Source: Grifola frondosa
Taxonomy: Eukaryota; Basidiomycota; Agaricomycetes; Polyporales; Grifolaceae
Direction: 5' to 3'
NCBI GenBank assembly: GCA_001683735.1
Contig: LUGG01000023.1
Span: 186,001-250,000, forward strand
DNA: 64,000 nucleotides
The notes below the pieces were generated by a model. It had not been told where the DNA came from. It searched no databases and saw only the letters and a program-made list of their open reading frames with translations. A program made the position numbers and the translations under genes. This document shows, one piece after another, positions 1 to 64,000 of this stretch; position 1 is the first letter of the stretch; each line of letters starts with the position of its first letter.

Positions 1-427
1 TGTCCTCCATTCGTCGACTATATATCAGGGGATAATTTGCTGTTGCGCTCCACTGTACTTCTGGGCCCGAGGCCGAATGTCGGATCATACGCGATAATAG
101 GTTTGTAGGAGAGGAACAACTTCGATGGTTTGACAACAATTTGAAACCGAAGCCGTACCGCCACAGCTCGAGACTGGTTGTTAATCTTTATGCCGCGTGC
201 ACGAGGTCAAAGTTGATACTAAAATGCCCCGACATCATTCTTTCCAGTCCTGATAGAACAAGGCACACAAGAACTCTAGGCGTTATTAGGATGTTAATAT
301 TTAGTCGTGACCGCATCAATGAGATCAAGACCGAGGTATCATGACCACGAACATGATGCAACAGAGATGCTGACAGGTGCGTAGGGATAAGCGATTGATC
401 AGCTACAGCAGGTACGCAATTGCTGGA
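1..427. other. Intergenic, no gene seen
   Basis: No reading frame in this stretch shows family similarity or plausible splice structure. It lies downstream of the minus-strand gene that ends at 428. Confidence 0.5.
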
Positions 428-1319
428 TCATGAATCTCCCCTTTTCTTCATCGCACGATACAATCGAATCGCCCGCTCTCTCTCCTCTTCCATCATCGCT
501 TTCTGCGCCATCGACAGGATGCCTTCTCTCAGGGTCTTTGTTTCTCCTCGAGGTTGCCCTGCAGCTTTCGCGGCGGCTGCCTTCGCACCGCGCGGGAGCT
601 TCGTCAGCAGCGGAGGAGCTAGGACGACGTCGTTGAGCCGACGGGGAGCAGAGGAAGATATGGTTTCGAATTCTTTAGGGCGATCTGCTTTTGCCTTCGC
701 CTTCGGGGTTACGTGTTCACGTTCGGAGTCAGGATCGGGGTAGGTATCGAGTTTTGGCTTGGAGCGTGATGCTACATTAGAAGGAGTGGGCTGAGCCTTG
801 CCTGAAGATCCTTTGGACGACTGCATAGCAAGCTCCTCTTTCCTGAATTTTCGCATTTGCGCGGATGATGTCTGGATGGCCGAACGCACTGCAGGGCGCA
901 TGGAGTCCTCGACCCGTCTGGACGATCATATATGAAGTAAAAGTGAGGTCGGCCAACAAAGTCTGAGCTTACCGATTGAAGTGGGCCATAGTCTCTCCAG
1001 GCTGTATCCTCAGCTCTTTCTTTCCCTCCTCGCTCTTCTTCCTCCTTTTACGCGACGGGACAGCTTGCTGATCCCCGTCGTCTGTGTGATCCGAAGCTTT
1101 CCGCTTTTTCTCCGCCCATTCTTGCTGTATCTTTGCTGCATTGAGAACTCGCGCAACACTTTTTGGGATAGCCTCGTCAATGAGGGCATTCTTCTGTCCT
1201 GGCGGCAGATCTGCACCTCTTCATAATCTCCATAAGTTATCAAGGGAATATTTTCAGTTCACATACGAGACTGAGCGCTGCTTCTCGCGTATCGAATGCT
1301 TTGCACGTTTATGGGGCAT
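428..1319 (-). CDS. Lys/Arg-rich nucleolar-type protein (CCDC137/ribosome-biogenesis-like)
   Basis: Three exons on the minus strand: 1267-1319, 973-1218 and 428-917, which sum to 789 nt in one frame (262 aa). The start at 1319 gives a basic N-terminus beginning MPHKRAKHSIREKQRS. The second exon holds LRIQPGETMAHFNR, which runs across the intron into RVEDSMRPAV. This resembles the 'IRPGE..FxxRV' motif of a fungal nucleolar/ribosome-biogenesis family, often mislabelled urease accessory protein and related to CCDC137 (recalled from memory). The rest is low-complexity, charged and probably coiled. No catalytic motif is visible. Both introns (48 and 55 nt) have GTATGT or GTAAGC donors. The family call is moderate; the gene structure is well supported by phase. 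Confidence 0.68.
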
Positions 1320-1601
1320 CCCAGGCGATAATTTGTGTGCAAAAACGGATAAGAGTATTAACCTGAACCTTGTGGTGGTGAAATGGAAGGAGAGCAACAG
1401 AACGTAGGCGCTCGTTTCATCTAATCTTATCTGCGCGTAAGTAGCCGGGCGTCTGAGCAACTCAGCTCATGCTTATAACTTTCCGTTCGTCACACAATAG
1501 GTGATGCCATGAACTTTGCTACTACAAACTTCTATCGGAGAGCTCTACAGAATCATAATCTACAGGCTATCTAGGCTCAAGCTCCACCGCGACCACTGGA
1601 C

Positions 1602-2355
1602 ATGCATCGACTCGGAGGTGCGGGCATAGCAGCCTTCGACCGCCAACAACAATCCCAGCGTTCCTTCGCCGAGCTCTCCACAGCCATCTCCCAGGGACAG
1701 ATCGATCTCCGCATGCGCAGCTCGCCCAATTTCGCAGCGGTCTCGCGCACTACGCGACGACACACCGCGATGCGATCAAACGCGACCCGTCGTTCCGACA
1801 CGCATTTCAACAGATGTGCACGTCCATCGGCGTCGACCCGCTCGCAGGGCCGCGGCGGGGCGGATGGTGGGCAGAGATGCTGGGGCTGGGAGACTGGCAG
1901 TACGAGCTGGGCGTGCAGATTGTCGACGTGTGCGTGAGCACGCGCGAGCGGAATGGCGGGCTGATCGAGATGGGCGAACTCGTCCGACTCGTGAGCAAGC
2001 TTAGAGGCGTTGGTGGCGGGGTCATCACGGAAGATGATGTCGTGCGGAGTATAAAGACGCTCAAACCGCTCGGTGCGGGGTACGAGGTGATCGACGTGGG
2101 CGGCGGCAAGAAGATGGTGCGCAGTGTTATGAAGGAGCTGGATGAAGATCAGGCGGTCGTGCTCGCGATTGCGCAGGAGCAGGGCGGGCGTGTCTCTGAG
2201 GAGCTGTTGATGTCCGGAGAGGCTGGTCTCAGCAGCGCGCGAGTGCTGCCCTTGGGAATATGCTTCGGGATGGTATGTGCTGGCTGGATGAGCAGGACGA
2301 GGTCAATGGAGTCGCATACTGGGTACCATCAGCGATGCATTGGGATGAGTGGTGA
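1602..2355 (+). CDS. SNF8: ESCRT-II subunit VPS22/SNF8, two apparent -1 frameshifts
   Basis: ESCRT-II subunit that sorts ubiquitinated cargo into multivesicular bodies. The N-terminus MHRLGGAGIAAFDR matches the conserved start of the family. The middle carries GGWWAEMLGLGDWQYELG and the winged-helix region VDVCVSTRERNGGLIEM. The end, CWLDEQDEVNGVAYWVPS, is typical. The single exon is read in three frames: one base appears to be missing near 1703-1712, between QID and HAQLAQFRSG, and another near 2224-2231, before QQRASAALGNML. No GT..AG pair can explain either shift. Everything else is well conserved, so I favour sequence error over a pseudogene, though a recent inactivation cannot be excluded. 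Restored length is about 251 aa, normal for the family. Confidence 0.85.
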
Positions 2356-3206
2356 GCGTCTTCATCTCGCCATTTCATAATTGCTCATCGGTTTACAGAT
2401 ACTTCTGGTCGTTATCTGTTGTGTATCTATAACCTGCATCCGAGGATAATTTATATCTCCAGCTATTCCGTCTCAGGACACGTCCTTATCTCGAAGCCAA
2501 CGGATGCACTGAATATATGACACGGAGTTGGCAGCTTCCTTTCTGATCCTTTCCACGATGGAGAGCAACTGGTGTGTTATGCGCTCACCATCTATATTCT
2601 TGGTTTACCTCCCAAATAGAGATATTGTTCTAGCGACTACGTTTGAAAGACATCGACCACCTGAAATGCAGCCAACGGCATCCAAAATACCCGCTAGTGG
2701 AGTCTCTAGCACTAGGCCTTGTTCCCTGATCGTATGTCTCACACTCAGGGTGGCGGAGGACGGGTAGGTCACGAAGCATCATGTTAACGAACCGAAACAC
2801 CAGAGCAGTGTATAGGCACTTAACTACGGCGCTTTCCTACAACAAATGGGACTTCTTCGACCCGAGCAAGACGCCATTTGCAGTGAGCTTCAGCATGGAC
2901 GTCCTAGGGGTTTAGCTCAATTTATATCCTACGAAAAAACATGGCATCTTATGCCCCATTTGAGGCTCATCTCTGCGTTGGCTCTGTTGCAGCGCACACC
3001 TTTCGGCCGTAGTTTGCTCAGCGTGCGTGTGCACAAAACCGTAGGAAATCTCAGAAGTCATATAGTGCGAGGAATGTGTTCCGCTCAAGCTCCGTATGCA
3101 TATATTGATCTCCGCAGCGTACATCCAACAAAATACCGATAACAATCCGATTCCATCTGCACAGGTAAACAACTATTCCCTACAAACGTCTCCATAATCT
3201 CAGGCA
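2356..3206. other. Intergenic, no gene seen
   Basis: Several short open frames occur on both strands, but none has family similarity or convincing splice structure. It lies between the 3' ends of SNF8 (+) and the coiled-coil gene (-). Confidence 0.45.
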
Positions 3207-4164
3207 TCACTGACTATACTCGCATCCAATCGCCTGTCGGATCAAGGTCCTCTGTTCGTCAACACTCGGTAGGCGTCGCCGGCCGTAGTATCTCCGCCAG
3301 TATTTCGTGACAGTTTCGGCCGACAAGCCCTGAATAGTTTCGAAATTTACGAGAAGAGGAAAGCCCTCCTGTTACAGACGTGATGTTAGCAGAGATGACA
3401 GGGCTAGGACCATGTCGGACGTACGTCGCTGGGATATTGCCCATCCAAAAACGGAACTTCTTCAAACTCGATATCGGCGCCATCCAAACAGGTTCGGTTG
3501 TATGCCTAATTGTGCACATGTGAGAATCGAGAATTTCGCCATTCCAAAATGAATGAATACAAACCTTAGCACATATCTTGCTCATCCTGGTGGTATGCTT
3601 CTTCACTTGGGCCACTTCGTCACCCAGTTGACCAAGTCGCGTCTCGATTTGATCCATTCGAGTGTTCATGTGCCCCATTCGAGTATTCATTTGACCGATT
3701 CGAGTATTCATTTGATCCATTCGAGTGTCTATTTGACCCATTCGAGCGTCTATTTGATCCATTCCAGTGTTCATGTCAGTTCTCATTTCCTTTATATCAG
3801 CGACCAACTGCTGTGCCCAAGCAGGCGTGGCTACTGATGGGCGCAGATGGAAAAATAAGAGCACGAAAGCAATGCATTGCCTAAATCACTTACCGTCGGG
3901 TGACATGCAGGATATCATTGCAGTCTCATATGTCAATACATCCCGCACATGTTCGATATTCACGCCTGGATTCCCATGCGCTGTCACAATAATTGACTTG
4001 GTCAAACGTCACTGGCAAAATGTCTGCGACGAACCAAAAGAATGCTCAATTTTTCTGCGACGCAACCAAACATTCTGGAAGTCCTCGAGACTTGGAGGCG
4101 TTTCAGGGACTGGCAGTGCTGCCAAGTGTGGAGGTTGAGCGGGCGGTTGGAGGATCACGGGCAT
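3207..4164 (-). CDS. Coiled-coil protein with Mug135-like C-terminus
   Basis: Five exons (4035-4164, 3894-3980, 3565-3833, 3425-3505, 3207-3368) give 729 nt, 242 aa, with every phase closing. The N-terminal part is proline-rich (MPVILQPPAQPP). It is followed by GNPGVNIEHVRDVL and by TPAWAQQLVADI, a signature of a large basidiomycete family. A run of 7-residue repeats of the form (R/T)RM-x-Q-(I/M) around residues 85-130 predicts a long coiled coil. The C-terminal half contains FEEVPFLDGQYPSD and ends with VDEQRTLIRQAIGCEYSQ, resembling the Mug135 C-terminal domain. Function is unknown. An in-frame TGA near 4014 and a TAG near 3405 look like nonsense mutations at first but fall inside introns with GTTCGT and GTACGT donors. 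Confidence 0.72.
3640..3780 (-). repeat. 21-nt tandem repeats encoding heptads
   Basis: Inside exon 3 of the coiled-coil gene, about six imperfect 21-nt units follow one another, each built around 'gatccattcgagtgttcat' variants on the plus strand. Each unit encodes one heptad, so copy-number change would lengthen or shorten the coil in frame. Confidence 0.75.
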
Positions 4165-4775
4165 GTCTAATGATTAAACTGTAGTATTAAAAGGCCAGAG
4201 CAGTGCGTTGAAACACGAGTGGCATCAAACGTACACACGAGGAATTTGAGATGGAAAGCCGAAATCAAGGGGATATGGTTGAAGTTCGAACATGGAGGGC
4301 CCATTTACATAAGCGGGCCCACGCACAATTATACAAATTAGGCAATTATCTCTCGATGTTGATCTCGATTATAGTTATTGTGCTGAGTCATCACCCGTAG
4401 TATACAAGTCGGATACTTACCTTTGTATTCCTTACGCTTTTGCAGAGCTCAGCCAAACGCGAATATATTCTACTGTTGACGTTCTCTCGTGGTCCCTTGT
4501 TCACATCAACATGATCCTGATATTATCTTGCATGTCGAACTTTATGATGATCTGATGAAGTGTGGCACAGGATGTATAGCTTGTGAACCGGATACACGGA
4601 CTCGGGGAGAATTATTGTCATAAAGGAGGCCTTCATGTGAGCTCACATAGATCGGGTACACTGCTATGGCTTCCGTGATGTTTGGTAGACAGATGCCATA
4701 GGCTCTTGACTGCTTTTGGGTTGATGCTTAGCCACTAAACATCAACCAGCGGTGGGTTCTCAACAAGTACCCATC

Positions 4776-4781
4776 TATAAA
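4776..4781 (+). promoter_or_regulatory. Candidate TATA box
   Basis: TATAAA lies 178 nt before the start codon of the seven-TM-like gene at 4959. It is a candidate core promoter only; no transcription start can be read from sequence. Confidence 0.4.
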
Positions 4782-4958
4782 GGCTCTTCATAAAAGCTAT
4801 ACTTTTATCATCACTCTCCACGAGTCGTCCCCTCAAGCACCCTACGCTGACCTCGGGATCTCTTCATTCTTGTAGGCTTCACATCTCATATGCGTGAGTT
4901 ACAGCTTTCCTTCCATTAGTACGCTCAATGATATCAGAAATAGTCTAGTCTTCCTACC

Positions 4959-6257
4959 ATGGCGTCAAACGAGACATCCATTCCGAGCACGATCTCTATT
5001 CCTCCCCCAGGAACCAATTTTATCGCCGTCATACAACCGTCGGTGACGTACCTTATGATAGGGACGACTTCGGGAACCATATTGGTTTCTATGCTGCTAG
5101 CTTTGTTTTTCTTTTCGACGAGATCTATGAGGCATCAGCCAATTTTCCTTGCAAATATCATTGCTATATGCTTTGGCCTCACCCTGTCCTTATTCAATGG
5201 CTACGTGGAGGTATGACCTGTCGCTGACACTAGGAGCCGCATCAATTAACAAACCTCATGTAGATACGTGCCTTGCTGTCACCCGCCGATCCCATACATG
5301 CTGCCACCTTTGTGGCATATGCTGTTATAAATTCCATTGGCCCTATTTTAGTCGACTCTATCCTCCTTATTCGCCTCTTTGCCGTATTTCCCTTCACTTC
5401 GACCCCTCGCCTCCGGTGGATAGGCATTGTGTCGTTTCCTATTCTCATGAAAATAGCTAGAATCATCAATAATGCTGTATTCTGCAACAAGGAGCAGCGG
5501 CTTGTGCCGCACATATCCCCCCAGAAAGCGTTGAATTCTTGGCCCACGTTATAAATCTCAAGCTGGAGTGGTTCTTCCAGGTCTTCGACAACGCGTAAGG
5601 CCATCTTTCTGTTGGTACATCTAACATCCTCATGTAACTCTTTGTCCCGCAGGTATTCATCTATGATATTCTTGTGGAAGTTATTCAACCACAGGCATGT
5701 GGAGGGACGCGTATCATCGTCGACGCATCGTGAGTACATCCGCTCCCCGGAAGGACAACGCAACCCACCCAAACTTATCTTACGCGGCAGGCTCGCTTTC
5801 GAAGAGCATTTCAACAATGTTCTGGATCGCAGCGTCGAATTTCGTGTTCCCCGTCATGTTCAACGTCGCACAGCTGGTCATATTTATGACGACCACAGAC
5901 TTCACCGTATGCCTTTATGTCCAACAGGCGAACTACTTCATAAGCATTATAGGTGTGGTCTTCGCTACGATCTGGGCTACGGGGAATAACTGGGCGCACG
6001 ATAATGTCTACGACTCGGAGCAGGGGCGGTCACTATCGACACTAGCCGCTGGTCCAAACCCAGACCATCCATGTGGCCCCCCGGCCCCCATGGGGTCGCA
6101 CGGTAGAAACTGTTTGCCCCCTTCATTCCTCGAGTCATCTAGTAATGTCGCAGCGTCCTTCGCTGAGGCACAGAGCTTGGATGGGAAGACCCTCGACGCT
6201 AGGATGCAGATCGTCATCCCCTTTTCAGAGTTAGGACAGGTGAAGGACCAGATCTAG
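4959..6257 (+). CDS. Multi-pass (seven-TM-like) membrane protein
   Basis: Four exons: 4959-5210, 5264-5594, 5653-5729 and 5791-6257. After an Asn/Ser/Thr-rich extracellular-type N-terminus (about 35 residues), several hydrophobic helices follow: around YLMIGTTSGTILVSMLLAL, IFLANIIAICFGLTLSLF, VAYAVINSIGPILVDSILLI, WIGIVSFPILMKIA, FPVMFNVAQLVIFM and FISIIGVVFATIWA. The layout is that of a fungal seven-TM receptor-like protein, but it is not a recognisable Ste3-type pheromone receptor. The polar tail is about 90 aa. In exon 2 the reading frame needs one more C in a run of six C at 5517-5522 to join ...PHIS to PPESVEFLAHVINL, a classic homopolymer gap. With that base the protein is 375 aa. The ligand is unknown. 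Confidence 0.72.
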
Positions 6258-6399
6258 AGCAGGGAGCGCCGCAACGATACGGTGATCGCATTTCCGCCAT
6301 GTATGCAAGCTTCTCGTGTTGTACCTACATATGTATCTTGCTCCACAAACGATGTCGTACAACAAATGACTGGACTTATCGGTGTGGCGCTCGGGAAGG

Positions 6400-6625
6400 G
6401 TGCGAGACGTGGCACACCAAGTTTCGGTCGCACGACGATGCGAGGAGCACCACACCGTCGCCGTTAACGAACAAGTACGCATAATAGTAAGCACCTCCGC
6501 GCTACAATATAAGAGAAGAAACGCATGGTGTGAGTACTCGAACCCGGCGGTCATGAATCCCTTCGCTACGCACGTCGCGATGCACTTGATGATGGTCATG
6601 TCCGCATTGGAGATCGAAGATTGAA
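6400..6625 (-). pseudogene. Remnant of a WSC domain
   Basis: On the minus strand, MTIIKCIATCVAKGF followed by MTAGFEYS matches the first cysteine pair and 'CxxKGFxxAGxEY' core of the WSC carbohydrate-binding domain. Downstream in another frame, GDGVVLLASSCDRN resembles the later 'GG..LASSC' part. The pieces are not in one frame, no start or signal peptide is attached, and the domain is incomplete. It sits between the 3' ends of two genes. I read it as a decayed fragment. Confidence 0.45.
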
Positions 6626-6695
6626 GATTGAGGGTGGTAAGCACGTGCAGAATTCATGGATAACTATTCTTACAAAACGTCCACGACTCTCCACA

Positions 6696-8685
6696 TTAGC
6701 TGGCAGATGCGTAGATCTGTGCGAGCTCGAAATAAAATATCTCTTCTGTTGCCTTTCGCCTGCGGCCCGCATAAGACAACGATCAAACCAGCGGGCGCAG
6801 ACGTACCGAATGTTTCCCTTTTCCTGATACGAGCCATGTCATCGCGTCAACAGCCGGACCCAAATATCAACTGGTGTGATCAATACTCACCGTCGTCCGA
6901 GGCAACGTCCCGCATGGTACGAGCAGTAGAGCGGAAGGCGTTGTGATTTTCTCGTGAGAAAGCAGCTGATCGTTGAATGGCGCCGTCCTCCTTATGATTT
7001 CGTTCTTCAATGACAATTCGCTTTCTCCGGCAGAGGCATCGGTAGGCTCCGCCAAGAGGACCGGGAATGGCTTATGATGGCCGACAACGACGCAATTATG
7101 GACGATATCGGAACATGTCTTCCGCACGTTGTCTTCGATGGCCCTGGAGGAACCCACGCAGACCGTCATCAGCGAGGGGGATTGAGAGCAGGTTCTACTC
7201 ACTTCGTATCACAGAATGCAGGATTTCCGCCCGTTCGGATCCAGTCATCATTCCTTCCACCTGTTGCACAGCGTAAGTCGCAAATCAATTTAATGTGAGT
7301 CGCCGGTCACGACGTACGGAATAGATAACATCCTGGTTTGACCTCCTGGAAGAGATCTCCGGTGACATGCCCATCCGGGCGGTTGCGCACCGACCGATGA
7401 GGGCAGTGATCACAGTCCGCAGGAACAAAAAAGTCGTACAATCGTAATGGCGTCGTAGCCCCACTGAGGTCTGGTCTTCCATCAGCCTCCGCAAGAATCA
7501 TTCTGCAGGTGAGGCCGCGTGAGATCCGGAGGTAGGGTTCCTTGGACGCGAGGTCCGCCACCATGCACGTCCCTGGAATGGCTCAGACACCACGGTAAGA
7601 GAACACAAAAACAGCTCGTGCGTACCACACTCCGTTGTCGAGTACAGTTGCTACATCAATAATTAGTGGTGTCCCTACCGAGCTTACAGTAGTTGAGGTG
7701 GGACGGACCGTGATAGGGATTCCTTGCTCTATTGCCCACTTCTCATCCTCCGTCGAAATCGACGCGCCTGTGTATGCAACCTGCCGCAGCCCGCGCAATG
7801 CTTCGAGCACGTCGGGGCGCTGCCGCGCAACGGAGATCAACTTCGACAGCCAGGGCGCATATTGTGCGAGCCGATTGAGTCCACAGTCACGGACCATCGC
7901 GAGGAACTCCTCTGCGCCGATCTCGCGGCCGGATGTCTGGACGAGACATGATCCGGAGCGCGTGAGCACAAGGATACCTAAAAACATTACACCATGAATT
8001 TCTTCGCGGCAGAGTGTGAAGGAGAGACGGACATGATGCGGCAGCGATGGAGGCAAAGCTGCCGGTGTTGTTGTAGATGTCCGAGCCAGTGGGAAACGAG
8101 CCTTGCAGGATGGAGTCCGAGCTGCGTGTGAGACCTTTGAGCCATCTGTGCGTCTGCGGGATCGGCTTGGGTCGACCAGAGGTAGTCCCGCTCGTATGTA
8201 CGATCATTGCAACGTCATCGTCACTGACGATCGAAAGCTCATTGATGCGATCTGGTGTCCCAAATGATTCTCCTGGTAAGCATAACACAGGGTGATCCCA
8301 TTGTGCTTGAGAAACTTCGGAGCCGAAGCTGGGATCGTAAATCAAAGCCTTCGCACCAGATACTTGACATAAATCATGCACAATCACAGCAGAGAATGCA
8401 AGGCCAAACAATTCCGGCACGAAGCCGGCACCGGAGAGAGCATAGATATGGACCAAGTCCATCCACACGGAGCCTGTAAGCCTAACGAGCCAGCTCACAG
8501 CTGATACTACAGAAGCCATAGTGTTCGACGACATACCATATCCCCACGACGTTGCCGCGCTGAAGGCCGTGAGAACGCAGATCTTGGGCCCAGTACGCAG
8601 TCGTCGCATTGAGGTGACGAAGGAAGTCTCCGTAGGTCAGCGTGCTCCAGGTAAATGTCATCGGTGTGCCAGTGAATATCTTCAT
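6696..8685 (-). CDS. Stand-alone acyl-adenylate-forming (ANL) enzyme
   Basis: Nine exons (8537-8685, 8033-8481, 7709-7977, 7626-7650, 7318-7581, 7203-7260, 6891-7143, 6807-6823, 6696-6759) total 1548 nt, 515 aa, fully in frame. ANL enzymes activate a carboxylate with ATP. Visible motifs: A3 phosphate loop HTSGTTSGRPKPI near residue 143, A5 LYSTTEC, GDLF, LFRGRNDDWIRTGG (A8), and EKGNIRRK (A10, with the catalytic lysine region). The protein stops just after A10, so no carrier or reductase domain is attached, unlike fungal adenylate-forming reductases. Two introns use GTCCGT donors. Conserved-looking sequence continues upstream from a Met at 8746 (HSVYDGLTRCPE) but needs a one-base shift near 8690; the start could therefore be 8746. 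The substrate cannot be told. Confidence 0.85.
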
Positions 8686-8746
8686 GAGAGGCGCATTCAG
8701 GACAACGGGTCAGGCCATCATAGACAGAGTGCATGAAATGTGCCAT

Positions 8747-9505
8747 CTCTACTAGCAAAGAGACCGTTACGGTACTCCGAGATGAAATGTGGGACCCTCG
8801 CTTCTTCAAAAGCGCTTCAGTATTACACTTTAATGATCGACGTAATCCCACTTACTGTGTTCAAGAACGTTGTTCACCTCAAACGATACTAATCGAGGCG
8901 TGGTAGAAGGCAAGGAGCCTCATCGTGCCAGCTTTAAACCCTCAGGCCTCGTCGAAGTGCCATCAAATAGCTTACACAAACCTGATTTTCATCACGGATT
9001 AGCATGTGCCTGTCCCAGATCCATCAAAACTGCGCAAACGCACCATTCCGAATAGGAAAAATCGCTTCATATGTTGCGCTTGACGTGTTCCTTAAGCTGC
9101 GGGGAATACTATGGCAATATTATTCCATAACTTCGCTGGATGTGAATTGTCTTTGGGATCTCGGCATAGACAGAGATACCTGCATGATGGTCAGTGTATA
9201 ACGAGGCTTACAGCATTTTACATCAGAAGGTGGAGGCAACGGTCTTGTGGGGGCCGCTGTGAACATGTCTGCGGCAGTGCGCCACAATCAAACTGCGTAG
9301 CCGGTAGATAAGTGAGTGGTAAAAGTAACCAGAGTGTCTCCGGTGGTCGTCAGATGATCAACAGAAATATCCGGTAAGTAAGTGTCTATTTAGTTGTTGT
9401 CTTGAGAATCTTCACAAAGCTGGTGGATAGTTGCCATAATGGGAGATTTTCCGAGCACAGTCAGTATGAAGCTATGATATATAAATACATGGTTTCTTTT
9501 GCAAC
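8747..9505. other. Intergenic, no gene seen
   Basis: No coding similarity was found on either strand. It includes the likely promoter of the adenylating enzyme (read leftwards). Confidence 0.45.
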
Positions 9506-9597
9506 TCTCTGGTCGTATATCGGTTTAGTACACGCGCTTGTCATATGACAAAACTGGATAACCGCGCGAAAGCGGGGTTCGACTCCCCGCCAGAGAG
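9506..9597 (+). tRNA. tRNA-Asp(GTC) with 19-nt intron
   Basis: TCTCTGG pairs with CCAGAGA (acceptor), GTA/TAC forms the D stem, CGCGC/GCGCG the anticodon stem and CGGGG/CCCCG the T stem with TTCGACT. The loop reads TT-GTC-A with the anticodon at 9540-9542. The intron occupies 9544-9562, directly after position 37 as in eukaryotic nuclear tRNA genes. Discriminator base G73 and the U1-A72 pair fit fungal tRNA-Asp. Confidence 0.9.
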
Positions 9598-9899
9598 ATA
9601 GATAGTGGATATATCGTTGGTTTTGCCGCAAATTTATACAAGATATTACCTCCAATGTTCATTACTGTCATTATCACTTTTAACATGTTCCACAAACAGA
9701 CTAGAATTCGTTGCATTTCCACGAAAATAGCCAGCCACTTTGAAAGAATGATAGACACTGGAAATTATCAGATATCTATGGTAATGATTTGTATTGTTTT
9801 GTATTGTTTCCCGGCGAAGTATTCAGGCAAACAGGGCGTAGTAGATGGTATTGCATTGCGGGAAAACCGTTGTGTGCGAGCGTACATCTAAGAGGTGAG

Positions 9900-10095
9900 A
9901 AGTAGAGACAACGCATAGCAGTACTTCACTCAAACTTGAGCCTTTCCACCATCCTGTCCAACCCTGAAACCCAAATCCCTCCTGGGTCTGCGTTCCAACA
10001 CGCAAATGGGCCAATACTCGGCGATGACATCTGCATGTCGCCCAGCCCACCAGTCACCACACCCGCACCGGCCCCACCAGCCTGCACATTGTACT
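9900..10095 (+). other. Coding-like orphan stretch ending ACTLY
   Basis: An open frame without a start codon runs through PETQIPPGSAFQHANGP and GDDICMSPSPPV to a proline/alanine-rich end, PAPPACTLY, then TAG at 10092-10094. Base composition is GC-rich like neighbouring exons. No upstream exon or family could be identified, so it may be a terminal exon or a relic. Confidence 0.25.
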
Positions 10096-11481
10096 AGTAT
10101 TCAGACATCGTGATGACCATTTTCGAGAGAGCTGGAGAACATTTACGCAGTACCAAGAGTCGCCATCCTCGTTCTTCGTGGTGCGTCCTTTCCATCTATT
10201 TTGACGACCACCCAGCGCATTAGCCGACGTCGCGCGCTCGACAGGGCAGCTCAACTTACGAATGTATTTGCGATACTCTAGCCTTCGATAGACCCTAGGT
10301 TTAGCAGCGAGCGAGCTGAACGAGCCACGCTATTTGAACTGCGAAGAACCTGCACTGGTGGCGCAGCAAGTCGATACATCACGATCCACAATAACGCAGC
10401 AGGCGACGGCGGTATTGACATTGACATGAACCTTTAGAAGTATTGACCTTCAGCGCTCTATGCAACTTTGAGTATGCATCTCTGTGTCATGTGAAACAGC
10501 GATTACGGTCACCCTGTTCCACCTCACGAAGGGATCAGCTGAGGCAGCGCTGGGCCAAGGAATCGTGGAGCGCGCTCAGAGACAAATCGCAACCCAGAGA
10601 AAACATGAAAGCACATCCCACAGGAAGTGCGCCCGTCAATCGCAGAGATAGAGGTATCAACGCGTTGTCTCGGCTCGTCGAGCACGGACGGATACACAAC
10701 AGGAGACAAAGACGGATGTCGTTATGAGAAAGCTGAGGGAGAACGCAATTACAGCTACAAGACCTGCAATATCTCCAGCGGGGTCCCACAAATTCGGGCT
10801 GTTTTGGGGATAAATGGAACATAGTGTTGATTCGGTGGTATACGACTGTGTCGCGCTATTGCGGCAGCGGCTATAATGGCGGTATGCGTCCCTGGCAAGA
10901 ACTGAGAGGCTAACCCGAGAAGACATTGACAGAACCAAGACGAGAGAGAAACAGAACGAATGCGAAGTATAGCTTGATATCTGAAAGCACTCCTTGCAGA
11001 CTTGCATCGAGACATAACAATTCCCGACCTATGAGCATGTCATAAAAGGCATGGAAGACGGCAATGCATTGATGATACCATCGCCCGCAAAACTATACAA
11101 CGAAAACAGAAATTAGTGCTTCATCACATGCAGCACGAACATTGATACGCACGGATGATGACATGATTTCTATGGAAAATCAGATACAGCCCGCCAGAAA
11201 GGCAGACAAATTTTTCGAAAAATTGTAAGAAGCAGGACACAGCAAACTGCAGTAGTGCTGCACTTGGCACGCTATTCCCAAAGGATGGCTCAAGAGAAAG
11301 CCACCATGAAGTGTGCGCACCCTTAGCCACTGCGTCCAAAACCCCCTCGTACTTCAATAGCGACCTTGAGGCACAGTCGTGGCGGCTCGACCACGACTCT
11401 ACAGAAAAGTGGTACACCACCGTGTAGTGACCACGATTCGATCAGATCATGAGATCTGACTAACTCGACCTCGGATCGAGT
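10096..11481. other. No clear gene
   Basis: Short overlapping open frames on both strands include a hydrophobic stretch on the minus strand around 10720-10790 (AGLVAVIAFSLSFLITTSVF). No exon chain or family could be supported. Confidence 0.35.
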
Positions 11482-11940
11482 CTACCGCTGGTAGCGCGGT
11501 AGCAAAATACGTTCTTCGTACTCGACATCCTCTAGAAGATGCGAGTCCCACCGTTCTTGCGGTGTAACGACCCCATCGATCGTCGATGGGTAGCCATGCT
11601 TCACATGGAGGCAGCGCGGCGCGACATGAAGCCGCCAAAATGCATCACCTATCATGCTTGCCATGGCTAGGAGCGTGCCTCGTTGGTCGCATGCAGGAGG
11701 TAGCCATCCCCCAGCCCGTATGTCTACGGATTTGAAGCCGATAAGGGTGGACTCACCACGATCTATGTGTTGGAGACTCGACGAACGTCGGATTTTGACA
11801 TGTCTCTCCACACAACTCAAGCCGCTCGTATATGTGTACAAGTGAGTCCACGTCGTGAGACGGCCTGGTGGATCGTGGCGGTAAGGAGTCAAGAGAACTG
11901 GGAGTCTGATTCGTGGACAAGATCCTGATTGATATGTCAT
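11482..11940 (-). CDS. Hypothetical protein
   Basis: Open frame of 152 aa with GC-rich codon use. It contains FKSVDIRAGGWLPPACDQRG, FWRLHVAPRCLHVKHGYP and VVTPQERWDSHLLEDVEYEE. I do not recognise a family. It could be the last exon of a larger minus-strand gene, because the N-terminal 40 residues look less protein-like than the rest. Confidence 0.35.
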   Translation of the reverse strand: MTYQSGSCPRIRLPVLLTPYRHDPPGRLTTWTHLYTYTSGLSCVERHVKIRRSSSLQHIDRGESTLIGFKSVDIRAGGWLPPACDQRGTLLAMASMIGDAFWRLHVAPRCLHVKHGYPSTIDGVVTPQERWDSHLLEDVEYEERILLPRYQR

Positions 11941-12642
11941 GCTGACAAATTAGGTATGTTCACAAAATTTTCTGAAGTTGATCATTTATAACCGCAATCA
12001 TCATGAGCACGTATTAATGTCAACCAGATATCGGTGTACTGAAACTACTGCTCGCTCCGACAGCGTGCGTGGAAATTGCACGCAACAATCACAAAGGACA
12101 ATCAGCCGCTGCGCTTCGTGCGCTTCGATCTGCTCTCAGTGCCATATTCCATATGGCGGACCTCCACTAGCAACGACATATCAGAACTTTTTTAGAAGAC
12201 GCAGAATAACATTGTGCCATGGTCTTTGGCAAGCTCTGTGACCTGTCTGATTTTCTCAGGACCTCGCCGCCGTAGGCCGCTTGACAAGACACATTCAATA
12301 CTGATCCCGGGTACGTGACGTGTCCTCTGCCAAAGTGTCCTCATGCAATTCTTATGTTGTACATGTCAATCATCGCAGCTGATATATTACCGTTGCTTTC
12401 ATCTCCACTCCGGCATCCGAGAGCCGCTCAGGTTCGCAATGGACTCCTCAATCAAGAAGCACTCAGAACCGGTCCCGACGTCGTCTCAAGCTTCGCCCAT
12501 CTGCCGCTCGTGTCAATCGCTTCAACCCCTTCATGCATTCTGCACAGGCTTCATATTGTCGAATGTGGGATAATGGAAATGATTCCATTATAAAACGGAG
12601 GCATTCTGCGTAACGCTCCATTGGCGTGTTGGGATCCCTGCA
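11941..12642. other. Upstream region of DUF6533-type copy 1, partly duplicated
   Basis: From about 12360 onward this region is similar to sequence upstream of copy 2 at 20214-20630 on the other strand, showing that the duplication included the promoter and 5' flank. No separate gene was seen. Confidence 0.5.
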
Positions 12643-14240
12643 ATGGCCACCCCAGCAGACCTGCTGCACTACTCCAGAACGTGAGTGTTACCAGCCATAA
12701 CCCAGTACTCTCCTCATTCACCGCCCGCTCCAGCGTCAATGCCCAGTACTCCGAATTTGCAGCGATAGGTCTGTCGCCCATCCCATCCTCGCTGGCATTC
12801 CTAATCTCAAACCTCCATTATCATCCAAAGCTCTCATGTACTATGATTGCTTCCTGTGTCTTGACCGCGAAGTGGAGTATATCTGGAAGGCGAAGTTCTC
12901 CGGGGTCTCGCTCCTGTACTACCTCAACCGCTATGGCTGCCTGATTTGCGGCTTGTTCGTTGTCCTGCACGTTCATCCGTGGTGGGGCCAGACAGACGCA
13001 GTGAGTCTTTCCACGCCTGCATCATACACTTGGAGACACCTGACGCCGTTTCAGAGGTAGCGGGCGCGACCACAGTCGTATGCAATTCGTGCTTATTCTA
13101 TATGACTTACAGCTGCAAAGTCATCATCGGCTTGGAGATGGCCACTAACATCATACAGCTGCTAGCGGTTGCAAGTACGCATCTCCTCGCCCTTGTGCGC
13201 CGCTGTGTCCCCTGATGCACTCTGGAAGTCTTCGCAGCGATCCGGGTATATGCCGTCTGCAACCGCAACAAATGCGTCTTGGCATTCGTCCTTGTCCTGG
13301 TTCTGATCCACCCCGCCATCACAACGGTGAGCGAACTGCGAGCATTTCAGCTGCACGTATGTTGAGGATGGCATTTAGTATACGTACGCCGAGTTGGCAC
13401 TGGGAGTCGTAACTACGCCGCTGGGCACCAGCTGCGGCTACTACCCCGTGATCAACCCCTACATGTTCGGCGAGTGAGTCGTGATATAATCCTCTCTTGA
13501 AGCGGCGCCCCTGACGCGTCAGGTTTGCAGCTGTCCGTATTGCTCATCATTTGATCGGGAGCGAATGATTGACTCGTCTGGACAGGGACGATGGGCGCGC
13601 GGTCCTCCGCCATCTTCGCCGACGGCCTCGTCGTCACGATCATCCTCGCCCAGACAGTCCAGCTCAGGAGACACCTAACGGGCGACGGAACAAAACGCCC
13701 GCGGATCATCACGGTACTCACTAGGGACGGTGCGCGCACGGCTCTTCCCGTCCTCTCCCCCCTCCTCCTCTCTGACGATCTTGCGCAATAGGGACGATGT
13801 ACTTCGCGTGAGTAGCAGTTCGCCCGTCTGCTGCCTCCACGTACACGCGTGACCCCCGCGCCTAGCATCCTCTGCGTAACCTACGTCGTCAGCGTGGGGC
13901 TTGGCCGGATTTTCGAGGTGAGCACCCCCCACTCCCGTCCCCGCTCCCCTCTCCCGTCCCACTCACCTCCCGCCCCGCAGTACATGGACATGATGATGTC
14001 CTGGATCTCCGGGTGCGTCTCCTCACCCCATCCCATCCCGTCCTCGCCCACCTCAGCTCATCCGCGCGCACAGCATGTCCTCGGTCCTGATGGCGCGCTT
14101 CATGCTCGAGCTGCGCGAGGCGGGGCACGGCGCGCCCGACGATGGGCTCTCCGCGCCAGGGGAGACGCTCGTCTTCGCGCACCCGTCGGCCTCGGAGCCG
14201 TGCGCTGCGCAGATGGACTCGGTGCGCGTGTGCGCGTAGG
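12360..14240 (+). repeat. Inverted segmental duplication, arm A
   Basis: This block holds DUF6533-type gene copy 1 and its 5' flank and is repeated in opposite orientation at 18400-20630. The arms share exon order, micro-exons, long identical coding stretches (for example GARSSAIFADGLVV) and upstream sequence. Confidence 0.75.
12643..14239 (+). CDS. DUF6533-type seven-TM membrane protein, copy 1
   Basis: Thirteen exons: 12643-12680, 12734-12768, 12831-13000, 13055-13056, 13113-13174, 13229-13326, 13379-13473, 13531-13532, 13586-13729, 13792-13807, 13866-13917, 13981-14012, 14074-14239. They sum to 912 nt, 303 aa, with all phases closing. The hallmark YDCFLCLDREVEYIWKAK followed by SLLYYLNRYG is the DUF6533 signature known from many basidiomycete membrane proteins. 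Hydrophobic segments follow, then MARFMLELRE near the end, typical of the family. Exons 4 and 8 are only two bases (AG and CT); without them the frame breaks and the conserved Ser-Cys and Asp-Trp are lost. No biochemical function is known for the family. A tRNA gene lies 226 bp downstream. Confidence 0.82.
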
Positions 14241-14465
14241 GATGTGGATGGTGTGGGTGTTTGAGTTGTCCGCCGGCTGCTGCGACGCCTCTGATGTGTG
14301 TATTTATTATGATGGTAGTGCTGTTGAGGCGTTCAGAGCAATAATATCGGGACGAGCGAGACACGCGAAGGCGGTTCGCACGTTTATCCCAGCGTTCGGA
14401 GGACAACAACTTGAAAAAGCTTGTATCTCACCAATGAATATTATTTACGGATCATCAATCACAAG

Positions 14466-14558
14466 TCTCTGGTCGTATATCGGTTTAGTACACGCGCTTG
14501 TCATGCCCTCAACAAAGGGAAGTCGCGCGAAAGCGGGGTTCGACTCCCCGCCAGAGAG
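14466..14558 (+). tRNA. tRNA-Asp(GTC) with 20-nt intron
   Basis: The mature sequence is identical to the tRNA at 9506, with anticodon GTC at 14500-14502. The intron at 14504-14523 differs completely from that of the first copy apart from its first base. Stems are as in the first copy. Confidence 0.9.
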
Positions 14559-15069
14559 TGGACTTCTGTCATAGTTGCACAGTAGTTTTTTGGTCGTGTC
14601 CGTCAGCTTCCCAGAGCAAGGCAACCCTGCCTGTCCTGTCGAGCATGTTAGACTCCTGGATTTTTCACGCGGCAGTGAGCAACGACCATCTAATATGTAT
14701 GTATGCTAGTAAGTACAAGGTCTACAGGTAGGTGTACACAGTGGAGCAGAGGGAGCCGCGACAGACAGACGAGACGAACGCAAAAAGAGACGACGAGAGC
14801 ATTTTGGAAGCAAAAGGAGAGTGGGTGCCTTCCCGGGAAGAGGGCAGCAATTTTGAAGGAGGGTTGGGGCTGCAGGCATAGCAGCAATTTGAAGGACACC
14901 GAAACGAGGCATGACCGAATGTGAACCCAAAGAAAAGGAGAGGAGAGAAGCAAAAGAAGTAAAAAAAAAGGGATGTCCGCGACCTTGCAATAGAGAAACA
15001 AACGAAGGAGCGCAGCCGACGCCCGGGCCAGCGAGCGCGGCCTGCGCGAACAAGGCACGGTTCGGCCTG

Positions 15070-15846
15070 TTATGATGACCGCCGTCGCTCGCGTCTCGGC
15101 GACGAGGTGGAGTTCTGACGATCGAGCCGTACGGGCGTGACGTTCGTGAGCAGCCGCTTGAGGAGATTCTCATGCTGCTTCTTCGTTGGGCTCGTGCGGC
15201 TGCTGCTGCGCGAGGTCCGCGAAGACGAACGCGAAGGCGCTGCTGGGTCACGCTAGCATCAAGACATCAGCATCACCGTGCAAAAATAGAAAAAAATAGA
15301 AAAGGAAGAGAATGCTCACGATGACATTGACATGGCCGCCTTTCGGCGGAATGATCACATACGTCTCTCCAGGGCGTGGAGGGGGTAGCACGACCTCCTG
15401 GCCGGGTCTGTACGGGTACTCGTACGTCTTCGTGCGGTATCCCGGCGGTGGCGCTGGGGGGTACGCCACCGGGACGGCGTACTGCAGCGCGGGTCTGGAT
15501 GCGTACCGTGCTTCGGCGGGACGGTCTGCGCGCGCGTAGGCTGATGCGGATACGCCGCACCAGGGGGCGTATGTCCGTTGTATGGAACGTGGCGCGGGGC
15601 AGGGGCGGCGGCGAAAGGTGCGGTCGGCATGGTGCGTGATCGCGAGGGGGGCGGGCGCTCGGTGCGCCTCAACGAGGTCTCGCGTGTATGCTGCGCGGAG
15701 GAGGAGGGGAGCATGTCGTGCGGGTCCACAAAGGGGTTGGAGTAGCGGGGTGCCTGGTATTTCTGGTCGACGACCCAGTCGGAGACACCGGCCATCTTGG
15801 TGCGGAACCGCTCGACGGCGTCGGGAGAGTAGTCGTACTCTGTCAT
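15070..15846 (-). CDS. Proline-rich conserved basidiomycete protein
   Basis: Two exons: 15320-15846 and 15070-15252. The N-terminus MTEYDYSPDAVERFRTKMAG is followed by VSDWVVDQKYQAPRYSNPFV. Then come a Pro/Ser/Arg-rich linker, a Tyr/Pro-rich segment (YPPAPPPGYRTKTYEYPYRP), GETYVIIPPKGGHVNVI, and a basic C-terminus with KKQHENLLKRLL. One base is missing near 15501-15515 to join PPKH to RYASRPALQY; with it the protein is 236 aa. There is no signal peptide or TM segment. I do not know a function; the ordered N-terminal helix and conserved VIIPPKGG may be interaction elements. Confidence 0.6.
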
Positions 15847-15849
15847 CGG

Positions 15850-18400
15850 GTGAGTATCTACAACGCGGGGTGAGCAGAGGAGGTGTGGTGGGTGTGGGTT
15901 ATTGAGGAGGGGCTTCCGGGGTGAGGACCGGGGGTGCAGAGTCGACGTCGTGGTTGCGGGGATCGACGAGGAGGAAGTCCGGTTGACGGGTGTGGAGGTG
16001 GGGAAGTCGGAAAGACGGGGTATAAGTAGGAGGCGAATATTATAAGATTAAGGACAGTTGCCTCGGGACAGCCTCGAGGCGTCGTTCCGGTCAAGCCATC
16101 TTCTACAAACTGCCATTAGAAAATCGAAAGGCATCCAACCGCGTGCAAAGGCGTCTACACTTGGTCGCCAAAGATAACCAAACTTGGACAAACTTAGTCT
16201 CCCGGCTCCGTGGCGCATGGCCGGCAATCTCCGCCCGAGCGGAGTTGCACGGATGCATTCTAGATGCCGACTCCGGCTCGCGTTCCTTTTGTTTCTGCAT
16301 CCGTACTGACTCTGTTCTGTACTTGCTTTTTGTTTGCAAAGGTCTTCTAGCAATGTCGCCACAAGCTAATCCCTTACAGTATGCATTATGCCGATAAGCA
16401 AGCCATTCAAAAAGCCGAATTCATGCAGGGTACATGGATATCTGCCACCGCAACATGCTCCGGACCATCTCATGTGTTCAATGTATCTCGAAATACCCCT
16501 CATCTGCGAACTCCGGCTTGCCATACTGCAGGTCTTGTGCTCCCGTTCGCCTTCGCGCTTCGCTCATAACGGCACACACATATCTTTCTCTCCTGCTGCG
16601 CTCTGCGGGTCGAGGCGGTCATCTGACCCAGCGTCGCCCAAACAATCGCTCGATATCTCTTCGTTTGATACGTGCGGTGGTCCGACATCTTCTTGCGAGT
16701 GCGACAGCCCCCATCCCTCTGCCCAGCTCTGCTCCAGCTGACTCCAGCGTGGGGCTGAGTAGAGGGGGCCCGTCGTGGCAGTCTCACGTCATGCGCACTC
16801 GAGGTCGCAGAGAGCGCCGAACAGGTTCATGTCGCCGTCGACATCCGTATTCTCCCGCTGCAGGTTTGTGGATCGTGACGTATACGTGCGATGTAACTTG
16901 CTGCGCTACCGGGACAGGTTCTTCGCAGGACGTCATCGACGTCGCACACTGGGCAGCCTGGCTGGTTCAGCTCACTCTCTGCCCAATCCAGAGGCCATCG
17001 AATGCAGAAGCGTACGTAAATCAGGCTGCCCTGTCGAGCGCGGGCATCAGCTGACCGCACGTCAGTGCGCTTGCACGTCGTCGAAACAGATGGGGGAGAA
17101 ACGCGACGAAGAGATTAGATGCGCATGTCTTCAGAGCACGGACATGATCCCTGGCACTCATGATCCTTCCGCATCGAAAACTCTCCAGCTTACTTGTCGG
17201 TTCCGTCGTGGGTGGCCCATCTCCATCTCCGACGTGACATGACAGGCCGATAACTCCGGAGCGTATGCGGAATTGCTGACGCATCGCGACCGTAGATGTC
17301 ATAGCTGCGCATTCGGACAGCCCATCCCCATCCGCGCTCAAGTCCCGCTCACACGAGATTCACTATCTCTCTGGGGTTCTGGAATGCGGTCCCTTGCTCC
17401 ACTACGCCCTGGGGGCCTGGATCCGGCGTGAGTATAGATCTGTCTCTGACGAGATATGGTTCGTGGGAGGGCATGGTGAAGAGGCCCAGGCCTGAGGGAT
17501 TCGAGTGGGTCGTCGCCGAAAGACAAAGACAATCGCAGGTGCCCTCTAGGTACACCATGTCTGAGCTCTCGATTTGTTCACGGCAACAGTGGTGCACCGT
17601 GCGTTTTCTCCAAAAAATTTCCATCTTGTTAACGCTCGCTAAGGTTAATCCTTCGATAGCAGAGAAAAATTATGATTCCCGCATGCACCCTGCATTAGTT
17701 GATTTCGTGCCGTGAGTAGAAAGTAGCATTGTGCTGCCATGCAGTACCGGCAAAAACGCCACCGCGTCACCGTGCCATGCCCTCGGTCGTCTGACCGCTG
17801 CCCGTGGCAGGAGGCGCATATACTCACCGATGCACTACCAGGCTCATAAAGAGACCGACCTATTACTGTGTTCCTCGCGAATTCTAAGCAGCTAGGCGCA
17901 CAAAATCTCAGAGAACATCACAAATTTCGGGGCGACTTCCACTTTTTTCCATACCCTTCGAGGCCGCATTATTCTCCTCTAACCCTGGATGCCAAGTAAG
18001 GAAAAAGATCGACCCAGTGAACGTGGTGCGACCGGCCGTTAACGAGATAATCAACAATCCGTCCGTCCCCCAATTGACCTGCTAGGATGCTCCATTCTTG
18101 TGGATCTTACGCATTCAATGTGACAAGGGTCGAGGCGATGCAGTTGTATTCGCGACACCTTTATTGAACACGAACATATATATAGGCATCAATAGCAGAT
18201 TCAAGTGCCGAGCAAATACAGACCGCACATCGACAATCACTACGTTGAGACAAGTATGTATCATGGAATGATCTCTGCACTGCGCTTCATGGGTCGAAAC
18301 AGATAAGAGCTCCTCGCAATCAGTTACGGCCTGTTTATAGAGGCCAATGAGTTAATAGTATACAGTATTGCATCCAATAACGACGTTCAGTTTCGAGAGC
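15850..18400. other. No supported gene
   Basis: Long open frames occur on both strands between 16430 and 17340 because of high GC, but none shows a known family or a coherent exon chain. A short minus-strand frame at 17338-17590 ending FQNPREIVNLV is the most protein-like piece. 17700-18400 is AT-richer and empty. Confidence 0.35.
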
Positions 18401-20630
18401 TTAAATAAGATACGGGGACCGTACCGAACAATCATCATAGCTAATAATACACGTGTTAAGAAGCCTTGCGCAATAAATAAATACGTAGTCCCACCCACGC
18501 AGGTATCTTGATCGATCATACGGCGTGTCCCATCGCATCAGCCTGCGAGCATACCGCCGCGACGCGCCCTCCGTGGCGAACACCATCGAGCCAGTGCCAG
18601 TGGTCGACGTCTGTGCGATGCTATGGTGGTCGTCGCTCGCGACCGCGGTCGACTCTGTCGCGTCCGAGCCGTGCTTAATACGAGCGTCTGCAGCGGGACG
18701 AATACCCGTCGTCGTGTGCGCCGCTCCCGATTGCGCGCAGCTCGAGCATGAAGCGCGCCATCAGGACCGAGGAGAGGCTGGGGAGGAAAGAGACGAAGGT
18801 TGGAGTGGGTAGGAGATGAAAGAGATTGGGAGGGGGACGTACCCGGAGATCCATGACATCATCATGTCCATGTACTGCGGCGGGGAGTTGAGCGCGGAGG
18901 CGAGATACGAGAGTTGCGCGCTGCTGCTCACCTCGAATATCCGACCGAGCCCCACGCTAATAACGTATACCACAAACAGAATGCTGGGGATACGTTGAGA
19001 CCACACATTCATGTCCGTGAACGTTCAGCAGAAACTCACGCAAAGTACATAGTCCCTATCGAAACGTAATAGTCAGAATGAATAGGATGGAGAGGGACTG
19101 CCAAGGCTCGCGCACCATCTCGCATGAACACCGTGATGAGCCTCGCGGCTTTTGTGCGGTGGCCCGCCAGACGCCTCCTGATTTGGATCGTCTGGAACAG
19201 GATGATGGCGACGACGAGGCCGTCCGCGAAGATGGCGGAGGATCGCGCGCCCATCGTCCCTACCCATACGAGTCAATCATGCGCTCCCGATCGATGACTA
19301 AAAATACGTACAGCTGAAAACCAGATCCGGCATGAATGTTAGACGTCGCTTGAAGTGAGAGTAATGTCATGACTCACTCGCCAAATGTGTAGGGATTGAT
19401 CACGGGGTAGTAGCTGCAGCTGGTGCCTAGCGGGGTAGTCGCCACCCCAATGCCAACTCGGCGTACGTGTACTAATCATAGTTCTCGACATCAGTGGGTA
19501 TGACGTTGCAGTAAAAGCACTCACTGTCGTGATAGCGGGGTGGATGAGAACGAGGACGAGGACGAATGCAAGCATCCAATTATTGCGGTTGCAGACGGCG
19601 TATACTCGCAGCGCGGCAAAGACTATGCAGATTTGTGTCACAAGACAGAGAAGGGCAGAAGTGTGATAAGATGCGCACCTGCGACCGCAAGTAACTGTAT
19701 GATGTTGGTGGCCATCTCGAAGCCGATAATGACTTTGCAGCTGTGATGCGATATCAGCGTCAGTGGGATTCATTGTGTTCGACCCGTTACCTCTGAAATT
19801 CCGTTAGTTGGTTCTGGCGTGGACCAAGGAGGTGTAAAGACACTCACTTGATCTGTCTGTCCCCACCATGGCTGAATGTGCAAGATCACGAAGATGCCAC
19901 ATAGCATGCCGCCATAGCGATTGAGGTAGTACAGAAGAGAGACACCAGATAATTTTGATTTCCAGATGTGTTCTACCTCGAGGTCAAAACATATCATCCA
20001 TTCATAAAACGAGAGAGCTGCAAATCGTCATGAGAATGATGCGAGCGATGATAAGAGTCTCGTGGTGACTAACCTATAGCTGCAAACTCGGAATACTGGG
20101 CACTGACGCTATGAGAAGGTGAACGACGTAAAAGACTGTCAGCAGTCACGACCAGAAACAATAGCAGTCACTCACGTCCGCGAAAAATGCAACAGTTCTG
20201 CTGGACTGGCCATCAGTGGGGATCACAGCACACCAACGGAACGTATCGCAGGACGCACCCATCTTTTATCGGCGGGAGGAGAACGGGATCATCCGCGAAT
20301 GATCTGCAACTTACTCCGACGGGGCAGTTGACCGCTGATGGTGGCGAAACGCTATCGCTAAAGAAAGTTGATCATTCCCTCCATTCGTACATGTATGACG
20401 ATTTGGGAGGAGATTGGGGTCATTTCATGGCTGTGCGGGTTAGACAGAGTTTGAATAGTTGGCACGAGAGGCAGATGGACGAAGCTCAAGAAGACGAGGC
20501 AGTGACCTGTTTTGAGCGCTCCTTCAGGAAGCGGTGATTGAGTTCTTTGCCGACTATGGGCGCCTCTTCTCGGATGCACATGGGGCAGGCAGTGCAGATA
20601 GAAGCAACGATTATGGATCACTTGCATTGA
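18400..20630 (-). repeat. Inverted segmental duplication, arm B
   Basis: Reverse-oriented counterpart of 12360-14240. It carries copy 2 of the DUF6533-type gene and about 400 bp of the matching upstream region, with many substitutions and small indels relative to arm A. Confidence 0.75.
18401..20213 (-). pseudogene. DUF6533-type membrane protein, copy 2, frame-disrupted
   Basis: It starts at 20213 with MASPAELLHFSR and preserves the exon order of copy 1, including the 2-nt exons at 19791-19792 (AG) and 19312-19313 (CT, with a GTACGT donor). The signature FDLEVEHIWKSK and the YYLNRYG motif are intact. Four one-base problems sit in short homopolymers: an extra T near 20006-20009, a missing G at 19445-19448, a missing T near 18701 and a missing A near 18675. 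With these ignored, the tail runs through STAVASDDHHSIAQTSTTG to a stop at 18401. Splice sites remain good, so the gene may be intact in nature with several sequence errors, or recently inactivated. Confidence 0.65.
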
Positions 20631-23128
20631 CCGCCGACATGTTCAGAACAAGGGTCTATGTTAGAAGAGCTCACCACAAATATGAGAATTAAGAGGATTG
20701 GGGACCATTGAGTACCGTGCCGCGACCATTTGGAGTATCGGACGGAGTCCGAGATGCCATCAAGAGCCACGCTGCTGAACGCTCCGAGATCAGTCTCGGT
20801 CCCTGTCAAAGACTATGGCACAATATTATTCCGCACCTTCTCTATGCAACAAACCATCTTGATATGCCTTAGTGATTGCAGAGCTTCCCAAGGCTCGCCA
20901 GGCCGTGATCTCAGGAACATTACGTTGATACGAAAGCCTTCTGGCAATTCATCGTCCTTCCCAAGTGACCTGTCGGAACAGAACGGGCGTTACATATCAG
21001 AGCGGCCTCAAATTGACATTGGAACACAATACCTAGTGATCCTTCAAACTGCCAAATGAAACTTAACGGCCTGATGGTAGAATTTCAGATAGCTAGAAAC
21101 CAGCTTTCACGCGATGACCACGCGGGATACTACCAAGATGAGCTTTACTGTCTGTGCCCTGTAGTCTTACACAATTGAGAAATATCGTGTGTCGGAGAAT
21201 AAATAAATAAATATTCTGCGGAGTCTATTCTACTGATGAAACAGTTAGTAACGGGTCTCGGCAATCCAATTTGAAGACCAACTTAGAAATGGACACTTCC
21301 ATAAAGGGACGCAAAACACAACCCGACAACCTAGAGATAATTCCAAGACGAATGGGTGGATACTTCTCGATGACAATAAGATGACCTATGACACACCTAG
21401 GTATCCAAGCTTCGGAGCTATGTAATGAGACTCAACAAGGCGACGATGACGCTTGGATAGGGAGCGCATTCCCTGGCATGCTCTCCGGCATGTCAATACC
21501 CTCGGGATTATCGTCGGCGAAATTTGAGTGGTCCACAATCCTTCGTAGCTCTACCGTACTGTATATCGTGCCTGTGATATCGTCATGTTCGATGGATGAT
21601 GCATTCCTGAACAAAATAGTTGTAGGATGTCCGAAAGAATCTCCAGATGTGTTTGAGTGCACTTCGTGTAGATCAAGCATGAAACGGCACATCATGATTG
21701 CCGTCATTCTGTGAGTGAAATTTAGTATGCTTATAGTAGCAACCATGTATTGCACTCACATGGATATCCATGTCGACATGGCAAAGGTGTACTAAACACA
21801 ATCGTTAACAGCACCTCAGAGCAAGACATCGGATTCCACACTTACGGAACCATAGAATGGTCGATTCATGACCAGGCCACCTATATTAACGACCAAGAGG
21901 ATCCTATACAAATGAATTGACTCGACATCGTCATAGCTGCAGGTGTGCAACTCACAAGAAATACATGGTACCTTCAATATATCAGCATTTTAACTTTGAG
22001 AACAAAAGGCACAACAACGTACCATCTCTCATGACGATTGAAGCGAAAGTTGTTCTTATTTCACATTCCATGGCTTCTGCCCTCATGCGAAAGGTCTTGG
22101 CCCATGTAAGTCCCAAAACTGCAGCATCTGCCACTACTGAAGATGCTCGAGCACCGAAATACCCTACATAAATATACTGCGTTGATTTGAAATTTATGGG
22201 TTGATTTGCTCATATACGTACAGCTGATCCTGATGTAAGAATTGATTGTAACAAAACGAAAAAGCGAGCACTCACTCTGCCGTTATTTCTACAGATTGGT
22301 TTTCGACGACGCCACACGCTTCTATCGTGAGAGTGTTCACTCTAGGTGTGTTTATGATATACTGATACTAATTGCATGCATTAGTCCACTGACACTGGCG
22401 CATGATCTCATAGACGTACGAGAGAAATTGCCGGGTTAACCAGACCCAAAGCTAGCGTGAATATAAGTACCCACTTGTTACGACCCCAAAGGGCATAAAC
22501 TCGTAAGGCGGAGAAGACTGTACCGCTATCAGACAGCACAGAGAAAGAAGGGTAGTGGGACTCACTGGCCGCGCCACAAAGTAGCACAAAATTCATCCCC
22601 ATCTCAGCTCGAACGTATATGGTACAACTAATGCACGCGCTGTTGAATACGTTGATGTCATCTGGTTGAATACTCTCACCTCTACATAAACTATCAGATG
22701 TTAAATCGCAGAGTAGTCAGGGACGATTTACCTCCGTGGTCATATCCCGCCCTGGTATGATGTCAAGAATTACGAAGACCGTGCTAAACACCGCAGAATA
22801 TCGAACGAGATAAAAAACCAGCGTCGCGATTGAGATCTTTGCCCGCCACATATGCTGGACCTCGCTGCCAAGAGTGAGAAAGTAATCATAGCAAATCAAA
22901 GCTACATAAGAAGAAAGTCAGACTTTCATTTACCATAAAACCATAAGAACACACCAGCTGCCGAGACGTATAACATCAATACGACGGACCTGTGGTCAAG
23001 CAAAGAACACCTGAGCTTTCGGTGTGACGTGAATAGCAAATAGCGCTCACGTTTCATACCAGTCGGTGCTGTATTCTTGCGGTGATATCGAGTCAGCCAT
23101 GAGCGGCGTAATGCGGCTTGCACAGTAG
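20630..23128. repeat. Tandem segmental duplication, unit 1
   Basis: About 2.5 kb that recurs in direct orientation at 23389-25881 with an offset near 2.75 kb. It includes DUF6533-type copy 3, its 3' flank with the AT-rich 'gaataaataaataaatattc' tract and further downstream sequence. Confidence 0.85.
21432..23100 (-). CDS. DUF6533-type seven-TM membrane protein, copy 3
   Basis: Thirteen exons (23051-23100, 22955-22989, 22732-22901, 22680-22681, 22566-22627, 22420-22517, 22276-22367, 22222-22223, 22023-22163, 21956-21971, 21846-21903, 21760-21791, 21432-21708) give 1035 nt, 344 aa, all in phase. The signature CYDYFLTLGSEVQHMW precedes LVFYLVRYSAV. The micro-exons AG (22680) and CT (22222) complete Ser-Cys and Asp-Trp as in copy 1. 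The hydrophilic tail after MCRFMLDLHE is about 90 aa. Most exon lengths match copy 1 exactly, although the proteins have diverged, which marks it as an older paralog. Function is unknown. Confidence 0.82.
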
Positions 23129-23388
23129 GCTCGAACCTGGTAAGAGAGGCCACTAATAGGAGGTCCCTCGTAAAGTTTGATGAGTTTTACTGTGCGGGCG
23201 GCATAAAGGTCCACTGATTCAACGCGATAACAAGAATACATACATCAAGGGACCGATATATGTACAGCCCGAGCGAAGCCCACCCGCGTGAACAGCTTGC
23301 TGGAACATAATGGGGTACAGAACCCCACCCACGGATTCCTGAATACTGTATCGCACTCGACCGGCAAGAGATTTATGCACCCACACTT

Positions 23389-25881
23389 AACCGCCAACAA
23401 AGGGTATACGTTAGAAGAACTCACCACATATATGATAATTAAGAGGATTGGGAATCAGTGAGTACTGTCCCGCGGCCACTTGGAGTATCGGATCGAGTCC
23501 GAGATGCTATCAAGAGCCACGCTGCTGAACGCTCAGAGACAAGTCTCGGTCCCTGTCGAAGGTTATGGCACAGCATTATTCCGCACCTTCCGTATACAAC
23601 GAAACATCTTGATACGCCTTAGTGATTGCTGAGATTCGAAAGGCTCGCCAGGTCATGATCTCAGGAACATAACGTTGATACGAAAGCCTTCTGGCAATTG
23701 ACCTGTCGGAACCAAACCGGTGATGCATATCAAAATGGCCTCAAACTGACATCGGAACGCAATACCTGGTGATCCTTCAAACTGCCAAATGAAAATTAAC
23801 GGCATGATGGTGGAGTTTTAGAAAGCTCTTGATACCCTAGCAAATTGTTTTCATGCCATGACCATGTGGGATACTACCAAGACGAGCTTTACTGCCTGTG
23901 TCTTGTAGTCGTATTAGATTGACACATATCGTGTGTCAGAGAATAAATAAATAAATATTCTGCGGATTCATCCTACTGATGAAACAGTTAGTAACAGCTT
24001 TCGACGATCCCCTTGAAGAAGACCGGCTTACAAAATAGACACTTTTATACATAAGTGCAAGATAGCAACGACGATCTAGACACAATTACAAGACGAATGG
24101 GTGAGATACGTCTTGGTGATGATGGGATGACCTGAACACACCTATCTAAGGTTCTTAGCTATCTAACGGAACTCAACAGTGCGATGATCACACTTGAATA
24201 GATAGCGCATCCCTGGGCAGTGTGCTCTCCGCCACGTCAATACCCTCGGGGCCATCGTCGGCGAAATTTGGATCGTCCACGGTCCTTCGTAGCTCTACCG
24301 TGCTGTATATCGTGCCTGTGATATCGTCATGTTCGACGCACGTTGCATTCCTGAACACGATAGTTGTAATGGCATATCCCATTGAATCTCCAGATATGTT
24401 TGAGTCCGCTTCATGTAAATGAAGCATGAAACGGCACATCATGATCGCGGTTATTCTGTGAATGGAAGTTAGTGTGGATGGTGGTAACAATCATATTGCA
24501 CGTACATGGCTATCCATGTCGACATGGCATAGATGTACTGAACGCATTTGTTAATGGCACCTCATACACAGTAAGGCATCGGATTCCAAACTTACGGAAC
24601 CATTGAAAGGTCGATTCATGACCAGACCAGCTATATTGATGACCAAGAGGATCCTAGACAAATGAATTGGCTCGACATCAACATAGCTGCAGGTGTGCAA
24701 CTTACAAGAAATACATGGTACCTTCAATATATTAGTATATGAACTTTGAGGGAAAACATATATCAACGTACCATCCCTCATGAGAATTGCAGCAAAAGTT
24801 GTTCTTATTCCACACTCCATGGCTTCTGCCCTCATGCGAAAGGTTTTGGCCCATGTGAGTCCCAAAACTGCAGCATCTGCGACTACTGAAGATGCTCGAG
24901 CACCGAAATACCCTACATAAATATACTGCATTTATTTGAAAATTCTGTGTTGATTTGCTTATCTACGTACAGCTGATCTCGATGTAAGAATCAATTGTAG
25001 CAAAGCGAAAAAGCGAGCACTCACTCTTCCGTTATTTCTGCGGGTTGCTGTGAGACGACGCCGCACGATTCTATCGTGAAAGTGTTCACTCCAGGTATGT
25101 TTATGATATACTGGTACTAATCGCGTGCATTAGTCCACTGACGCTGGGGCATGACCTCATAGACGTACGAGAGAAATTGCCGGGTTAACTAGACCCAAAG
25201 CTAGCGTGAATATAAGTACCCACTTGTTACGACCCCAAAGGGCATAAGCTCGTAAGGCGGAGAAGGCTGTATCGCTGTGAGACAGCACAGAGAAAGAAGA
25301 GTAGTGGGACTCACTGGCCGCGCCACAAAGTAGCACAAAATTCATCCCCATCTCAATTCGAACATAAACAGTACAACTGATGTACTCGCTGTTGAATACT
25401 GTCGATGTCGTCTGGTTGAATACTCTCACCTCTATACAAACTATCAGATGCAAAATCGCAAGGTGGTCGGGGACGACTTACCTCCATGGTCATATCCCGC
25501 CCTGGTATGATGTCAAGAATTACGAAGATCGTGCTGAACAATGCAGAATATCGAACGGCGTAAAAAACCAGCGTCGCGATTGAGATCTTTGTCCGCCAGA
25601 TGTGCTCGACCTCGCTGCCAAGAGTGAGGAAGTAATCGTAGCAAAACAAAGCTACATGAGAAGAAAGTCGGTATTTCATTCGACATGAAAACATGAGAAC
25701 GCACCAGTTGCCGAGACGTATAACATCAGTACGATGGACCTGCGGTCAAGCAAAGAACACCTGAGCTTTTGGTGTGACGTAAATGGTAAATAGCGCTCAC
25801 GTTTCGTACCAGTCGGTGCTGTATTCTTGCGGTGATATCGAGTCAGCCATGACGGGAGTAATGCGGCCTCACACAGTAGCA
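23389..25881. repeat. Tandem segmental duplication, unit 2
   Basis: Direct repeat of 20630-23128 carrying DUF6533-type copy 4. The end of homology is visible just upstream of the start codon, where the units diverge (around 23128 and 25881). Confidence 0.85.
24188..25850 (-). CDS. DUF6533-type seven-TM membrane protein, copy 4
   Basis: Thirteen exons (25801-25850, 25705-25739, 25482-25651, 25430-25431, 25315-25376, 25169-25266, 25025-25116, 24971-24972, 24772-24912, 24706-24721, 24596-24653, 24506-24537, 24188-24455) total 1026 nt, 341 aa. It is a close tandem sister of copy 3: CYDYFLTLGSEVEHIW, LVFYAVRYSAL, DWYFGARASSVVADA, MCRFMLHLHEAD. Both 2-nt exons are present with GTGAGA and GTACGT donors. 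The tail differs from copy 3 in length by 9 nt and by many substitutions, showing that both copies are drifting while staying open. Confidence 0.82.
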
Positions 25882-27055
25882 AATCCACAACCCTTTTAAA
25901 CATGGCCGGATAGTCTTGAGCGGCTCGTGGCAGCTACTTGATTGTTGATCACTGTAGAAACGAGGTACGGTGTCTCGGCAAACTACAAGGCTGCCTTTCT
26001 GTAATAGGACAGCTATGCTGTAGACACAAGCGTGCCAACGAACTTCGGGGGACGAAGTCGTCTCAACATAACAGATGTATGCGATTATCAGAATGATAGC
26101 CTAAAACTCAACCTGTTGAGCTCCATATGCGCGGAAGTTTTGGGAATGGCTGACCTCGACTTGAACGTGAAATACAATACTTACTATGATAGTACCAGGA
26201 CTGCCATCTTTATCCTACGCGAGTTCGATTCCGATGACTTGCTGACGACATGAACCGCATACGGTACTGCGAAAGGATCTTGGTCTTAGTAACATACGTA
26301 ATATCATCCCGCTGCCATTAATGAATAGAGACTGCAGAATTAATTATCTGCACGATTCCCCGTTCTCCCCAATCAAATTCGATCTTAGCCGAGGACTTGC
26401 ACACGCCGTCATCCGTCTCCGCGACTAGATCTGTGTTCGAGTAAGGAGGAAACGTGGCACTAATACATAATGAAGGAGATACAGTGGGCTGCCGAAGAAT
26501 GCCCACAGATGCGCGAGAACACAGATTCCGTACACAGACAAATTTCAAGACTAGGCAACGTCCAGCCACGGGGATTCAGACATTGAAGACTTTTTGGCTT
26601 GGCCTAGATGAAGGAAATATTGCTTGTGTGGCAGTATCTGAGGGCGAAGCAGCACTCCGTATACTAGCCCGTGAGTGACAGAAGTTAGAACCAATTATCG
26701 AGTGAGGCACGCGGAGTATAGTCTAGAAGAACGCACCGAAAGCCAGCCTTCAATTGAACGATAAGTCACAATGAAAATCTGGGACGAACTCTGCAAAGTA
26801 CAGCACTAGTATTCGAGTACTCCATTAATAAAGTTGCACAAGGTTGGTCCAAGAGGAGGCTTAAGCGCCTGACGTGTTGCCTTGGTCACGTGATACATGT
26901 GGCCACGTGCAAATGTGCCACCTCGGTCCTCATCAACGTCGAAATCGAGCCTCGACGTTGATCTGTTTGCCTTTGCTATCGACCTCGCTGTTACCTCTCT
27001 GTGAACTCTACTGCTGTCGCTCTTTACTAATTTTGTACTTTTACCACCTACCTCT
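25882..27055. other. No supported gene
   Basis: Short frames at 26032-26253 (+) and 26318-26680 (both strands) have no family match. The last ~150 bp are probably the promoter and 5' UTR of the lunapark gene. Confidence 0.4.
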
Positions 27056-28406
27056 ATGGGGTTATTCAGCCGCTGGTTCAGGAAGGTATGTGCGCAGTAC
27101 TTACCTATATCCTTCTCACTCACCAGCATTACACAGAATCAGCCAGAGGACTATGAGGAGCTCCTCGCAACCTTGGCGCTTGACATACAGAAGCGCCAGA
27201 CGCGTCTATCTGAAATCCGTCTGCGTGAACGCCGCTCAACACTCCTATTCTCCGTCTACGCCCTCGCACTGTGGCTCGCCTACACCAGTCTCTGGTACAC
27301 CAACCTCCTCCCCAAGCTCACAAGCCATAGTCGGAATAGCAATTTTGAGCGGACGGCTGAGGCCGTGCCAGTGTTCGTGGGTCCCATTGTGTATGTGGTT
27401 TTGCAGTGTCTTTGTTGGAAACACTGACAGTGGGCGCTGACAGGATCCTGTTCATTCGCCGCATCGTGCAGATATGGTACACCCGCATTGGCGATGGCGA
27501 AGGTGAGCATGCAGTTTGTGCCGCCGCCGCCTTTTCATGTTCGCGTAATGATAAACCCTAACATCGACACCAGAGAAAGCTCTAGTGAAAGTGCGAAACA
27601 GACAGCGCGAGAAGGTGGAGGAGTTTAAGGCCAAAACGAACTACTATCTGGCGCGAAATTTGATAGAGCGTTATGAGGGTGGTCCTGGTCAAGCAGATTT
27701 GCCTCAAGTTCTGCGTCGACGTGTAGTCCCGCAGACGCAGGCTGGTCCTCCTCGAACGCCTCAGCGCGAGCCGATGGTGAATACTCAGCCACCCACACCT
27801 GCTTCGATCACTCCAAACGCTCCCCAGTACCTAACACGTATGCCGTCGCTTCGACTTCTGTCTCTTACAACGTGTTAATAGCTTTCGGTGAACAGCATCA
27901 CCACTACGCCCCTTCCACCGCCTCGCAAACAGTGGTTTGATAAGCTCGCGGATGCGATATTAGGCGATGATGACGCGTCGGGGGCGGGCGCAGCCTCACG
28001 GTTCGCGCTCATCTGCCAGAAGTGCTTTGCCCACAACGGCCTCGTGAAGGAGAGCATGTGGGAGGATACGCGTGCGTGCACGTTACAGATATCTCACTTT
28101 TACTCCGTATTTACCTGCTGCGCAGAGTATGTCTGTCCGAAGTGTGGCCACTTCAACCCGTCAGCGCGTGCAGTGCGCGAAGCACGCATTGGAGAGAAGT
28201 CAAGGTCACCAGATGCCGCGCGGGTGCGGCGAGCGTCCCCTGTATCGCCACAAGGTCAAATAGGGCAGACGCTCGCACCTCCCCTCGCCGCACCTTTTGA
28301 CGTGGAAAGCGATGGTTCAGGGGCGTCGCCGCGGCGAGAAGGTCCGGATGCAGACGGGAGTATGTCGGAGGGGCACAGCGTACGGATGGAAGTGGATTCG
28401 TCATAG
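27056..28406 (+). CDS. LNP1: Lunapark, ER three-way-junction protein
   Basis: Lunapark stabilises three-way junctions of tubular ER. Exons: 27056-27085, 27137-27390, 27444-27502, 27574-27837, 27882-28071 and 28126-28406. The N-terminus MGLFSRWFRK is followed by a coiled coil (YEELLATLALDIQKRQTRL), two hydrophobic segments (TLLFSVYALALWLAYTSLWY and VPVFVGPIVILFIRRIV), the conserved YYLARNLIERYEG, a Pro-rich linker, and the treble-clef zinc finger ICQKCFAHNGL plus YVCPKCGHFNPS with its four cysteines. The junction of exons 4 and 5 (27838-27881) does not keep frame with any acceptor I can find; a one-base error near the linker would explain it. Length is about 359 aa, usual for fungal lunapark. 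Confidence 0.88.
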
Positions 28407-28910
28407 TTGTAGTTGCTTATTAATATGGATATGGGTTTCGAGACTGCTGTGCGGCGGACTTTGACGGCACGCGCACAGGGCACTGTCGTTTTCATAGTAT
28501 GGCAACAAGCATCGGTGAGTTTTGGACTGTTGTTCCGTCGTCACAGGACGTGGTCATCTGATTGTTATATTTTCTTGCTACGTCGTGTGCGCTGCGGATA
28601 GAGCGTGAAGCAGTTCGGTAGTGTGAGCTGATGCGTTTCGAGGCAGTTTTCGGAGCGCCGTATTGTCAGAATATCGGCCGCGGTTCCAAAGCTGCAATTT
28701 GGATTTCCACATGGAATGACAACTAGAGCGTATGCTGTGTCAGGTCAGAGACTCTCATTACTACGGTTGCCCGATTAGGGGGATATTGGAAATAGCTGTG
28801 CAAGTTGGTTCAGCTGCTCCGGATCGCTCAGGAAAGTATCAACCGACATTTGATGAACCGTAACTGCGGCCCGAGGACAATTATGGGCGGTGCAAGTGAG
28901 ACCGTTGCTA
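28407..28910. other. Intergenic, promoter of SPFH gene at its end
   Basis: No gene recognised. The 3' part holds the candidate TATA box of the next gene. Confidence 0.45.
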
Positions 28911-28916
28911 TATAAA
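28911..28916 (+). promoter_or_regulatory. Candidate TATA box
   Basis: TATAAA 56 nt before the ATG at 28967, a plausible core-promoter distance for a short 5' leader. Confidence 0.45.
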
Positions 28917-28966
28917 GTCATCCGCTTTTAAGGGGTACAGGTCTCTCACACACCGACTTTCAGACT

Positions 28967-31496
28967 ATGATCATGGACGGCACTAGCGTATCTGGAACTA
29001 CTGTTGTTAGCGGGCCTTCGAAAGACTTCTTGCGCGACCGCGACCACGAGGAATATGTCAAGAGATCTGATCACGGTGGCAAACATCCGACGTTCGAAGC
29101 CAGGGGCAATAACTTCGTGAAGGCAACAGAATACCTCGACGAGCAGCGACCTTTTTTCGTCAATATTGGCAAGGATGGGCTCATTGCAGCCCTCCAGAAG
29201 CTTGACAAGGAGTTGCGTGCTGTGAGTATCTCGTCGCTCTAGTAACGTTTGTGTGTTGCTCAATTCGCCTTTCCGATCCCAGTCTGGACGAACGCACATC
29301 CTGTCCGGGAAGGTCAGTCTCCTCTATACCGTGTTGTTGAAATTTAGTACTAAAGTGCGCACAGAACCCCACAGATTGGATTGGAAAGGAGATTACTCCT
29401 GGACAAATCGGGTTTATCAACCATGGTGGATTGCCCAAGATCCTGACGCGTCCGGCCGGTACCAGGTGCGCCGCTGCGCAACTGGTGGGCCCGCAAGTGG
29501 CATGGAACCAAAGGACGTATGTGCTCCAATTTATTTAGTTTTGTTTTATAATCATTCGCCGACCGAAACATATTAGTCTCGGATACTGTTATCGAGTTTC
29601 AGGGGTTGACCGTCGTGCAGGTCTCGCAGAACCAAGTGCGTTCATTTCTTTCCCGCAGCTCAACTAAAGTGGCTGATTTATCTTTGCGCAGGCTGCGGTG
29701 GTCTCTGATCCCCAAAACCACATCTTCGTGATCAAGAACGCGGGCTTCGTGGCGTATGCCATCGAGGGAACCTACAACGTGCTCTCGATCGTCGACCAGA
29801 CCCATCTTCCGACTATCATAAAGGACAGGATCACCGGCGTCGTTCTCGGATGGTGGGTGTTGTCATATCTCCGCGTACAAATCAGTTCGCCCATTTTCTT
29901 TACAGGAGTCACGAGGTCAAGATGTCAAGTAGGACTGGCCACGGGAAAGAGCAAGAATACGTTGTGGCACTCTTGTATGTCTCTCATATATGCGCTTCGC
30001 CCGTCAATTGACGGCTCGGTGCTCACGCCACAGCTTGAATATCCCCGCGAACAACTGCGCGATCCTACAGAAGGGCGACGACCTGGAACTACTTTCTGCT
30101 GGACAGCACTACATAACCAATCCGAACGTCACGCTGCGCGGGCTTTTTACCCTGGGCGAGAACCAGTTGGAGATGCCCACGAAGGACATGTGCGCCCACC
30201 CCATACTCATTCATCATGGTCTTATGTGCTGACGGACACGGAATCGTTCCGCAGATTCACGAGAGATCAAGTACCTGTCAGCTTGACCATTTACTTGAAA
30301 TGGTGCGCGGATTAAATAAGGCTCGTTTCCGGTCGCACTGACATTTTTGCAGGCAACTTACGGAGCCGCTCAAGGTAATCGAAACGGCGCTCCATTCTGC
30401 AACCATCCTGATCTCATCCTTTAGCTCACGACGCACGGATACAACACGCCGTACGATGCTCTGAGGTCCGAATCGTCGTCCCTTTCGTCTCGCTTGTTAA
30501 TCTGATCACACATATAATCCAGGGACAAGACACAGTCGATCCTTACGCAAATTGTTGCCCATCGTGAGTTAACATTCGTCTGCTCTGATGAATGTCATTG
30601 ACCGATGATGAGTGCATTAGTGGACTACAGTGCGATGGTAAAGCAGCGGTCGCTAGGCCCAGACAATTTGGATGAAGGGACCGATGCATCATCTGCGTTC
30701 CTCGATGCCCTACGCACGCGTGCCATGGATGACCTGCACCTCGCTGCACTCGAATACGGTATCATCATGAAGGATCTTGGTATGTCCACTATATTCACAT
30801 CTATGAACACCTGTTGACGCTGTGATTCAGCTGTCATCGACAGACAATTCAAAGGTATGATTATTTGTAATAGTACGATGTGCGACTATGATCTGATCGT
30901 ATCTTGCCACAGGGGACATCGCCTCAACCATGGACAAGCTCACGACACGCGCACTTCAAGCGCAGGTCGAAGCTGCCGTAAGTCCTATGATCTCACTGAG
31001 TTACTTTTCATAGATTCATGTGTATTCCTCAGAATGTCGACAGGGAGAACAGCAACAAAATCAAGCAAGAGGAGGGTGCGCTGGCCGTCGCACGCATCAA
31101 AGCACAAGCGCAGAACGTCAGTTCCCTTCCTCCCAAATTCGTTCCCCTCACATATTCACCACCCCACAGACCAAATCCGACACGGAAGCATACAGCGTCG
31201 TCGCCGCAGCCAAGGCGCAAGCGCAGCGGCTGCAGATCGAGGCGGAGGCCCAGGCGCACGCAACACGGCTTGCAGCAGAGGCGGAGGCAGAAGCGGTCCG
31301 CATCAAGGCGGCCGCGGACGCTCAGGTCCTCGACCAGTTTGCGCGCGAGATGGAGCTGCGCCGCATGGAGGTCGCGCGCGTGAAGGCGTTCGGCGCGAAC
31401 ACGGTGTTCGTGCCTACTGATGGTCTGGGCGCGCAGATGGGCGGCGCGCTCGCGACGGGGCTTGCAGCGGGGATGGGTGCGGGTGCACGCAAGTGA
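28967..31496 (+). CDS. SPFH/band-7 domain protein (stomatin/flotillin-like)
   Basis: Sixteen exons between 28967 and 31496 (28967-29221, 29283-29312, 29365-29516, 29577-29635, 29692-29852, 29906-29974, 30034-30189, 30255-30302, 30353-30374, 30425-30465, 30523-30563, 30621-30779, 30831-30854, 30913-30977, 31033-31116, 31170-31496). SPFH proteins scaffold membrane microdomains. Visible parts: PLRNWWARKWHGTKG, AAVVSDPQNHIFVIKNAGF, the band-7 core TRDQVPVSLTIYLKWQLTEP, then a long Ala/Glu-rich coiled coil (AKAQAQRLQIEAEAQAHA) and a Gly/Ala-rich tail, about 564 aa. The frame is broken at 29453-29477, between ILTRP and PLRNWW (net one base out); all other junctions close. There is no signal peptide; membrane contact would be peripheral or via the N-terminus. 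Confidence 0.82.
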
Positions 31497-31834
31497 GGCG
31501 GTGCTTGAGTTGCAGATATCTGTTCGTTTTGCTTTGTGCTCGGCCGTGTACGGAGCTCTGGATACCCTTATGCTATCATTATCCTTGTAATAATATGATG
31601 CGGATACCAATGATATCGATATCATCCATTAAGAAGCAAAGACCTCGAATGCATCTCGGGATACTGAATAATATATTGCAGCTCAAACTAAACGACCGAC
31701 GGAGACATTGCAGAGGGTAACATACTTGCACGGTATCCAGATACTAATAGCACAAACAGCATGATACACCGACGATACAGCACACCTACGTTGTACAATA
31801 CGCAGATAAATATCAGAAATTTGATCTAAGATAC

Positions 31835-32952
31835 TCACAGCTTGCTCAATTTCATCTCCCACATCCCGTCCTTGCCCTTCGCCAGTCCCTCCAGGATGAC
31901 CCGGTACATCAAAAAATCTACGCGCTTCACGCCTCTTCTCAGCTCCTCGTCGTCCTCGCACCGCTCCGACCACGCGTGCGCGATGCGCTCCCGCGCCTGC
32001 CCGTCCAGCTCCGTGTTCCAATAGTCCGCATGCGAGATCTGCGTCATCATGGCCACGTTGATCGCGGTGAAAAGCTCGAAGAGCGTGACGCCGGTGGGGT
32101 TCGCGCTGTCGACGTCGATGAACCATGGGAAATGCGCGTTGTAGAGGCGCATGTGCGGCTGCGCCGGCTCGCAGGCGAAGCGCATCATGTCCCACTGGTT
32201 TATGGGGCGCGACACTACGCGGAAGCGTAGCTCGTTTGGGCTGCGTCGCAGGTCCAGGTGCATGTTTGGGTTCGAGCTGTTGAAACGGAGGTACGGGTGC
32301 AGCTTAGGCTTCGCCCCATTCTTCGCCTCTGCGAGCGACACACAGAAATGTAGCGATTATCGAATACAATTAACAGGACACGTACCGTGACCGCTGGATA
32401 TCGTCCTGGACCGCGACCTGAAGAGCGCGCCAAGCCCGAACATGCCTGGCTTGGTCATGCTGAAGTCTGTGCGCCATTCCCGGGGTGGGCGTTTGGATGC
32501 CTCGCCATCGGGCCCATGCAGCGACTGCTTGCGGGAGAGATTGCTCGAGCCCGACGACGGACTCGAGTTGATCGAGCTCGAGTGCGGAGTCGCCGATCTC
32601 TGGGATGGCCGTCGCGTCGGAAAACTGTCACCGATCATGCGTCGATCACCATCGTTTTGGCCAAAGTTAATCACCTCCCCCACTGGCCATTGCTCTCCTC
32701 CCACCACACCCATCGCCGGATTTACTGGAGGATATAGAGTCGGGGATGAGAAATATGTCCCGCCAGTCGGCCAACCCATCGGTGTGCCAGCCGATGGCCA
32801 TGCGCTAGGTGACGCGACCGGTGGAGGGAGAAACGCTCCCCAATGAGGTACATTCTGTCCTGGAGGGGAGGTATACCGCCCATGTAGGGAGTGAGTAGCA
32901 TCGGCCGCGGAGAGGGATCGTATGTGTTGTTGTCCTCATATCCAGCAGGCAT
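31835..32952 (-). CDS. DUF6699-like protein
   Basis: Two exons: 32386-32952 and 31835-32328. The N-terminal half is Pro/Ser/Gly-rich and disordered (MPAGYEDNNTYDPSPRP...). The second half, from KPKLHPYLRFNSSNP through HFPWFIDVDSANPTGVTLFE to TQISHADYWNTEL, fits the basidiomycete DUF6699 fold (recalled, not searched). One base is missing near 32871-32882, between YMGG and YTSPPGQNVPHWGAF. A GTGAGT at the stop codon could also be a donor, so a further 3' exon is possible. Function is unknown. It lies tail to tail with the SPFH gene, 338 bp apart. Confidence 0.65.
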
Positions 32953-33959
32953 GAGGGGGGCATATCAGAGTAATCAGCCATGGCGCAGACTGGGGCAGAT
33001 ATGGGAAGGAATAAGTAAGTAAACACGAGGCATCTGGCGCTGAAAACATGCCTTTGAACGATTTATACGGTCCTCAGAGCACCGAAACTCGCAGTATGTG
33101 GGTTGGTCTGCTACACCGCCGCAAACGCGTGGATCAGAAAATACAAAGGACGCCGCTGTGCTCCAAAAGTCTATCACATATTATCTCCGATATAATACTC
33201 AGTTCAAATATTGCATCTCCGCTACAGATTACATTCTCCGTCTCTTCAGAAGTTTGTCGGAAGTTGAATTTCTTGCGGCATCGTGGCGTCAGAGGCAAAG
33301 TTCATCAGCAAAATCCCCCTAGCATGCCAGAGAATACAATATAATATAATGTAAAATAAGATAATACCAGATTTATCTTACCTGCCAGCAAATATACGGG
33401 ACCCTTGAGCATTGGCCAGAATGCTGATCCTACCAGAGTGTGCCAGGGTTAGGTGTACTCCCGGCCAGAGATTACAAGTTCATACAATCTCTGACGAGAT
33501 AAGCACCGCTGACAAGGTAGGCACCTCTGATAGGTTACAATCAATTCCTTCAATTTTGCATTGGAGTTTAAAACATTCGTATTGCATGCGTGATTTAAAT
33601 ACACTCTACAGTCACCCGCCTCCCCCTCATCCCTAGTGCCTTCTGCTCCTCGGGTTGAATGCGAGGCCAAAGTACTACACACCATCTACCTCGATAACAT
33701 TCGGAAACGGTGGCTGGCGGAGGTTTCTCGTTGCATAGCATACATCTTGTGTGTATGCGGATCATTACACCCGTACCTTCCAAGACACCTGTGGCAAAGG
33801 CATGTCAGATGACATGAGAAGGCAGAAATTGCCGAGGCTTTTCGTAGAGCTCTTCCCATCACTTCGATACATCGCGTACGCCTGCGAGATGTGGGAAGCT
33901 AGCAATGAACGTCTAGATGGCGATGATGCGGCAAAGAGGTTCACGTGGTAGCGCATTAT
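32953..33959. other. No supported gene
   Basis: AT-richer sequence with short frames only, including a run of 'ataatataatgtaaaataag' near 33340. Confidence 0.4.
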
Positions 33960-35100
33960 GGGGCGGCCGGCTGGCTCTGCGACGGCGATCGCGACACCGC
34001 GCCGTTGGTCTACTCCCCGCCCGAGCTGAACATCTTCGTGATCCCCATCTTGTCCAGCGAGATGCCCATCCGATGACGACTTTTCGGGTGATCTCGATGC
34101 ATACCACAGGAGCCGCCTCGATCGGGGACGAAATATCAGCGGGCTTCGGCGTGACAGCAAAGGGCTTCGGCGTGGAAACCTGCGAGCGATGCTGCGACAA
34201 AGGCACAGAGGAAGGCGTCCCGGGGAGAGGCTTCTCTGTGCTCTTCTCGGCGTCGATGGACTGTTTGCGGGGCGAGTCGGGGGATGACTTGACAGGAGCG
34301 ATCGCGGAGGGTGCGGGTGTAGAGCCCTTGTGTGCCCCCTCGGCATCGATCATCGATACATTGCCATCGAGGTTGGTTTCGGCCGTCAGCGACGAGGATA
34401 CAGGAAGGGAGATGGAAGGCACCTCATGCGAAGGCGACGGCGTGAATGGATCGTCATCGAGCGCGACGGGTGACGTCGTGGGCAAGACGATGGCCGAGTT
34501 GACCGCCCGACGCGACGAGTTCCGGGCAAGAGCTGCATGGTCTGATTTGTCTTCGGATCTCCAGGCACTATGCTCCTTCGTCCTCAGCGGGGTATATGGT
34601 CGCCGTGAGCGTGTGTGCGAGTGAGGAACGTGCGGTGTGCACGCGCTGGGGATGTCCGGTGGGAGGCTCGAGCACGCCACGTTACTGCCCAGCTCGATAG
34701 AGTGGGAGAGCACGATCTCCATGTTGCATGTGCGTGCTCAACAGTGCATAGCGACATGATCGTTCAGAGCGGTGGTCAGCACGGCCGCCATCCCACAAGT
34801 ACGAGAGACGCACACTTTGCGCTAGCGCAGCGCGCTGCCGCCCTTGATATCCAGCTCGCCCCTGATCGCCGTCCGTACCCTGTCTGGAAGTTGATGCCAT
34901 CCGCGGTGGGGACGACGAGGATCTGCGGCATTGCGGCGGACCCATCGTCGCCGGGGGTCGGCGCGGCAGGCGTGTCTTGCGAATAGGTCGGGGGCGGCTC
35001 AGAGGTAATGGGTGTGCGAAGAGAGAAGCGTGTGTGGTGCAAACGCCAAAGGGCCAACTCTGAGCCGCAATGTGCATCAAAGTATGCATGATGCTCACCT
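33960..35100 (-). pseudogene. Arrestin-like protein remnant
   Basis: Minus-strand pieces recall a basidiomycete arrestin-domain protein: PPPTYSQDTPAAP, ILVVPTADGINFQTGY, then GELDIKGGSALR, VLTTALNDHVAMHC, MEIVLSHSIELGS, and SLAHTLTATIYPAEDEGA. These lie in different frames separated by stops, with no splice solution that joins them. The following 500 bp form one Ser/Thr/Pro-rich frame (ALDDDPFTPSPSHEVPS...). Either a decayed gene or one with several sequence errors; I favour decay because stops and shifts are dense. Confidence 0.4.
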
Positions 35101-36170
35101 AGAATCCACGTTTTGATTGCAAAAAGGTGAGCATATTGAACTCGGCACAAAGGCACATGATGGGCGACATGATGAAGCGACGACACGTATGAGTCCGAAG
35201 AGCGAAACACGAGAATGGCCTTAGAAAGAAGGCGCGAGACTGCACATGAGCGAGCACATGTGGTGGCGGGAGAAGAGCGGGGATGGGTCGATGTATGCGC
35301 ATCCTGAAAGAGATGCCTTCTATACAATTCAACAGTGACTCCCAAGATCAAAAGAGAGAGTGACGTCAAGGGGAAAGCACAAGAGAAGAAACCGTCGCCG
35401 ATAAGAGAAGCCTGTACTCACCGAATTCGGAAGGTCCGTGCCCCGATTTGGCAAATAGGAAGGGAACTGGCTCAGCAAAGAATATTGGGGCTTATTCACA
35501 ATATTCACACTTTTATAATAATATATACATATATAAATAAATATAAGCTATTGTAATGTATCTACGGAGATTATAATGGCCACACTGGACGCATGCAGCC
35601 TCTGGCAACCTCCGGCCATGTGCAGGCGTCTGGTAGCCTCGTGTAGCCGCTTGCAGCCTCTTGCCCATATGCGGTATCTTGCAGGTGCCTATATTGGGTA
35701 CCTGCGGGGCGAGTTTTTGCTGATGTTAGTAGAAAGCCTACTGGGACGTACCGACGCCTCTTGGAATTATAATCAACTCATGTGTACGTACAAAAAATTA
35801 TGCCAATTACTGCTACGATAGAATCGCTACTATCTGACCTAGATAAAATATTCTGTGAAACATCCAAATCACCTTCGGCTTTGTAAACTCTATTAGAGGG
35901 AAGCGACTATCATAGGTAGTCGAGGTACAGCTTTCAATGCACACCTCTCTAAATAATTACACGAAGCTTCGAACAGCTTATAGATGACGAAAATTGAACT
36001 CCACAAAGACCTTGTTCTTTCTCAGCACAGGGGGATTTACCACTCCATCTGGGTGGTAGCAGATTCAATAGCTGCTTAATTGAGTTATGAAGAGAGAGAA
36101 TCGAATAAATTGTCCGCAGGTGGAACATAGAACGGGATAGTGACTATGCTACAAGACGTGCTAGCTATCA
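35101..36170. other. AT-rich stretch with a degenerate GC-rich repeat patch
   Basis: 35500-35560 is nearly pure AT (ATATAA-type). At 35590-35710 words such as 'gcagcctc' and 'gtagcc' recur in an irregular array. 35700-36150 has many stops in all frames. A decayed transposon is possible, but no terminal repeats or transposase motif were found. Confidence 0.3.
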
Positions 36171-37291
36171 CTACAAGGCAGACAGTAAGGACAGGCAGAG
36201 ATGGTTGTCCGAAGAAAGACGAAGGAAAGGAATATACATAACGAAGCACAGTTGCACAGAAGCAATAGAAGCATATCTGAAGACTACGTCACCGCAGAAG
36301 GGCATACCACACCAGCAACACGAGACGAGCAAGTTCATGCCCGGTGCGATCCACCGCGCGTCTGCGCCACTAAACAGAGGGACTGCTTCCGCAATCGTGG
36401 CATTCAGACATGCCAACAGAGCGGTGTCGATATTTGTTGGCAACGGCACAGGCGGCAGATCCGTGTTATCGGATAAGATACTCGTATCATTGTACCCATC
36501 GAGCGTGAGCACGGCACTGCTCGCGCGGTAGTACTGGATCGCCTGCTCGGGGCGTGGGTCGGCGGGGTCCGAGCCATTGTACGGGGACGCCACAGTGGAA
36601 GATGAGGCGTCGAGTGTGCAGTTGGCACGGATAGACGACATAAGAGAGACGACCGTGGCGTTGTCTGCCAGAACATGAAAGGTAGTGTTAGTTGAGCTTG
36701 AGGCGAACATGGCTTGCGCCATGGCGCCCCCCGGTCGGCTTGAATTGTTGGGGGTGCCGTACTGAATCAATCAGACAATGTGGTGAGTAAACATAGTGCG
36801 AGAGAAGAACACAACGTACCTCATTGGCATACAAATAGGGCGGGTAGTAAGGATATTGGGGATAAGATATCGGCCAGAAGACGAACGGGAAGTTGCGATT
36901 TGCGACGCCACGTCCAGTAATCTCGGGGTAGCCACTGCCGTAAACACTACACAGGCTTTCAGCAAGATATATGTGCACAAGAGGCGAAGAATACCCACTA
37001 GGTACCAAAGACCTGGTTCCGTGTGCCACCACCTGACTGGCGACCAGCAAAGGGCTGGCCATATGGTATTGTCGTGATAGGTGTGCCACCACTCCCGTAC
37101 GAGGCAGCGACCTTGCGCCCTGCTGTGGAGCCAGATACGGGCACTGAGCTCCCGCGTGCAGAACTGCCACCTTTTCCTCCGCTTCCACCTTTTCCACTGC
37201 TGCTGTGGCCTCCACCACCACGACCTCCGCCTCCGCCACCTTTGCGGGGGTAGAGACGTTGTGTGGAATCGGAGAGCAGAGGAATATACAT
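36171..37291 (-). CDS. Gly/Ser-rich surface protein, probably GPI-anchored
   Basis: Three exons: 36999-37291, 36820-36946 and 36171-36761, 1011 nt, 336 aa. A Gly/Ser/Lys-rich region (KGGSGGKGGSSARG) leads into YGSGGTPITTIPYGQPFAG and GSGYPEITGRGV, FPFVFWPISYPQYPYYPP. Then comes an N-glycosylation-rich domain with YGTPNNSSRPGGAMAQAMF and IQYYRASSAVLTLDGYND, and a hydrophobic C-terminus. This order matches a common agaricomycete secreted or GPI-type family of unknown function. The signal peptide is not convincing at the chosen start, so an extra 5' exon or different start is likely. Introns have GTGGGT and GTACGT donors. Confidence 0.62.
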
Positions 37292-37829
37292 GATTTGGTG
37301 GAAGAGGAGAGGAAGCGAGGGTTCCTGGTTGGTACATCCTCCTTTTATACTGCTGCCTGGGCAAAGCCATATCGAGCGCCGCATGTGTGGCACGTCGAGA
37401 TAATTAGGCATAGCCTCTGTGGCATCCTAGAACAAATTCTGAGGCAGTGTCAGCGAATATCTGAGACTTCACTGCATTTCTGTGGAAAGAGGCCTATTAG
37501 AAATAGTTATCCAGATATCTACAAAGTGGATGACATGCCACAGCGTTCCACATAATCGCACCACAGGAATCACGAAAAATGGAAATCGGTTAATTCGCGA
37601 TCAAGCATGCAGCTACAGACGAAGAGACGTCATGAAGACCACCAAATAGAGCCTCCGCCAGCATCCTGCTAGGCCGCGCTCAAACAACAGAGAAAATTTT
37701 CTCTTGACCTGTTAGTGCTCGATCATGGCCTGAGTTTTTTCAGTGTAATAGAATTCTGAACTGGAACATAGGATGTCACACCCAACAAAGAAGTGCACTC
37801 ACATAGGCCAAACGAGCTCCGATGTGCCA

Positions 37830-38010
37830 CATCAGGAAAACTCCAATTTTACTTAGCTGCTTTTTGGCGCTTTTTGGCGACTTTATTGCCTGAAAACAGG
37901 TGAAAATAAGTAGATCCAATCCCTGAATCAACTTGTCTGCTCTTTTTTCGGCTTATTTTACTTTTTTCAGCCATTTCAGGCGGAAAAGTGAAATTGGAGT
38001 TTTCCTGATG
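37830..38010. mobile_element. MITE-like element with ~25-bp terminal inverted repeats
   Basis: The left end reads 'catcaggaaaactccaattt' and the right end is its inverse with about one mismatch over 25 bp. The 181-bp element has no coding capacity and T-rich internal repeats (tttttggcg twice). A clear target-site duplication is not visible. The size and structure suggest a miniature inverted-repeat transposable element or a stable hairpin. Confidence 0.55.
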
Positions 38011-38490
38011 CACTGCCCGGTGAATTGGATTCTAGTAAGAATTGGGTTGGAACTTGGGACAAGCACTGGCATTATGACTCCTGCATATGCACCTACACTT
38101 TTATGGAATTCGCACATACTTTCCAAGACGAAGACCGGTATCAATACACACGTTACGAGTTGATTTTTGAGTAGTGAGAGAGTGCACGGCAGGCTCCGGG
38201 CTTGTTTTACGTACCTAGTAGGAATATTTTCGGTTCTCCGGCGCTCATGCCGCAACCGCAAATCTCTTCCTTCCAGAGCCATCACAAACATGGTTAACAT
38301 GCCACGCCTCTATTCTTTGTCTTGCGGCTACCTGAGCCTTGGGTCGTCGCGCGTGATTGCTGGAGGAGGCAAGTCGAGTCAGATCGAATGACTGATATCA
38401 CGATCTATTATAGTGCAAGTCTCAGCCGTGCCTATCAACTCTGACTTGCCATTTTGCCATTACCACTCACCTCGAATTCGACACTCTAGG

Positions 38491-38953
38491 ATGGCAGCGA
38501 CTCCTGCATATCAGCGATACCAGACGGCGAACCCGTACGAGCAGGAGTTCGGATACTCGAGGGCCGTGCGACGCGGGCCCTTCATCTTCGTTTCCGGAAC
38601 CACGTCGATCGACCCCGCATCAGGCAAACTCCTGCATCCCGAGTCCGCGTATGAGCAAGCTCGCACCATCTTCGCAGAGATATTCAAAGCTATCGGCGCG
38701 CTGGGTGGGACGAAGGCTGACGTCGTCCGCGTGCGCATGTATGTGACTGACGAGGGAGATACGATGGACGTCGCGAATGCCTTGAAGGAAGCTGTGGGAG
38801 ACGTGGGTCCTGCTGCGCTGCTGATAGTAGGCGCGAGGTTCGTCTCGCAGGAGGTGAAGGTGGAAATCGAGGCCGACGCGGTCGTTTTGTGGTGCGTCAC
38901 TATTTGTGCCTACACCACTGTGAAATCGTGCCATAACGTATGAGTATCGCAGA
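38491..38953 (+). CDS. RidA/YjgF/UK114 family protein (imine/enamine deaminase)
   Basis: RidA enzymes hydrolyse reactive enamines/imines to ketoacids. The frame from 38491 shows the family core: GYSRAVRRGPFIFVSGTTS, QARTIFAEIFKAIGALGG, DVVRVRMYVTD and FVSQEVKVEIEADAVV. The catalytic-type Arg sits in VRVRMYVT and the Glu in VEIEADAV. A GTGCGT donor at 38892 and acceptor ending at 38952 would give CDS 38491-38891 joined to 38953, making the stop TGA across the intron and a protein of 133 aa, the normal length; reading through gives 150 aa with an atypical tail (stop at 38943). Confidence 0.85.
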
Positions 38954-41900
38954 AGACAAGGTATCACGTACGCGGTGGTATTTTGGACTTCTTTTGATGA
39001 AGCGTGAGCTGCGCATGTAAGGATCAATGTGTACGTCATTGTCTCATTGCCGCGATGCCAAAATTGTAGCAAAACTGACATTCTGCATCCGTCAGAATGT
39101 ACTCCGTATAACGAAGGATCGATGGAATGACCTGCATTATAAGTTGAAGATCCGTTATGTGGGCTGCAGATTGTCCAAGCTTAGAACAGAAGGACATCAA
39201 TGCGGTCCACTTGTCCACCCTTGTGCCACGAACGATTATCATAGGATTGAGCTACTCGCTCAGCCCTACGATAATCGACCGTCCTCGACCAACTAAATGT
39301 AAGCCGTTCAGCGCGGTTCCTGCTCCCACCTAACGGACAGGACGGTGGATATGTGAACGGTGTGAGCGGAGTATACTCTTCATGCCGCTGGCTGCTCAAA
39401 GGGCCATCATACTGTGGGTATTCGTCACCCTCTGAAACCTATTCAATACTTAGAGATTGCTCAGTATTCAAGAAGAAATCGATCGCTTTTCGCACCTCAC
39501 TCAGCCATGCGTTAAGGATGTTCGCTCAGTGGACCACGGTGTCCGCATGGGGGGGCATCCATGAGTAATTGAGAGACTCGCCCACAGCATCCAAGGTGCC
39601 GCAGCACCATAGCGGGGTATATCCACTTGGTACTTCTCGCTGATTTGTCTGGAGAGCTTGTTGATATCGATGCTCACAGCGACTGCGGCTATTATCAAGG
39701 TGCGCGGTGACGGACTTCAATGAGTGTAGGAGGGGCTGGAGCAGCGAGAGGCGCGGGCGATATTCCTTCGCTCAGTTTCCACGACAGAACAGTGGGAAGA
39801 GTACGTTCATGCGGTACTTCTCTCTGAGCTGTCGGGAGGCCTCATTGATGTTGGCTGCCCGTAGACTGTGGTTGCATTAGCCGTTGTCTTTGAAGGTCGC
39901 ATGCACTGCTCCGGGTGGTGACCGCTTGCGCATGGAATATCTCATGAAGGGCGCCGCTAATGAGGCCGTAACGGTAAGGCGCATACTTGCGCTGGAAGTG
40001 TGGAAGTGTGAGAGGGGATGTGGGGCATGTGGTGCTACCAATGTTGACAAGTTCCCCCTACCGCAGTGCCACTCACGTTGCCCGCCTCCGCAGCTTGTCC
40101 AGTCCCTAGGCGGAGGGCTCCTCTTTGGAGGAGTTCTGTCCACACCGTTCTTCCCATTTTGGCGAACCATCTATTGGAACAATCAGATGTTTCGAGCTGA
40201 GTACCCTTGATTTCAGTAACTCGCCCTAATGGTTCCTGGAGTAGGAAATTTTAGCGACAAAGAAGCGTCTGGATTTGATGGACCATCGCAGCGTTGTACC
40301 AGAATGCTGGGCGCAATTGTCGTCGACCCTGAGCCGCGATTTTTGGCCGCGTACAGAGCTATCCATGCAGGGAAGTCTGGAATACGTTTTGTGCTGTGCT
40401 TCTGCGGTGTGTCTTGTGAAAATTGCAAAGTCATTGTCGCTGCGGCTTCCTAATACGTTGATTGCAGCCAACCGTCGAGACGCCACATGAACCATTTGTG
40501 GCTCGCTAAATCAATCACACGAAATTCGCCGGGCACGCCGCGTCAAACGGCGGATGTGAAATTCCATTCGCTTTCCATGTATGCTGAATGGCACAATTTT
40601 TGGCGCAAAGGTTGGCAGATAAGCCATCCGTCTGGTCTCTAATTTCTGATTGGACTCGCCGTGTAAATTATTTGTCGACATCGCGTGTCTCCATCATTCC
40701 ATAACTTCCGGTATGTTATCCGCCTAGGCTCTAGCACCCATTCAGGTCCAATTTCTGTGCTGACGCTCCGCTGCTTTCCAAGGGAGCATGACCAAAGTGG
40801 GACACGTTGTTGCAAGGGTCGTTCACGTGCCCGACCGCTTTGTGGCGCCGTCAGTCCAACTAATCGGCCCCGCCCCTCGCACACATGACGGCGAGCATGA
40901 CCATTTTTTCATCATGGGTCGCTCCTTGTTCGTGTCCTCAGAGCCACACTCAGCCACAGCGAAAGCAGCACCTGCGCTGCTAAACTGATCTGCAGTGCAG
41001 TCATTATCGGTGCTTCTCCCGGGCTATCTCCGTTGTGGGCGCACGGGAAAAGAGGTTTCCTCTTTCGGACACAACTGTCCTCCGGAACATCCATTAGGAC
41101 TCCTCCATCAAAGAAATATAGGGCCAGAGCACGGTTAGTGTGCATTCTTGTAGAGATTAAGATTGGGATCAATGGATGGCTTGCGATGACGATTTGGTGA
41201 GTTCCCGCTTTTTTTGATATATTCCGCGGGACGCCGTGTATGGAGCGCAGATGTCTATCTTTCGCATGAGAAGTACATCTCCGTGTCCACATGGCCGAAT
41301 ATTTCGAGAAGGTGTCTATTCGCGATCCAGCATCCGGGCCTCGTGTCGTGAACGGGCATCCAGGCGTGAGCAATAGGCACACCGTGGACCATCTGAATGC
41401 GGATAATTATACGGCAATGGTGCGGCTCATACTGGTACGGAGAAAATTTTGCTCGCTTGTCGAGTTAACGAGTACTCACCGCATGCATATTCGGAGATGA
41501 CGTATAGACAGGGAAAAATCCTTTCGTTGCATTGATCAGGTTTACAATGAGTATTGCATGGGATGACTACTGGATGACGTTCTCGAAGGTTGCAGCGCTC
41601 AGGGGGCCGTTCAATACGGATGTCTCCATATCGTGCAAGTCAATCATCCTTAGGCGGAAACCCGTTGCTAAGATCGTGCGCTAAAGAACATTGACATCAA
41701 ACTCACAACGTTTTCTGTCAGATCGCGCTCCAGGCAGGCATCAGGGGAGACTATGAAGTCAGAAAGTAGACTAGGCTAAACTACTCATGCCAATCGCTCA
41801 GAACACTTTCTGACAGATTCCAATTACAGATCATTCTTCGTCACTCAATGCGAGGATTGCTCATGGTTGCGTTGAGATCTCTGAAGGGCAGCTCTTGTCT

Positions 41901-42551
41901 GAGCACGAAGAGGTAAAGTATGCGGGGACGGATGCTGCGGTTATCTTCGATGCGGCATCTTGCCCTAGGCACTGCGATTGCCTATGCCCAAATCTTGCAA
42001 AGCTGTGGCATACGCTGCCGAGACGGGATCGTCACTGGAGAGAGATGCAAGGGCAACTATGGCGATTAACGCCGAGCCATCGAGTTCAGAAGAGATGGGA
42101 GGACAAGAATTGCTCCTTCTGGTAAGGCTGGTCTTCAAACGTGGCCGAATACAAGGGTCCCCACCACAGCATGGTTATCGCAGAGAATCTGATCAGCTGC
42201 GCACTGAAAACTCGAATAGTTCAACTTGAATATGCATGCCATCCTTGCGCCGAGGAGGATACTCCGCCGCTACTCTCACTGTGAGAGGCGCGGAGAACGA
42301 AAAAAGAGGGTAATGTCCAGGAAAGTTGATGATACGTAAATAATCAAAATTTCTTTGGAACAAGGGGATGGCGGCCTGATAGTTTTGGAAAGAGCCTTCG
42401 AGTAGGGCCGCGGATGCTTTTTTCAGTAAAACCTTATCGAGCGCTGCACGCCATTGAGAAACTACCGAATTCGGCTAAGTCTAAGTAGCGGTGTCACGCG
42501 GCGGAGTTCTAGGGATATTCACACCTTGACATTGAAGCCCAAGAGCCTCTT
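38954..42551. other. Long stretch without a supported gene
   Basis: 3.6 kb with only short frames. On the minus strand near 39620-39690 and 39800-39860 two related segments encode similar helices (DINKLSRQISEKYQV and NINEASRQLREKYRM), suggesting relics of a duplicated unit. Nothing else was recognised. Confidence 0.35.
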
Positions 42552-42557
42552 CTATAA
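42552..42557 (+). promoter_or_regulatory. Candidate TATA box
   Basis: TATAAA 110 nt before the start of the HMG-box gene at 42667. Confidence 0.4.
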
Positions 42558-42666
42558 AATGTATGTAATCTCCCACTCGTTCCATTTGCGATACCTCCCT
42601 GCCCCATCACTTCCACCCGAGTCCACTTTGCGTCCGCTGGCACCAGCCCCATTCAGTCTTTATAGA

Positions 42667-44254
42667 ATGCCTGTTGCACGTACCAAAGCTTCCAAACGCA
42701 AGGCAGCCAAGGGTGCGATCATCGTGACATCTGAGCATCAACCATGCACTCACCTTTATCTATATCGCAGATGCTCTGACATCGGGCCCGCCAGTTGATT
42801 CTTTCAACAGTATCGCGTTCGCTCCCAACGTGACGCCTGGGACATTCTACGATCCCCCTCCCCCCATCGCTTTCGCATACGAGTCCACCCTCTTCCCTGA
42901 CAGCGACGATCTTAGTTCGTCGGGTCGCCGCTCAGGCCATGCGAAGAAGAGGCCTGAGGATCATATCCCCCGCCCTCCCAACGCCTTCATCCTCTTCCGA
43001 ACTTCGTTCATCAGGAACCGGCATGTCCCTGCCCAGGTCGAAACCAACCACAGTACGCTGTCAAAGATCATCGGGATTACCTGGAAGAAAATGCCACCTG
43101 CGGAGAAGAGCTTCTGGCGTGGCAAGGCGAAGCTTGTAGAGGCGGAGCACAAGCGCAGATTTCCACAGTACGCATTCCGCCCTCAGCACGTCAAGAGCGA
43201 GGTCACGGGGAAGAAAGGCAAGACCAGCAAAGACAAGCGCAAGACCAGAGAGGTCGGCCTCAAGGACATGAAGCGATGCACCAAGATTGCTGAGCTCCTC
43301 GTCGAAGGCAAGAAGGGCGATGAGCTCGATGCCGCCGTCCAGGAGTTCGATCGCTACCATGTCCCCGAAGTCGTTACTCGCTTCGAGGCGCCAATCACAG
43401 CTCTGAATTTTCGACGATCGTCTTCCGCGCCCGTCCCCAGCTCCGAGTCGTCGAAGTCTTCCCTTCCTAGAACCCCGAAGAAGAATCGCTCGGCGAGTTC
43501 GCAGCCAGAGTCTTCGTCGCCTTACCCTTCGGAATGCTTCACGCCCTCGTCTTCACTATCAGATATGGATATGGAGAGCGACTTCTACAGCTCTCCGTCC
43601 TCACCATTCATTCCAAAATCGTCCACGTACTCGCCGTCTGCGACAAACCCATCATTAGTGAGTTAATCCTAACCCGCCAACATCTTCAGAGCTAACGATG
43701 ACGCACAGAATTTCGACACGTTCACTTTCAACCCTTCCACCGCAATGCCGTTGGATGTCTGTGATCCATTGTCAGACGACCAGCAGAGCAACTTCAACAT
43801 GTTCTCGGTGGCATCGCATGAGCCGTACATGCACGATGACCTCTTCTCGCCGACGCCTCAAGGGTCGTACACGCCGCAAAGCGACATCTTCCCCCCGCGG
43901 AACTTGACGATCAATACCAACTTCAACTGGACGATAGTGCCCTCTCCGTTCTCGAACATGGGTACCCCGCAAGCGGGGTCTTCGCTGCAAAGTCCTTGTG
44001 ACCCGCTGAGCGGCATGGAGGACAGTATTCCATCGTTCGACTTCGGTCCGGCTTCCTACGAGTTCTTGTCTCCGGAGTCATCGTACTCGGCCCCTCTCGA
44101 TTTCCACGCGTCGCCACACGTCGACATGTCCTTCTCCGACACGGACTTTACGTCCACCCCCAGGACGGATCCCCCCTTCTATGGAAAGCCAGGACACGAG
44201 GGCCCCGGGTTTTCGCCGTCGTTTTTCGCGGATTTGCCCACTTACGCGACGTAG
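42667..44254 (+). CDS. HMG-box transcription factor
   Basis: Three exons: 42667-42712, 42771-43657 and 43709-44254, 1479 nt, 492 aa. The first intron uses a GTGCGA donor inside AAG-G, giving KAAKDALTSGPP. The HMG box (about residues 78-150) starts at HIPRPPNAFILFRTSF and runs through ETNHSTLSKIIGITWKKMPPAEKSFW to KRRFPQYAFRPQH, of the MATA_HMG/sequence-specific type common in basidiomycetes. It is followed by a basic Lys-rich stretch (nuclear localisation) and a long Ser/Pro-rich, acidic C-terminus likely to act in transactivation. Targets cannot be inferred. No mating-type homeodomain or pheromone-receptor gene is adjacent. Confidence 0.88.
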
Positions 44255-46052
44255 ATGGCTGAGAACGTACCTCCGTCCCATATCCGCCATTATACTTCAT
44301 TATTACACGCGTCCGTTGTTGTTATTGTTGTTGTCTCACGCTGTCGCGTCGTCCTCACAAGGTAAGGAATATTTACTGTACCTCTGTATCACCACCCGGA
44401 GACAATCCCCACTGTATCCATTATTTCCATCGCCGTTAGTGGCGATAAGGCTGTCGTGTAGTCAGTTCTTTTCACAGACGATTGACACAGCACTTACATA
44501 TTAGGTTATTTTGGCGTCCCGGTTGTTTTAGATTATTTCTATAAGAATTCCTGATTTGACGGGTCAGTGTGAATTTACGCAACTTCGTAAAGTTTCGCGC
44601 CCATTCGGGGTCTTGCTCCATGTGGGATGCGCCAACCGTGAACAGAACCTTCCGTTCCATTGGTCCATGGATAAGTCGAGAACGGCGGAAGTTCAACCAT
44701 CAAGGGACATCGAATCACGGGATGCACGGCCGGAATTCGAAGATAACCATGGCCGCACAGTTAGCTCAGCGCTTGATTGCTATTTTCTGTAACGTTCACT
44801 TTTATGTCAGCATGGCGCGCGACGGAGGAACATCTTCCTCACCGTTCGAACAAGGGCATCAAGCGAACAAGGATGCCTTCAACTTGCAGTCGCCAAGGTT
44901 CCCAGATGCCAATCCATCATGTGTGGAGATGAACACGCTGGTGGAACGCCAACTCCATCGATGAGCGGTGGAGCGATGCTGTTCCTCGGATGCCGAGAAT
45001 AAATTAGTCTGCAGCGTGCACGAGGGCACATCCCACACGTCCTCGTGCGTTGAGCTTAGTACAGTCACTTCTGTTGAACAAGGAATTCGAGAGGAAGGAG
45101 CATAACCGGGCGTCCCGATGCTTCCCGACATCAGCCGGCGCTGTTGAGATACATAGGCGCGCGGACACACGACGGACATGTCGCATGGAGGAACCGCCAG
45201 GACGTTTACCAAATGAGAACCACGCAGCTTGCTTCGCCGATGTCGACCGGAGGAAGTTGTAGCATCGGGTAAACTAGACACGCAAGACGATGTGGTCTTG
45301 TTGGCTGGGGTAACACGGCTACCATTCGCGTGGAGCGACCTGAAAGATAATCTCGTGACGAGCAACGACATTAAGTTACGTGTTACGGCGTATGTGACTC
45401 ACGAGGATTTCTTCCGATAGTTGAAAACAACAGTAGATTTGACTCGACGGGCCGAGTGGAATCTCATGTGCTCAGACGGTTTGTCCACTACAACGGAGGA
45501 GAATAGAGGCGCACATGGAAGTATGCAAGGAAACATCCGTCCTAAGGGGCCGCGTAAGTATGCCGTCAAAGACAACTGAAAGACGTGGGATAGGACTGGG
45601 ATTACACTTACCCCAATGCTAAGGATATTTGTAATTATGCAGCAAGCAAAAAGTCTTCAACGATCGACTTGGTTGAATAACCGGGGGAAGAACGTCTCAT
45701 GAGCGTCAAACAAGGGTATCAGTCTTAAGTTCGCACAAGCAAGCATATTCACAATCGTGACAACTTGAGTGTAAAGAGACAGATGGGAAATATAGCAAAT
45801 AGCGAAGGTTGTTGGTATATCCAGGGCTCATGAATACATGAAGGGGGGTCGGAGGATGGTGAGACACAACAGTGGCCTGTTCTGTCGCATATATGAGAGG
45901 ACAATACGAGCGCAAAAAGAAGCTGATGGCATACCTATGGGCGCCGCCTTAAGAGCGCAGTGGGATCACCCTGAGGCAGAAACGAGGCAGTTTGTGGGTC
46001 CACTCAGTGACACGAGGCAGCATGGGCGCACCGGCGGCTACAGGCTGTAGGA
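44255..46052. other. No supported gene
   Basis: Open frames around 44570-45420 on both strands have no family similarity. Within the last ~100 bp a second minus-strand frame (GPPVLPEPGYVILQPVAAG) stays open to 45949, see the next gene. Confidence 0.4.
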
Positions 46053-46552
46053 TCACGTATCCCGGTTCGGGAAGAACAGGCGGCCCACAATTGAACACCT
46101 GCTTGATGAGATCTTTATTTTCGCCCTGAACATGCGAAACAAATTGCGTTGCCAGCGTACTATTTCATCAAATATGCAAGTTGTGGTCAAGAAGCGACGA
46201 TTCTGCGAAGATTTGAAACGAGAAAACAAGGAGATCGAAACGAGTACTCACTGAAGACGTCAGCACAGTCTCGAGGAGCTCTGTATCCAGGGCAATTTGC
46301 GTCGTAGAAGAGAGCGTTCCAGGAACATCTTTTCGCTGCATTTCGAGCGCGTCCAACGCGTCCATTTGACCACCGTAGCTGATAGGAATGGAGTATGCTG
46401 AAGGAGGCGTCTGAAAGGCTGACGAGTGAGATGGAAGGAGGAGACAGCGAGAGATAGGGGCATACCGCTATAAACATAAAGCGTCTACTCGAGGCGTCTT
46501 CACAGAACCACCAAGCGAAACGAGGCAATAAACGAGGCGATGGTGCACGCAT
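46053..46552 (-). CDS. Small hypothetical protein, 3' end uncertain
   Basis: Phase-consistent model with exons 46466-46552, 46252-46410 and 46053-46202, 131 aa. Exon 2 is clearly protein-like: TPPSAYSIPISYGGQMDALD, then MQRKDVPGTLSSTTQIALD. Exon 3 in phase reads IFDEIVRWQRNLFRMFR and stops at 46053. A different frame over the same DNA reads FVSHVQGENKDLIKQVFNCG followed by PPVLPEPGYVILQP and stops at 45949; it would need a one-base correction or another acceptor. I do not recognise the family. Given other one-base gaps in this window the longer end is plausible. Confidence 0.4.
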
Positions 46553-47844
46553 CAAGCACGCCCTGCGACATGAGTATTGCCTATGCGGACAGGTCTGGCC
46601 CAAGGACTGGCTCTCTTCCTGACAGTTGGTTCAGCGTTCCCGTATTCAGCATATGTGGCGCTGCTTTAGAATTGTCAGCGAGGTTAGAGGGGTGGGAACG
46701 TTGCATATATGTAACAAAGGATGCTCGGGTGAGCGATGAATGCATAAGAATAGCCAGAATGTTACACTCTTCTCAAAATGATGGCGACGGTTTGTACCGA
46801 GTGACCCCCTATCAAGTAGCGGAACAAAATGTCAGCGAACAAGCCATTCCGAAACTAATATGACCGTAACCTCCAAATAAATTCCGTGAATCATGCATCC
46901 ATACAATACCAGTGATGGCAATGAGTCACCGAAGGTCATCGCGACATAAATTTGTTTCGGTCGTCTACGACATAAACTTGCACCAAAACTGTGGTCAGCA
47001 GTCACACCACGGATGAATTGTAATTCGACGGAATACCTTGAACTATCTATCAGGCCGGATTGTTATTACAACAGTGGTGAATGGCGTTTCACCAGGAGAG
47101 GAGATATGGAGAATTCCAAGTTCGCTAGAGTGAGTTGACTGGAGGGGCGAATAGCTGGCTCTCTCAGATGCATCCTGAAGCTCTTCAGTTAAAAGCACTT
47201 CGAAGCTTCCGTTCTCGACGCTCTAATCGACCTGCGGAAATTAGCACGGAAGCTCGGCATGAAAGAAGAGACCACATACGGTCCCAACAAACATCTTCCA
47301 TCAAAATCTTAGCATGGAAAAGTTGATATTTGCGTTGAATCGAGAGAAAGATCCTCAACGCAGAATTCCGAAGCACCATGAAATGGCGTTATACGTTAAC
47401 TGAAAAGGCTTATGCAATGTCTCGCGTCGGACCATATAATAGCGAAGAACCTGCGGTAGCTTATTCTGAAGCCTATATTAATGTCGTAACGGTGATGAGT
47501 AACAACTTCTGCTCACTAGGTCCGAGACAAAACATTCCAAATCGCGTCAATGAGTCCCACACATAGAAGTAGTTGGTGATTTAAGTTAGAGGACAGCGTT
47601 GAATTGTGGAGACAGTTGCTGGCTGTTCCAAAGGACTGAACTGTCGGCAACGAAATTTCACAACATCATACCACTCCGGGTTGTCCTGAGCATGAAATTG
47701 TCGTGACGGAAGGAAAGCAGGCTGGACAAGTACGTAAAGGCCGCACTCGAGAAGAGCGCTAAAAGACGTTGGCGCGGTCACGTGCTTCCGCCCAAAAATC
47801 CGGAGTCGCAGGAGTTACGAGTACCCTAGTAGCTCTACGCATTC
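46553..47844. other. No supported gene
   Basis: Only short frames and AT-rich spacer; the right part is the promoter region of RRP46. Confidence 0.45.
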
Positions 47845-48778
47845 ATGTCGACTGCTAACGTCTTGCGATCAGACGGGCGTACTGCTGATGAGCTTCGAGC
47901 GCTCACTATTGTGTATGAGAGCCTTGACAGAGTGGACGGATCTGCCAGGTTTGGTTTTGGTGAGCTCGATTTGCTTAGCGACAGGTCCGTTCAGCCTTGC
48001 AAACACTTTTTCAATAGGACCAACCCAGTCTTTAACTTCTGTCTCTGGACCTATCGAGATCAGACCCAATCTAGAGTCGCCATCGCAAGCAACTCTCGAC
48101 ATCCAGATCCGCCCGCTCGCCTCTGTGCCTGGCACAGACTCCAAAGCCCTTGCGACCACACTCAAATCTATCCTGACCCCCGCTTTGCTTCTCTCACACC
48201 ATCCTCGGACCCTCGTACAAATCGTCGGTCAGGCGCTCTGTGGGACTGGCAGCGGCAGCGGCACCGGTAGCGTGGGGCGAGGATGGAACGCCAGTCTAAT
48301 CGCAAGCCTAGTCAACGCGAGCGTGGCCGCTCTGATGAATGCGACGTCCGTGCCGATGAAGGGTATAGTTTGTGCTGTTGCTGTTGGCCTCGTGCGGTCT
48401 GCATCTGGCGGAGTCCTCGTACTGGATCCATCCGAGTCGGAACTGGCGCATCTCACGGGTGGAGGATGCTTTGCCTTCTTGTTTTCTGCTACTCTGCCAT
48501 CTACACCAACGGACTCCACGGATATACCACCATGTTCACTTCTTTGGACTAATTACACATCCACTTCTCCGTTCGACGAACGCGAATTATCTGACGCGCG
48601 AACACTCGCTGAGAAAGGTGCGCGAGAGGTTTGGAAGGCATTGAAGGAAAGCGTAGGGAGGATGGAAGCACCCTTAAAAGCTTCGGATGACCGCAAGGCT
48701 TCTACGGTAGAGGATATACATGCTGCATCCAGGGACACTGATATCCACGAGGAAGACGATGTAAAGATGGAGGTCTAA
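47845..48778 (+). CDS. RRP46: Exosome core subunit RRP46 (RNase PH-like)
   Basis: RRP46 is one of six RNase PH-like subunits of the RNA exosome ring. Exon 1 (47845-47959) gives SDGRTADELRALTIVYESLD and SARFGFG; exon 2 (48018-48778) continues PTQSLTSVSGPIEIR, which is the conserved start of the RNase PH fold, then RTLVQIVGQAL, NASLIASLVNASVAALMNAT and VPMKGIVCAVAVGL. The total is 876 nt, 291 aa, in frame. A Gly/Ser insertion follows GQALCGTG. The C-terminus extends about 70 residues beyond the fold with a charged, acidic end (HEEDDVKMEV). Catalytic residues are not expected, since the eukaryotic ring subunit is inactive. Confidence 0.9.
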
Positions 48779-49035
48779 TGTCGCCCACAAAAATGATTTT
48801 TCTGTAAGTTCTGGATGGTCGCTAGCAACCCCCTATTGATATCAACAAACTCCAGGCTATCTTGACGGCGAATACTCTCTGTCTTGATATTCTTGCGTTG
48901 AGACTTCTTCTTTGTCTCTGACGCTTCGCTGGCTTGAGCGCTTGAATCCAGGGAGGATCTACTCGACGCTACCCTATGAGCAGCAGCGCGCTAGGTTTTC
49001 CTGTCGATCGTATCTCTAGTGAATGTGCGTTATGA

Positions 49036-49825
49036 CTAGATCCTCTTCAATCCACCATTTCTCATGTCATGAGATTGCATAGAAACGAAGTTGATGGTGA
49101 GGTTGTGCGCGCCAGGCTGGAGCTGCCGCGACCGGAAGAACTGCTGGTTCGGTACGAAACGCTGTGCGATTGGCAGGGAGAGCTCTATGGGTTCGTTCTT
49201 GTCGCTTTGGTATGAGGCAAAGGGAGGCCTGCATGTAGTATTGCTCGGGGGTACAATGCCGACGATCGGGCACGAACGCACGATGGAGGGATGCACCGTT
49301 GAATTCAACGATCACTGAGAAGCTGGACATAGTGGTGCTGTGGGTGGTGCCGCTCAAGCCCGCCGGATTTGAGCTTTGGAACGACCAACCACCGCCGTAC
49401 TTCAACCTCCCATCGAACGAACGTGCAACTCAGGAGCGAGAACGGATCTAACGTCCCGTCCAGCAGCGAGTTGCCAGTCGAATTCCATCATTCCCTCCTC
49501 CAGAGCCTGGACCTGAATTATTGTCGCTGCTCGAAATGTTCCCATTGTCGGATTTATCATTGTTATTATTATTGCTGGAATCGTTATTGCTTCCATTGAT
49601 CCGAGTACTACCGCTCCCTCCATTCCAGTTTCCGAGGTTAATCTTAGTAGAAGCTTCCTTGGATTTTCCGATGGTTGTACTAGTGGTGATGCTACCGCCC
49701 CCCGAGTCCGATCCATTGTGATCATCGTCGGAATCGGAATTGGAGTCAGCGTCGAAGTCAGCGCTGCCCTGGTCCTTTGTATTAGATGAAAGAACCTTGA
49801 TCAGAGGTGTGCTAGCGATGCTCAT
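49036..49825 (-). pseudogene. Surface-type protein with Asn/Gly/Ser-rich region, frame-disrupted
   Basis: From 49825 an open frame encodes a long Asp/Ser/Asn/Gly-rich low-complexity segment. Downstream, KYGGGWSFQSSNPAGLSG, TTHSTTMSSFSVIVEFNG, GIVPPSNTTCRPPFASYQ and QLQPGAHNLTINFVSM recall the extracellular beta-rich domain of a widespread basidiomycete membrane-protein family (with 'FNGTSI.V.G' and 'G.H.L.I' motifs). These parts lie in different frames: one shift near 49270-49295 and another near 49405-49450. No TM segment follows. Either a damaged gene or one with two sequence errors. Confidence 0.4.
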
Positions 49826-50526
49826 CAGGTTGTGTATGTCTGCAGAATATCATTCTGGCATACGAATAATCGGTATCATGTACCTCCCAGCGTCCATCTG
49901 CGCCTGTGAACCCTACATAGTACTGCGGGCCATGCTGGGCAAGAAAATACCAGCGTAGATTCACGAATCAACGATCCACCTGGGCATTTTTGTTCTGGAT
50001 AAATCATGAATTCAAGTTACAAGCAGACGAGAAACTCACATTGAGTGCATCGGAAGGAATCGCAGCCAAACTGAAGCGGTCGACGCAACGAAGAAAAGCA
50101 AAGATGGAGTGGAATCCAGGGACTATTTTAGAGCACCTATATGTCGATCATGCGAGAGCTCGAGACCGATTGTCCCGGTTTGTCTGGCATATTTCTTCCA
50201 CAAGCCGTCCAAGACAATCGGAACTTAGTTCGTCCCAGAAACGGATAACGTGGTGGCACAAAAAAGACCGAGACCTGTTCCTACATCTGAACCTTCGATA
50301 GCGTCTATGGCAACAGCAAGCTATACAACACCCGGTGGGTACCCCCGCTACATTCTTGCTGCGAAGGCCACTCAGCTCCCGATGCTCAATATAGTGCCAG
50401 TCCGAGAAGAATCATGACCTTATCTTATCTACTCAGTTTTCGGTGGTCAAAACACACCTCAAGTCCATAGACGCACCCATCGACATCAATGTAAAGTAAT
50501 AAAAGTCGAGTTACAAGCAATTACAC

Positions 50527-51508
50527 TCAACAAGACACTTCCGTCAGCCCAAGACATAATGCTACCGATGATTCCGAACCATCGTCCTCGGATTTGATCG
50601 ATGTCTCTTGTTGCCTGCTACGAGGGATGGGCATAATAATAGCCACCGCAATCTTCAGCCGCACCTTCCCCTTTATCTCGAAGAACTTCTTGTCACTATC
50701 CTTAGAAGACTCAGCTGCTGCGATCCCTGGCCCTCGGTAGCGCTGAGCCGCCGCGTCACGCATCGCCGGTGCACGCGGTCCAAGAGCAGGAGACTCCGAT
50801 GGCGACGCGGAGTTGTTCTTCAAAATGATTTCTACGGAGATCGGCTGGACGTCGGGCATGAGCCAATAGAGTTTCAACATCGACGAGCAAGAGTTCGCAC
50901 CATGAGACGTTTCCACTCCGCCTCTGCCGGACTTTTGGTAATGCAAGGAGTGGCCAAGATGGTGTCCCAAAGGTGCGGCTTATATATGGGAGTAGGCAGC
51001 CGTCGTGACGCTGCCCATCTACGGCGTCGCATCTTGACTATCCGCATCATGAGAGAGGCGGACGCAACGAACAACGCGACAGCGACGAGGCCAAGGGTTG
51101 CGGGAGAGACACTGTTGGTGGCTCTTGCGCTGGCTTCCTGAGGCGCAGAATGACCACTACTATCCCCGCCATTGGAATCGCTGGCAATAAAGCCACCGCC
51201 GCTGGACCGCTTGTATGTTACCTATCAAATAATCAGCGGATTGGTACGGATGATATAATCGAGATGTATGAACCGGAGACATGGGTATATCGGAGTACTC
51301 CTCGGTAGACAGATATCCAGACTTCGTGTTGAGTGTCGGGAATGGCGGCGAATGGCGAATGTTGGTGAAGGTCCCTGCTGCATGGATAATGTGGAGAGTA
51401 GTCTGAAGCAAATAGAGGTATATGACAGATGAACAAATTGCGCCTATGAGATATGTATAATATGAGTATGAGCAAATACGCATGAAAGGCAGTGGGGACG
51501 ACGAACAT
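50527..51508 (-). CDS. Single-pass membrane protein with signal peptide
   Basis: Exons 50901-51221 and 50527-50844 join in phase. An upstream exon region begins at 51508 with a signal-peptide-like MFVVPTAFHAYLLILILYIS, though the exact 5' splicing is unresolved. The middle is Gly/Ser-rich and extracellular, followed by one TM helix (LGLVAVALFVASASLMMRIV), a basic stop-transfer (KMRRRRW) and a cytosolic tail with PISVEIILKNNSASPSESPA and KVRLKIAVAIIMPIPRS, ending LCLGLTEVSC. The tail resembles a frequent agaricomycete family with 'W..IMPxS' and 'V.IAMPSP' motifs (recalled). Function is unknown. A 56-nt GTGCGA..CAG intron splits the tail. Confidence 0.55.
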
Positions 51509-52384
51509 TCTAAAGGTCGATGGCTATATGTAAGGTTGACCGAAGGCTTGCTTGGCACCGACGGTGACTCGACGGGCCAGTAAGATGACTTCTAGACACA
51601 CGGTGCTTCGATCTGTGCGTCAGAAGGGTTCGCAGCTAGTCGCCCGAATCGGAAGAACTAGTACAGCATTTCAAAACTACCCTCGACCCTATTGTTAAAA
51701 CATTTGAGTCGAGTCTGCGAGCATTATCGAATTTCAAGGCGCATGGGAAACTACTTTGCTGCACAGAGAAGCTTGTTCGTCATGACCAATGGAGCCATTC
51801 AGCCTATGATCACCGTCAACGTTGTTCCTCAAGTGGAGTTAGCAAAGTTCAATCGTTATTGGATATACCTCTATGTAAGCGCTGCTGCCCGTTGCGCAGC
51901 GTCTATCAGACGGTATTAGTCGAAGCACGAAGACAACTACGGAGCTCCGGATGTTCGATTTGAGCTGCTCACCACATAGCGGCCAGCTTTGATTGCGCGC
52001 TGATCAGGCGGCCATAGCGGGGGCAGTGACTCGATGGCTCCGGCTCCGGCTTTCGAAACCCATATTGCCTGATGCTCAGCAACGTTATAGTAAAGCTCAT
52101 GGATGCAATGGACACAACGATGGTAATTTTGCTTGGGACTGCACAGTAAGGTATGCTTGAAAGAGGCGGACTGACCACAGCATAACCGTGATTATCCGGT
52201 AAGTTTACGTAATACATGGAAGACGAGTCGTAAACTTCAATAATTCCTAACAGCCACACAACAATGTCATTATACAGTCAGTTACATCTTACAAGGTATA
52301 TATCCAGAATACTAGACCTGGCCCAAGAGATACGGTGTAGCGCGATGGACGACTAAGCATCCAATGCATGCAATGCCTTAGATG
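51509..52384. other. No supported gene; one hydrophobic minus-strand frame
   Basis: A 96-residue minus-strand frame at 51969-52259 contains a TM-like helix (KITIVVSIASMSFTITLLSI) after YYVNLPDNHGYAVVSPPLSS. No partner exons or family were found. Confidence 0.3.
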
Positions 52385-53903
52385 TCAACTGTATTCCAGG
52401 CCCAAGCTGGTTGACAGCACTCGATTTCTCCTCGCCACAGCGAGTCCGAAGCTGCAGAGTTGGTCCTTCTCCTCTTGAGACCAAGTGCTGTCCCGCAAAT
52501 CTAGGTTAGCATGCAGCTCACCATCCTCCATATCGTCCCAGTCGTCATCGTCGCTCTCTAAGTCCTCTGCTAAATCACCAATCAGTTCGGGAGACACAGC
52601 GGACGCCTCTCTAATCCCATCCCCATGGCCGTGATCTGATATATGGTGCGAACCCTCGTGCTTGTCGCAACGCCAACTTTCCTGACCTTCCGTAAAGGAA
52701 TCATGGAGTGCGACAGCGTCTAGATCTTTCATGTGGTCATCGTACGATTGGTCGATGAGCTTTTGAACTCGGAGCAAGAACAAAAAAAATCTGTAAGCCT
52801 GCAGAGGATCTCGGAGATCGAAAGAGGTGAGGTTGCGACGGACAGTAATCTGTTTGGGACTCTGTAATAAAGGGATCAACAATCGCATGATCGAACAGAG
52901 ATAAAGCTCACTGCAGGTTTCCTCCACCATGACGCATAAACCTTGACTACACCTCGTGTACAAGCGATGCCGTAAATTACATCACGTGAAGTGCCAAGGA
53001 TCTTTCGCTGGTGCTGTCCAGCTGCGAGATCATACAATAGCCGATTGCCCGTCTCAATATCCCCCTGGTATTCAGCCGCAAATGTCAGGATATGGAGGTC
53101 AGTGTCCATCGTTGTAGAAAGGCAGGATGCATCCGCTATGAAAGCCTCGGCCGATGCATCACCAGCGAGCTCGTCAAAAAAGCCGCGCCTGTGTCTATAG
53201 ACAACTGTGTCTGCGATTGCGGTCGCGCCCGACTTCAAATGCGCATTTGAATACGGTAATGCTAGGCTGGACTCCAGCCTACGCGAACAGCCGAAGTTGA
53301 ACATAGTGCTGATAACTTCACATGGCAGTGGCTTACCCTACTTCCCATCCTCGACCATGATCAAAAGCGAGCTCGATTAAGTCATCCACAGGCCTTCGCC
53401 ATGCAGCTTCGGGCGGGTCTTGATCACTATCATGAAGTTTTTTGATTCTATAGGAAGCGAAAATGATTACGACGAGGGCCTCCTGTAGGGCAGAGTCATA
53501 ACTGGAGTCCAATACTCCGGTGGCGGTGTCAGCGGCTGCTTGTGCTTTGAGATCATTAAGAACAGCTCGACGTCTATGAGGTAACACCGACAACGGCAGT
53601 TCCTGAATTCACGATGAGATCGGACTCATGGAGCATATGATATACCGCACCACCGTCGTTAACCATTGAGGCATCTGGACATTCCAAACATTTGACACCA
53701 AATCATCACCAGGAGGAAAATCCTCAAAAGTCCAAACAATTCCTGCATTCCGAGCCCATAGCGTAAAATGTCGTACACTTCTTGCCAAACTGATTCTGCA
53801 TTAGAGGACCTCATATCTGAGTCATCAAAGCTACATACTCTGATGCACTGTAAGACGAAGCACTAGCATCGTCATCAGACTTCTTCATCTTCTTTGGCGC
53901 CAT
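52385..53903 (-). CDS. Conserved basidiomycete protein, 439 aa, function unknown
   Basis: Five exons: 53839-53903, 53651-53795, 53337-53602, 52912-53278 and 52385-52861; 1320 nt, all phases close. The N-terminus MAPKKMKKSDDDASASSYS is basic/acidic. The central region includes FTLWARNAGIVWTFEDFPPG, YDSALQEALVVIIFASYRIK, DLHILTFAAEYQGDIETGNR, LLYDLAAGQHQRKILG and VIYGIACTRGVVKVYASWW. The pattern of an acidic residue and 'AEYQ' strand followed by a helix with LLxDLAAxQxQR and a 'YGIxxxxxxxxVYASWW' strand recalls restriction-nuclease-like domains often seen in expanded fungal families, but this is inference. The C-terminal part is acidic (DDDDWDDMEDGE). No TM or signal. Confidence 0.65.
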
Positions 53904-54193
53904 CGTATACAAGCACAACAATAGGTCTGAATCAACAGCAATCAAGAGAGTCGAATCGGCAACATCGAGGGCGTTTCATGTTACCGCAGGGAGGTCTCTA
54001 AACTCCTGTAGTTACGTAAGTATACGTGTGAGAAAGAGTCACATGCTCACCTTTGTAGTATGTGAATTTACGACTTGTAACCGAGATAAATGCATTTTAT
54101 ACATTGATTTTGACTGTCTAGTACTTGATCAACATTTCTTTGACTACCTACAAACACGACCACAATTGTTCATGCTGTGCCACTATCCAAATC

Positions 54194-56712
54194 TCAATGG
54201 AGACCCAGTTTCAACCTCAAATGTGCCAAGATCTTCCTCCCAGGTTTCGTCAGCAAGACCGACATCACACCAACGAGCGCAACAATGAACCAGGAAGCCA
54301 ATCTCTTTGCAACGGCACTTTGCTTGCCAGGTCGTGGCGGAAGAGGGGGAAGAGGGCCGAATGCGCCCTCTTGAGCGCGCCAAACTGACAGCAACGATGT
54401 TCAGAACACGTATTCGATAAGGGAAGAAACAATGAACAAGTGATGTACCTTGTAGGGTGGGAATCGACCGCCGAGCACAAGAGCGTCGACCCTAATAATA
54501 TTCTTGTGTTAATGCATGCTCCACTGGAAATTGGATGAATAAATGCAAACCAGCTAGGGTTGTTCAGCGAGGTCCTAATATGTGTGAACTGATCGAACGC
54601 GAGCTTCCCTCTGTAGTAGCCAGCTAGAACGCCGACTCAATAGCTGGGACGGAAGAAGACAACGACTTCTAACTTACTACCGCTCGGTCCTATACCTCCG
54701 ACAGGAAGACCAAATGCTGTAATTGGCGAGTGAATACGGTTAAATATTTGTGGTCAAAAAGAATGCGTACCTCCTGCATGAAGCAGGGTATCATTGGCAA
54801 CGACAGAGCCGCTCTCAGTATTGTCGGTCACTAATTTATTCATACCAATGCTCAATACTGTTTGCGAGGGAGTTCCAAATCCACACACCTTTCGAGATGA
54901 ACTTAGCATCCGGAGAGAATACGTAAATCACGAGAGGGTGATCTCTGAAGAATAGTCGTGAGTAGAAAGTCAGGTATTCGTGACATCGACACTTGCCTGG
55001 CGCGAACAAACTCGATGGCTGCATCGACATCAGCTACTGGAACAACAGCAAGCACAGGCCCGAAAATTTCCCTAAATTGATAGTCAGGTAAATATTACAC
55101 TCCAGTGGCCATGTCAATACTTACTCGCTCATTAATGAATCGTTCTCCGGGACATCCTTAACGAGTGTGGGAGAGATGTATTTCTTAGAGACATCAACGT
55201 CTCCACCGAAGACGATTGTCCCGTGAGTATCATCAATAAGCTTCTTGATGCGACCGGTGTGTAGCTCTGAAATAATCCTGGACAAAGAATCCGAGGACGC
55301 TGGTCCATTCGGATAGAATGCGTCATATCTGCACACATAAGTCAAATATGCAGTCAAATGTGTGGAACGTACGCACGCTTCTTTCATAGCTTCGACGAAG
55401 GCATCCTGGAAGTTCTTGGGAACTAATACATAGTCCGGCGACATGCAAATCTTACATGTAATTTTCAGCTACTCGAGTCGAGTCACCGACATAGAGCAAG
55501 CAGGATCTTACCTGACCAGCATTACAGGTTTTGCCCCACAAAATTCTTCTCGCCGTCATCTTGAGGTCACACTTCGGATCAATGATAACCGGATTCTTTC
55601 CTATCAATGGGCATTGTAGAAGGCTCGCTCAAAAATAACAGGTGATTCTTACCTCCTAACTGCAGAAGACATAGCTGGTGCTTAGCATTCGCGGCGAACT
55701 TCGAACATTATGTATGAACTTACTTCAGTGCTGACAGGAGTGAGGTGTTTTGCACCAGCAGCAGACACGATCTTGCCAACACGGCCATTTCCTACAAATC
55801 AATTAGTGTTGTCGTCTATTAAGCTTCAAAAAAAAGATATACCGATGTACATAACTGTTTCCGCATCAATCCGTGTACATCCTCAGTAATGTGTCGACGC
55901 AGAAGATATATTAACGCACTGTGATCCCAAGGAAGCTCAAGAACCTATGCGAAGATTAGTTCAAGGGACATTGTAACATGAAATGTATGGACATGCCTTC
56001 GTTGTTTCCGGCACCCCACCATTGACAATTCGGTATAGCTCTGGGTCTAGATACTGAGGGATCAGCTCCGCAAACAGAGCGCTGACCGCAGGTGTCATTT
56101 CGGAAGGTTTCATAAGCACCGCGTTTCCTCCGGCGATAGCGCTGACCTGAAATCATGTTAGCTCAGTCGTATACAGCGATAAGGGATTGAAACTTACCAA
56201 AGGGCTCAGCAGGAGGAAGAGAGGAAAATTGAAGGGGCTTATGAGAAGAACGACACCCTTGGGCTCCGCCTTCAGCTTAGGAGACATGGCAAACCAGTTG
56301 ATCGAGAACGGTGCATTCTGTGGGTTGGCCCACTTGCCGACGTTGTCGTAGGCCAACCTGACCTCACTTATTACCGGACTGAGGTCCAACCTATGTACAC
56401 AGCAGGGTAATTAGAAGGTCAAGGCTGTTAAGTGGGATTCAGGATTGAATACTTACAACTCCGTTTCAAGGGCTGGTCGTCCGAGGTCAACTCGGAATGC
56501 TTCCTTCCAGCGAACTTCATGATCCATGAGCATATATCCTACTTGCGCAATTTGCTCCTTGCGATAGGCAATCGATTTGGTCTTTCCAGACCGGAAACCC
56601 CGACGAAGTTCATCATGAATCTGCGGAGAGTCAGCTCTCTTTTGTCTATTGACCAGTTCGAGAACTGTACCCTGGGAATGTCATTAATCGCAGTGTAAAC
56701 GAGTTCAGACAT
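54194..56712 (-). CDS. Aldehyde dehydrogenase with C-terminal membrane anchor (fatty-aldehyde type)
   Basis: Oxidises aldehydes with NAD(P)+; the hydrophobic tail suggests ER or lipid-droplet attachment as in fatty aldehyde dehydrogenases. Eighteen exons from 56671-56712 down to 54194-54367 total 1575 nt, 524 aa, in frame. Motifs: SPFNFPLFLLLSPLVSAIAG, NAVLMKPSE, ELGGKNPVII (catalytic Glu near residue 218), GKTCNAGQICMSPDY (catalytic Cys near 246), EEIFGPVLAV, and GGIGPSGTGYYRGK. The tail KRLASWFIVALVGVMSVLL is a TM helix. Exon 8 is 7 nt (55653-55659) and exon 6 is 12 nt (55843-55854). Introns 4 (donor GCATGT at 55996) and 12 (donor GCAAGT at 54996) are GC-AG. The last intron must use the acceptor before 54367 to reach the anchor. 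Confidence 0.92.
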
Positions 56713-57429
56713 GGTGATGAAGGGTAGTGTTCTTCGCGACTGGTTAATATAAGGATGGCGGCTGTTGCTGCAGTTCTGTTCGTTGCGAACTGTAAGTCCA
56801 CAAAGCCATTAAATACAGCATCTTTCATGGGTGCCGCAAGCTTACGACAACGCCAACCTCACTTGCCGCACAACCTTACAAAGAAAGATGCGGCTCCACA
56901 AAAAGCTTGAAGTCGGCGAAATGTTGTGAGCGACATATCGGGTGCAATAAAGCAATGCGGTTGAGCACTCAACCGTAGGTGATAAACACAGGCTCTCACT
57001 ATAGTATTTTGGAAATGGGTTGCGAAACAAACAATGAGCGATCCGCGTACGTCGTCGGAACCGTGCACAATGCTCCGACAAAAGCTGTGCTAAGTTGGGA
57101 AGGGAAGCGCCCACAGGCGCCCAGTCCCAACGTGCAAACCTGCCAGAACCTGCATCGATGGAAAAGACCTGCAACGCATGAAGAAGGTAGATATTTCTGC
57201 TATATTGGAAGTTCCTACAAACAATCGGTGCCCTTTGGCGATACTAGCCGCTGCACCCATACAACAATCGCCAGCCGAAAGGTCCAAAACACCATTATCA
57301 ATGGTCATAGGTCTGTGTCTGTGATCTTTCCGCGTATGTCGCCATATCAATCCATCAGTTTTAGCTCTCACATATTTCTACAGTCTTTTGCGAATGTATA
57401 GATCGCATTGAAGTAGAATACCCCAGAAT
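56713..57429. other. Intergenic, no gene seen
   Basis: Short frames on both strands; probable promoter of the aldehyde dehydrogenase at the left. Confidence 0.45.
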
Positions 57430-58560
57430 TCGAGGTTCTCCGGCGCTTCGCTCTTCTGCTATCTCAATCGCTGCGACATGCTTTGCGATATATTTGTGAT
57501 ATTGCACATACAGCCGTGACGGGGCCATTAGTTGAAGTAAGCCTTTCCATATTTACACGCGCTCCGTGATGGACTGACGTGTCTCAGAGCTGATCCATCG
57601 ATCGCCGTTGATGATCATCGTTTGATCCACAGCCTTCGCCACGCTCCGAATATACCCATTCTGCGGTTAGCACCAAGTGGATGCTGGTGAGTCTGTTCTG
57701 ACCTCCGTTTTGATGAGGACATCCGTTCATCACAACTGTGAGTCATAGACGGTTACCAGTTGCCGGTGGGGTCGGAGATGTTGACTGACATGCGCACACC
57801 TATGTTGAATTAGTATTGGGATGTTGATCGCCCCGTTGCAGCTACTATCCCGTCAGTGATCTCTTCAAATTTGAGTGGTGAATGTTACATTCCGATGGTT
57901 ATATTGTGGTTTAGCTGTGCGTAAATTGTCGTCATTCTGAGCGCATCTTGCTAATCGAAATCCTCCAGATACAACGGAAACAAGGTCTTCTGATGCTATC
58001 TTTCTAGACGGTCTGGTGGCTATCATCACGCTGTTCAAACTACGAGAATCTGGAGGCGCATGACAAACGACAGGACCGAGGCCACGAGTACCATCACAGA
58101 TACTACGATGGATAGTGCGAACGCTGTTCCGCTTCATTTCCTCCTCTCTGTCCAACCCTACGGGGGACTATGTATTTCGCGTGAGTCGATTTTGCGCTCT
58201 ATTCATGCGCATATACTGACACCCTGAATCTCATTCACGATCTATCTAGTCACTAGGTCTCACAGAAAGTATTTGAAGTGAGTTGCAATATTTTCTACCA
58301 TTCAAACACGCACTCAACTGCCATTAGTACACGGACATGTTAATGTCCTGATTTCCGGGTACGTGGAAGGGCGGGCTCCATACTCGAGCTCCAAGAAGTT
58401 GGGTTCGACGAGCACGATGACGGCTACTTCGTCCCGCTGCAGACTTTCATACTCAAACACCGCACGTCCGAATTGATCACCGACTCCATTGAAGCACTCC
58501 GGTACGGACCTAGCAGCCCTTGCTCAGACATCGGCCATTATCATCGGGTCAATGGCCTTC
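57430..58560 (+). pseudogene. DUF6533-type membrane protein, copy 5, relic
   Basis: Recognisable fragments in order: FSGASLFCYLNRCDMLCDIF and VILHIQP (compare copy 2), a piece matching the YYPV segment, SSDAIFLDGLVAIITLFKLR (compare SSAIFADGLVVAIILFQ), GTMYFA, YTDMLMS, and LQEVGFDEHDDGYFVPLQTF in the tail. Stops, frameshifts and missing exons break the gene, and the 5' exons are absent. A 2-nt CT exon context (tttag-ct-gtgcgt at 57911-57922) survives; the AG exon has lost its donor. It is the most decayed member of the family here and lies about 31 kb from copy 4. Confidence 0.7.
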
Positions 58561-59119
58561 GCTATGGATAGCGCACTGTCGCATGCTACATACACCCTTG
58601 TCGACATCAGGCTAGTTGGCCTAGCATGGCTACGGTACCTATCCGGCTTACTCGTCTCTGATAAAGAGCTCGATCTATTCCATTTCTGTTTTATAACAGA
58701 TGGTGTCTCTGCAATATGGTAGCGCATATATTTACTGTATTTCATAGGAAGCGAATGAAAGAAATCTATGTACCCAGTCCGAGGCCTACGTAAGAAATGT
58801 GGAAGATTTGTTCCATTTCATATCGTAGATTTTGTATGCAGAGCTCCACGAATACTATGATAAGGGATATGAAAATGAAGGAGACGAGTGAGAAGAATTC
58901 ATAAGAGAGGAAGCTTGACACATGGAACGAATATACAGTATTGGCTTTACTGCGAAATTTGCCTACAATGAAACTACATCAAAATTACACGTGTATAACA
59001 CAGCGAGACAGTCTAGAGAGAGGAAGAGAGAGGGACAGGGGAAAATGCGAGACAGTAAACATGATCTATGCAACCGAGAAACATTCAACAGGAAGAGGAA
59101 ACCGATCGGGTCCGGACAT
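58561..59119. other. Intergenic, no gene seen
   Basis: AT-rich spacer; the right end is the 3' UTR of the perilipin gene. Confidence 0.45.
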
Positions 59120-60513
59120 CTACGCACGACCACTGCCGTTAACACTCTGCTGGACTTGACCCTCCTTCTCGCCTAAGCGTCCCTTCACAGCGCCGAGGAT
59201 CTCTTGCACGCGCACTGCAGCAGCATCCAGAAGTGGCTGCACGCGCTCCTGGACGGTGTCACGGACCTTGTGCACCTTCTCGGGCAAAGGATCCTGCGAG
59301 GTAAGAACTGCAGAGAGATCCGTTATCGTGGAAGAAAGGTGAGTGGAGATATCGTTAAAGGACGATTGGAGCGTGGAAGGGAGAGCTGCGGTTGAGGCCT
59401 AGGAAAACATGAGAATCGTTCAGAAGTCAGGAAAGAATAAAGACGAACCTGAATCTTCTGGAGCTCAGAGAGCATGGTATCGCTTAGCCCCTGCACCTTG
59501 ACTTGAGCGGCACCATAGCTGTTGGTCGCCAGCGAGCTGATGCTTTCCGCGGTTGCCGAGGCGCGTTGGACAAGAACGCTCTGTGCCTTGATCTGATTGA
59601 TTTGTTCGGTAGAGTAGGTCAAGAGCTGATCGCGTAAGTCTTTCGACAGGATATATGCGCGCTGATACTGGTACTTGGCATCTGGAGAGCCCGCCGGTGG
59701 TTCTGGGTACCGTTCGGGTGGAGCTTGTGGACGGCACATGCGAAATAGTCGATGATAGGCGCGAATTTCTGTGAATGAGGTCATCAGCATGCACATGTAG
59801 ACTGTACGAACAGGCGATGATATCACGACCCTCGAAGCCTACACAGAACAAATTGCCCTGATTATAGGAAACCTACGTCGAGATCATGGGTCATGGCATG
59901 TAGAAGTAGAAGACCACAATGAGTGCATCCGACCCATTAGAAGCGTCTCCCTCCATGACAGGAAGCACAGTTACCTCGGAAGAAGACGACCCCCAACGAG
60001 TTAAAATTGACTTCAAGCATGGAAGAAGCCACTCGCGTGTCGTCTCGGGCTCCACTGCCCACGTCAATTAAAGAAGAGAATGGATCTTACCTGATCGATG
60101 CCCTGCGCGACGTGGTAAACTGGGGTTCTCACCCTCTCGTCAATGGTCTTGTTGGCGACATCGTATGCATGGTCGCTGTGCCCCTTCAAATCCTTGACAA
60201 TTTCGTCGGTAGGAGTCTTGAACGGGTACGGATACCTGGACTCCACGGCATCAAGTCCCTTGTTCGCGAATGAGTCGGCGCGCACAATTATGGGCCCGAG
60301 ACGCTTCTGAAGAGGTTCCGCATAACTAAGAGCAGACTTGGAGAGCCCCTTAGCGGCAGCATACGGTGAATGCGTGTACGCGTTGTTCGTCAGAGTGGTA
60401 TGGATGGTGTTAAGAGAAGACGCGACGAGAGGAATGGACGCGACTCTGTAAATGATGGTAAACTCGGGTGTCGCTGAAGCTGTTTGTGTCTGTGTAGGCA
60501 TCGTCGGTGACAA
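59120..60513 (-). CDS. Perilipin-like lipid-droplet protein
   Basis: Coats lipid droplets and tunes lipolysis. Exons: 60091-60513, 59449-59768 and 59120-59398. Exon 1 contains PEFTIIYRVASIPLVASSLN, YAEPLQKRLGPIIVRADSFA and ESRYPYPFKTPTDEIVKDL (PAT-type amphipathic region), ending DERVRTPVYHVAQGIDQ. Exon 2 has KFAPIIDYFACAVHKLHPN and YQYQRAYILSKDLRDQLL. Exon 3 is a four-helix-like tail (EKVHKVRDTVQERVQPLLD). One base is missing near 59707-59713, between HPNG and YPEPPAG; exon 2 length (320) confirms it. Start at 60513 or 60501. Restored length is about 340 aa. The first intron (322 nt) is unusually long and carries a plus-strand open frame. Confidence 0.8.
59919..60071 (+). CDS. Short open frame antisense inside perilipin intron
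   Basis: Fifty codons from ATG at 59919: MSASDPLEASPSMTG, VTSEEDDPQRVKIDFKHGRS, ending AHVN. It is acidic, Ser-rich and protein-like in composition, and it explains why this intron is six times longer than the others. No homolog is known to me and no splice context was found, so it may be chance. Confidence 0.2.
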   Translation: MSASDPLEASPSMTGSTVTSEEDDPQRVKIDFKHGRSHSRVVSGSTAHVN

Positions 60514-61844
60514 TGAAGGGGGATGTAGAAGTTGAGGGAAAAGAATGAAGATAAGCAGCTGTCGGAGACGCCAATATTTGAATGAGAGGGCGCGTTCGCA
60601 TGTGATTCCAATGTGTTGAACGCCACGTGGTTCCGAGTCTAATTAATTGCTCACTAGCGTCTCATTTGTTTCATTAAGTTCTTCCCTTCAACCCGTCGGT
60701 TCCGAGCAACCCACCTAATTTGTTTTCTCACATTATCTGCTTTTTAGATTTTCTCGCTTTTTTTTGAAAAGTATCCCTGGCACATGGAAATCACGTGCAT
60801 ATGCAGGAGATAAACAAACGTTCGCAGGCGATACAATCCAGGTCCAAGCAATGATGCATGATGGAGCTCGAGGTTTGTGCTGCATATCAAAGTCGGCTAT
60901 TGTCTATACATAGTGCCTCTAGAGCCTACCTTGATCGAGGCTCCGAGATATCGGATGTGCCCGCATTCAATTCTGTCCCTGACGCTAGCGCTCAAGTCCT
61001 TTATTTCCAAGTACAACGTTACGACGTTGCAGCTGCAAACAAGAACAGCTGCGGCTGGACGTCCCCATGCAATTCATGTCAAATTCATCGCGACTTGTAT
61101 GCATGCCAATGTGTCCCCATTGTGAGATTCGGAACGGCGTTAGCGCGATCTTGTAGGTCCCACCATTTGCATTTGTCTAGAAAAGGGGTTACTGATGCCC
61201 CTCTCCTTAATTATAGATTCACTGTTTGCGCCAGCGATCAACAACAGATCGCAACGGTCAGAATCGGCACCGCAGGGTCATTTGAGATCCTCTTTTAGTC
61301 TCAAGCGGCTATTACCTGCGCTGACACGACTGCGAATAAATTTGTCTAGCATTCGGCCACGACAACGCCTCCTGTCACCGACCGTTGCTCTGCCGCCAAA
61401 CGTCATCGTGGCTACATAGACCGTTCGCTAGGGTGTTTCTCATTTAGTTCATCATCTAGACGGCGCCACAATCATTCTTCTTCAATTAGTTGCGGGGCAT
61501 GGCACAATCGGTTCTGCCATTCCATCTTCTGGCATTCCTGTTGGGATTCACAGACTCTTGTGGCATCCGGGTCACTTAGGGGAACCAGCGAAATATCCTG
61601 ACCCGACTACTGATTATATTTTATTATTAACTATGCAGGCGGTTCGGTTGAACAGCCTGTCGGCAAGCGCAGTCATATTAGTTCATATTCCAGCCAACAG
61701 CTCGGTAGAATTGATTTTGGGGTAGGTGAGTAGGCGACATGCAGCTCGTTGAGTTGACGACGAGGTCAAAATATTCAAAAACAGAAATCGATAAAAGTTC
61801 TCAGACTACCGACTCCTACGGACCAAGCATTCAATATTCAATAT
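60514..61844. other. Intergenic, no gene seen
   Basis: Long spacer between the perilipin and flavin oxidoreductase genes. No supported coding frame; short AT-rich runs near 60770 and 61620. Confidence 0.45.
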
Positions 61845-63273
<1,429 letters not shown>

Positions 63274-63761
63274 GGTGAGTGATGTTCTGTTGGGAGTATA
63301 TCCCGATGGCTCGCCTTTTATTGTATGACACGCTCTGCTGAGAACATCTTGAGTGATTCAGCGTCCTGTGTTTGTCAGATGACTTTCCTCGCGATCAAAA
63401 CTATTTGTCTAGACGGTATCCTTATCAACGCTAGTGCTCAGTGAAGCGCGATAACACAACATTAAGGCAGAATCGTGAATGGCTCAGACTTTTCCTGCAA
63501 GATAATAGGTGCGTACGTCGGACTCAGTCGTGGATAATTTCCCTTCCTCTTCTTTTCGTTCACCCCCAGATATTTCGGTTCTCTGATGCACATACACGTA
63601 TTATTATACGGAATCCGCCACCGAAATTACCCCCGTCCACGCCAAGTCATCTTTTTACGTGTAGCCGTACGCCCGGGTTCTCAGAACCTCTTTTGTCCAT
63701 GCCTTTGCTGTATGCTAAACAACTACTCCATCGCATTGTGCTGTACTCGGCTTTGTGATGT
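63274..63761. other. No supported gene
   Basis: Promoter side of the flavin oxidoreductase and short frames only. Confidence 0.4.
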
Positions 63762-63913
63762 CCACCAACATCTTCGTCTCGTCATGTGTTGAATGTCGCT
63801 TCGTGGATATTCCGAACACTGACGCTATGGAGACTGCCCACCAATATCTTCGTCTCGTCATGTGTTGAATATGGCTCCGCGGATGCTCCGAACACTGACG
63901 CTGTGGAGACGAA
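63762..63913 (+). repeat. Two-copy tandem repeat, period 76 bp
   Basis: The unit beginning 'ccaccaacatcttcgtctcg' at 63762 recurs at 63838 with about ten mismatches and includes 'gaacactgacgct' in both. A further copy may lie outside the window edge. Confidence 0.8.
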
Positions 63914-64000
63914 TGTAATTGGAGATTCATTCAGCTTGGGTCTTCAAACTCAGTGTTTGTCGTTGGCGAACGAAAAAAAGATGATGATTAACCTGACATG

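Follow-up and report, generated by a model that had tools for sequence, protein, structure and literature searches.

A probable two-nucleotide exon of constant length and phase in DUF6533 genes of Grifola frondosa

Whether two nucleotides flanked by introns can form a coding exon is the question raised by four adjacent genes of Grifola frondosa, one on the forward and three on the reverse strand of the window that we analysed (a stretch of 64,000 nucleotides, bases 186001-250000 of a 1,066,478-base contig in a 39-Mb assembly). These genes encode seven-helix membrane proteins of the DUF6533 family (PF20151), with scores of 59.2 and 50.2 bits against a gathering score of 24.1 in a Pfam scan of copies 1 and 4. 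Each copy was modelled with 13 exons, and all four share AG as exon 4, CT as exon 8 and a length of 16 nt for exon 10 (Table 1); in copies 3 and 4, the exon 5 acceptor was placed 12 nt further downstream, which gives an exon 5 of 62 nt there too. Judged from the DNA, CT would be a real and constitutive 2-nt coding exon between two ordinary short spliceosomal introns, a reading to which we assign a probability of roughly 0.88.

Table 1. Positions of the modelled features within the window.
Feature	Position	Strand	Basis
Copy 1, DUF6533 gene, 13 exons, open frame	12643..14239	+	gene model; PF20151 E = 4.1e-16
Copy 1 exon 4, AG (2 nt)	13055..13056	+	model and aligner
Copy 1 exon 7 (95 nt), final GA in phase 2	13379..13473	+	gene model
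Copy 1 intron 7 (57 nt), gtgagt...gcag	13474..13530	+	gene model
Copy 1 exon 8, CT (2 nt)	13531..13532	+	model and aligner
Copy 1 intron 8 (53 nt), gtccgt...acag	13533..13585	+	gene model
Copy 1 exon 9 (144 nt), first letters GG	13586..13729	+	gene model
Copy 1 exon 10	13792-13807	+	gene model
Copy 2, frameshifted in exon 7 (94 nt); listed end is the model cut-off point	18681..20213	-	gene model
Copy 2 exon 4, AG	19791..19792	-	model and aligner
Copy 2 exon 7	19471-19378	-	
Copy 2 exon 8, CT	19312..19313	-	model and aligner
Copy 2 exon 10	19055-19040	-	gene model
Copy 3, DUF6533 gene, open frame	21432..23100	-	gene model
Copy 3 exon 4, AG	22680..22681	-	model and aligner
Copy 3 exon 8, CT	22222..22223	-	model and aligner
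Copy 3 exon 10	21971-21956	-	gene model
Copy 4, DUF6533 gene, open frame	24188..25850	-	gene model; PF20151 E = 2.8e-13
Copy 4 exon 4, AG	25430..25431	-	model and aligner
Copy 4 exon 8, CT	24971..24972	-	model and aligner
Copy 4 exon 10	24721-24706	-	gene model
L049, DUF6533-like remnant	57358-57528	+	

The initial annotation had pointed out the CT in all four copies, and both its positions and its letters were right: the site reads CAG-CT-GTACGT in copies 2 to 4 and CAG-CT-GTCCGT in copy 1. The codons given there could be reproduced as well, with GA from exon 7 (phase 2), CT and GG from exon 9 (phase 1) combining to GAC TGG, that is, Asp-Trp. Any in-frame join of exons 7 and 9 requires 2 nt (modulo 3) between them. 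With CT included, copies 1, 3 and 4 have ATG-to-stop open frames of 304, 345 and 342 codons (stop counted); skipping CT introduces a premature stop at codon 213, 204 or 267, respectively (for copy 1, this amounts to a 112-nt intron and a broken frame), and retention of either intron 7 or intron 8 also causes a premature stop in each of these three copies. Copy 2 keeps the site and loses its frame in exon 7, which measures 94 nt against 95 in copy 1, so that this copy is either a pseudogene or carries a sequencing error and is uninformative on the protein. Single frameshifts appear in the aligner output of several other loci, too, and some of them may be assembly errors. The earlier claim that two 2-nt exons per gene are kept across diverged paralogs holds insofar as both are found in all four copies, but these form two close pairs (protein identity of 85% between copies 3 and 4 and of 80% between copies 1 and 2) and therefore represent only about two independent lineages.

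A wider view came from two protein searches that yielded 134 match clusters besides the four copies. From these, 52 loci were examined in a non-random choice (some were best matches, the first 20 were taken for exon 9 matches or closeness, and the rest were spread over contigs), making up 56 loci together with the window copies and including a weak, degenerate DUF6533-like remnant inside the window (L049). Exons were called with a splice-aware aligner of protein profile against DNA that permits 2-nt exons and codons split by introns, with the profile columns for the Asp, the Trp and the exon 4 Ser zeroed and hence neutral. A 2-nt exon 8 at the same codon boundary was called in 50 of the 56 loci of this genome (40 of 44 initial loci, 8 of 12 further ones and 2 of 4 earlier misses that were regained with a second profile), by an aligner that is not fully independent of the hypothesis since its profile consists of our own models with the exon plus one database protein. 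Grouped by identity, 44 of 50 clusters are positive at 80%, 23 of 28 at 60%, 15 of 20 at 50% and 4 of 8 at 40%. The letters of exon 8 in the positive loci are AT (32), CT (7), AC (7) and GC (4), and the constancy of length and phase under such changing letters supports the earlier suggestion that splicing of these genes is constrained. Exon 8 would rank as a constitutive micro-exon by size (2 nt, where at most 15 nt is asked for), by its coding position and by canonical splice sites (AG before and GT after in the 50 loci), and it is also required for the reading frame in copies 1, 3 and 4 and conserved among relatives within this genome. A paralog that lacks intron 7 or intron 8 and has exon 8 fused to its neighbour was not found among the 56 loci.

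No 2-nt exon 8 was called in the remaining six of the 56 loci. The site could not be modelled in L076, in L079 and in the remnant L049, and in L078 the reading is lost after exon 7. The other two, L087 and L088 (in C22 and C24), belong to a divergent DUF6533 group and by eye show an exon 8 of 8 nt in the same phases, which possibly marks a route between 2 and 8 nt. Elsewhere, L056 (C2:39788-43737) is a broken copy of the L047 gene, in which the last exons are replaced by unrelated sequence and the CT site is retained. L033 (C17) and L034 (C25) are near-identical in their DNA, and the several more such pairs among C17, C22 and C25 are perhaps haplotype duplicates in the assembly.

The CT site is more than a product of chance. 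Dinucleotide shuffles of the interior between exons 7 and 9 generated an AG-NN-GT of fitting geometry at a mean of 7.6% per gene, and one with splice scores at least as high as observed at a mean of 0.27% (40 genes each; 2.8% in the worst gene, L062). Introns 7 and 8 have mean lengths of 57.6 and 56.3 nt, compared to 56.4 nt for 346 other introns. Elsewhere in the genes, 589 introns yielded just two calls of tiny exons (at most 3 nt), and neutral column pairs set at six decoy places gave 0 of 20 tiny exons at each of them. Using the full profile, exon 8 was recovered in 18 of 20 genes (L048 and L061 failed), and after removal of the site columns, a change in favour of skipping, in 17 of 20 (copies 1 and 3 and L048 failed, and the path differs in L064). 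A ban on tiny exons, which also takes out exon 4 where present, lowered the score by 0-38 units, with a loss of zero in L030 and L060 and little loss in L048 and L062. The earlier hint at a role for strong donors found no support: intron 8 donors score 3.82 versus 3.68 for the other donors of the same 50 genes (filtered; Mann-Whitney p = 0.42), and a compensatory role of stronger intron 8 donors, hinted at by unfiltered values of 3.97 versus 3.26 in 40 genes, was dropped when the difference disappeared after filtering.

Three other readings were weighed and rejected as the main explanation. The one that survives best gives exon 8 a length of 7, 8 or 11 nt and an acceptor a few bases upstream, so that the cell would not make a 2-nt exon. 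GenBank proteins of this contig, decoded by hand, agree with it: an 8-nt exon, GATCAGCT, accounts for P0002 (copy 3), and a 7-nt exon, ATCAGCT, together with a different exon 9 acceptor, for P0001 (copy 4); the 8-nt form also emerges under the ban on tiny exons and has its counterpart in the 8-nt exon 8 seen by eye in L087 and L088. However, only 3 of 50 genes have the AG exactly 6 nt upstream that the 8-nt form requires, two different solutions would have to be assumed for copies 3 and 4 despite their 85% identity, and the substitutes for exon 8 under the ban vary from gene to gene, so that we consider a longer exon improbable.

Still less probable is a single intron that links exon 7 to exon 9 via another donor or acceptor with nothing in between. 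In-frame open alternatives at most 45 nt away do exist for the acceptor in 15 of 50 genes (with a partial stop check for acceptors inside exon 9) and for the donor in 37 of 50, but any one alternative acceptor position is common to at most 3 genes and the commonest alternative donors are present in 21 (40 nt upstream) and 14 (32 nt downstream) of the 50 genes. Moreover, such an intron would have to be about double the usual length, and chance does not explain an AG-NN-GT of such quality in the middle of the stretch. Least probable of all is a stwintron, an intron nested in the splice site of another and removed in two steps with no coding remnant; such elements are known in fungi and reportedly require two consecutive reactions, but in the window copies both introns are complete and canonical and the frame requires 2 nt (modulo 3). 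A recursive splicing site, with abutting acceptor and donor inside a long intron, was also discarded because 2 coding nucleotides lie between the two and the stretch in copy 1 measures 112 nt.

Read as a constitutive 2-nt exon, exon 8 would complete one codon with its first letter and open the next codon with its second, where the predicted fifth transmembrane helix begins, as part of an old architecture of the DUF6533 family. The second codon that it touches encodes Leu in 38, Trp in 7, Phe in 4 and Ser in 1 of the 50 genes; an exon 8 ending in C leads to a CTN codon, always Leu, and one ending in T mostly to TTR or TGG. The two letters behave like parts of intron-split codons. A coupling of the last base of exon 8 with the first two bases of exon 9 is only suggestive (Fisher p = 0.038 for 42 of the 50 genes, with seven GG cases and one CT case dropped and related genes counted apart). 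Selection on the reading frame would keep the 2 nt and the phase (2 in, 1 out), and the letters could change as far as the encoded residues allow, most of these being Leu and others Trp and Phe. The splicing machinery recognises short introns of fungi across the intron, and this mode of intron definition would presumably apply to each of the two introns that flank exon 8. Since 2 nt leave no room for a splicing complex on either side at the same time, one complex would have to leave before the second intron can be used, and we infer from the geometry of the site that introns 7 and 8 would be removed stepwise, one after the other. Taken more broadly, we lean towards the view that an expanded receptor-like family of mushroom-forming fungi, which probably numbers more than 100 genes in this genome and extends to other Polyporales, requires an obligatory 2-nt exon throughout and a second one in part of its members, with strictly consecutive intron removal in each transcript, selection on length and phase rather than on sequence, and public gene models that are widely wrong there.

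The companion 2-nt exon 4 offers a natural control. Its skipping leads to a stop at codon 93 in copies 1, 3 and 4. Among the 56 loci, 15 have a 2-nt exon 4 followed by a 62-nt exon 5, and 27 were called with a single 64-nt exon that starts in phase 0, of which 19 begin with AG and 26 are trusted (L079 was dropped as unreliable); 14 loci belong to neither class. In loci that lack intron 4, exon 5 directly takes in the same two coding positions, in keeping with the model of a 2-nt exon 4.

Conservation of exon 8 in other species was viewed through protein models only. In an alignment of 15 database proteins, the exon 8 site shows insertions of varied length in 8 of them (P0001, P0002, P0003, P0008, P0009, P0012, P0013 and P0015), a deletion in P0005 and neither in the other 6 (P0004, P0006, P0007, P0011, P0014 and P0016). 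Gene-prediction programs appear to be wrong at this site: such scars are what predictors unable to place a 2-nt exon would leave, and some of the insertions could be genuine longer exons. P0004 and P0011 have contiguous frames of 311 and 309 amino acids on contigs of at most 1320 and 1484 nt, which is too short for a dozen introns, so that they are probably spliced transcripts, with intronless genes fitting equally well. In both proteins, the number of residues from the conserved Cys to the conserved Arg equals that of our models with CT.

The predicted structure of the relative P0004 (mean pLDDT 77.6 with the 15-row alignment) has seven long helices, in agreement with seven transmembrane helices in DUF6533 proteins. 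Exon 4 maps to residue 84 at the start of helix 3, adjoining Cys85, and exon 8 to residues 165-166 in the first turns of helix 5. The best PDB matches to this model are mostly class A G-protein-coupled receptors with TM-scores of about 0.4-0.5, and only 4 matches have E <= 0.001; the model supports a receptor-like bundle as the predicted fold and leaves common descent with G-protein-coupled receptors unsupported. It also contains a two-stranded hairpin with Cys152 before helix 5, and Cys85 stands at the start of helix 3, a placement that we take to resemble the conserved disulphide of G-protein-coupled receptors. The 2-nt exons also suggest that DUF6533 proteins are often mis-modelled in databases, with residues added or lost where helices 3 and 5 start.

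Among the closest published cases is the one-nucleotide exon of CYP621A in Fusarium, which has the same letter in all 24 genes at one position and is supported by RNA reads and by a relative without introns (PMC12940212). Similar to our exon, it is fungal, was deduced from a phase clash and a total intron length of about twice the median, and had been missed by gene models; unlike it, the DUF6533 exon has 2 nt, varies in its letters, has a second such exon beside it in some genes of the family and is predicted from sequence. The same source mentions exons of 2-5 bp for Arabidopsis, Drosophila and humans (PMC12940212, 2026). The one-nucleotide exons of plant APC11 and VPS55 (PMC4674806, PMC8831610) share with exon 8 that they are ultra-short, constitutive and widely missed in annotation and that their authors suggest consecutive intron removal, but they measure 1 nt, lie in single or few-copy genes and were tested experimentally; for the Arabidopsis exon, consecutive removal is argued with reference to a 9-nt potato exon whose second intron is removed first (PMC4674806). 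The P450 genes of Phanerochaete chrysosporium are another multigene family of a white-rot basidiomycete with short introns and small exons, differing in a shortest reported exon of 6 bp and in the alternative splicing proposed for them (PMC1184071).

Our searches of the open-licence literature brought up no gene family in which 2-nt exons are conserved; one-nucleotide exons are already on record, and 2-nt exons that come in pairs and span a family seem to be new. Exons of one or two bases probe the lower limit of the spliceosome with few documented cases, and dozens of natural 2-nt variants (AT, CT, AC and GC) are a ready-made test of splicing order, fidelity and sequence needs. The DUF6533 domain and seven predicted transmembrane helices are shared with SNB1 of Coprinopsis cinerea, a protein required for fruiting-body patterning; the word "intron" is absent from the main text of the SNB1 paper (PMC10949477).

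All four copies and most other modelled loci have an exon 10 of exactly 16 nt, a third micro-exon of the DUF6533 family, which codes for a portion of the conserved RDGTxYF motif.
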